A stretch of DNA of 31,924 bases from positions 1 through 31,924 of the IMG/VR virus record IMGVR_UViG_3300028025_000017; one strand, 5' to 3'. The notes beneath the pieces are model-generated. The model saw only the letters and a list, made by a program, of their open reading frames with translations. It had not been told where the DNA came from and did no database searches. Within the stretch, counting starts at the first letter, position 1; every line of letters begins with the position of its first letter. A program made the position numbers and the translations under genes. The stretch comes from a virus. Shown in pieces: positions 1-31,924 of this stretch.

Positions 1-127
1 TACTTGTAGTCTATCTACTCCATTAACCAAACACGTATAGTACTTTGTTGTTTTGCGTTCGCCATCGTCAGTTATAGTTTCTGATGTGTTCGGACTTATA
101 TAAACTTCTGTAATTATTGGTTCTTTC
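1..127. repeat. Terminal direct repeat, left copy (circular genome)
   Basis: These 127 bases are identical to 31798-31924. An exact repeat at both ends of a contig is what an assembler leaves on a circular or circularly permuted molecule. 127 is also a common maximum k-mer in short-read assembly, so the length is more likely an assembly overlap than a physical terminal repeat. An open reading frame continues through the join, which supports closure. Confidence 0.93.
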
Positions 128-129
128 AT
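1..129 (-). CDS. Small hypothetical protein, 5' part of the gene that crosses the join
   Basis: This is the N-terminal part of an 88-residue protein read leftwards from the ATG at 129-127. It runs off base 1 and continues at 31797 down to a TGA at 31662-31660 once the circle is closed. It starts MKEPIITEVYISP and the joined frame is rich in Tyr, Glu and Trp (for example HWTEEEWIEEAKQYYYRR near the C-terminus). I do not recognise a family. The ATG follows the TGA of the upstream gene (133-131) with a single base between, so it is translationally coupled in the leftward operon. It may be a small early accessory protein, but the function is unknown. Confidence 0.7.
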   Translation of the reverse strand, partial: MKEPIITEVYISPNTSETITDDGERKTTKYYTCLVNGVDRLQV

Positions 130-146
130 ATCAGTATTCATTTTGC
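121..146. repeat. 26-bp gene-junction repeat, copy 1
   Basis: This segment matches 31650-31675 at 24 of 26 positions. Both copies cover a stop-start junction in the leftward operon with the same layout: the end of one gene, TGA, one T, then ATGAAA. The proteins upstream end in QNEY and QNEH. The repeat may reflect duplication of a small-gene cassette or a conserved translational coupling signal. Confidence 0.6.
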
Positions 147-811
147 GTTTCGATTAATTCCCTGTAACGTTCCTGCCTGAATTCGGTGAATTGGTACGGC
201 TTGTTTTTGTACACCCGGAAGCGCAGGTCGTTATCCCATTGCGGCAGCGCATCGTATTCGCGCATCAAAGCTATTTCAAGTGGTGCAGGTTTTTCCCTTT
301 TCACTTCGCGCACCGGTTCTTCTTTGATGCTTAACTTATCTGCTGCCTGTTGCATCGCATCCATGATTTGCGGGTGCTGAAACATTTCGTAGATGTTGTT
401 CTGCTTTTGTTCTTCAGTTCGCATGGCTGTGATATGCGTATCACGTTCCTGTTCAAACTTATTTACCCATTCATTCAATATCGACAAATCTAATCGGTTG
501 TAAATGGTTCCATAGATACCAGCAACACCACGATCTAAACAAAGCTGGATATCTTCAAGGCTATACTTCCAATGATGCTGCACAAAGTGTTCGGCTGCAA
601 AGTTGATTTGGTCAGCATTCATATTCTTGTCGATGTTTATCATTGCACAGCACCGGCTAATGAGCATTGCAATTTTCATCTTTGTTTCATTGCGGTCAAG
701 CTTTCGCAATACTGCAATCTTATTAGCTTTCACGCTCTCTCCGAATGTCAGCTGCGACTTGGGCTGCCACGTTTTGATAGTGTGCAACGTTGTCAAACTT
801 TGATTTTCCAT
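131..811 (-). CDS. Putative replication accessory (helicase-loader-like) protein
   Basis: The protein has 226 residues. The central part (about 45-130) resembles a family in Bacteroidota phages and mobile elements (I recall it as DUF6633-like), with an alpha-helical core containing ADQINFAAE, YSLEDIQLCLDRG and YGTIYNRLDLSILNEW. It directly follows the DUF1376-like replisome organiser, so a role in loading the host helicase or another replication step is an inference from position. The C-terminal third is charged and probably flexible. Starting at 811 gives an 89-nt overlap with the preceding gene; an internal ATG at 679 (MKIAMLISRC) would remove the overlap and keep the conserved-looking core. 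The assignment to replication is tentative. Confidence 0.65.
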   Translation of the reverse strand: MENQSLTTLHTIKTWQPKSQLTFGESVKANKIAVLRKLDRNETKMKIAMLISRCCAMINIDKNMNADQINFAAEHFVQHHWKYSLEDIQLCLDRGVAGIYGTIYNRLDLSILNEWVNKFEQERDTHITAMRTEEQKQNNIYEMFQHPQIMDAMQQAADKLSIKEEPVREVKREKPAPLEIALMREYDALPQWDNDLRFRVYKNKPYQFTEFRQERYRELIETQNEY

Positions 812-1478
812 ATGAATTTGATTTTTGATTTTTTACTTTATCCCATTCTTTGCGCATCCAGTTGCGCACTGTGCTTTGCCAATCCTTCATTGGCACTTTG
901 CCAACTATCCATCCATTGGCTTCATAATGATCCATAAACACACGAGCGAAATTAACTAACTTATCTTCTGCAAGGAAGCTTCCACCTTTCATGTTCAGTT
1001 CGCCCATCAGGTTGTACACTTCATGTTCTTCAGGCTTCACAAACTTTTTCCGCGTTACTTTTTTTTCATTTGCATCTTCAACTATAATTTCATTTATATT
1101 TTCATTTACATTTACTAAAGGCATTGCCGTGGCATATGCCGTAGTAGATGCCGTGGCATCTGTATCACAGTTTTGATTTTTTCTTTTTTTCCATCCATCA
1201 ATAGCACGTGTACGTTGCTTTTCAGCATGTGCTTTGCGCTTACCAACTTCTATTTCAAGACGTTGATTAAAAAAAAGCCCATCTTCATCCTGATGAAACT
1301 TTGCCAATACATCTGCCGTGGCATTGCCGCAGCATAGCCGTATCATCTTTTCGGTAAGTCTACCTTTTTGGTGTTGCAAGCAAAGCAATGTGATGTATTG
1401 CCCACGTTCTTCCATAGTTAAATCTTGCACACCCGCTAAAAAATCGGATGAATAGAAAAGAAATGCTGGGTCTTTCAT
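723..1478 (-). CDS. DUF1376-like replisome organiser (replication initiation protein)
   Basis: The 251-residue protein opens with DPAFLFYSSDFLAGVQDLT and then MEERGQYITLLCLQHQKGRL (about residues 3-40), the signature of the DUF1376/YdaU N-terminal domain found in phage replication-initiation proteins. A low-complexity Ala/Thr stretch (DATASTTAYATAMP, about 107-120) follows, then a C-terminal domain (about 145-225) with WIVGKVPMKDWQSTVRNWMR, similar to the C-terminal module of DnaD-like organisers. It is the first gene after a strong promoter (1584-1613) and a structured 5' leader. Three TGCCGTGGCAT repeats lie inside the gene, recalling the iterons inside lambda O, so it may carry its own origin. 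It probably binds origin DNA and recruits host helicase. A T8 tract (1269-1276) lies in the gene. Confidence 0.75.
   Translation of the reverse strand: MKDPAFLFYSSDFLAGVQDLTMEERGQYITLLCLQHQKGRLTEKMIRLCCGNATADVLAKFHQDEDGLFFNQRLEIEVGKRKAHAEKQRTRAIDGWKKRKNQNCDTDATASTTAYATAMPLVNVNENINEIIVEDANEKKVTRKKFVKPEEHEVYNLMGELNMKGGSFLAEDKLVNFARVFMDHYEANGWIVGKVPMKDWQSTVRNWMRKEWDKVKNQKSNSYGKSKFDNVAHYQNVAAQVAADIRRERES
1125..1324. repeat. Iteron-like repeats TGCCGTGGCAT (three copies), possible replication origin
   Basis: Exact copies of TGCCGTGGCAT lie at 1125-1135, 1149-1159 and 1314-1324, with a partial copy (ATGCCGT) at 1134-1140. All lie inside the replisome-organiser gene. Each copy is nearly self-complementary. 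On the coding strand they encode Ala-Thr-Ala, so a low-complexity protein repeat is an alternative explanation. The lambda O gene is the precedent for iterons inside an initiator gene. Confidence 0.4.
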
Positions 1479-1488
1479 AAACTAAATA

Positions 1489-1579
1489 CCCACCTTCACA
1501 TGCAAAGGCGTACCCTCAGCCGAATGGCTTATGGCAATGCAGTGAAGATGGGATTTAAAATGTTTTTCATAGGGTACGC
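1489..1579 (-). promoter_or_regulatory. Structured 5' leader with interleaved inverted repeats (possible pseudoknot or switch)
   Basis: On the leftward transcript the order is: arm A GCGTACCCT (1579-1571), arm B CCCATCTTCACTGCA (1552-1538), a small hairpin AGCC-ATTC-GGCT (1529-1518), arm A' AGGGTACGC (1516-1508), arm B' (1504-1489). A/A' is a perfect 9-bp pairing. B/B' gives 15 pairs with one bulge and one G-U. The arms interleave (A-B-A'-B'), so the stems either form a pseudoknot or exclude each other. Arm B' contains AAGGTGG, an SD-like sequence about 12 nt before the ATG at 1478. The predicted transcription start (about 1577-1580) falls at arm A. Confidence 0.55.
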
Positions 1580-1583
1580 GTTG

Positions 1584-1613
1584 CAAATATATACAACCCT
1601 TTCACAATTCCAA
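1584..1613 (-). promoter_or_regulatory. Bacteroidota-type promoter for the replication genes
   Basis: On the minus strand TTG (1613-1611) is followed by 19 bp and TATATTTG (1591-1584), matching the Bacteroidota consensus TTG, 17-23 bp, TAnnTTTG. It sits in the only sizeable gap of the left arm, between the ParB-like gene and the replisome organiser, and reads towards the latter through a leader of about 100 nt. Confidence 0.75.
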
Positions 1614-1614
1614 A

Positions 1615-2355
1615 TTAGAAACGAAGATTTACTTTATCTCTGCGCTTGTAATTGTAGATTTCTTCAATCAATGCTGTGTATTGCTCTACATCTGTGCAAT
1701 GCTGCAATGCTGTTGGTTGAATCTTTAGCTTTTGAATGAATTCGGTAAATTCAAAGTTTTGGTTTTTCATCAAACCATACATGCAATAGATGAAAGTTCT
1801 TCTTTTAAATCCATCGTAGTAAGGTTCTAAAAGCAGAATCTTTTCAATAATGGTTTTCGCTTCTTTCATGGATTTAATTTTCAATAGACCGGAATTAAAG
1901 TTACCTGCATTCTTAGTGCTTCCAGTTCCACTTAGCAACAGCATGCATTCATTATGACCAATTTGATATTTATTCTTAAAGTCACGATATGAAATGTAAT
2001 CTTCATAACCGAGCTCACAATATCCGTTCATGTAATCATCTGCATTCCATGTTTTGGAAATTTGATTAAAGCGATGCACATGATCTAAACCATAGCCTTG
2101 ACAAATTACGTAATGCAAAGGCAGTTTCAATTCACTAATAACTTCAAAGCGATGTTGTCCATCAATGATTTCGTAATTTTCATTTACGATAATAACAGTA
2201 AACAGATACTGCTCAGCCATTGACTTTTTCAATCGGTTAATGTGCAACAGGTTTTTTGTTCTGTTGCCTATTAAGGGCTTAAACAAAAAGTAATCAGTTG
2301 TTGTGTGAACTTGATGCGTAGATGCAATCATTGGTTCTTTCTTAAATAATGACAT
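1615..2355 (-). CDS. ParB/sulfiredoxin-like nuclease-domain protein
   Basis: The 246-residue protein has the ParB N-terminal-domain signature: a stretch with IIVNENYEIIDGQHRFEVIS (about residues 55-74), including DGQHR at 65-69, the usual nucleotide- or DNA-contacting motif. No clear C-terminal helix-turn-helix or partner-binding region is visible, and no ParA gene is present, so a plasmid-type partition role is unlikely. Phage ParB-like proteins of this size are often read as DNA-binding or modification-related factors. The gene is leftward, after a short gap from the winged-helix gene, and ends two bases from the promoter of the replisome organiser. The domain assignment is fairly safe, the role is not. 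Confidence 0.7.
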   Translation of the reverse strand: MSLFKKEPMIASTHQVHTTTDYFLFKPLIGNRTKNLLHINRLKKSMAEQYLFTVIIVNENYEIIDGQHRFEVISELKLPLHYVICQGYGLDHVHRFNQISKTWNADDYMNGYCELGYEDYISYRDFKNKYQIGHNECMLLLSGTGSTKNAGNFNSGLLKIKSMKEAKTIIEKILLLEPYYDGFKRRTFIYCMYGLMKNQNFEFTEFIQKLKIQPTALQHCTDVEQYTALIEEIYNYKRRDKVNLRF

Positions 2356-2409
2356 AAAATAAAATTGATTTTGTTTGCCTACTCTGTAAGGTTTTCGGCT
2401 ACCCCTATG

Positions 2410-2823
2410 TTATTTCCAAATAATTGTGGCAATCATGAATCCGATTACAGCACCAACAGCCATGATCAAAAGCATCTTGCTATTGCTGTTGTCGTAGATG
2501 GGCTCTTCCTGCACCGGTGCTGGTTGTGTTCGCTCAACACGTTTGATGGGTGTAAGTTTTAGCTGTCCATTGCTTTGGCGTGCAGTCGTATTATATGCAG
2601 CTAATCTTTTGCGAATAGCTACTACATCGGATGCTAAAGGTTCACGCCTAACTATCCAACAGTATTTGCCATTCCCAACCTTTTGAATCAAACCAAGTTC
2701 ATGCATGGCTGTGATTACGTTATGGCTAATTTTAAATGCTTTGGCAAATTCCCTTGATTGAAATTCAGGTTGTCCGCATGCATACAGCATCGCGTTCATG
2801 TACTTTTCTTTTGTCTTGCTCAT
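2410..2823 (-). CDS. Winged-helix DNA-binding protein with a C-terminal membrane anchor
   Basis: The 137-residue protein has an N-terminal winged-helix-like domain (about 1-60; FQSREFAKAFKISHNVITAM reads as the helix-turn-helix and LIQKVGNGKYCWI as the wing). A polar linker rich in Thr, Pro and Gln follows, and a single hydrophobic helix ends the protein (about 115-136; MLLIMAVGAVIGFMIATIIW). A DNA-binding domain tethered to the inner membrane by a C-terminal helix is unusual for a phage early protein. It could attach phage DNA or a promoter to the membrane. Its ATG overlaps the stop of the upstream VRR-NUC gene (ATGA type), so the two are coupled. Confidence 0.65.
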   Translation of the reverse strand: MSKTKEKYMNAMLYACGQPEFQSREFAKAFKISHNVITAMHELGLIQKVGNGKYCWIVRREPLASDVVAIRKRLAAYNTTARQSNGQLKLTPIKRVERTQPAPVQEEPIYDNSNSKMLLIMAVGAVIGFMIATIIWK

Positions 2824-3182
2824 TGCTCTAAATAGGTTTTAATTGTTTGTGTGAATTCTTCGAATGATCTGCAGACTTTCACGCAGTAACCTGCATTGAT
2901 AAGCTGCGCGTGAACGATTTTTTGTGTGTCGGATAGCTTACCTTTTTCGGTCTTCATCTCAATGAACAGGGCATGATGTCCACCTGATGCCATGCAAACC
3001 ATTAGGTCAGGCATACCGGGCATTGCTCCTTCTGCTTTCAAGATGTTCCAACGTTTGGCTCTTTGTACCGGAGTGCCACCGATGAACACACCATTGGGGA
3101 AGGAAGCGATTAGTGTGCGTGGAAAGGAATAGCGAAACCATTCTACGCAACGTTGCTGAATCTTGCTTTCTTCGTGCTTCAT
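2820..3182 (-). CDS. VRR-NUC family nuclease
   Basis: The 120-residue protein matches the single-domain VRR-NUC fold of the PD-(D/E)XK superfamily: an early Glu (ESKIQQRCVEWF), FPNG, GMPDL with Asp at 59, FIEMKTEKGKLS with Glu at 75 and Lys at 77, and a following Gln (DTQ). These are the metal-binding and catalytic positions of the fold and all are present. Such stand-alone proteins occur in many phages and can resolve branched DNA during replication and recombination. No other Holliday-junction resolvase is visible in the genome, so this may be the one. It overlaps both neighbours by 4 nt. Confidence 0.85.
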   Translation of the reverse strand: MKHEESKIQQRCVEWFRYSFPRTLIASFPNGVFIGGTPVQRAKRWNILKAEGAMPGMPDLMVCMASGGHHALFIEMKTEKGKLSDTQKIVHAQLINAGYCVKVCRSFEEFTQTIKTYLEQ

Positions 3183-3772
3183 GCATTCAGGGAATTAGAT
3201 ATTGCTAACCAAAACTTTCCGATATAGTCTTCATCTGCTTGGATGTTTATCACAGGCAAATGTGATTCCAGCTCCATATACTCCCATTGACCAAGCGAAT
3301 TTACCTGATAGTCACAACCTAATGTCACCGGGCAATACTGCACGCTACTACGTTCGACAGGAATATCAAAGCGAACTATTACATGCTGGTCATTATTCAT
3401 CGTAACAAGATAGCACATGCGATTTTCATTGACTACTTTCTTCTTTACAATGTACATGTTCTTGTCGTTTACTCTGCGCACATCATGCACATCGTATTCG
3501 CTATGCATCGATTCGGTAAAGTTCTCATGGAACTCTAAGTTGTTCAAGTTCTGCTCGATTTCGCGCCACCTTTTCTCCTTATCGTCTGTGCTGAATACCA
3601 GCTTGCACCAATCCATCAACTTAGCATTACTTACGTTTAGCTCCTTTCGCAGATCCGCAAAGCTTACTTTATCAAACTTCTTCATGATAGTAAGGATATC
3701 GCTGCGTGTTGGTAGCTTAGTAGTGCGCAGCTTCTTGCCTTGTGTCTTTATGTATGCTTTATATTCACTCAT
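3179..3772 (-). CDS. Hypothetical early protein with possible N-terminal HTH
   Basis: The 197-residue protein is not assigned to a family. The N-terminal 60 residues are Lys-rich and include VSFADLRKELNVSNAKLMDW, which reads like a helix-turn-helix. The remainder looks like mixed alpha/beta sequence with Tyr- and Val-rich strands (DKNMYIVKKKVVNENRMCYL) and shows no catalytic motif. It overlaps the Cro-like gene by 8 nt upstream and the nuclease by 4 nt downstream, so it belongs to the same translation-coupled early set. A DNA-binding role is only a guess. Confidence 0.65.
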   Translation of the reverse strand: MSEYKAYIKTQGKKLRTTKLPTRSDILTIMKKFDKVSFADLRKELNVSNAKLMDWCKLVFSTDDKEKRWREIEQNLNNLEFHENFTESMHSEYDVHDVRRVNDKNMYIVKKKVVNENRMCYLVTMNNDQHVIVRFDIPVERSSVQYCPVTLGCDYQVNSLGQWEYMELESHLPVINIQADEDYIGKFWLAISNSLNA

Positions 3773-4001
3773 CGCCTTCGTTTTTAATGGTTATGCAATT
3801 GACTATCTCACAGACTGGCAGGTCCATTACCCGGCTAAGGTTAATTAGCTGTCGTAACTTGATGCTGCCAGGATCGTCACACCAATTGTGAAGAGTCTTT
3901 TTCACTATGGGCGTGTTGCTCCTTTGCATCGCACGTAGGAGAGCAGCTTTGCTCCCTACTGTGCGTGCTATTAGTTGGTTTAGTTCCTGTCGCTTTCTCA
4001 T
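3765..4001 (-). CDS. Cro/CI-like helix-turn-helix regulator
   Basis: The 78-residue protein is the size of a lambda Cro-like regulator. Residues about 12-60 contain TVGSKAALLRAMQRSNTPIV, then KKTLHNWCDDPGSIKLRQLI, then LSRVMDLPVCEIV, the pattern of helices of a small helix-turn-helix fold. It lies third in the leftward operon, just after the divergent control region, where early regulators usually sit. The palindromes at 4636-4647 and the shared 19-bp element at 4661-4679 and 28941-28959 are plausible targets, but nothing in the sequence proves which one. It overlaps both neighbours (ATGA upstream). Confidence 0.7.
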   Translation of the reverse strand: MRKRQELNQLIARTVGSKAALLRAMQRSNTPIVKKTLHNWCDDPGSIKLRQLINLSRVMDLPVCEIVNCITIKNEGDE

Positions 4002-4327
4002 TCAATTGGCTTTAATTTAGGGTTTGCTATGTAAAAGATTTCGCGGTGCGCTTCGCTGAACTTATGCATGAATACGGCTTCATCGATTGGCTCGTATAGC
4101 TTGTCGCGCATGTCACGTTCTAAACGGAAGGCTATGTCATCTACTTCATCATAGCTTTTAGTTTCGATGTTACAGCCATACTGGTTGGCATAAACCATTA
4201 TTAACTGCATGTTTTCATTCATGCAACAGTAATACTTGATGTAAACGCCACCAACGTAATAGTGTGGCAATTTGATTTGGGTAGTGCCTACTTGCACCGG
4301 TGCTGTGTGTGTTACTTCGATTAACAT
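3998..4327 (-). CDS. Hypothetical early protein
   Basis: The 109-residue protein is unassigned. It has an N-terminal beta-rich part with the aromatic run HYYVGGVYIKYYCC and a C-terminal helical part (about 60-109) with many charged residues. No transmembrane helix, signal peptide or catalytic motif is visible. It is the second gene of the leftward operon and overlaps the Cro-like gene by 4 nt. First genes after an early promoter in phages are often host-takeover factors, but there is no direct evidence here. Confidence 0.6.
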   Translation of the reverse strand: MLIEVTHTAPVQVGTTQIKLPHYYVGGVYIKYYCCMNENMQLIMVYANQYGCNIETKSYDEVDDIAFRLERDMRDKLYEPIDEAVFMHKFSEAHREIFYIANPKLKPIE

Positions 4328-4348
4328 TGTATTGAGGTTTTAAATTAA

Positions 4349-4606
4349 TTACTGATTTTCTTCGTCCTGCCAAATAGCTTCAGTGATTGCACTATCAATT
4401 TCACTGATTAACTTCTTATTGCTGCTGTTCATGATGCACTTAGTCATGTCAATGCCAGCACAAAGCAGTGTGTATTTACAATCGCTAATGGTTGTTTCAT
4501 CCTGCACGTAATAGTTGCCTCTAAAGTGTGAAACCACATACTCAACTTCAATAGTAAGTGTGATAGGTGCATTGATGCATTCGTGTTCAAAAGTGAAATA
4601 GGTCAT
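4349..4606 (-). CDS. Hypothetical early protein, first gene of the leftward operon
   Basis: The 85-residue acidic protein starts MTYFTFEHECINAPI and ends ITEAIWQDEENQ. I recall similar short proteins in Bacteroidota phages but know no function. Four Cys residues are spread along the chain without zinc-ribbon spacing. It is first behind the promoter at 4639-4668, giving a leader of about 25 nt that is A/T-rich and lacks a Shine-Dalgarno site, as usual in this phylum. Confidence 0.6.
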   Translation of the reverse strand: MTYFTFEHECINAPITLTIEVEYVVSHFRGNYYVQDETTISDCKYTLLCAGIDMTKCIMNSSNKKLISEIDSAITEAIWQDEENQ

Positions 4607-4623
4607 ATTGTTTTGTTTTTGTT

Positions 4624-4631
4624 TATCTTTG
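4624..4631 (+). promoter_or_regulatory. Possible -7 box of a rightward (late) promoter
   Basis: TATCTTTG on the plus strand matches TAnnTTTG and lies in the divergent control region upstream of the sigma-like gene. No TTG is present 17-23 bp upstream, so it would be a weak or activator-dependent promoter, or not one at all. Confidence 0.25.
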
Positions 4632-4635
4632 ACGG

Positions 4636-4647
4636 GTACAAATGTAC
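4636..4647. promoter_or_regulatory. Palindrome GTACA-aa-TGTAC over the leftward -7 box
   Basis: A 5-bp inverted repeat with a 2-bp centre overlaps the TACATTTG box of the leftward promoter (4646-4639). A protein bound here would block that promoter, so it is a candidate operator for one of the encoded regulators. Confidence 0.4.
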
Positions 4648-4668
4648 ACCAATTTATTAGTAGTGCAA
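4639..4668 (-). promoter_or_regulatory. Main leftward early promoter
   Basis: On the minus strand TTG (4668-4666), 19 bp, TACATTTG (4646-4639) fits the Bacteroidota promoter consensus exactly and has the same spacing as the promoters at 1584-1613 and 28935-28964. It reads into the early operon starting at 4606. Confidence 0.78.
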
Positions 4669-4679
4669 GTTTTTACACA
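4661..4679. promoter_or_regulatory. Shared operator-like 19-mer, copy 1
   Basis: TAGTGCAAGTTTTTACACA differs at only two positions from 28941-28959. The core has imperfect dyad symmetry (GTGCAA/TTACAC here, one mismatch). Here it overlaps the TTG box of the leftward promoter. Confidence 0.5.
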
Positions 4680-4820
4680 ACTATTTTTAAAATTTAACAA
4701 ATCGACTGCGTAAGTTGCCATATAGGGAAACATTACAATGCATGGCTTGACAAAGCCAGTAGGCTTGCACACGATAAACAGAAGGGAAGTGATCTACTGC
4801 ACGAGGTTCTTGCACGCCTA

Positions 4821-5255
4821 ATGGATAGACCACAACAGGACATTGAAGATATAGTATGCAGAGGCAAAGTGGAAGCATACGTGAACAGGGCTTTGTGGTT
4901 ATCATGGCACAGCGCACGTAGTGACTACGCGGTTAAATACCGCAAATACTACGAACTGCATGTAGAAAGGCAGGTTGACGATAGCAAACAGGACGAAACA
5001 TGGATAGGTGCATTCATAGATGGTGAATATCTCTACAACGCAATTGGGCGTTTGAATGAATTTGATGCAATCCTTTTGCGTCTATACAGTAAACCCGATT
5101 TTGACTACAAAGAATTAAGCCGCGAAACAGGTATACCCTACAACTACCTGCGAACATCAATACATAGAGCATTAAAACGAATAAGAGAATATGTTAAACT
5201 TCAACGTTCCCTCTCACATACAGCGCGAGAGATTGAATACTTGCAAAAAATGTAA
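4821..5255 (+). CDS. Sigma-70-like late transcription regulator (true N-terminus uncertain)
   Basis: The 144-residue product from the ATG at 4821 ends in a sigma region-4-like helix-turn-helix (about 85-130): LNEFDAILLRLYSKPDFDYK, ELSRETGIPYNYLRTSIHRA, LKRIREYVK. It is the first rightward gene and probably switches on the late arm. The same frame stays open upstream to a TAA at 4695-4697 and encodes HYNAWLDKASRLAHDKQKGS then DLLHEVLARL directly before Met, which looks like a sigma region-2-like segment. No ATG, GTG or TTG starts it; an ATA at 4722 is the best-placed codon. A 27-codon frame at 4738-4821 ends in TAATG at the annotated start. The annotated start is therefore conservative. Confidence 0.75.
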   Translation: MDRPQQDIEDIVCRGKVEAYVNRALWLSWHSARSDYAVKYRKYYELHVERQVDDSKQDETWIGAFIDGEYLYNAIGRLNEFDAILLRLYSKPDFDYKELSRETGIPYNYLRTSIHRALKRIREYVKLQRSLSHTAREIEYLQKM

Positions 5256-5640
5256 GTTTTATAACGGTACATTTGGTACATGTGGTACACCTATAGTCGG
5301 TAACAACGTCAATCCTGAAGAGAATGATGTTACATACTATAAGGAGAAGATAAAGCTTTGCGGTTGCTTCATGGATGTGAAGACAAAGTTCCGCTTTGCA
5401 TCATGCCCAGCACGAAAGTGGTTTGCTCAAGACATGAGTGATGAAGAAATAGCCGCGCTGGATATCTTCATTGGTAAGATAAGCAAAGCAAACAAGATAC
5501 AATCTGAAGACTTGCAAATGCTCTACTATTGGTATAGCAAGATAACGAAGAAGCATGAACGCCCATCCGGATGTGCATCGTGCATACGTGATCTTATTAC
5601 AGAATTCCGTAGACAATTAGGTAAAATCGATAAACCATAA
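5191..5640 (+). CDS. Cysteine-rich zinc-binding protein, unknown role
   Basis: The 149-residue protein starts inside the preceding gene (65-nt overlap). Residues 10-77 carry a zinc-ribbon-like Cys pattern: C18-x2-C21, C31, C57, C59 and C72 in RLNTCKKCKFY, LCGCFMDVKTKF and ASCPARKW. This layout is familiar from small Bacteroidota phage proteins encoded near the terminase or head genes. The C-terminal half is helical with one more Cys pair (GCASC). It may work with the sigma-like regulator or in packaging; that is inferred only from its place at the start of the late arm. Confidence 0.68.
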   Translation: MLNFNVPSHIQRERLNTCKKCKFYNGTFGTCGTPIVGNNVNPEENDVTYYKEKIKLCGCFMDVKTKFRFASCPARKWFAQDMSDEEIAALDIFIGKISKANKIQSEDLQMLYYWYSKITKKHERPSGCASCIRDLITEFRRQLGKIDKP

Positions 5641-5644
5641 ACAT

Positions 5645-5785
5645 ATGCCCCTACCAACCCCAACATCAGAAGAATCAAAGAATGATTTCGTGGCACGCTG
5701 CATGAGTGATGCAAAAGTGCAAGGTGAATTTCCCGATGCACAGCAGCGCATAGCTGTATGCATAGCGCAGTATGAACAGAAGTAA
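5645..5785 (+). CDS. 46-residue miniprotein with the RC...EFPD..QR.AVC motif
   Basis: The small protein contains NDFVARCMSDAKVQGEFPDA followed by QQRIAVC. This Cys-x(n)-FPD-x2-QR-x-A-x-C motif occurs widely in phage proteins, usually as a short domain attached to head-maturation proteases or other head proteins; here it stands alone. The two Cys residues may pair or bind metal. It starts 4 nt after the upstream stop and is followed 24 nt later by the terminase small subunit. The motif and the tight packing make it a real gene despite its size. Confidence 0.68.
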   Translation: MPLPTPTSEESKNDFVARCMSDAKVQGEFPDAQQRIAVCIAQYEQK

Positions 5786-5809
5786 ATTGTTTTTATCAAA
5801 TCAAAACAA

Positions 5810-6076
5810 ATGTTTGAGAAAGGAAAATCAGGTAATCCAAACGGAAGGCCCGTTGGTACCGTAAGTGAAAAGGTCAAGATGTGGAATGAATTAGGTGAGT
5901 GGTTTACGCAGGAAGGTGCAGCCAAGTGTATGCGCATTATGAACGATATGGAGGATGAAGAATACATCAAACACTACACTGCGCTACTCGAATACTTCAA
6001 ACCAAAACAAGCACGTGTAACACATGCTGGTGACGAAAAAGCACCGGTAGTAATTAACGTGCATTCGGACTTGTAA
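5810..6076 (+). CDS. Terminase small subunit-like protein (DUF5681-type N-terminus)
   Basis: The 88-residue protein begins FEKGKSGNPNGRPVGTVSEK, the G-x-SGNP-x-GRP signature of the DUF5681 family and of many Bacteroidota phage small terminases. The middle (RIMNDMEDEEYIKHYTALLE then YFKPKQAR) matches the family pattern I recall. It probably recognises packaging sites and feeds DNA to the large terminase at 29074-30372. Unusually, that partner is on the opposite strand in the other arm. The protein is short for a small terminase, and no clear helix-turn-helix is seen, so the call is probable rather than certain. Confidence 0.6.
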   Translation: MFEKGKSGNPNGRPVGTVSEKVKMWNELGEWFTQEGAAKCMRIMNDMEDEEYIKHYTALLEYFKPKQARVTHAGDEKAPVVINVHSDL

Positions 6077-6110
6077 CAAAAAGTAAGCAAAAACTACAAT
6101 ACAACAGAGC

Positions 6111-6713
6111 ATGAAATTAAACTTTAGCATAGCAGCTAACGCAAAAGGCATCACGCTGAACCAATACATCGACTATCAAAATGCAGTCGATAAGGTGGAA
6201 CAGGTGCGCATCATTACAGGCAAAAGCACAGAGAGCATTCGCCTGCTACAGGTGCATGTGATAGATGAAATCATTGACCAGTTTGAAGCTGCCATAAGAC
6301 TAACGAGCCAAGACTTCGAACGTACGGTGCGCATAGGTGCATACGAGTTAGGGTTTATTCCTGATTTGAGTTCAATGTCTTTTGGTGAATACGTGGATTT
6401 GGATAGCGCATGTGGTGACATCTACAAGGATGGTAAGATTATGGGCGAAGCTGCGCACAAAATGATGTCTATCCTATACCGCCCTATCGTAGCAAAGTTT
6501 GGTAAGTATTACGACATCGAGCCATACAAGACTAATGACAAACGCAAATACGAAGGCGCAGTAAGTGAATTGACTTTAGATCATGTGTTGAATACGCTGC
6601 TTTTTTTTTCGACTTTAGAAATAGAACTATACAACGATTCCCTCGTCTATTTGGCAAAGGAGATAACGGAGATAGTGAAGGAGATGAAGGAACAACAACC
6701 CCCGATGGATTAG
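6111..6713 (+). CDS. Tail assembly chaperone, short (0-frame) form
   Basis: The 200-residue protein fits the tail-assembly-chaperone type of Bacteroidota siphoviruses: an N-terminal helical domain, a central MSFGEYVDLDSACGDIYKDG segment (about 89-108), MMSILYRPIV, and a C-terminal helix (LFFSTLEIELYNDSLVYLAK). Like lambda gpG it would bind the tape measure during tail assembly. It is followed at once by a -1-frame extension without its own ATG, and contains a T9 tract (6601-6609) ideal for a -1 slip. The tape measure itself is 8 kb downstream, which is not the usual adjacency. Confidence 0.65.
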   Translation: MKLNFSIAANAKGITLNQYIDYQNAVDKVEQVRIITGKSTESIRLLQVHVIDEIIDQFEAAIRLTSQDFERTVRIGAYELGFIPDLSSMSFGEYVDLDSACGDIYKDGKIMGEAAHKMMSILYRPIVAKFGKYYDIEPYKTNDKRKYEGAVSELTLDHVLNTLLFFSTLEIELYNDSLVYLAKEITEIVKEMKEQQPPMD

Positions 6714-6877
6714 GTGTGTACGGATGGTTCCATATTATCGAATCTTTGGCAGATAGGGACATATCAAAGTTTGATGCAGTAACGGAGCGCAGGTGTTATG
6801 AAGTGTTTACGCACTTAACGTATTTAGCAGATTACGTTTATGTGCAGAAAATGGAAATGAAAAAAAGGAATAGATGA
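6608..6877 (+). CDS. Tail assembly chaperone, -1 frameshift extension (GT-like)
   Basis: The -1 frame is open from the T9 tract to TGA at 6875-6877 and ends with GLGVYGWFHIIESLADRDIS, KFDAVTERRCYEVFTHLTYL and ADYVYVQK, the pattern of the second domain of frameshifted chaperones. No ATG opens it before the last few codons; a GTG lies at 6716. Sliding on T TTT TTT at 6602-6608 would give a 255-residue fusion with 6111-6608. A C5 run at 6699-6703 near the 0-frame stop is a second possible slip site and would retain more of the 0-frame helix. The stop overlaps the ATG of the next gene. Confidence 0.65.
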   Translation, partial: FDFRNRTIQRFPRLFGKGDNGDSEGDEGTTTPDGLGVYGWFHIIESLADRDISKFDAVTERRCYEVFTHLTYLADYVYVQKMEMKKRNR

Positions 6878-9564
6878 CAAGCTATAACTACAGCTATAAC
6901 GTTTTAATCAATCGCTTGGAAGCATTCGCAGCCGGGCACTTTTTGATTAAACGTTTCACACATGGGCAAATTGACTTAGCAGACCAACTGCAGGACGATC
7001 AATATCCGTTTATGCATGTAACACCTGACACAATCACACCGATTCAGGGTGGTATGCAGTTCGGATTCATGATCATGTTTGCCGATATTCCACGCGATAA
7101 AGAATACAAAGCAGAATACCAGCGCGAAGTGATAAGCGATTGCGTGCGATTAGGTCAAGACTTGATAGCAGAAGTGCGCAACGGATTAGAGTTGTTCGGA
7201 TTCGATGTTCAGCTGGTCAACAATCCAACGTTTGAACCCTTTATCGAAGAGTATAAAAACACAGTCACAGGTGTAGCCTTCACGATTCAATTAGAAGTAC
7301 CGTGGGATTGGAGCGCGTGTGATATCCCTGCAGTATGGGCAGTAGGTGGTTCATCAAGTGGTGGAAGCGGAACAGGTTACGGCTTGACACTACGCACGAA
7401 TGGAGTAGATAATGCTGTGCAGAACATCCTCGATTTAGTCGAAGGCACGAACGTAACCATAACTGACAACGGAGATGGAAGCGTTACGATAGATGCAGCA
7501 GGTGGAGGAGGAGGAGGTGGTGAATATGTGAGTACCGAATGGAACGCAAACCACACAACGGCACAAGGCAATCCTTATCAAATAGGTGACCGCGTTTGGT
7601 ACAATGGCAGCGTGTATCGATGCATAGCAAACAACGATGGAATCAATCCAACGAATCCAACGTACTGGACTTTGCAAGCTGTTGGTTACCGCTTACGTCA
7701 AACGCCTGTTGATTGGAACGCAACAAGCGGTGACTATCAAATACTGAACAAGCCAAACATTCCTGATTCGCTTGATGATCTATTGCCCGGTACAACTAAA
7801 GGTCAATTGATACAGCATGATGGCACAAATTGGGAAGTGATTAGTGGGCTTGCTATTGATGAATTGTTAGATGTGCAAATCACTACACCTGCCAATGGTG
7901 ATGCATTGATTTACGATAGTGGTACAAGTAAATTTGAGAACACACCACTTGCAGCTGTTGCCACCTCAGGCGATTATAACGACCTATCGAATCTACCTAC
8001 CATACCAACCAACCTTGATGACTTAGCTGATGTAAACGCACCAACACCTTCGAACGGGCAGGTGCTAAGTTATAACAGCACTTCAGGAGATTGGGTAGCT
8101 GTTACACCTTCTTCAGGTGGTTCAGTTACATCAGTAGGGCTTACGATGCCTGCACCAACTAACGCAGCATTTAGTGTAAGTGGTTCACCTGTTACAACTT
8201 CAGGCACACTTGCGGTTGCAGCTAACGGCACAACTGATCAATACATTGATGGAACAGGTGCGCTGCGCACGCTTCCTTCAACAGGTGGAGGTGGTGGACA
8301 GGTTTTCTATTTTAATGGTAATGTTTCGCAGGGCACTATCGGTGGAAATGCTTACTACGAGTTAGGCACAGCAGCCAATACAGGACCAGCAGCAGATTTC
8401 ACACGCGCGACAACAGGTGTGATTGCCCGGTTCATTACCGATGTAGGCTCACCTAACCACGTTCTGATTCCTGCAGGTGTGTGGACTATCGATGTGTATT
8501 TGAGTGAAACAGGTGGTGGTGCTAACCATGCGCAGATACTTGCAAAGCTTTACACCTACAACGGCAGCACGTTCACGCTGGTAGCTACTTCCACAATGGA
8601 AGAAATCACAAATGGCAACGTTCCTGATTTGTATAGCTTTACTATATCAGTACCTACCACAGTAACAGCTGCAAGCGATCGCATCCACATTGAATTCGAT
8701 ATTCAAAACACGAATGGTAAGACTGTTACTTTATATACTGAAGATGGGCGCATAGGCGAAGTGCATACTACCTACGCAATCGGAATCAGTTCTTTGAATG
8801 GCTTAACTGAAAGCACGCAGAACTTTGCAACAGGTACAGCAGGTACTGACTTTGGAATAAGCAGCGCAGGTAGCACGCATACATTCAACCTGCCAACAGC
8901 ATCTGCAGCAAATCGCGGTGCATTGAGCAGCGCAGATTGGTCAACGTTCAATGGCAAGCTAACAGGCAATGCACCAATAACAGGTGCAACAGCTACAAAA
9001 ATAACATACGATAGCAAAGGACTTGTAACTGCAGGCACATCACTTTCAGCAGGCGATATGCCAACAGGCATTGATGCAGCTAACATCGGAACCGGTTCAG
9101 TATCGAACACCGAATTTGGTTATTTGGATGGTGTGACTTCAGCGATTCAAACGCAAATCAATAATAAGAAGGATAGTTTAGCATATGGAAACGTGTATGC
9201 TGTAACAGTTGGTGGATCGTCCACCGTATTCGCTGCGATTTCGGGTCTTACAACCTTTAACGCTACCGAATCCAACCGACACTTTGCAGTACCTGTAGCT
9301 GGTACTATAAAGAACTTTTACGTGAAGATGAGCGGAACGCAAAGTGCAACAGGTACGCTTGTGATTACGATTCGTAATAACGCAACATCAAGTGCTGTAA
9401 CTGTTACCGTATCAAGTGCTGATGGCGCTTCTCCAACAAAAAGCGATAACGTCAATAGCTTAAGCATAGCAGCGGGTGATTTGTTGTCGATTCAGTTGGT
9501 CAACAATGCTACTGTTACAAGTGCTTCCGTTGTGTCTATGTCATTTATAATTGAACGCACCTAA
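6874..9564 (+). CDS. Tail fibre with an N-terminal tail-terminator-like domain and a chitin-binding-like module
   Basis: The 896-residue protein has several parts. Residues 1-155 look like a small tail-terminator or neck protein (FMHVTPDTITPIQGGMQFGF ... FTIQLEVPWDWSACD). A Ser/Gly linker (158-170) leads to a beta segment (VEGTNVTITDNGDGSVTIDA), a G7 linker, and a carbohydrate-binding-module-like unit (YQIGDRVWYNGSVYRCIANN). Next come fibre repeats (SGDYNDLSNLPTIPTNLDDL and relatives) and common tail-fibre blocks (TKITYDSKGLVTAGTSLSAG). The C-terminal 130 residues are a beta-rich tip. It probably recognises the host surface, while the N-terminal domain sits in the tail. ATGA overlap upstream and TAATG coupling downstream. 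Confidence 0.78.
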   Translation: MTSYNYSYNVLINRLEAFAAGHFLIKRFTHGQIDLADQLQDDQYPFMHVTPDTITPIQGGMQFGFMIMFADIPRDKEYKAEYQREVISDCVRLGQDLIAEVRNGLELFGFDVQLVNNPTFEPFIEEYKNTVTGVAFTIQLEVPWDWSACDIPAVWAVGGSSSGGSGTGYGLTLRTNGVDNAVQNILDLVEGTNVTITDNGDGSVTIDAAGGGGGGGEYVSTEWNANHTTAQGNPYQIGDRVWYNGSVYRCIANNDGINPTNPTYWTLQAVGYRLRQTPVDWNATSGDYQILNKPNIPDSLDDLLPGTTKGQLIQHDGTNWEVISGLAIDELLDVQITTPANGDALIYDSGTSKFENTPLAAVATSGDYNDLSNLPTIPTNLDDLADVNAPTPSNGQVLSYNSTSGDWVAVTPSSGGSVTSVGLTMPAPTNAAFSVSGSPVTTSGTLAVAANGTTDQYIDGTGALRTLPSTGGGGGQVFYFNGNVSQGTIGGNAYYELGTAANTGPAADFTRATTGVIARFITDVGSPNHVLIPAGVWTIDVYLSETGGGANHAQILAKLYTYNGSTFTLVATSTMEEITNGNVPDLYSFTISVPTTVTAASDRIHIEFDIQNTNGKTVTLYTEDGRIGEVHTTYAIGISSLNGLTESTQNFATGTAGTDFGISSAGSTHTFNLPTASAANRGALSSADWSTFNGKLTGNAPITGATATKITYDSKGLVTAGTSLSAGDMPTGIDAANIGTGSVSNTEFGYLDGVTSAIQTQINNKKDSLAYGNVYAVTVGGSSTVFAAISGLTTFNATESNRHFAVPVAGTIKNFYVKMSGTQSATGTLVITIRNNATSSAVTVTVSSADGASPTKSDNVNSLSIAAGDLLSIQLVNNATVTSASVVSMSFIIERT

Positions 9565-10094
9565 TGGCGAGTGAGTTTGAGAAAATATTAAATGAATATG
9601 CAGCAACAGTAGTCGAGCGTGCACAATCTAACCTGCGCATTAAAAGACGTGTGCGTGGCAAGATTGTCAATCGCGTTTCATCGGGCAATTTGCTGAACTC
9701 ATTAGTGTACAAAATCAAAATTCGCTATGGTAAGCCAACTATTGATTTCACCGTAGACAATGATGCAGCTGGCAAATATGCAGATGTTATTGAGTTCGGG
9801 CGCAAACCATATCCGGGACAACCAACTAAACGCCCACCTTACAAGGACATCATGGAATGGATTCGAATGAAGCCGTTAAAGTTGCGCAATAGACAGGGCG
9901 AATTCATTAAGTCAACAGAGAGCGCAATTAAAAGTGCTGCTATTGCTATTGCAAAAAGCATTGGTGAACGTGGTATTGAAGGCATCAACTACTACGGTGA
10001 AGCGATAGACGATACATGGGACGATTACAAGGATAAGCTGATGGATGCTTACGTAAAAGACATTGAACAAAGATTATTACTAAATAAAAGATAA
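9564..10094 (+). CDS. HK97 gp10-like connector/tail completion protein
   Basis: The 176-residue basic protein has the pattern of HK97-gp10-like neck proteins: an N-terminal helix, NLLNSLVYKIKI then a strand, the segment DNDAAGKYADVIEFGRKPYP (about 64-83) typical of the family, and a C-terminal helical part. It would act at the head-tail joint or tail end. It is coupled by TAATG to the fibre gene before it and to the tail gene after it, within the tail module. Confidence 0.72.
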   Translation: MASEFEKILNEYAATVVERAQSNLRIKRRVRGKIVNRVSSGNLLNSLVYKIKIRYGKPTIDFTVDNDAAGKYADVIEFGRKPYPGQPTKRPPYKDIMEWIRMKPLKLRNRQGEFIKSTESAIKSAAIAIAKSIGERGIEGINYYGEAIDDTWDDYKDKLMDAYVKDIEQRLLLNKR

Positions 10095-11383
10095 TGGCAT
10101 TAACAATCGTAGATGAGCCCTTCAATTGGGTAGTGCGTGGTCAAAAAATTATGCTGATTGCATCGAGCACAGAAGTAGCGCAGCAAGGTTTTCGCTATGG
10201 CTTAAATATTACCGTTGATGCTAAGACGTACACGTTCTATTTGTCACCTGCTCCTGACAATAACATGTACTTCGATATTGCGCCACTTGTGGATGATTTA
10301 CGCAACCAGCAATATCATTTTGGAACGGATAACACCATTGACGATTTAAGCAAGTATGCATTGAGCGCATCCATAACTGAATGGTGGTTAGTGGGTGGTG
10401 TGCTTACAGAGAATGAAGGTAGTGAGGTAACTATGGAAGGGCGCATTGTGATCAATGGTTACTATCAAGTATTCGATGGTTACAAGCCAAATCCTGAAAT
10501 AGGAGTGGATGATATTAAATACGTGCTGCAAGTAAGCTTTAACTATGGAATGAGTGACCGCAAGTATGGTACGCATTCGTGGTATTTAGCACCGACTTGG
10601 GGAGCAGGCAATCCAACAGCGCAAAACATAGTGTGGATTCCTTCATATGAAACGGATTATGGAACGTTGAGCATACCAGGCAACCCAACCTACATGTTCA
10701 ATAACCTTGTGGACAATGTGCGTATTAATTTAGTCAAAGCTGATGGAACAACACTTACCGAAACGATATCATTGAATGGGTATGATATTGAAGCTTTGCC
10801 TGTCTATCCAGCTAACATGAATGACTGGACAGGTGCATGGTCAATTAAACCAAATGAAAACGACAATCCCGGTTGGAGATATTACGAAGTGTTTGCCCGA
10901 ACAGGAGGCGCACAATCAAGTGTAAAGTATCGCTTTTATAATGCAGCTTACTATGGGCAGAAGGATTGCCACAATGATGTGATTCGTTTGGGATGGGTAA
11001 ACAGTCGTGGCGGTTGGGACTACTTTAACTTCATCAAGAAATCGGAAATGAATGATGAGATTGACCGCAAGAAATATCGTAAAGTATTATTCAATAATAC
11101 AACAAGCGTGTTCAGCAAAGACGATCGCGGATTGTTTGAGCGTAGAAACTTAGTCCAACAAGTGTTGACAGTAACAAGTGACTACATTCAGGAAGGCGAG
11201 TTCTTATTCCTGCGCTCATTACTTGTGAGCAATCAAGTTGTATGGTTAACTGAACGTAACGGTGAGAACATTGCGCTGCCTGTCAACTTAGATGACACCA
11301 CCTATACCGAACGTAAGACACGCGATGGCAAGCTTTACAACCTATCTTTGAAAGTGAGAATGGCAAACGAATACTGGACATAA
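10094..11383 (+). CDS. Tail/baseplate structural protein
   Basis: The 429-residue protein is rich in beta strand and aromatic residues. It starts MALTIVDEPFNWVVRGQKIM and includes FDIAPLVDDLRNQQYHFG and VIRLGWVNSRGGWDYFNFIK. I recall similar proteins between the gp10-like protein and the large tail protein in Bacteroidota siphoviruses, where they are virion tail components, but I cannot name the part. Position between the connector and the 1056-residue tail protein supports a distal tail or baseplate role. No enzyme motif is visible. Confidence 0.65.
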   Translation: MALTIVDEPFNWVVRGQKIMLIASSTEVAQQGFRYGLNITVDAKTYTFYLSPAPDNNMYFDIAPLVDDLRNQQYHFGTDNTIDDLSKYALSASITEWWLVGGVLTENEGSEVTMEGRIVINGYYQVFDGYKPNPEIGVDDIKYVLQVSFNYGMSDRKYGTHSWYLAPTWGAGNPTAQNIVWIPSYETDYGTLSIPGNPTYMFNNLVDNVRINLVKADGTTLTETISLNGYDIEALPVYPANMNDWTGAWSIKPNENDNPGWRYYEVFARTGGAQSSVKYRFYNAAYYGQKDCHNDVIRLGWVNSRGGWDYFNFIKKSEMNDEIDRKKYRKVLFNNTTSVFSKDDRGLFERRNLVQQVLTVTSDYIQEGEFLFLRSLLVSNQVVWLTERNGENIALPVNLDDTTYTERKTRDGKLYNLSLKVRMANEYWT

Positions 11384-11384
11384 C

Positions 11385-14300
11385 ATGAACGGAGAAGTAC
11401 AACTGATAGTAAATAATATAGGACCTGCGAACGTTGCGAGCATGAGCAATGATCCAACGCTCATGGGTATTGGTGCGCTATCGCGATTTGTCGTTACAAG
11501 CTCACCTGAAATTGCAGCCTTACCATTATCGCAACCTATTACTATTTACAATGCGGCAGGTGACAGCGTAACCAAAACGCTAAACTCGATGGTTGTGGAT
11601 TCACCTGTGCCAGGTCAAACTCGATTAAACCTTTCAGGTACATGGGCAGATGATTATTCAGCTGCGGCAGGTGGTTATATTATTGTGCAAACAGGCACGC
11701 AATACTATCTTGACTTATTCGAAAACGAAAGCATATCGCAGAACTGGAAGTTTCAAGACTTATCCAACTTCACAGCGCAGGGTGCGTTCAGTCGTGAGTT
11801 CCGTATACCTATGTCCGATAATAATATCAAAGCTATCGGTGCTTTATTCGATACTAACTGCGAACAGGGTGCGGAAAACTATTTCTTCTACAAACTGCCT
11901 GCTGAGATTCGCGTAGATACGCTGCCTATTGCCACAGGTTATTTGCGTGTACGCAAGGTATACAAGCAAATGAATCGAATCAACGAAGTAGAAGTAGCCT
12001 TCTATGCTGAAACACCTGATTTGGTGCGCACAATTGGTGAAAAGAAGCTAAGTGATATTGCTGCGCTGGCAGATTTAAATGAAGTAGTTAACTACGCCAA
12101 CGTCACAACCGAGACAGCTGATAGAGTTTGGGCTTTGTGTGATCGTGGGCAAAAGTGGAGCAATGATGGTAGCGCAGGTTCACGCCCTATATACGATGAA
12201 AACAATCCTTTGTATGCATCGGATTTAACACCTGCAGTTAGCTGGTGGTATTTGCTGCGTAACATCGTAACGGAAGCAGGCTTCGAGCTTGTTGCATCTT
12301 CACTTGAGAATATCATTGAAGATTACTACATGCCATTTTGCAACACACCGCAGATTCAAAATCTTGACATCTCGAATCAATACTTCTTTGCCGCTTACAA
12401 TACAGCAAACCAACCATTGTCAACAGCTGGAATTCAACCATACAATTCAAATGCTGAAATATTTGATAACAATGGCGACTTTAATACCGGCACATATACA
12501 TACACAGTCCCAATTACAGGGCAATATACCTTCCGTGTTTATTTAAAACTTAGTGTAACAGGAAGTGCAGGCAATATAGCTTCTTACATTTCGATTAATA
12601 ACGTTCCACAATTTATCCAAACTAACTTTGTTTCACCAAATAACAGCGATAACACAATTGAATTTTTAGTTACTCGCACACTTACTGTTGGTGATACCGT
12701 TCAATATGAGATTAGGGGAAATCTTGGTGGAGTAGTTGCTACCATATTAGCCAGCACCGGTGCAAATAATGAAAGCAGGTTTGAACTTGTAAGTGCGAAT
12801 CTATTTTACGGTGCAACCATCAACTATTCAGCTAACGCACCCGACATGCGCCAAATTGATTTCGTTAATGACGTAATCAAGATGCATAACTGCGCTATCG
12901 TGCCAAGTCGTGTAGTACCTAATCGCATTGCAATCGTGCCACAAAATAACTATTTGGGCACAGGGGATGTGATAGACTGGACAAGCAAGCTGGATATATC
13001 AAAAGATGTTACTATCAGTAGCACGGTTGATCTGCAAAAGGCAAAGTTTCAATTTACCTATACCGCAGGCGAAGACGTTTATAGCAAGTTGTATAAAGAT
13101 AACAATCGCGTATATGGCGATTATCAAGAAGAAGGATATACCATTAATCCATCGGCTACACCAAGCGACTTTGCTATCGGTGAACAGAAGGTAACACTTG
13201 TGACACGAAGCACACCCGCTGCACTTATCCCGAATACAGCAACACCTATAGCGTGTTTCTATAATGAGCAGCTTGAGTTTAATGCACCCGGTCCACGCGC
13301 TTTATTTCATGCAGGTGATGACAATATCAATCTGTTCAATGATGTAACCAATAGCGCAACGACTACTACTTCTGTTCCTGTCTTAAATCATTACAGCAAT
13401 ATTTACCCAACAATTAATGATACTGATTTAAACTGGGCTCCTGAAATACCGCCGCACGTGGTAACAGTAACAGCTAACCCATACAACAACTTGTTCAATG
13501 CCTATTGGCGCAATTACATGAATGAACTATACTCGCCTGAAGGTCGAATGATGGAAGCATTCTTTGCGCTTGATTTGAAGGATATACTTACCTTCTCTTT
13601 TGCAGATAAGATATGGATACAAGATAGCTACTGGCGCATCCTTGAAATCAGCGACTACAAGGTAGGGTTACAGGAAAGCACGAAGGTTAAACTTCTCAAG
13701 TTTTTAGATCAAGTTAACGACTGTTCATCTACACCTTTTAGTGTAACCGCTAATGGTGAGGTTCAATTTGAAAATGTGGATGGTGACCCTGTTGAAGCGA
13801 CTGAAGATTGTTGTTCACGTTACGGCTACTTTTGGGATGAAGTGAACGGTGTATGCTGGGCATTTAATAATAATGGACAATTCCGTAATTCAATAGTAGC
13901 TAATCAAAGCAATGTATCTACTAACCCCGAATTGCAAGCTTTGAATGGAATCATATTTTCCGTTGTCAATGGTGAAAAAATCGCTATTGAAGAAGGGAAC
14001 TTAAACATGCTCGCTGTCGGTACTGATTTAGAATTGACAAAAGATGTAGGTGGTAGCAATCTATTAGGTAAGAATGTTATTACGAATCTACCCGGCTTGC
14101 ATGTAGGTGGTGGTTATCGCGATGGTGATCCAACTTCAATTTACTACGGATGGGCGCAGTTTGGAATTTTTGTACTACAAAGCTATCCAAATATTACAAC
14201 ATCAGGTCAAGTTATTAATTTAGATATCGAAGGTGTACCGGGTGAATATATAAATCTACCTGATGACACTCTATGGAGTTGTTTTTGGAATGTCACTATC

Positions 14301-14555
14301 AAAGATCCAACAGGCGCAAGTGAAACATCTATTCATCACTTTACACTTGAAAAGATTGCAGGTATTGCCAGCGCCAGCGCAATCACTACGTTAAACACTA
14401 TCGGTGCAATAGGTGCAAATGTGTTCACCTTTGGAATCGATACTACAACCAATACAGCAGAACATCGCATAAATGTTACGTTCACAGGTGGCACTTATCC
14501 TGATGGCTTCTTCATCACTTCATCACTTCAATACCAACAATCAAAAACCACATAA
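11385..14555 (+). CDS. Large tail tip/baseplate protein
   Basis: The 1056-residue protein contains QNWKFQDLSNFTAQGAFSRE and FRIPMSDNNIKAIGALF (about 119-155), a block I recall from large tail proteins of Bacteroidota phages. The N-terminal half looks like a baseplate hub. A jelly-roll-like insert (about 365-475; ITGQYTFRVYLKLSVTGSAG) may bind sugar. The C-terminal 250 residues after SSTPFSVTANGEVQFENVDG form a separate beta domain with a Cys pair (EDCCSRYGYFWD). A role in the tail tip and adsorption is inferred. It is followed by the membrane miniprotein through TAATG. Confidence 0.68.
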   Translation: MNGEVQLIVNNIGPANVASMSNDPTLMGIGALSRFVVTSSPEIAALPLSQPITIYNAAGDSVTKTLNSMVVDSPVPGQTRLNLSGTWADDYSAAAGGYIIVQTGTQYYLDLFENESISQNWKFQDLSNFTAQGAFSREFRIPMSDNNIKAIGALFDTNCEQGAENYFFYKLPAEIRVDTLPIATGYLRVRKVYKQMNRINEVEVAFYAETPDLVRTIGEKKLSDIAALADLNEVVNYANVTTETADRVWALCDRGQKWSNDGSAGSRPIYDENNPLYASDLTPAVSWWYLLRNIVTEAGFELVASSLENIIEDYYMPFCNTPQIQNLDISNQYFFAAYNTANQPLSTAGIQPYNSNAEIFDNNGDFNTGTYTYTVPITGQYTFRVYLKLSVTGSAGNIASYISINNVPQFIQTNFVSPNNSDNTIEFLVTRTLTVGDTVQYEIRGNLGGVVATILASTGANNESRFELVSANLFYGATINYSANAPDMRQIDFVNDVIKMHNCAIVPSRVVPNRIAIVPQNNYLGTGDVIDWTSKLDISKDVTISSTVDLQKAKFQFTYTAGEDVYSKLYKDNNRVYGDYQEEGYTINPSATPSDFAIGEQKVTLVTRSTPAALIPNTATPIACFYNEQLEFNAPGPRALFHAGDDNINLFNDVTNSATTTTSVPVLNHYSNIYPTINDTDLNWAPEIPPHVVTVTANPYNNLFNAYWRNYMNELYSPEGRMMEAFFALDLKDILTFSFADKIWIQDSYWRILEISDYKVGLQESTKVKLLKFLDQVNDCSSTPFSVTANGEVQFENVDGDPVEATEDCCSRYGYFWDEVNGVCWAFNNNGQFRNSIVANQSNVSTNPELQALNGIIFSVVNGEKIAIEEGNLNMLAVGTDLELTKDVGGSNLLGKNVITNLPGLHVGGGYRDGDPTSIYYGWAQFGIFVLQSYPNITTSGQVINLDIEGVPGEYINLPDDTLWSCFWNVTIKDPTGASETSIHHFTLEKIAGIASASAITTLNTIGAIGANVFTFGIDTTTNTAEHRINVTFTGGTYPDGFFITSSLQYQQSKTT

Positions 14556-14728
14556 TGGATTCAATCAAAAACTCAATGCGCTACATCCAGCTTGGAATCG
14601 CAGTAAAGAAACAGCACAACTATTCGCTTCGTAAATGGCAGCGCGTATTGTGGTATATTACGCTGTACACATGGCGCATCTTGCTTGCATCAAGTCTTAT
14701 CCTTTTAATTTATAAACTTATCTACTAA
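14555..14728 (+). CDS. 57-residue single-pass membrane protein
   Basis: This short gene fills the gap between the large tail protein and the tape measure. Start and stop are both TAATG junctions (ATG at 14555, stop at 14726-14728 sharing its last base with the next start), strong evidence that it is translated. The N-terminal half is basic (LGIAVKKQHNYSLRKWQRVL) and residues about 37-55 are hydrophobic (WRILLASSLILLIYKLIY). A membrane protein inside the tail module could take part in DNA entry or lysis, but I do not recognise a family. Confidence 0.65.
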   Translation: MDSIKNSMRYIQLGIAVKKQHNYSLRKWQRVLWYITLYTWRILLASSLILLIYKLIY

Positions 14729-16761
14729 TGGCTGAACCTATTGTAAGGACCTTTGAAATTGACACATCGAAAAGTGAGCAGAACCTAAGACAATTAGGTA
14801 ATGCTTTCGATAGCGCGGATAATTCAGGTAAATCGCTGAAGGCGCAGTTGCGCGAATTACAGGCGCAGTTAGCGAATATTGATCCACAGACAAAGAAGTA
14901 TCAGGAACTGAGTGCTGCGGCTGGTGAACTGAAAGATAAGATTGAGGATGCAGCGCAGGCAGTAGGTACACAGGCAGGTGGTGCATTCGAAAAGGTTAGT
15001 GGTTCATTAGGGCTTGTCACATCGCGTATTGCATCGCTCGATTTTGAAGGTGCTGCAGAAGGTGCTAAACTACTTGCAAAGAATATTAGTGAGGTCAAGC
15101 CGGCTGATATTGCTAAAGGTGTTCAAGGCATAGGTAGTGCATTTGTTTCCGTTGGTAAGGCATTGCTGACAAACCCTATATTCTTGATAGGTGCAGCTAT
15201 TGCAGCCGCTGTTGTGTATGCGGATGAATTGTTAACCTTAGTCGATGGTGTTACGGATGCTGAATTAGAAAGATTAAACGCACAAAAAGAAAGTGCGGCA
15301 CAATCAAAAGAACAGTTAGATGCAATCAGTCAACAAGAAAACATATTGCGTTTGGCCGGTAAGACAGAAAGGGAGATATTACAGACTAAAATAGCCCAGG
15401 CACAACAGGCTATCATTGACCAAAAAGCAGTTATTGAAACGCTGCGTGTTCAAAAGGATCAACAGAATGCAGCAGCTGAACGAAACCGCGATATTCTCAA
15501 GGGACTTTTGAACTTCATTAGTATACCGTTTACTGCACTTCTTGCTGGTGTTGATCTTTTAACGGAGAAACTTTTTTCGCTTGGATTTATTAGCGAAGAA
15601 ACATTCGCCACGTTTGGCAATCTGCGTGACAAGTTTACTACTACTGTAGCAGAATTAGTTTTTGATCCAGCACAAGTCGCAAAAGAAGGTGAAGATGCTT
15701 TGAAAGCAGCTGAAAAAGGACTTAAAGATTTAGAGAATGCACAGGCTGGTTTTCAATTGTCGATTCAAGCAATGGATAAAAAAGCAGCTGATGATAGACA
15801 AAAGCAAAGAGATAAGGAAGCTGATGATAGACAAAAAGCAATAGATAAGGAAGCGGAAGAAAGAATAAAAGCTGAACAGGAAGTAAGTGACATAGTCAAT
15901 AAATTGTATGAGGAAAATGTAAAAGAGTTCGAAGAAGCCGAAAGGCAAAAAACCAAAGCAGCAGAAGAAGAAGCTGCCAAAAGAAAGAAAGCAGAAGAAG
16001 ATTATGATGCTGCAATAAGCAAGTTGCGTGCCGAACAAGATGCGCAGAATCTCACGCAGGATCAACTGGATATGATTGCTATTGACAATAAGTATTTAGA
16101 CTTAAGAGAAAAAGCAATACAAGCTGGACAAAGCACCGTTGAAATTGATGCGGCATACCAGCAAGCGATAGTTGATCAAACTAAACTAAATGAAGAACGA
16201 AAGCAAGGTTTACAATATGAAACTGCGCAGAAAGGTTTGGAATGGGCAAGTAAAGGACTTGAAGCATTAACTAACTTAAGTGATATATATTTTGCAGGTA
16301 GGTTAGCATCAGCTAAGAAAGGAAGCAAAGAAGAAGAAGCACTTGCAAAAAAGCAATTTGCCATTAATAAAAAGCTACAACTTGCAGGGGCTATTATTGA
16401 TGCAGGTAAAGCGATTCTAACCTCACTTTCAAATTCGCCTGTTGCAATTGGTCCTGTACCTAACCCTATTGGTATTGCATCGCTTGCATTTGTTTCATTA
16501 GCCAGCGCAGCTAACATTGCTAAAATAGCATCGACTAAATTTGAAGGTGGTGGTTCAGCACCGGATACACCATTGCCTTCATTAGGAGGTGGTGGGGGTG
16601 GAGATAACGGTGCACAGCCTGCACAGTTCAATCCACTTGCAGCGCAGTTCGTGAATAACCGCCCTGATCAATACACGCCACGCGCATATGTGTTAGCAGG
16701 TGATGTAGCAAGTCAACAGGAGGTACGCGAAAACGTAGCAGATTTAGCAAGAGTAGGATAA
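14728..16761 (+). CDS. Tail tape measure protein
   Basis: The 677-residue protein is mostly helical with heptad-like N-terminal sequence (LKAQLRELQAQLANIDPQTK), hydrophobic segments at about 148-165 (NPIFLIGAAIAAAVVYAD) and 257-277, a long Lys/Glu/Ala coiled coil (about 350-450, including the repeated ADDRQKQRDKEADDRQKAID), and a C-terminal hydrophobic Ala-rich part with Gly-rich tail, as usual in tape measures. With about 1.5 angstrom per residue it would fit a tail near 100 nm, so a siphovirus is likely. The hydrophobic segments may insert in the host membrane for DNA injection. Confidence 0.8.
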   Translation: MAEPIVRTFEIDTSKSEQNLRQLGNAFDSADNSGKSLKAQLRELQAQLANIDPQTKKYQELSAAAGELKDKIEDAAQAVGTQAGGAFEKVSGSLGLVTSRIASLDFEGAAEGAKLLAKNISEVKPADIAKGVQGIGSAFVSVGKALLTNPIFLIGAAIAAAVVYADELLTLVDGVTDAELERLNAQKESAAQSKEQLDAISQQENILRLAGKTEREILQTKIAQAQQAIIDQKAVIETLRVQKDQQNAAAERNRDILKGLLNFISIPFTALLAGVDLLTEKLFSLGFISEETFATFGNLRDKFTTTVAELVFDPAQVAKEGEDALKAAEKGLKDLENAQAGFQLSIQAMDKKAADDRQKQRDKEADDRQKAIDKEAEERIKAEQEVSDIVNKLYEENVKEFEEAERQKTKAAEEEAAKRKKAEEDYDAAISKLRAEQDAQNLTQDQLDMIAIDNKYLDLREKAIQAGQSTVEIDAAYQQAIVDQTKLNEERKQGLQYETAQKGLEWASKGLEALTNLSDIYFAGRLASAKKGSKEEEALAKKQFAINKKLQLAGAIIDAGKAILTSLSNSPVAIGPVPNPIGIASLAFVSLASAANIAKIASTKFEGGGSAPDTPLPSLGGGGGGDNGAQPAQFNPLAAQFVNNRPDQYTPRAYVLAGDVASQQEVRENVADLARVG

Positions 16762-16779
16762 AATAAATATATTTAAAAC

Positions 16780-17370
16780 ATGGAAAAAAGAAAAGTAGTT
16801 AAGTGTGTAATTGACGAAGAAGGTCGTTTAGGTATTACGGCTATGGGCTTAGTAGACATGCCAGCAATCGAAGAAAATTGGATTGCATTGAGCAAGATTC
16901 AGTTTGCCAAAGTAGATGACGAACGTAGAATGCTATATGGACCTGCATTGATACCGGATAAGGAGATATTGCGCTACGATGAGAAGGGCGAGCCATACTA
17001 TGTTTACTTTGAAAAGGCAACAGTCCAAGCAATCGCGCATCAGTTCTTCAAAAAGAACTTGCAACACACAACCAACTTACAGCATGAGATACCTGTAACA
17101 GGTGTGACAGTTGTCGAATCATGGCTAAAGGAAGGCAAGAATGATAAGAGCATTCAACTTGGATTGCCTGAACTACCCGATGGTACATGGTTTATCGGAA
17201 CCAAAGTCGATGAAGATCACGTATGGAATGATGTGAAGGAAGGAAAAGTAAAAGGTTACAGCATAGAAGGCTTCTTTAACGAAGTCGGTGTAGCTATGAG
17301 TGGAGTGAAGAACTACGAAGCAGAATTGGTTTTGGAATTAGACCAAATTCTTGCAGGTTTGGGTAAATGA
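16780..17370 (+). CDS. XkdF-like prohead maturation protease
   Basis: The 196-residue protein matches the XkdF-like putative phage serine protease family: RMLYGPALIPDKEILRYDEK (about 50-69), EPYYVYFEKATVQAIAHQFF, KKNLQHTTNLQHE, VTVVESWLKEG, and KVKGYSIEGFF near the C-terminus, with conserved His (NLQHE) and Ser (GYSIEG) positions usual for the family. It would cut scaffold and capsid N-termini during head maturation. It precedes scaffold and major capsid genes. In relatives the family is often followed by an extra C-terminal domain, which is absent here; a similar-looking domain is fused to the portal instead. Confidence 0.78.
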   Translation: MEKRKVVKCVIDEEGRLGITAMGLVDMPAIEENWIALSKIQFAKVDDERRMLYGPALIPDKEILRYDEKGEPYYVYFEKATVQAIAHQFFKKNLQHTTNLQHEIPVTGVTVVESWLKEGKNDKSIQLGLPELPDGTWFIGTKVDEDHVWNDVKEGKVKGYSIEGFFNEVGVAMSGVKNYEAELVLELDQILAGLGK

Positions 17371-17386
17371 TTTTTGTATATATTTG
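17359..17386 (+). promoter_or_regulatory. Possible promoter for a short transcript ending at the 17439-17467 terminator
   Basis: TTG (17359-17361), 17 bp, TATATTTG (17379-17386) is within the range of Bacteroidota promoters. A transcript starting near 17391 would meet the terminator after about 75 nt, and no coding frame lies between, so it would be a small RNA. The match could be chance in A/T-rich sequence. Confidence 0.3.
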
Positions 17387-17438
17387 CCAAATCTTGGTTA
17401 TTAGTGTTCTAAGAGATTTAGGTTTTAGATTAAAAGCA

Positions 17439-17467
17439 GGGGCAAACGAGCCCCTTCTTTTTTTTTT
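17439..17467 (+). terminator. Rho-independent terminator after the protease gene
   Basis: GGGGC (17439-17443), a 6-nt loop and GCCCC (17450-17454) are followed by a T-rich tract to 17467. It separates the protease from the scaffold and capsid genes. The tract overlaps the stop codon of the leftward ribbon-helix-helix gene, so the hairpin may also help end that transcript. Confidence 0.85.
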
Positions 17468-17600
17468 ACAGCATACACGCACGCGAGTATTCAGCTATTG
17501 TCATTTTGCTTGCTTTCGCGTTTTTAATCACTGCCTTGTACTGCTTTTCAGTAAGACGAACTGAAATCTTCTTCGTCATAAACTCAGGGTTTGCTTTCAT
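17466..17600 (-). CDS. Ribbon-helix-helix DNA-binding miniprotein on the opposite strand
   Basis: A 44-residue protein is encoded leftwards inside the rightward structural arm. It contains KKISVRLTEKQYKAVIKNAK followed by ASKMTIAEYSRACML: an N-terminal beta strand with alternating residues, then two helices, the classic ribbon-helix-helix (Arc/MetJ or MobC-like) pattern. A promoter-like sequence (17624-17654) and a near-perfect palindrome (17641-17652) lie just upstream, as expected for self-regulation. It may repress the scaffold/capsid transcript or its own gene. It is short, but the fold signature and spacing are convincing. Confidence 0.72.
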   Translation of the reverse strand: MKANPEFMTKKISVRLTEKQYKAVIKNAKASKMTIAEYSRACML

Positions 17601-17623
17601 AATATGAGTATTTATTTATACTG

Positions 17624-17654
17624 CTAAGATAAGACATCGGGTTGCATGTAACAA
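17624..17654 (-). promoter_or_regulatory. Promoter-like sequence for the ribbon-helix-helix gene
   Basis: On the minus strand TTG (17654-17652), 20 bp, TATCTTAG (17631-17624) is one mismatch from TAnnTTTG. The start of transcription would fall about 15-20 nt before the ATG at 17600. Confidence 0.45.
17641..17652. promoter_or_regulatory. Operator-like palindrome GTTGCATGTAAC
   Basis: Ten of twelve positions are symmetric. It lies in the spacer and touches the TTG box of the leftward promoter and is 40 bp upstream of the scaffold gene, so a bound ribbon-helix-helix dimer could affect both. Confidence 0.35.
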
Positions 17655-17690
17655 AATGCTGTTTTTGCTACTATACCCAAATATCCAAAC

Positions 17691-18278
17691 ATGTCGAACA
17701 TTAAAGAACAAATCAAATCCGTATTCTCTAAGTACGGCATTGATCCTTCAACAGTTGGTATCAAGTTCGAAGAAGAAGCTGCTGCAACCGAAGTAAAGTT
17801 TGCAGTAGAAGGCACTTTGGCTGATGGTACTAAAATCTATTCTACCGCTGATGAGTGGGTAGTAGGTGTGGACATCTACACTCAAGATGCTGAAGGAAAC
17901 CCGGTGCCGGTTCCTGCAGGTGAATACCTATTAGAAGACGGTGTTACCAAAGTCTATGTGGGCGAAGAAGGCACCATTACTGAAATCGAACGCGAAGAAC
18001 AATCTACTGAAATGAGCAGCGAAGATCTCGTAGCTGTTATCGGTAATTTGTCGGAGCGTATTGCTGCACTTGAAACTGAAAAGACTGAATTAGCTGCAGC
18101 AGTAGAATCTGCTAAGAAGGATGCAGAAGCATTGAAGACTGAACTGGCTTCAGTTAAGAAAGCACCTGCTGTACCTTCTGTTAAATCACAAGAGTTTAAG
18201 AAAAACGCTGCGCCTGTTGTTGCATCGAATGGTAGTTCATTCAGCGACTTCATGGAAAGCATTCGCTCAAAAAAGTAA
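17691..18278 (+). CDS. Head scaffolding protein
   Basis: The 195-residue acidic protein has a beta-rich N-terminal half (EGTLADGTKIYSTADEWVVG, VDIYTQDAEGNPVPVPAGEY) and a C-terminal coiled coil (about 105-157; LVAVIGNLSERIAALETEKT, then ELAAAVESAKKDAEALKTEL) ending in a basic tail (FSDFMESIRSKK). This is the layout of capsid scaffolds, which use a helical rod and a basic tip to bind capsid protein, and of Bacteroidota phage proteins encoded just before the capsid gene. It lies directly between the protease and the capsid gene. It has its own A/T-rich leader after the terminator at 17467. Confidence 0.75.
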   Translation: MSNIKEQIKSVFSKYGIDPSTVGIKFEEEAAATEVKFAVEGTLADGTKIYSTADEWVVGVDIYTQDAEGNPVPVPAGEYLLEDGVTKVYVGEEGTITEIEREEQSTEMSSEDLVAVIGNLSERIAALETEKTELAAAVESAKKDAEALKTELASVKKAPAVPSVKSQEFKKNAAPVVASNGSSFSDFMESIRSKK

Positions 18279-18308
18279 AATAATTCACCTCATAAATTTT
18301 AATTAAAA

Positions 18309-19205
18309 ATGCCAACAACAACTTCACTCACCACCACCTATGCAGGTGAATTAGCTGGTGAAATCGTAGCAAAAGCTTTGTTGTCGAACGTATCTGCTGG
18401 ATATGTAACAATGAAGCCAAACGTACCTTACAAATCAGTAGTACGTAAAATTGATGACACCGTATCATTTGCGGCTGGAACATGTGACTTTACCCCAACA
18501 GGTACTATCACTTTGACCGAGCGCATTTTGACTTTGGAAGAATTCCAAGTTCAGCGCCAAATCTGTAAGAAGGATTTCTTCATTGACTGGACTACTGCTG
18601 ATGTAATGTCAGGTCGTGTAAACACTCAAATCCAAGATGCTATCATTGAACGTTTGGTAGGTGGTATCGCAGCTGCTAACGAAACAATCATGTGGTCAGG
18701 TGTTAACGCAACAGCTGGTCAGTACGATGGATTCGAAACTTTGATTAAGGCTGCAGGTTCAAATGCTGTATCTGCTGGTTCAGGTGCATTAGACGCTACT
18801 AATATCATCGCTACCATTTGGGACATTATCAATACGGCGAATTCTGCTGTTAAAGGTGCTGCTGAAAAGCCAGCTTTGTACATGGGACAGGCTGCATGGG
18901 AAGCATACATGCAAGCGCAGATTGCAGCTGGCAACGGTTGGTACTTGACAGGTGGTCCTGAAGTAAGCAAGCGTTTCGTTGGTATGTACGAAATCTACGT
19001 TTGCCCGGGTATGACTGCAAACAATATCATCTTCGCACAGCCAAGCAACTTGATGTTGGGTACATGGCAGGAGAACCAAATGAACGAAGTGTTCATTTTG
19101 GACATGCAGAATCTTGATGGTTCACAGAACGTTCGCTACGGTGCACGTTTCTACTTGGGTGCACAAATTGCAGTTGGTGAGGACATCACCTATTGGGGTG
19201 CATAA
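18309..19205 (+). CDS. Major capsid protein
   Basis: The 298-residue protein has features of an HK97-fold capsid: an N-terminal arm (MPTTTSLTTTYAGELAGEIV), an E-loop-like strand region (YVTMKPNVPYKSVVRKIDDT), the long spine helix region (VNTQIQDAIIERLVGGIAAA), and a C-terminal P/A-domain segment (ARFYLGAQIAVGEDITYWGA). It follows the scaffold, has an A-rich leader (TTTTAATTAAAAATG) typical of strongly translated Bacteroidota genes, and is closed by a strong terminator, all as expected for the most abundant virion protein. Confidence 0.85.
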   Translation: MPTTTSLTTTYAGELAGEIVAKALLSNVSAGYVTMKPNVPYKSVVRKIDDTVSFAAGTCDFTPTGTITLTERILTLEEFQVQRQICKKDFFIDWTTADVMSGRVNTQIQDAIIERLVGGIAAANETIMWSGVNATAGQYDGFETLIKAAGSNAVSAGSGALDATNIIATIWDIINTANSAVKGAAEKPALYMGQAAWEAYMQAQIAAGNGWYLTGGPEVSKRFVGMYEIYVCPGMTANNIIFAQPSNLMLGTWQENQMNEVFILDMQNLDGSQNVRYGARFYLGAQIAVGEDITYWGA

Positions 19206-19218
19206 TCAATAAATTCAT

Positions 19219-19243
19219 AAAGGGGGTGTAACAGCCCCCTTTT
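19219..19243 (+). terminator. Terminator after the major capsid gene
   Basis: AAAGGGGG (19219-19226), an 8-nt loop and CCCCC (19235-19239) followed by TTTT form a strong hairpin 13 nt after the capsid stop. Partial read-through would make capsid more abundant than downstream products. Confidence 0.85.
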
Positions 19244-19265
19244 AACCAACTAAAAAAATAATAAT

Positions 19266-19808
19266 ATGGCTTGTGAATTAACAACCGGCTTTACACTTGG
19301 ATGCTTGGAAGGTATCGGTGGTGTTAAAGAAGTATTGATTGCTAACTATGAAGACTTCGAAACAGGCATTGCTTACGGTGGTGCTAATGGCGAAGTAGAT
19401 GCGTTGCCTACTGCAACAATCTATCGTTACGTTCCATTCCGCAATTCAGGTTCATACGTAGAAACGGTGCAAAAGAATTTGGAAACAGGTACACTGTTTT
19501 TCTCACAGGAAGTTGGATGGACTTTCGGTAAATTGAATCAGGAAATGCGCAACGAGTTTTTGCTTGTTGCCAAAGCAAAAATTATTGTGTTTGTTCGTAC
19601 TAATGATGACCAAATCCTTTTGGTTGGTGCAGGCGAAGGTGCGCAGCTTACCGCTGGTACTGTGCAGTCAGGACAGCAAAAGGCTGATTTGATGGGTTAT
19701 CAAGTTACATTGATCGCTGAAGAACTTGCTCCAGCTGTACACTTAGAGCCTTACACAACAGTTCCTTTCGATAACTTTGCTGGAATTACTGTAAGCCCTG
19801 CTTACTAA
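19266..19808 (+). CDS. Tail tube (major tail) protein
   Basis: The 180-residue protein is beta-rich with a compact pattern I associate with Bacteroidota phage tail tubes: LGCLEGIGGVKEVLIANYED (about 12-31), a variable loop, VETVQKNLETGTLFFSQEVG (about 63-82), LLVAKAKIIVFVRTNDDQIL and MGYQVTLIAEELAP. Its own terminators on both sides and an A/T-rich leader indicate high expression. It lies next to the capsid and far from the other tail genes. The alternative, a head decoration protein, is less likely from the sequence pattern. Confidence 0.68.
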   Translation: MACELTTGFTLGCLEGIGGVKEVLIANYEDFETGIAYGGANGEVDALPTATIYRYVPFRNSGSYVETVQKNLETGTLFFSQEVGWTFGKLNQEMRNEFLLVAKAKIIVFVRTNDDQILLVGAGEGAQLTAGTVQSGQQKADLMGYQVTLIAEELAPAVHLEPYTTVPFDNFAGITVSPAY

Positions 19809-19845
19809 GAATTTGTTTTCCGTTCTGTGTGTCTTGTTGTATTGT

Positions 19846-19876
19846 AAAGGGGGCAGGTTTACACTTGCCCCTTTTT
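19846..19876 (+). terminator. Terminator after the tail tube gene
   Basis: AAAGGGGGCA pairs with TGCCCCTTT around an 11-nt loop, with one bulged G, followed by a T5 tract (19872-19876). It is the third GC-rich hairpin in 2.5 kb and closes the capsid-tail tube block. Confidence 0.78.
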
Positions 19877-19890
19877 AAATAAAAGAATAA

Positions 19891-20280
19891 ATGATTTATC
19901 TAACTACAAATACAGCCAACCAGCAGGTATACCTATCACTTGACGAAGCGCGACAGTATTACAGCACAGCATTCACGCACTATCTTATCATTCTTACACA
20001 CGAAGAAAACAGCACCACCGGGAATGACCTTGCACAGGTAGCTACGATTGTTAATGAAACGGTGCGTGTTACACAACTTACTATTACCACAGTTGGATTA
20101 ACTTTGGCAGGTAGATACCGCTACGTAGTGTACGGACAAAATTCATCGAGCAATACCAATCCAACCAATGCTGCAGTAGTTGGCATTGTTGAGCGTGGTT
20201 ATGCTGTTTTAAATGACAACACAAGTTGGTTTGATGTGCCAATCAATACCATTCCAAACGATATAATCTATGAACCATAA
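19891..20280 (+). CDS. Structural protein of unknown position (Ig-like fold suspected)
   Basis: The 129-residue protein starts MIYLTTNTANQQVYLSLDEA and looks all-beta (VTQLTITTVGLTLAGRYRYV, AVVGIVERGYAVLNDNTSWF). Similar short proteins with the MIYL-x-TNT start are common in Bacteroidota phages near head or tail genes and are taken as virion components, perhaps decoration or tail accessory proteins. It overlaps the portal gene by 11 nt. The exact part is unknown. Confidence 0.6.
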   Translation: MIYLTTNTANQQVYLSLDEARQYYSTAFTHYLIILTHEENSTTGNDLAQVATIVNETVRVTQLTITTVGLTLAGRYRYVVYGQNSSSNTNPTNAAVVGIVERGYAVLNDNTSWFDVPINTIPNDIIYEP

Positions 20281-22087
20281 CGAATCAAATATTGTATCGC
20301 TGAAGCTTAGCGAATACGTAGCTAAGAGCGATGCTGAAAAAGTAGACAGGAAGGGATGGGTAAACTATGGAGATCAAAACGACTTTCCACAATACCTGCG
20401 CGATTTGTCGCATGAATCCCCTGTGCATGGTTCGCTGGTTGTTGCCATTGGTGACATGATAGCCGGTAAGGGTATTCAATCGGAGCAATACCAAGCTGAA
20501 TTAGATGCGCTCGATATCGATACTTTGACATATGCATGTGCAAAGGATTTAAAGTTGTTCGGTGGTTTCTATATCGAAGTGATTTGGAGCAATGATAGAA
20601 CGGTTATATCAAAGCTAAACGCGATACCATTTGAAGAATGCCGCATTGCAGTCAACCAAGAAGACGATAGCGAAATAGGAATCTTTCACAGCTACGACTG
20701 GTCAAACATTCGCAAAAAGAAAAACACTCCTGAATTCATTCCGAAATACAACTACCTTACACGTAACGAAGAACCACGCCAAATCTATTGGTGCTTTACG
20801 TACACAGGTAGTGATTCATACCCACGCCCTGACTACTGGAGTGCGATTAACTACATCGAATTAGATAAGCAGATATCTATATTCCATATCAATCAAATCT
20901 CAAACGGTCTTTTTCCTTCTACCATTATCAACTTCTACAATGGGCAGGCAACACCTGAACAGAAGCAGCAAATGATGTTGGATTGGGAAAACAAAATGAG
21001 TGGTGCGCGTAATGCTGGCAAGGTGGTTATGTTCTTCAACGAACGTGATCAACCAAAAACCGAAGTTACTCCATTCCCGGTTAACGATGCAGATAAGCAA
21101 TATGCATTAATGAATGATACAGCGCAGCAAAAGATTATTACTGCGCATCGTGTTACGACTCCCCTTTTGTTTGGTATTCGTGAGCATACAGGATTCGGTA
21201 GCAACAAAGATGAAATGGCTATCGGTTTAGAGATATTCAATAAGCAAGTTGTTGAGCCGTATCAAGCAATGATTAATCGCAGCATTGAAGAACTGTTGGG
21301 TAATCAACTGCCCGGTGTAGACTTTGAGATTGTGCCTAATACACCTTTGGTTATTGAGCAGGTACAAACTGCAAAAGCTACTGAAACAGTAGTCGAAGCT
21401 GCTTCTACATCATTAAATACTGATCAAATCACTTCAATAGTTCAAACCGTTCTTTCTGCTGCGCTGCCTCACTTAATGGGTGAAAAAAAAAAAGTAGATG
21501 CTGACTTTGATGAGAGCACAGTAGGTGATGCATTAATTGCACTTGGTGAAGATGCATCCGAAGATTGGATATTGATTGATGCATATAACGCTGATGAAGA
21601 AATTGAGCACGAATTCGCAGTGCGCACAGGTGCGGCAAGACCAGCAGCAAAGAGTGAGCAAGATGCCGTTGTTGATGGTAAATACTTTATTACTCGTTAC
21701 GTTTACGCAGGTAGCTTTACTCACGCTAATATGCGCCCATTCTGCAAGAAGATGGTGGAAGCAGGCAAGCTGTATCGCAAAGAAGATATAGTGGCAATGG
21801 AAAATGTAGCAGTCAATCCCGGATGGGGACCTGAAGGTGCAGCTACTTATGACATTTGGTTCTACAAAGGCGGTGGAAACTGCAAACACTTTTGGGAAAA
21901 GCGAGTATATGTAGATGCAAGTGGCGCAAAGATTAATCCTAATGATCCTGATGCACAGCGTATCGCAGTAGCAATGGCTGAACGCATGGGATATAAAGTG
22001 CGAAATAACTCACTCGTTGCAAAGCTTCCTGAAGACATGCCCTATAACGGCTTCCTTCCAACAAATCCTATTTACGGCAATCAATAA
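20270..22087 (+). CDS. Portal protein with a fused C-terminal domain
   Basis: The 605-residue protein has a portal core (1 to about 400): GDQNDFPQYLRDLSHESPVH, VVAIGDMIAGKGI, YACAKDLKLFGGFYIEVIWS, LPGVDFEIV. It forms the ring through which DNA passes and docks the terminase. After a linker with an A11 tract (21483-21493, residues about 405-408) comes a second domain (about 415-605): YVYAGSFTHANMRPFCKKMV, NPGWGPEGAATYDIWFYKGG, KHFWEKRVYV. I recall this Cys/Trp-rich domain fused to XkdF-like proteases in related phages. Any slip in the A11 tract leads to a stop within four codons (TAG 21495-21497 or TGA 21502-21504), which would give a portal of ordinary size, about 408 residues. Confidence 0.8.
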   Translation: MNHNESNIVSLKLSEYVAKSDAEKVDRKGWVNYGDQNDFPQYLRDLSHESPVHGSLVVAIGDMIAGKGIQSEQYQAELDALDIDTLTYACAKDLKLFGGFYIEVIWSNDRTVISKLNAIPFEECRIAVNQEDDSEIGIFHSYDWSNIRKKKNTPEFIPKYNYLTRNEEPRQIYWCFTYTGSDSYPRPDYWSAINYIELDKQISIFHINQISNGLFPSTIINFYNGQATPEQKQQMMLDWENKMSGARNAGKVVMFFNERDQPKTEVTPFPVNDADKQYALMNDTAQQKIITAHRVTTPLLFGIREHTGFGSNKDEMAIGLEIFNKQVVEPYQAMINRSIEELLGNQLPGVDFEIVPNTPLVIEQVQTAKATETVVEAASTSLNTDQITSIVQTVLSAALPHLMGEKKKVDADFDESTVGDALIALGEDASEDWILIDAYNADEEIEHEFAVRTGAARPAAKSEQDAVVDGKYFITRYVYAGSFTHANMRPFCKKMVEAGKLYRKEDIVAMENVAVNPGWGPEGAATYDIWFYKGGGNCKHFWEKRVYVDASGAKINPNDPDAQRIAVAMAERMGYKVRNNSLVAKLPEDMPYNGFLPTNPIYGNQ

Positions 22088-22095
22088 TTAAAACT

Positions 22096-22665
22096 ATGGC
22101 TGAAGTATTACTAATATCCGAAAACTACGTCAAGAAGTACACAACTGTCAATGGCAGTTTAGATCCTAATCTTCTTTACCCATCAATCTATTTGGCACAG
22201 GACAAATGGCTACTTCCCTTTTTGGGAACTGACTTGTTGAATAAGATAAAAAATGATGTGGCAAACAATACGATTGCAGGTAACTACCAAATACTCTTAG
22301 AAGATTACATCCAAAAGATGCTGCTTTGGTGGGTAATGGTCGATGTAACTCCGAATCTATGCTATCGCATGGACAATGGCACACTTGTGCAACGTCAAAG
22401 TGAAGACACTGTGCCTGTTTCGGATGTGGTCATGAAAGATATGATTGACCGGGCACGTCAAAATGCGGAGCATTACACCACTTTGTTAGTCGATTACTTG
22501 TGTGCTAACTCAAGTTTGTTCCCTGAATACAGCACAGCCACATGGCCTGATCGTTCACCACGTACAGACGTGACTAATACGCTTAATTATCAGTTCTCAT
22601 CGGGCAATACTGCCACAAGCTTTCGCCCTACTTACTCACGTAACATCATTAATCGAATACCATGA
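22096..22665 (+). CDS. Head-tail adaptor-like protein (DUF6712-type)
   Basis: The 189-residue protein has the pattern of a helical head-completion family from Bacteroidota phages that I know as DUF6712: LISENYVKKYTTVNGSLDPN, LYPSIYLAQDKWLLPFLGTD, and NAEHYTTLLVDYLCANSSLF before a polar C-terminal tail. It probably sits under the portal and joins head and tail. Its place directly after the portal agrees with that. Its stop overlaps the ATG of the next small gene (ATGA). Confidence 0.68.
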   Translation: MAEVLLISENYVKKYTTVNGSLDPNLLYPSIYLAQDKWLLPFLGTDLLNKIKNDVANNTIAGNYQILLEDYIQKMLLWWVMVDVTPNLCYRMDNGTLVQRQSEDTVPVSDVVMKDMIDRARQNAEHYTTLLVDYLCANSSLFPEYSTATWPDRSPRTDVTNTLNYQFSSGNTATSFRPTYSRNIINRIP

Positions 22666-22781
22666 GTGATAAAAAGACACTAAAGCAGGAATACACCGAA
22701 CGTTTACGCAAATACGAGCGTGAGCTTTCACTAAAACTACGAAGCAATGTCAACAAAGAAGCAGACAAAACCAAAAAGTGA
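22662..22781 (+). CDS. 39-residue charged miniprotein
   Basis: The small Lys/Glu-rich protein (EYTERLRKYERELSLKLRSN) is predicted as one amphipathic helix. Its ATG overlaps the stop of the adaptor gene and its end overlaps the start of the membrane protein gene, so translation coupling supports it. Unknown function. It bridges the head genes and the lysis genes. Confidence 0.5.
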   Translation: MSDKKTLKQEYTERLRKYERELSLKLRSNVNKEADKTKK

Positions 22782-23166
22782 ACAGTCAAGTGATACTTAC
22801 AAGTTCATTCGATACAACCTTCAGCTGCTCGATGGCTTGTGGTCGATACCTATAGCGTTTGCGCTGTTCATCATTGCAGGTACATTAAGTGCAGAATACT
22901 TTGGCGATGCGCTAATATCTACCGAATACGTGCAATACATCGTGCTGGCTTCACTCATCATGGTGTTTGCTAACTTCATTACCTTTTTAGGAATCCGTTT
23001 CAATTTTAAGGCACTACAGCGCGAAGTGTATAGTAAGGAAATCAAGTATGAACTAAACACCTATCTAACCACATGGCAAAAAGTTGTTTTATATCTGCTC
23101 TTATATGCGTTCTACTTTGCTGCATTCCTGTTCATCTTACACATGCTGATGACGGTTACTGCGTAA
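22747..23166 (+). CDS. Three-helix membrane protein, holin candidate
   Basis: The 139-residue protein has a charged N-terminus and three hydrophobic segments (about 33-50 LWSIPIAFALFIIAGTLSAE, 64-84 YIVLASLIMVFANFITFLGI, 110-136 KVVLYLLLYAFYFAAFLFIL). It lies just before the endolysin gene and overlaps it by 94 nt, as holin and endolysin genes often do. Class I holins also have three helices, but this one is longer than most. A second holin candidate is at 24329-24619. Confidence 0.62.
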   Translation: MSTKKQTKPKSEQSSDTYKFIRYNLQLLDGLWSIPIAFALFIIAGTLSAEYFGDALISTEYVQYIVLASLIMVFANFITFLGIRFNFKALQREVYSKEIKYELNTYLTTWQKVVLYLLLYAFYFAAFLFILHMLMTVTA

Positions 23167-23651
23167 GACTTTGCGCTGAATCATTTGTCGGTGTAAAGGA
23201 AAAGGGTGGCAACAATAAAGGTTTTACTGATCCTGTGTTGCAGGTATTAATGCGACAGGAAGGATGGGTTCCCGGTTACGCATGGTGTTCGTTCTTTGTC
23301 ATGGCTATGCTGAACGAATGTGGTATACCGAATAACATTACAGGATGGGCTCCTACTGCATATAATCGCAGGGATGTGATTTATGACAATGGTAAGTTTC
23401 TGCAAAGCTATAGCAGCAGCGATGTGCTGGTAATGACGTTAAGCTATAACGATAAAAATAAACGCTTCAAAGGAATCGGTCACACCGGTATCGTGGAGCG
23501 CATCGGCAAACATTCAGTACGCACCATTGAAGGCAACACTAACCAGGCAGGTTCAGCTGATTCGCGAACAGGCGATGGTGTATTGGTTAAGATACGCCCA
23601 CTCACTAAAAACTTACACATTACGCGATGGGGAAAAAGACAAGGCTCTTAA
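23073..23651 (+). CDS. Secreted CHAP-type endolysin
   Basis: The 192-residue protein begins with a likely Sec signal peptide (MAKSCFISALICVLLCCIPV, cleavage after HLTHA near residue 25). The catalytic domain has the CHAP/NlpC-P60 triad-like pattern: GYAWCSFFV with Cys72, GHTGIVE with His137, and TIEGNTN with Glu153. It cuts peptidoglycan. With a signal peptide it would not need a large holin hole and would be exported during infection. The signal peptide is encoded in a different frame of the last 94 nt of the upstream membrane protein gene. Confidence 0.82.
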   Translation: MAKSCFISALICVLLCCIPVHLTHADDGYCVRLCAESFVGVKEKGGNNKGFTDPVLQVLMRQEGWVPGYAWCSFFVMAMLNECGIPNNITGWAPTAYNRRDVIYDNGKFLQSYSSSDVLVMTLSYNDKNKRFKGIGHTGIVERIGKHSVRTIEGNTNQAGSADSRTGDGVLVKIRPLTKNLHITRWGKRQGS

Positions 23652-24037
23652 TCGGATTGGGTGTTGCAATTTTTGCACTATCCATATTGTTCGCAGTTAA
23701 AACGTGCAATAAGCCCGTAACAAATCCTGCTATAAAAAGGTTACAGGACATCAATGATTCGCTCTATCAAATTATTGAAACGAATAACGCCAAAACGGAT
23801 AGTCTATTTTTAAAAATTGACAGCCTGCAGATTCATCAAGATACTATCATAGAACGCCAACAAATCACTAACGAAATCTACCGGAATGAAACTTATAATA
23901 TCCTTTCTGCTTCTCCTACTAACGCCACTAATCAGTATAGGGCAACCCTCAAAAAATCGGACAGCCTACTTAAAGCAGGATTTTACACCCGAACTTACAA
24001 CCTACGATCAGCAGCTTTTCAATCTCAATTTCAATAG
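23627..24037 (+). CDS. Inner-membrane spanin-like protein (Rz-like)
   Basis: The 136-residue protein has a short basic N-terminus, one membrane helix (about 7-24, LIGLGVAIFALSILFAVK), and a periplasmic helical region (about 38-85; INDSLYQIIETNNAKTDSLF). That is the design of an inner-membrane spanin subunit that joins the envelope in the last step of lysis. It starts inside the end of the endolysin gene and shares its last 150 nt with the next gene in another frame. Confidence 0.6.
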   Translation: MGKKTRLLIGLGVAIFALSILFAVKTCNKPVTNPAIKRLQDINDSLYQIIETNNAKTDSLFLKIDSLQIHQDTIIERQQITNEIYRNETYNILSASPTNATNQYRATLKKSDSLLKAGFYTRTYNLRSAAFQSQFQ

Positions 24038-24326
24038 CATGCTGTATTGGTATAGGACTGCGTATGAAATCGACAGTCTTTATCAAATGGAACGGCTGAA
24101 GGTTACATATTACGCAAAGATAACAGGCATTCAAGCGGCGAGTTATGAAACATTGGCGGAAATCTACGCCAACAAGCAAAGCATTGAAAAGGCTATACAA
24201 TCGGAGAAAGATGCAGAGATTACCAAACTAAAAAAAACGAATAGACGGTTGATAATTACTAACACCGCGCTCACATTAGGTATCACAGGACTGGCTTTTT
24301 CTACTATATATTTTGCAATCCTATAG
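23886..24326 (+). CDS. Nested spanin partner-like protein with signal peptide and C-terminal membrane helix
   Basis: The 146-residue protein starts with a signal sequence (MKLIISFLLLLLTPLISIGQ) and ends with a membrane helix (about 122-146, ITNTALTLGITGLAFSTIYF). The middle is helical and charged. The first 150 nt lie within the preceding gene, as Rz1 lies in Rz. Unlike Rz1 it has no lipobox Cys after the signal, so it is not an obvious outer-membrane lipoprotein. With one membrane-like element at each end it could span the periplasm alone if the N-terminal segment stays in the membrane. Confidence 0.58.
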   Translation: MKLIISFLLLLLTPLISIGQPSKNRTAYLKQDFTPELTTYDQQLFNLNFNSMLYWYRTAYEIDSLYQMERLKVTYYAKITGIQAASYETLAEIYANKQSIEKAIQSEKDAEITKLKKTNRRLIITNTALTLGITGLAFSTIYFAIL

Positions 24327-24328
24327 CT

Positions 24329-24619
24329 ATGGAATTTGAATTACGCGATTTGATTACTTTAATAGGTGCAAGTGTATCACTCGCATCACTTTATTTCGCT
24401 CTAAAGCGCAGTGTTGACAAGGTAGCTGGTCATGTTGCCAGCATTGAAACGTTCCACAAAAGAGAAATTGAAATGATTAATGATGCAATCAAAGAACAAA
24501 AGACTGAGTTGAATTCAAAGAATGCAAAGCTGGAAGGGAAGATTGATTCGATTCAATCACATATAGCGCAAATCAGCACATCATTGGCTGAATTGAACGG
24601 CTATTTGAAGGCTAAATAA
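24329..24619 (+). CDS. Small membrane/coiled-coil protein, holin-like (XhlA-type design)
   Basis: The 96-residue protein has an N-terminal hydrophobic segment (about 8-24, ITLIGASVSLASLYFALK) and a long coiled coil after it (INDAIKEQKTELNSKNAKLE, then IDSIQSHIAQISTSLAEL). XhlA-like lysis accessory proteins have a membrane helix and a coiled coil, though usually with the helix at the C-terminus. It lies 2 nt after the preceding lysis gene and probably acts in lysis. Confidence 0.55.
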   Translation: MEFELRDLITLIGASVSLASLYFALKRSVDKVAGHVASIETFHKREIEMINDAIKEQKTELNSKNAKLEGKIDSIQSHIAQISTSLAELNGYLKAK

Positions 24620-24627
24620 CAACTCGC

Positions 24628-25656
24628 ATGAATAACATAGACCGTGAAAAGTACCATCGTGAGATACATGATGGCACAGGATATATTGCCCATCGCGTTC
24701 GCGCGGTAATTGCAAAATATAAACTTGATATCACGCTTGATTCATTAGAAAAAACCTATCGTAGATGGGTAATAAAGCAGGATACAAAGCAGCCTGCACC
24801 TGTTAGCCAGCTGAACAAGTTAGATAATCATTTAGGTGACTTCACCAATATGATGAATGAGTTGATTCCACAGGAAGCGAATCCACTTGACCTGCCACCA
24901 TCGCAGGAAGCCAACTACAAACCTTTCAAGCTACCGATAAACCACAACAATATTCTGCTGTTGTCGGATATTCACGTGCCGTATCACAATATTCAAGCTT
25001 TAACGCTGGCACTAAAGTATGGTTTGGATAATGACGTAAATACAATCCTGCTCAATGGTGACATCATAGACTTCTATGCTATCAGTCGATTTGAAAAGGA
25101 TCCACGCAAAAGAAACTTTGGGCATGAAGTCCTAATGACTCGCCAATTTTTGGGCACGCTGCGCAAACTATTCCCGAATGCTGCTATCTATTACAAGTGT
25201 GGTAATCATGATGTGCGTTATGATCACTACATCATGCGCAATGCTCCTGACCTTTTGGGCATGGATGAATTCAACTTTGAATCATTGATGCATTTGGATA
25301 AATACAATATCACTTTTATACCGGATAAGCAGATTATTCATGCAGGGAAGCTTACGATTTTACATGGTCATGAACTTGGGGCATCAGTATTCAGCCCAGT
25401 TAACATCGCACGTGGTCTTTTTCTACGTGCCAAAGACAGTGCATTGTGTGGTCACCACCACCAGGCAAGCGAGCATACAGAGCCCAACATCAATGGCAAG
25501 ATAACTACGTGCTGGAGTGTTGCCTGTTTATGCGAATTGCACCCTGACTACATGCCCATCAACAAGCATCATCATGGATTTGCGCATATCAAGGTATTAG
25601 ATTCAGGCGAATTTGAAGTGAGTAACTATCGAATTGTTAATGGCAAGATTCGTTAA
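24628..25656 (+). CDS. Calcineurin-like metallophosphoesterase
   Basis: The 342-residue protein has an N-terminal helical part (1-100) and a metallophosphoesterase domain with all motifs: LLSDIHVPYH (Asp114, His116), LNGDIIDFYA, YKCGNHDVRYD, ILHGHELG and CGHHHQ. These bind two metal ions. The N-terminal part (residues 1-50) includes IAHRVRAVIAKYKLDITLDS and may bind DNA or a partner. Such enzymes are common late in Bacteroidota phage structural arms; substrates are unknown, with nucleic acid or cyclic nucleotides possible. It is followed by a hairpin at 25662-25687. Confidence 0.82.
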   Translation: MNNIDREKYHREIHDGTGYIAHRVRAVIAKYKLDITLDSLEKTYRRWVIKQDTKQPAPVSQLNKLDNHLGDFTNMMNELIPQEANPLDLPPSQEANYKPFKLPINHNNILLLSDIHVPYHNIQALTLALKYGLDNDVNTILLNGDIIDFYAISRFEKDPRKRNFGHEVLMTRQFLGTLRKLFPNAAIYYKCGNHDVRYDHYIMRNAPDLLGMDEFNFESLMHLDKYNITFIPDKQIIHAGKLTILHGHELGASVFSPVNIARGLFLRAKDSALCGHHHQASEHTEPNINGKITTCWSVACLCELHPDYMPINKHHHGFAHIKVLDSGEFEVSNYRIVNGKIR

Positions 25657-25661
25657 ATGAA

Positions 25662-25687
25662 AAATGCCCCACCGTTGCAGGGCATTT
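25662..25687 (+). terminator. Hairpin after the phosphoesterase gene
   Basis: AAATGCCC (25662-25669) pairs with GGGCATTT (25680-25687) around a 10-nt loop. There is no long T tract, so termination may be partial. It separates the last small gene (25744-25989) from the late operon. Confidence 0.55.
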
Positions 25688-25743
25688 CCCAATCAAATAA
25701 CAAAAACAAATTAGCAATTACACACTAATCTCGCAAAGATAGA

Positions 25744-25989
25744 ATGAAACGCAAGCAACATCCAAAAGTTATCCATCGAAAGTTGGGCAGGGAAAAGGCT
25801 GATGGACTTTACTGCGATAATGTTATAGAGATAGATCCAACGCTACCACCAATGCGCTACATGATTGTTCTCATTCATGAATATCTGCATCACATCCAGC
25901 CGGAGTGGAGTGAGGAAAAGGTGGATGCTGAGGGTGAATCTTTAGGTCGCTTTCTTTGGAAACAAGGTTATCGCAAGGTGCAACAATGA
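25744..25989 (+). CDS. Small zinc metallopeptidase-like protein (HExxH)
   Basis: The 81-residue protein carries MIVLIHEYLHHIQPEWSEEK with the HExxH zinc motif at about 45-49, and a downstream Glu/Asp cluster (DAEGESLGRFLW) that could supply the third ligand. This short gluzincin-like design recurs in phages, but substrates are unknown. It is the last rightward gene, 87 nt after the phosphoesterase gene and past a hairpin, and ends 26 bp before the last leftward gene, so the two arms converge here. Confidence 0.7.
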   Translation: MKRKQHPKVIHRKLGREKADGLYCDNVIEIDPTLPPMRYMIVLIHEYLHHIQPEWSEEKVDAEGESLGRFLWKQGYRKVQQ

Positions 25990-26015
25990 TGCGCCCACTG
26001 CTAAGGATTAGAAAC

Positions 26016-26228
26016 CTATTCATCGAGCAATCCTTCAGTTATATCTATAAACCTATCGTACAAATCTGCAATCTTATCACTTACTTCTTCAACGTGTTCA
26101 CCGTACTTGTATTCTCTGCGCATCAATTCCATGATGTCTTTAAGTGCATCCTTATACCGGGCAGCGTTAAGGGTGTAGTTGTATTCTACTTGTTCTTCGG
26201 GTAGATTAAACGTTAGTGTTGCTTTCAT
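26016..26228 (-). CDS. Small conserved phage protein, unknown function
   Basis: Starting at the ATG at 26228 the protein has 70 residues: MKATLTFNLPEEQVEYNYTL then ARYKDALKDIMELMRREYKY. This is a very widespread phage protein type (strand, then a helix with a LR-x2-KYG-like motif), but no function is known to me. Longer starts (26285) are less likely because they run into the upstream gene more deeply. It overlaps that gene by 23 nt and is the last gene of the leftward arm. Confidence 0.7.
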   Translation of the reverse strand: MKATLTFNLPEEQVEYNYTLNAARYKDALKDIMELMRREYKYGEHVEEVSDKIADLYDRFIDITEGLLDE

Positions 26229-26436
26229 TTTCTGCTTTATTTGGTAATCCATTTTTACTATCGCTATATCCTTCACTATAGGCATTCAATATATTTTCAA
26301 GTTCCCATGTTTGTGCCTTCATCATAAACGCATCCAGTTCAATCCATGATATGTTTACCGATGGACCTTGAAATCTTTTGCGTAGGGCTTTGCTTAATCT
26401 GCGCATTGCCGTTTCTTTTTTATCTTCCTGTTTCAT
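26206..26436 (-). CDS. Hypothetical small early protein
   Basis: The 76-residue protein has a basic N-terminal part (MRRLSKALRKRFQGPS) and an acidic C-terminus containing ILNAYSEGYSDSKNG. The AYSEGY segment resembles IKAFCEGYDHDG in the gene at 31428-31658, so both may belong to a class of short phage proteins with a helix and a Gly-Tyr turn. Overlaps both neighbours. Function unknown. Confidence 0.6.
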   Translation of the reverse strand: MKQEDKKETAMRRLSKALRKRFQGPSVNISWIELDAFMMKAQTWELENILNAYSEGYSDSKNGLPNKAENESNTNV

Positions 26437-26536
26437 CTTGTTGTTCGATTTGTTTGATTTGTTTGTGCAGGTCGCGCAGGGCGAGTGCGATTACCCATAG
26501 TGGGATTGCTAAGATTATTGCTGGTATCATAACCAT
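26420..26536 (-). CDS. 38-residue single-pass membrane miniprotein
   Basis: The protein has an N-terminal hydrophobic helix (MVMIPAIILAIPLWVIALAL) followed by a charged tail (RDLHKQIKQIEQQ). Another in-frame ATG lies at 26530. It overlaps the genes on both sides by a few bases, which is the habit of this operon and supports it. Function unknown; small early membrane proteins can alter host envelope functions. Confidence 0.5.
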   Translation of the reverse strand: MVMIPAIILAIPLWVIALALRDLHKQIKQIEQQDETGR

Positions 26537-26682
26537 TTTGTTTCTTTTGTTAGTGTATACAATTCTTTGTTTACTGATTTGATTTTGTGGTGCAGGTTGT
26601 CTTTTACATAGCGTGTCTTAGCTGTGACAAACATCTGCAATAGGTTAGTTCGCTCTATCTTCAGCTCGTCTATTGAGCGCAT
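26527..26682 (-). CDS. 51-residue charged miniprotein
   Basis: The frame runs without a break from ATG 26682 to TGA 26529-26527 and encodes MRSIDELKIERTNLLQMFVT followed by a basic helix (RYVKDNLHHKIKSVNKELYT). It fills a gap between two supported genes and overlaps both. Probably helical or a coiled coil. I do not recognise it. Confidence 0.5.
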   Translation of the reverse strand: MRSIDELKIERTNLLQMFVTAKTRYVKDNLHHKIKSVNKELYTLTKETKWL

Positions 26683-26938
26683 TTTCTTTACTCCCATTCA
26701 TTTTTAGTATTTCATTTTTGACATGGTGGTAATATGCTTTTACTGAATAATACTCACCAGTTCCTTCGAAATCATTCACGATGTCATCAGGTGCATTTTT
26801 CAAGGCTTCGTCCACGCAATACAGCGCAGCGTTAATGGCACGCATGTGCATAAGTGCTAAATCACCATGTTGATCACCAGCTTCGACTATATCAAAATAG
26901 TTCGAGTACAGTTGCCATGCTTTGTCTTTTGCTTTCAT
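26645..26938 (-). CDS. Hypothetical protein of a common Bacteroidota phage type
   Basis: The 97-residue protein (KAKDKAWQLYSNYFDIVEAG, AINAALYCVDEALK, YYHHVKNEILKMNG) follows a pattern I know from many short phage proteins of this phylum: KA..L...Y....., an alpha-helix with A...CVDE, then YW..VK.EI. Function unknown. The last 20 residues (KENALNRRAEDRAN) overlap the next gene. Confidence 0.65.
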   Translation of the reverse strand: MKAKDKAWQLYSNYFDIVEAGDQHGDLALMHMRAINAALYCVDEALKNAPDDIVNDFEGTGEYYSVKAYYHHVKNEILKMNGSKENALNRRAEDRAN

Positions 26939-27032
26939 TGTTTAGTTTGTTGATTAATTCGATTACTTGCTCTTTGTTGTAGTAGTGCTGCATTGAATTG
27001 CGCACGTGGTCTTTGAGTTGTTCGGTGGTCAT
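26892..27032 (-). CDS. 46-residue hypothetical protein
   Basis: ATG at 27032, TGA at 26894-26892. The sequence MTTEQLKDHVRNSMQHYYNK then EQVIELINKLNN is helical and resembles the N-terminus of other small phage proteins (MTTEQL..RVRN). The last 16 codons overlap the next gene in another frame. Overlap makes it less certain than its neighbours. Confidence 0.45.
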   Translation of the reverse strand: MTTEQLKDHVRNSMQHYYNKEQVIELINKLNNESKRQSMATVLELF

Positions 27033-27042
27033 GGCTTATTTT

Positions 27043-27276
27043 TTAGTTCGCTTGTAAATCATTTGTTACCATAACTTTTTCACCTCGCATAAGTTTATCA
27101 TAAACCTCATTTATCTCAAGTCCACTCAATCGCTCTATTTCATGTTCAGCGTGCTTTTTAAACGTTGCTTCATTTTTTATTATTGATTCAATACAGCGTT
27201 TTCTTAGTCTTGGGTTTTCTTTTTGCATTGTTGGGAAAAGCATATCCCACAATTGTTCTGTTGTAAATTTATTCAT
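27043..27276 (-). CDS. Hypothetical small early protein
   Basis: The 77-residue protein is helical and charged (MNKFTTEQLWDMLFPTMQKE, LRKRCIESIIKNEATFKKHA). It directly follows the exonuclease gene with a 4-nt ATGA overlap, so it is coupled to it and may be an accessory factor of recombination. I do not recognise a family. Confidence 0.6.
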   Translation of the reverse strand: MNKFTTEQLWDMLFPTMQKENPRLRKRCIESIIKNEATFKKHAEHEIERLSGLEINEVYDKLMRGEKVMVTNDLQAN

Positions 27277-28040
27277 AGTGCTAAGGTATTAAGGTATTCA
27301 CGCCACATTGGTACACGCTCCTGAAGCTTTGCGATTGCATCCGCATCAAACTCCACAACCTTTTCATGGATGCGTTCAGCGATGGGTATATCGAACGCCC
27401 ATTCGTCTTGTGGCGTTTCAAGATTTGCATCCGGGTATTCACGCATGAAACGCGGCATGTCGTAAATCATGTTGCGCTCAATGCTCTTTGCTTTCTTGAT
27501 GAATGTAGGGTCGCCTTGTGGATCAATAAGATTAAGCCTGCGCGATAGTCTGTATTTCTCATCATTAATCATTTCAATCGGTGCGCTAACTAACACGTAG
27601 CAAAAGGTGGCACGTGGTGCTCCTGTTAACCAGCAGTAGGCTTGCCCTTGCCAATAGTAATCTTTGCTGATGTCGCTGGTCTTAGCATCCATAAAGGTGT
27701 GGATGTCCCATGAAGATTTGATATCGGGTACATTGATTACTGCACCTGCTTCATCTTTGATAAGCAAATCGGGTGTGCCTTTGATGAAATCATTAGTAAA
27801 CATTTCTTCGTTCTTGAATACGATTTCACCGCGATGCCTGCGCCACATGTCAATAGCATCATTCTCTACGGCTAAACCTTTCTCAATGTACTTGTTACTG
27901 ATTTCTTTGTACCGGTTGTACTTCTGTTGCACATAGACTTCGAGCAATGCGCTCTTAGTCGTTTCGGATAAACCTGTTTTGGTTCTTGCATCGGTCATTA
28001 GCTTACCAAGCTGCGATGCTCTAAATAGTGTATTGTTCAT
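27273..28040 (-). CDS. Lambda-Exo/YqaJ-like recombination exonuclease
   Basis: The 255-residue protein has the catalytic pattern of the YqaJ/RecB-nuclease group: KGLAVENDAI with Glu59, KGTPDLLI with Asp91, VPDIKSSWDIHTF with Asp106 and Lys108, and DYYWQGQAYCWLTG with the Gln of the final motif. It would resect double-stranded ends to single strands for the annealing protein encoded just upstream, as Exo and Beta do in lambda. A palindrome (28076-28090) in the 72-nt gap before it may allow separate control. Confidence 0.82.
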   Translation of the reverse strand: MNNTLFRASQLGKLMTDARTKTGLSETTKSALLEVYVQQKYNRYKEISNKYIEKGLAVENDAIDMWRRHRGEIVFKNEEMFTNDFIKGTPDLLIKDEAGAVINVPDIKSSWDIHTFMDAKTSDISKDYYWQGQAYCWLTGAPRATFCYVLVSAPIEMINDEKYRLSRRLNLIDPQGDPTFIKKAKSIERNMIYDMPRFMREYPDANLETPQDEWAFDIPIAERIHEKVVEFDADAIAKLQERVPMWREYLNTLAL

Positions 28041-28075
28041 GTTGTTATTGATTGATGGGGTAAAAATAGCAGATA

Positions 28076-28090
28076 GTTACAATCTGTAAC
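28076..28090. promoter_or_regulatory. Operator-like palindrome GTTACA-ATC-TGTAAC
   Basis: Perfect 6-bp arms with a 3-bp centre, followed by CACCT. A second copy with the centre reversed and the same CACCT flank is at 28991-29005. The two copies bracket the annealing protein gene and lie upstream of leftward genes. Confidence 0.5.
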
Positions 28091-28112
28091 CACCTGCCAT
28101 CATTTTTAACAT

Positions 28113-28787
28113 TTATTCGGTAATGCCGTATTGCTCTTTCTTCGCGTTCAGTTCATCGCCTACTTCGGCTAACACTTCAGGACTGCATGCTTTGAAGATT
28201 TTGTGCAGCTGTGTTAGGTCGGTTGCCTGCTGGATTAGTTCACGCACATACGCCACATCCTGTTCGTGCCCACGACCAAGCGCACCTTTTAACTTGAATG
28301 GCTTGTATGTATCCTTATTCACGCGATTAACGTCACGTCCGAATACCTTACCTAATGACAGCGCAGCGTTTTTCAGGCACTCTGCTTTGAGTTTACCGAA
28401 GGCAAGGTCCATAGCATTCGCTTTTTTATTATCGGGGTTTAATGCCCATCTATTGCGTTCAGTACCGGTCACACCATCAGGAACACGATCTACCATAATG
28501 ATAACTGAAGCTGCACCTACTCTGCGTATTTCGTAACCGCTTATCGGGTGAATCACTACCAAGTCAATCGATGCCTGAACTTCGTTAGCTAATACAGCCC
28601 ACTTAAAATTCTCTGTTCTCCAATGTCCAAAGAATAGTTCATCTAAGGTAGTTTCAACGTGGCTAATAACCAGCGTGCGTGCTTTCTTATCCGGTGTGGA
28701 TTCGATTCCTGCCTGGTCAGGTTCTGCGTTCAGCATTTGCTGAAACTTCTGCAATGCTTCTAAATTGTCTTTGTGAAATGAGTTCAT
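28113..28787 (-). CDS. Single-strand annealing protein (Rad52/MGM101-like)
   Basis: The 224-residue protein carries features of the Rad52-like annealing proteins of phages: SHVETTLDELFFGHWRTENF (about 43-62), LANEVQASIDLVVIHPISGY, EIRRVGAASVIIM (strand with conserved Gly-Ala), and NAMDLAFGKLKAECLKNAAL followed by GKVFGRDVNR (helix plus the K-x-FGRD-x-NR ending). It coats single-stranded DNA and pairs it with a complement. It is paired with the exonuclease gene, making a Red-like module. The C-terminal helical tail may contact the exonuclease. Confidence 0.75.
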   Translation of the reverse strand: MNSFHKDNLEALQKFQQMLNAEPDQAGIESTPDKKARTLVISHVETTLDELFFGHWRTENFKWAVLANEVQASIDLVVIHPISGYEIRRVGAASVIIMVDRVPDGVTGTERNRWALNPDNKKANAMDLAFGKLKAECLKNAALSLGKVFGRDVNRVNKDTYKPFKLKGALGRGHEQDVAYVRELIQQATDLTQLHKIFKACSPEVLAEVGDELNAKKEQYGITE

Positions 28788-28805
28788 GTTGCTATTGTTT
28801 ATTGA

Positions 28806-28910
28806 TTAGTATTTCATTAGGCAATCATTGATTTCTTGGCAGTAGCTAAGCACTGCGTAAAGGATAATTGCTGCGATAATGTAACGAAGGATTTTAGATG
28901 CTGTTTTCAT
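28806..28910 (-). CDS. 34-residue single-pass membrane miniprotein
   Basis: The protein is MKTASKILRYIIAAIILYAV followed by LSYCQEINDCLMKY: a basic N-terminus, one membrane helix (about 9-23) and a short outer tail with two Cys. It is the first gene after the promoter at 28935-28964, with an A-rich leader of about 18 nt, which supports translation. A tiny membrane protein made early could affect host envelope or superinfection, but I do not recognise it. Confidence 0.55.
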   Translation of the reverse strand: MKTASKILRYIIAAIILYAVLSYCQEINDCLMKY

Positions 28911-28934
28911 GTGTTTTGTTTTTAATTGATAGGG

Positions 28935-28964
28935 CAAATGTAGTGTAAGTATTTACACACGCAA
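28935..28964 (-). promoter_or_regulatory. Leftward promoter for the recombination genes
   Basis: On the minus strand TTG (28964-28962), 19 bp, TACATTTG (28942-28935), with the same boxes and spacing as the main leftward promoter. It lies after the large terminase and drives the recombination module. Confidence 0.78.
28941..28959. promoter_or_regulatory. Shared operator-like 19-mer, copy 2
   Basis: TAGTGTAAGTATTTACACA differs at two positions from 4661-4679. Here the inner dyad is perfect (GTGTAA-4 bp-TTACAC) and fills the spacer between the promoter boxes, where a bound repressor would exclude RNA polymerase. Confidence 0.55.
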
Positions 28965-28990
28965 GTTAAAAATTGTTAAAATTGCAGTCG

Positions 28991-29005
28991 GTTACAGATT
29001 GTAAC
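28991..29005. promoter_or_regulatory. Operator-like palindrome GTTACA-GAT-TGTAAC, second copy
   Basis: Perfect 6-bp arms, centre GAT where the first copy (28076-28090) has ATC, both followed by CACCT. It lies 27 bp upstream of the TTG box of the recombination promoter, a usual place for an activator or distal operator. Confidence 0.5.
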
Positions 29006-29026
29006 CACCTCAACTGTACCTACAAG

Positions 29027-29073
29027 GGTATAAATGCAACACAATTACTCTTGTTTATACCTATACAGGTATA
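29027..29073. other. Nested inverted repeats directly after the large terminase gene
   Basis: TATACCT-atac-AGGTATA (29056-29073) abuts the terminase stop codon at 29074-29076. A larger pair GGTATAAA (29027-29034) and TTTATACC (29054-29061) overlaps it, so the two hairpins exclude each other. There is no T tract; they could be a weak terminator, a binding site or part of a packaging signal. Confidence 0.4.
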
Positions 29074-30372
29074 CTACGCCCACGAATAGCTGCCGTAATT
29101 CGGGAACAACTCGAAATACATGCGCATCATAATAGCATCTGCATAGTCTGGTGACTTGCCATGCATCCGGGCTATTTCATCTTTGGAGATAACTGCGAGT
29201 TTTCCATCTGCTTCAGGTTGCCTTCTACGTATCATGTCCAGTTCCTGCACTATCACATCTCTGAATTGATTCACTTTGAAGATTACTTTGTTCTGCTCTA
29301 TCAATTCGGCAAGCTTAAAATAGCATTCTGCTTTTTGATTGGTAAACTTATCTGCTTGCTTAGCACGCCCACCATTAAGGAAGCCCCTGCAACGTAGCGC
29401 ATCGACCGCACCTCCTCCTACCCCATCTTCATCGCAGATTACATTACTTAATTTGATGCCATGCCTATCACATAGCTGGCGTATGGTAGTGACTACTGTT
29501 GTGATTGGTTGCTTTCGTAGTTCATGAATCTCGATTAGGTGCAATCCATGCCATACGCAAATAACACTACGGTCTTTTCCTAATCGCGCAATATCCGCAC
29601 TAATATACTTTTCACCTTTGGCTTCTTCTTCCCGGAAGCAGCGCACCAGGTCATCGTATTGGTATAGGTTGTCCACACTTTCATCGTATTCCCAATCTCC
29701 ATGCAACAGCCTTCGCCTATCTATTTCGGGCAAACGTTCCAATGTTTCGATGTAGCTTTCAGGTAGGTGTGGGTTATCGGTTGGCAGCGATGGAATGAAT
29801 GCAAGGTGCTGTGCTAAACTATCTGCTTTGTGTGGTGCGTAGAACTCATTATAGAGCCAACCTTTCGAAGGATTACATGTAAGCAGCATCTTTGGTGGCA
29901 AATCAAATTCGCGCAGCTTAAAACGAATGCGTGACTGTAATATATCAATGGCTCGTTTGCTCACCTGCGCAGCTTCATCCACATACGCATCTGTCAATTC
30001 CAAACCACCTAATGAGTGAAATTCAGGATCACTTGGATAGGCAAATAAATCCTTTAAGATTATTTCGCTGCCATTGGCAAAAGTGATAACGTGTGTTTGA
30101 TTGTTGATTGTGTAGTGCTCGTTAGGTGCAAGCCCTAACATGTGCGCGACTTCGAAAAACGTTTTTAGTGTGGTCTTCTTTAGCGTATCAAGTTTACTTC
30201 TACCTATCAATCCACGAGTACCAGGATACTTGAACCTGCGGCTTATTTGCCATGCACAACCAATGAAAGATTTTGAGCCACCTGCAGCACCACCGAAAAG
30301 CACCACACGTGCCGGGTGTGAGTTGCCCAGCACGCGCAATGCTTCCTTTTGTTTAGGCAGGTATTCAATCAT
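29074..30372 (-). CDS. Terminase large subunit
   Basis: Starting at the ATG at 30372, which overlaps the upstream stop (ATGA), the protein has 432 residues. ATPase motifs: Walker A GGAAGGSKS (27-35), Walker B TDAYVDEA with Asp132-Glu133, and motif III LLTCNPS. Nuclease motifs: ISADIARLGKDRS, NVICDEDGVGGGAVDAL and SPDYADAIMMRMY, giving the acidic triad of the RNase H-like fold. It cuts concatemers and pumps DNA through the portal. A start 39 nt further up is possible but would overlap the membrane gene. Unusually it is in the leftward arm, away from small terminase and portal. Confidence 0.92.
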   Translation of the reverse strand: MIEYLPKQKEALRVLGNSHPARVVLFGGAAGGSKSFIGCAWQISRRFKYPGTRGLIGRSKLDTLKKTTLKTFFEVAHMLGLAPNEHYTINNQTHVITFANGSEIILKDLFAYPSDPEFHSLGGLELTDAYVDEAAQVSKRAIDILQSRIRFKLREFDLPPKMLLTCNPSKGWLYNEFYAPHKADSLAQHLAFIPSLPTDNPHLPESYIETLERLPEIDRRRLLHGDWEYDESVDNLYQYDDLVRCFREEEAKGEKYISADIARLGKDRSVICVWHGLHLIEIHELRKQPITTVVTTIRQLCDRHGIKLSNVICDEDGVGGGAVDALRCRGFLNGGRAKQADKFTNQKAECYFKLAELIEQNKVIFKVNQFRDVIVQELDMIRRRQPEADGKLAVISKDEIARMHGKSPDYADAIMMRMYFELFPNYGSYSWA

Positions 30373-30605
30373 GTAAATAATCCGATGTACATTCCAACCA
30401 ATCCACCGCATAGCGTGGCTATCATGTCCAGCGTGCTAAATGATTTTTCCTTCAGTACAGAATCATATAGTTCTTTACCAGCTGCAAACGCGAACACCAC
30501 GATCATTGAGAATGGTGCGCTGAATATCGAAGCAGCAGCAGCGTAGATAGCAACACCATACAGCGCATGGTTTGCCTTGTCTTGTGGTAGGTTAGGCAGG
30601 TTCAT
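30369..30605 (-). CDS. Small membrane protein, VanZ/YfiM-like pattern
   Basis: The 78-residue protein has NLPQDKANHALYGVAIYAAA, then AAGKELYDSVLKEKSFSTLD, then MIATLCGGLVGMYIGLF. The DK-x2-H near the start, GKE-x-D in the middle and D-x2-A-x2-GG at the end make a pattern seen in small phage membrane proteins and YfiM-like lipoproteins. Two or three hydrophobic segments are visible. It overlaps the terminase start, so it is coupled to it. A role in lysis or DNA packaging at the membrane is possible but not shown. Confidence 0.6.
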   Translation of the reverse strand: MNLPNLPQDKANHALYGVAIYAAAASIFSAPFSMIVVFAFAAGKELYDSVLKEKSFSTLDMIATLCGGLVGMYIGLFT

Positions 30606-30835
30606 TAGAATGGGAGGTCACCTGATGGTTCGTCTTGTGGTTCGTCACGTTTCACGAGTGGCTCACTCATCTTACCTGAAAAGAACTTACCATTCTTTCC
30701 TTCTTTAACCCATGCAGCTAATCGCATCTTCTTTCCACTGACCATGATTTCGCCTGTGTACTGTGGACCGTTGTTAGCCACATTGTTGTTCTTGAAAAGG
30801 GTGAACTGCCCTTCTTGCATTTGATAGTTACTCAT
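30605..30835 (-). CDS. Small SSB-like protein with an acidic C-terminal tip
   Basis: The 76-residue protein has beta strands (EGQFTLFKNNNVANNGPQYT, EIMVSGKKMRLAAWVKEGKN, GKFFSGKMSEP) that could form a small OB-like barrel, and it ends EPSGDLPF. A disordered acidic tail ending in D-x-PF is the signature by which bacterial single-strand-binding proteins recruit repair and replication partners. It may thus be a minimal phage SSB or an SSB mimic. No other SSB is visible in the genome. It is too short for a classical SSB, so the call is tentative. Confidence 0.55.
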   Translation of the reverse strand: MSNYQMQEGQFTLFKNNNVANNGPQYTGEIMVSGKKMRLAAWVKEGKNGKFFSGKMSEPLVKRDEPQDEPSGDLPF

Positions 30836-30839
30836 TGTA

Positions 30840-31022
30840 TTAATTGTTGATTATTGCGATGTCGTCAATCATTAGACTAATTGTTGTCTTTCCGTTAAAG
30901 TCAATTGTTTCTATTACTTCAAAAGATTCGTGGTCAATGCTATGCCCATTGATGAAACCAATGTACACTTCTACATCATCCGGATACTGCGCAAGCTTAT
31001 CCCACAATTCACCTATTGTCAT
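30840..31022 (-). CDS. Hypothetical small early protein (TIGEL..KL..YPDD motif)
   Basis: The 60-residue acidic protein opens MTIGELWDKLAQYPDDVEVY, a pattern shared by many tiny phage proteins of unknown function (helix, then D-x-x-V strand), and continues with a second strand pair (FEVIETIDFNGKTTISLMID). It overlaps the upstream gene by 4 nt. Function unknown. Confidence 0.6.
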   Translation of the reverse strand: MTIGELWDKLAQYPDDVEVYIGFINGHSIDHESFEVIETIDFNGKTTISLMIDDIAIINN

Positions 31023-31180
31023 AGTTTATATTCTTCTTTGTCAGTTAGCAAATGTAACTCCTCAAAGATAAGGCGCATTGTTAGATTATCTGTCATTGCA
31101 GGGCGCATGCTTCGCTTTGCTGTTAGCACGAATAGTTTGCGCAGCAGGTCGGTTTCTTTTTGCTTATCGTATTGCTTCAT
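31019..31180 (-). CDS. 53-residue helical miniprotein with a strong Shine-Dalgarno site
   Basis: From ATG 31180 to TGA 31021-31019 the frame encodes MKQYDKQKETDLLRKLFVLT followed by AKRSMRPAMTDNLTMRLIFE. It is basic and helical. AAAGGAGGTGA ends three bases before the ATG, and start and stop overlap the neighbours (ATGA on both sides). These signals make it a firm gene despite its size. No family is recognised. Confidence 0.7.
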   Translation of the reverse strand: MKQYDKQKETDLLRKLFVLTAKRSMRPAMTDNLTMRLIFEELHLLTDKEEYKL

Positions 31181-31431
31181 TTGTCACCTCCTTTCTTAAA
31201 ATTTACATAGTCAAACCCATCATGATAATTTCCTGCAACAGCATAATACTGATTACACTCAAGACATTTCCAATGAGTTGTAGTAGTGTTTTTATCGGGA
31301 TTAGTATTTACACCATTTTCATCATATACAGGAGGATAATACATTAATGTTCGAGTACTTATTCCTTCTGATCTATGTGTAGGTTTTTCACAATAAGGGC
31401 ATAGTGGTATTCCATTTGTTTCTTGTTTCAT
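31177..31431 (-). CDS. Zinc-ribbon protein
   Basis: The 84-residue protein has two Cys pairs, PLCPYC (11, 14) and WKCLEC (56, 59), a zinc-ribbon pattern with a 41-residue insert between the knuckles. The C-terminus GYNYHDG-like segment (NYHDGFDYVNFKKGGDK) ends in codons that also form the Shine-Dalgarno site of the next gene. It may bind nucleic acid or a protein of the host. Not assigned to a named family. Confidence 0.65.
   Translation of the reverse strand: MKQETNGIPLCPYCEKPTHRSEGISTRTLMYYPPVYDENGVNTNPDKNTTTTHWKCLECNQYYAVAGNYHDGFDYVNFKKGGDK
31184..31194 (-). promoter_or_regulatory. Strong Shine-Dalgarno site for the 31019-31180 gene
   Basis: AAAGGAGGTGA on the minus strand is fully complementary to the 16S 3' end and is placed three bases from the ATG at 31180. 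Most genes here lack such a site, as usual in Bacteroidota. Confidence 0.7.
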
Positions 31432-31658
31432 TGCTCACCTCCTTTGTATGTTCTGTTATAGTAGCTTATTTCCGCTCCATCATAATTATCACCATCGTGG
31501 TCATACCCTTCACAGAATGCTTTAATTATCTGCTCCTTCTCCATTGCTAAGGCTTTTTCCAAAATATCATTAAAAATAATTTGTGTTTCGTTATCTTTTC
31601 CAAATGTCAAAACATCCAAAAGCCTAAACATATATTCAACTGCAGTTTCTTTTTTCAT
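31428..31658 (-). CDS. Hypothetical small early protein (AFCEGYDHDG motif)
   Basis: The likely start is the ATG at 31658, two bases after the TGA of the join-crossing gene, giving 76 residues: MKKETAVEYMFRLLDVLTFG, KEQIIKAFCEGYDHDG, YYNRTYKGGEQ. A longer frame upstream reads through that gene in a different phase and is not likely coding. A helix followed by GYDHDG-x(n)-YYN-x-TY is a pattern I recall from many short proteins of Bacteroidota phages. The last codons (KGGEQ) form the Shine-Dalgarno site of the next gene. Function unknown. Confidence 0.68.
   Translation of the reverse strand: MKKETAVEYMFRLLDVLTFGKDNETQIIFNDILEKALAMEKEQIIKAFCEGYDHDGDNYDGAEISYYNRTYKGGEQ
31435..31445 (-). promoter_or_regulatory. 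Strong Shine-Dalgarno site for the zinc-ribbon gene
   Basis: AAAGGAGGTGA lies three bases from the ATG at 31431 and is identical in sequence and spacing to the site at 31184-31194. It is encoded within the Gly-Gly-Glu end of the upstream gene. Confidence 0.7.
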
Positions 31659-31675
31659 ATCAGTGTTCATTTTGC
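31650..31675. repeat. 26-bp gene-junction repeat, copy 2
   Basis: Matches 121-146 at 24 of 26 positions and covers the stop of the join-crossing gene and the start of the 31428-31658 gene. On the circle the two copies flank the whole join-crossing gene, so recombination between them would delete or insert it. Confidence 0.6.
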
Positions 31676-31924
31676 TGATCAATGATGTTTTGTTGCCTTC
31701 TGTAATAATACTGTTTTGCTTCCTCAATCCACTCTTCCTCTGTCCAATGCCTACTGTAATATCCACCGCCAGGTGTATCAGGCCAGGCATTCTGTCTTAC
31801 TTGTAGTCTATCTACTCCATTAACCAAACACGTATAGTACTTTGTTGTTTTGCGTTCGCCATCGTCAGTTATAGTTTCTGATGTGTTCGGACTTATATAA
31901 ACTTCTGTAATTATTGGTTCTTTC
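31660..31924 (-). CDS. Small hypothetical protein crossing the join (all but the first two bases of its start codon)
   Basis: This holds the same gene as 1-129, here nearly whole: the frame reaches the window end at the G of its ATG and stops at TGA 31662-31660. The complete protein has 88 residues; its C-terminal part includes AWPDTPGGGYYSRHWTEEEW and ends QQNEH. No known family. The gene is present twice in part only because the window repeats its first 127 bases. Confidence 0.7.
   Translation of the reverse strand, partial: KEPIITEVYISPNTSETITDDGERKTTKYYTCLVNGVDRLQVRQNAWPDTPGGGYYSRHWTEEEWIEEAKQYYYRRQQNIIDQQNEH
31798..31924. repeat. Terminal direct repeat, right copy
   Basis: Identical to 1-127. 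See the left copy; the unique genome length is 31,797 bp. Confidence 0.93.

Follow-up and report, generated by a model that had tools for sequence, protein, structure and literature searches.

A leader of about 100 nt on the minus strand of a tailed-phage genome almost certainly adopts a pseudoknotted RNA structure, in which two stems, P1 and P2, cross each other and are both kept by selection, with a small hairpin, P3, between them. This conclusion is drawn chiefly from an alignment of 50 sequences, IMG/VR phage contigs having yielded at least 91 distinct copies, and the element appears to represent an undescribed RNA family. Regulation of the downstream gene in cis is very probable.

The window, that is, the whole stretch of 31,924 nucleotides that was analysed, is a tailed-phage record of about 32 kb carrying terminase, portal and tape-measure genes. 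The element lies on the minus strand in a 136-nt gap between a ParB-like gene (1615–2355) and a DUF1376-like gene (723–1478, minus strand); its full extent is 1579–1479, reaching the start codon at 1478. The latter gene, the presumed regulated one, encodes a DUF1376-like primosomal protein (replisome organiser): it matches PHROG 9327 'primosomal protein' with E=1e-14 and Pfam DUF1376 with E=3e-6, the Pfam match being below the Pfam cut-off. The gene itself contains short repeats of TGCCGTGGCAT at 1120–1160 and 1312–1340. Another structured leader, matching the Rfam DUF805b RNA (RF02914, 42.8 bits), occupies 2376–2408 on the minus strand; it lies in the short gap that precedes the ParB-like gene, one gene further upstream than the pseudoknot leader.

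From 5' to 3', the locus reads promoter boxes, P1 5' strand, loop L1, P2 5' strand, junction J2/3, P3, P1 3' strand, linker, P2 3' strand, U-tract and ATG, all on the minus strand. The P1 5' strand (arm A, GCGTACCCT, 1571–1579), with the predicted transcript 5' end at 1579, is paired in 100% of 50 aligned sequences and forms a perfect 9-bp helix with the P1 3' strand (arm A', AGGGTACGC, 1508–1516), which sits inside the P2 loop. P2 joins arm B (CCCATCTTCACTGCA, 1538–1552) to arm B' (TGCATGTGAAGGTGGG, 1489–1504), the latter with a conserved bulged U and GGUGGG; in the window its 15 pairs, likewise 100% paired in the 50 sequences, include one G-U. Loop L1 (1553–1570) contains a conserved AUG (1570–1568) and an A-rich tract, of which AAA (1556–1554) is able to pair with UUU 3' of P2, extending P2 by the extension pairs of the alignment. 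J2/3 (1530–1537) is nearly invariant, with UUGCC followed by AUA, and leads into P3 (AGCC-AUUC-GGCU, 1518–1529), which lies between B and A' and has a tetraloop of the form NNYC whose last C is invariant. The linker between P1' and P2' (1505–1507) is CUU in 80 of 82 copies and CAU in the other two, and the U-tract UAUUUAGUUU (1479–1488) fills the space between P2 and the start codon. Most copies also accommodate a small additional helix, AUG/CAU, that joins L1 to J2/3 and can be redrawn as UAAAA/UUUUA in L068; its covariation is too slight for it to be claimed.

All parts of the arrangement given in the preliminary description, interleaved A-B-A'-B' arms with a small hairpin between B and A', are present on the minus strand, and its statement that this is more structure than chance would provide is borne out. 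No other set of interleaved stems on the two strands of the window scored as high in a scan (63.0 against 49.5 for the runner-up), and 20 dinucleotide shuffles of the complete window reached at most 55. Folding of the minus strand gave z = −3.55, and none of 200 shuffled versions was as stable. What decides the matter is the comparison with relatives. Scanning IMG/VR with the downstream protein gave 79 loci, many of them with the element, and a degenerate DNA pattern search of IMG/VR added further copies; a divergent subtype (L228–L232) lies outside the 91 copies first collected. Covariation was measured on a 50-sequence alignment of the pseudoknotted structure, in which 99.9% of cells are paired, against a mean of 83.9% with partners shuffled and 33–52% with partners slid. 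The check proposed at the outset, a search for covariation in related leaders, revealed compensatory changes at 18 of 31 pairs: 7 of 9 in P1 and 7 of 15 in P2, the two stems that cross, and all four in P3. The outcome that would have refuted the structure, related leaders free of such changes, did not occur. Unpaired nucleotides that are conserved in sequence include UUGCC, the linker C, the bulged U and the P3 loop C, and the G-C pair of P1 at the predicted +1 is invariant. Directly after P2, U is invariant at element positions 92, 94, 95 and 96 in 50 of 50 aligned copies (UNUUU).

Two promoter boxes precede the element: a −33 element TTTG (1611–1614), found as TTTGGAA at the same place in nearly all relatives, and a −7 box TATATTTG (1584–1591) lying 4 nt before P1, with TTTG-N4-G conserved in relatives. 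These are the two positions of the Bacteroidota −33/−7 promoter consensus (PMC7366714). The first base of P1 is G in 105 of 105 parsed copies, and wherever upstream sequence is available, P1 follows the end of the TTTG-type box by 4 nt. The TAnnTTTG box of Flavobacterium psychrophilum occupies −12 to −5 relative to the transcription start (PMC9723704); since the box 4 nt upstream of P1 matches this Flavobacterium spacing, the G of P1 is the predicted +1, and P1 would therefore be built from the extreme 5' end of the transcript. The earlier placement of the transcript start at arm A is thus borne out as a prediction, the TATATTTG-N4-G promoter putting the P1 G at +1. From the promoter type and the Bacteroidota-type genes, we infer that the host belongs to the Bacteroidota.

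Genes of more than ten unrelated types follow the element, among them DUF1376-like, DUF6291, N6/N4 methyltransferase, helicase-methyltransferase and GIY-YIG genes and several small unknown ORFs, and the element is therefore a portable promoter-leader cassette. The spacing from P2' to ATG is mostly 9–11 nt despite the unrelated genes, rising to 16–20 nt before some. The original suggestion of a control element for replication-protein synthesis is supported in that a genuine pseudoknot-type RNA leader stands before the primosomal gene. The preliminary description did not notice the exchangeable downstream genes, the invariant U-tract behind P2, the hypervariability of P1 or the unrelated leaders built on a like plan. 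Most near-complete genomes contain one copy; 4 of 24 records had no match to the element and 2 had a second match at the contig end. Two contigs, L090 and L137, carry two copies each, before helicase-methyltransferase and DUF6291 genes, with different P1 sequences. The primosomal protein of L231 is 97% identical to that of L227, yet the element is absent from L231, where another gene lies directly upstream of position 4001; from this comparison, the leader looks exchangeable by recombination. Three phage contigs related to the window (L165, L169 and L177) contain palindromic tandem-repeat arrays with a unit of about 50 nt (TTTCTGTAGAATCCTACAGAAATC...GTTGCTCAA).

Searches of databases returned no described relative. 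Neither the gathering score nor a threshold relaxed to E=10 brought out a credible Rfam 15 match to the element, and the variant leader loci had none either; BLASTN with three versions of the element against 50,697 named phages yielded nothing relevant. A degenerate pattern search of GTDB cellular genomes produced 32 matches, which we attribute to chance because all of them lack P1, P2 and P3. The leader is also absent upstream of the related proteins in cultured or named phages (Riemerella, Porphyromonas, a sewage phage and a faecal contig). No Rfam family or paper describing the element was found in a search that mostly covered literature outside subscription.

The order A-B-A'-B'-T-tract-ATG recurs in other phages, in leaders that precede the same type of gene but are unrelated in sequence (L291, L249/L282, L288/L289, L301/L302, L079, L250, L067 and L068). 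In these, a segment A, usually in a hairpin loop, complements A' in the loop of a GC-rich hairpin that is followed by a T-run and the start codon. At a score of 30, this plan was detected in 36% of 107 DUF1376-type leaders, main family included, against 0.6% of shuffles; with the main family left out, it was detected in 9 of 63 DUF1376-type leaders, as compared with 12 out of 1604 other ORFs. Roughly eight of the 12 look like additional cases, including endonuclease-type leaders in L261, L270, L252, L275, L248 and L284. Between L288 and L289, which represent a second leader type, stem B has been replaced wholesale with pairing kept. The other leader groups may share their mechanism with the family of the window. 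The leaders of L249 and L282 (before a DUF1376-like gene), L291, L301/L302, L079 and L250 are kissing-hairpin leaders, not in Rfam, in which 6–8 nt of the first hairpin's loop complement the loop of the terminator-like hairpin and the T-run directly precedes ATG. In L261, L270, L252, L275, L248 and L284, segment A (TCGCAGC or TGCGG) occurs a third time, between the T-run and ATG, which would give A' a choice of two partners, one upstream and one close to the start.

These observations have led us to favour, as a best guess to which we assign about even weight, a model in which the element is a cis-acting, complete 5' leader of an early-gene transcript and functions as a pseudoknot-controlled attenuator, with P1 forming before P2. 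P2, a GC-rich helix of 15 bp that ends in the conserved U-tract some 10 nt ahead of the start codon, would act as an intrinsic-terminator-like hairpin abutting that codon and would also mask the site of initiation. Arm A, at the transcript's 5' end, would meet A' in the P2 loop before P2 closes, so that P1, a helix of 9–11 bp, would form first; by keeping the P2 loop topologically constrained, P1 would delay or reshape P2 and allow RNA polymerase, and then ribosomes, to proceed. Blocking of P1 by any cause would let P2 close and turn the gene off. When folding was confined to nested structures, the prefix ending at P1' folded with 9 of 9 P1 pairs, and the full element with 11 of 11 P2 pairs, in 82 of 82 copies; in the window, prefix folding changed from P1 to P2 at 14 nt after P1'. 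The 3-nt linker permits the outer end of P1 to stack on the inner end of P2, and the two helices may coexist in one stable fold, or P2 may displace P1. The P1/P2 balance may be tipped by a phage protein, a host factor, a metabolite or another RNA; the downstream gene product is unlikely to be the regulator because the downstream gene is exchangeable. Counted in favour of the attenuator is the UNUUU, since the preference of Bacteroidetes in this part of the start region is for A (at −3, −6 and −11 to −15; PMC7366714). Against it, the P2 loop of about 36 nt is long for a terminator, the U-tract UAUUUAGUUU is interrupted, and several of the other leaders consist of two complete kissing hairpins, in which A/A' pairing need not oppose the terminator. 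A tract with interruptions, at an almost fixed distance from the start codon, would suit translational control as well as transcriptional control.

The main competitor is a translational one, which we consider possible though on the doubtful side: P1, P2 and P3 would form one stable pseudoknot, its 3' edge 10 nt before ATG, that blocks the 30S subunit and is opened or stabilised by a protein or small molecule at the conserved junctions, in the manner of the T4 gene 32 leader, the S15 leader or a translational riboswitch. The conserved unpaired UUGCC, linker C, bulged U and loop C resemble a binding core, the 9–11 nt spacing is mostly maintained before unrelated genes, and structure near the start codon tunes translation in Flavobacterium (F. 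johnsoniae; PMC6847099), yet this scheme needs another reason for the invariant U-tract and for the T-runs in unrelated leaders, and the spacing reaches 16–20 nt before some genes. Another translational role, in which B/B' pairing would hide a Shine-Dalgarno-like AAGGTGG, had been put forward in the preliminary description and is not upheld, as that sequence is replaced elsewhere by AGUGGUGG or GGAGGUGG and only GGUGGG is constant; moreover, Bacteroidia ribosomes do not recognise Shine-Dalgarno sequences (PMC9976891). It is quite improbable that the element serves solely to stabilise the mRNA 5' end, with P1 burying the 5'-triphosphate and the pseudoknot blocking decay without any switching. 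P1 does open with an invariant G-C pair at the predicted +1, and the element is portable between unrelated genes, but the U-tract, the start-codon spacing and the conserved junction nucleotides would be left unexplained, and in other leader types the 5' end lies outside the A/A' helix.

Control by a leader peptide, as in I-complex plasmids and amino-acid attenuators, would have ribosomes on a short ORF open P2 and P3 and expose the gene. A possible leader ORF encoding MKNILNPIFTALP lies at 1529–1570 on the minus strand and is of doubtful function. Its AUG is present in 90 of the 91 copies listed, 9–12 nt (once 16) after the P1 start, with A-rich sequence following; the ORF usually opens MK(N/T)(I/F)xNPxxTALP-stop, and its phase relative to P2 is the same in 81 of the listed copies. 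A different phase in 9 copies yields a peptide that is unrelated or has 4 aa, and one copy has no ATG. Either translation or structure could account for the conserved AUG, which by inspection could also pair with the conserved CAU before P3. The window's ORF lacks an A at −3 and several kissing-type leaders have no such ORF, and we give this possibility little weight. Less credible by far is a self-cleaving ribozyme of the HDV type. The HDV fold has the nested strand order P1-P2-P3-P1'-P2', and the element shares this order and a 5' G on P1. It has, however, neither P4 nor the catalytic J4/2, 17–18 nt between P1 and P2, and only 3 nt joining P1' to P2'; its predicted transcript starts at P1, the would-be cleavage site, leaving no upstream RNA to cleave, and no Rfam match appeared even at E=10. 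A feature acting as DNA, either operator half-sites or an origin cruciform, is very improbable as well. The inverted repeats adjoin a promoter and a replication gene, and DNA structure at an origin had been raised initially, but among 720 P1 cells there are 45 G-U and no other non-standard pair, which favours RNA pairing over operators or a cruciform; furthermore, the element is locked to promoter and start codon and also precedes methyltransferase, helicase and GIY-YIG genes. Antisense RNA control was rejected because an antisense promoter (TAnnTTTG on the other strand, −60 to +250) was absent in 77 of 78 loci.

The element has the compensatory covariation, the 5'-leader position and the promoter of its own that mark a structured cis-regulatory RNA. 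SAM-II, preQ1 and fluoride riboswitches are compact 5'-leader pseudoknots that control a terminator or a start region; the element has no sequence or Rfam match to them, and its genes, for phage replication and DNA modification, share no metabolite. Closer in logic are pT181 and pIP501, countertranscript-driven attenuators of plasmid rep genes (PMC5703833), which also place a terminator-like stem-loop directly before the rep start codon under the governance of upstream leader pairing; P2 and its invariant U-tract, 9–11 nt before ATG, are similarly terminator-like in sequence. In those systems, however, the outcome is set by an antisense RNA, and the pre-emptor's partner is the terminator's 5' arm, whereas here A pairs with A' in the P2 loop, not with B, and the antisense promoter is missing as noted above. 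The repZ leader of ColIb-P9 and the I-complex plasmids is likewise a pseudoknot before a replication protein, also with a recognition sequence that varies and possibly with a short leader ORF, and in IncK a single RNAI nucleotide changes compatibility (PMC10724649). The phage element differs in that no antisense RNA was seen, the leader peptide is not consistently conserved, the fold is different and a U-tract is present. It is similar in logic to both pT181-type attenuators and the ColIb-P9 pseudoknot and lacks defining features of each. The T4 gene 32 leader, a pseudoknot followed by an A/U-rich start region in a phage replication-protein mRNA (PMC3014915), is controlled autogenously through gp32; because the genes downstream of the element vary and are unrelated to one another, such autoregulation does not apply as such and no single gene product would be the common regulator.

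P1 itself is hypervariable, with 16 alleles in 80 copies. Loci L113 and L115 are identical outside P1 and differ at 4 of 18 P1 positions. On a minimum spanning tree of alleles, double transversions make up 14 of 26 changes in P1 versus 3 of 27 in P2, where changes run through G-U. Given that the alleles are non-independent, this pattern is no more than suggestive of diversifying selection. An extension that we regard as unlikely is that P1 is a specificity code, its sequence diversified by selection with pairing kept, and that the leader RNA, or a terminated form of about 100 nt, acts in trans solely on leaders with the same P1. The allele number, the double transversions, pairs of the L113/L115 kind and the different P1 sequences within L090 and L137 were counted in its favour. 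Such a code would be comparable to plasmid inc RNAs, with the difference that it is encoded by the sense leader itself, and if true it would amount to RNA-only incompatibility or superinfection control among related phages.

The family is common in freshwater phages with Bacteroidota-type promoters, and the comparative proof of its pseudoknot is unusually strong. It seems to be one case of a wider plan, reached by unrelated leaders, in which a 5' segment pairs with the loop of a hairpin that resembles a terminator and adjoins the start codon. If the proposed mechanism is true, the element would be a compact, portable regulator in a phylum whose ribosomes ignore Shine-Dalgarno sequences and in which post-transcriptional control is little known, and the hypervariable P1 makes RNA-coded specificity between phages directly testable.
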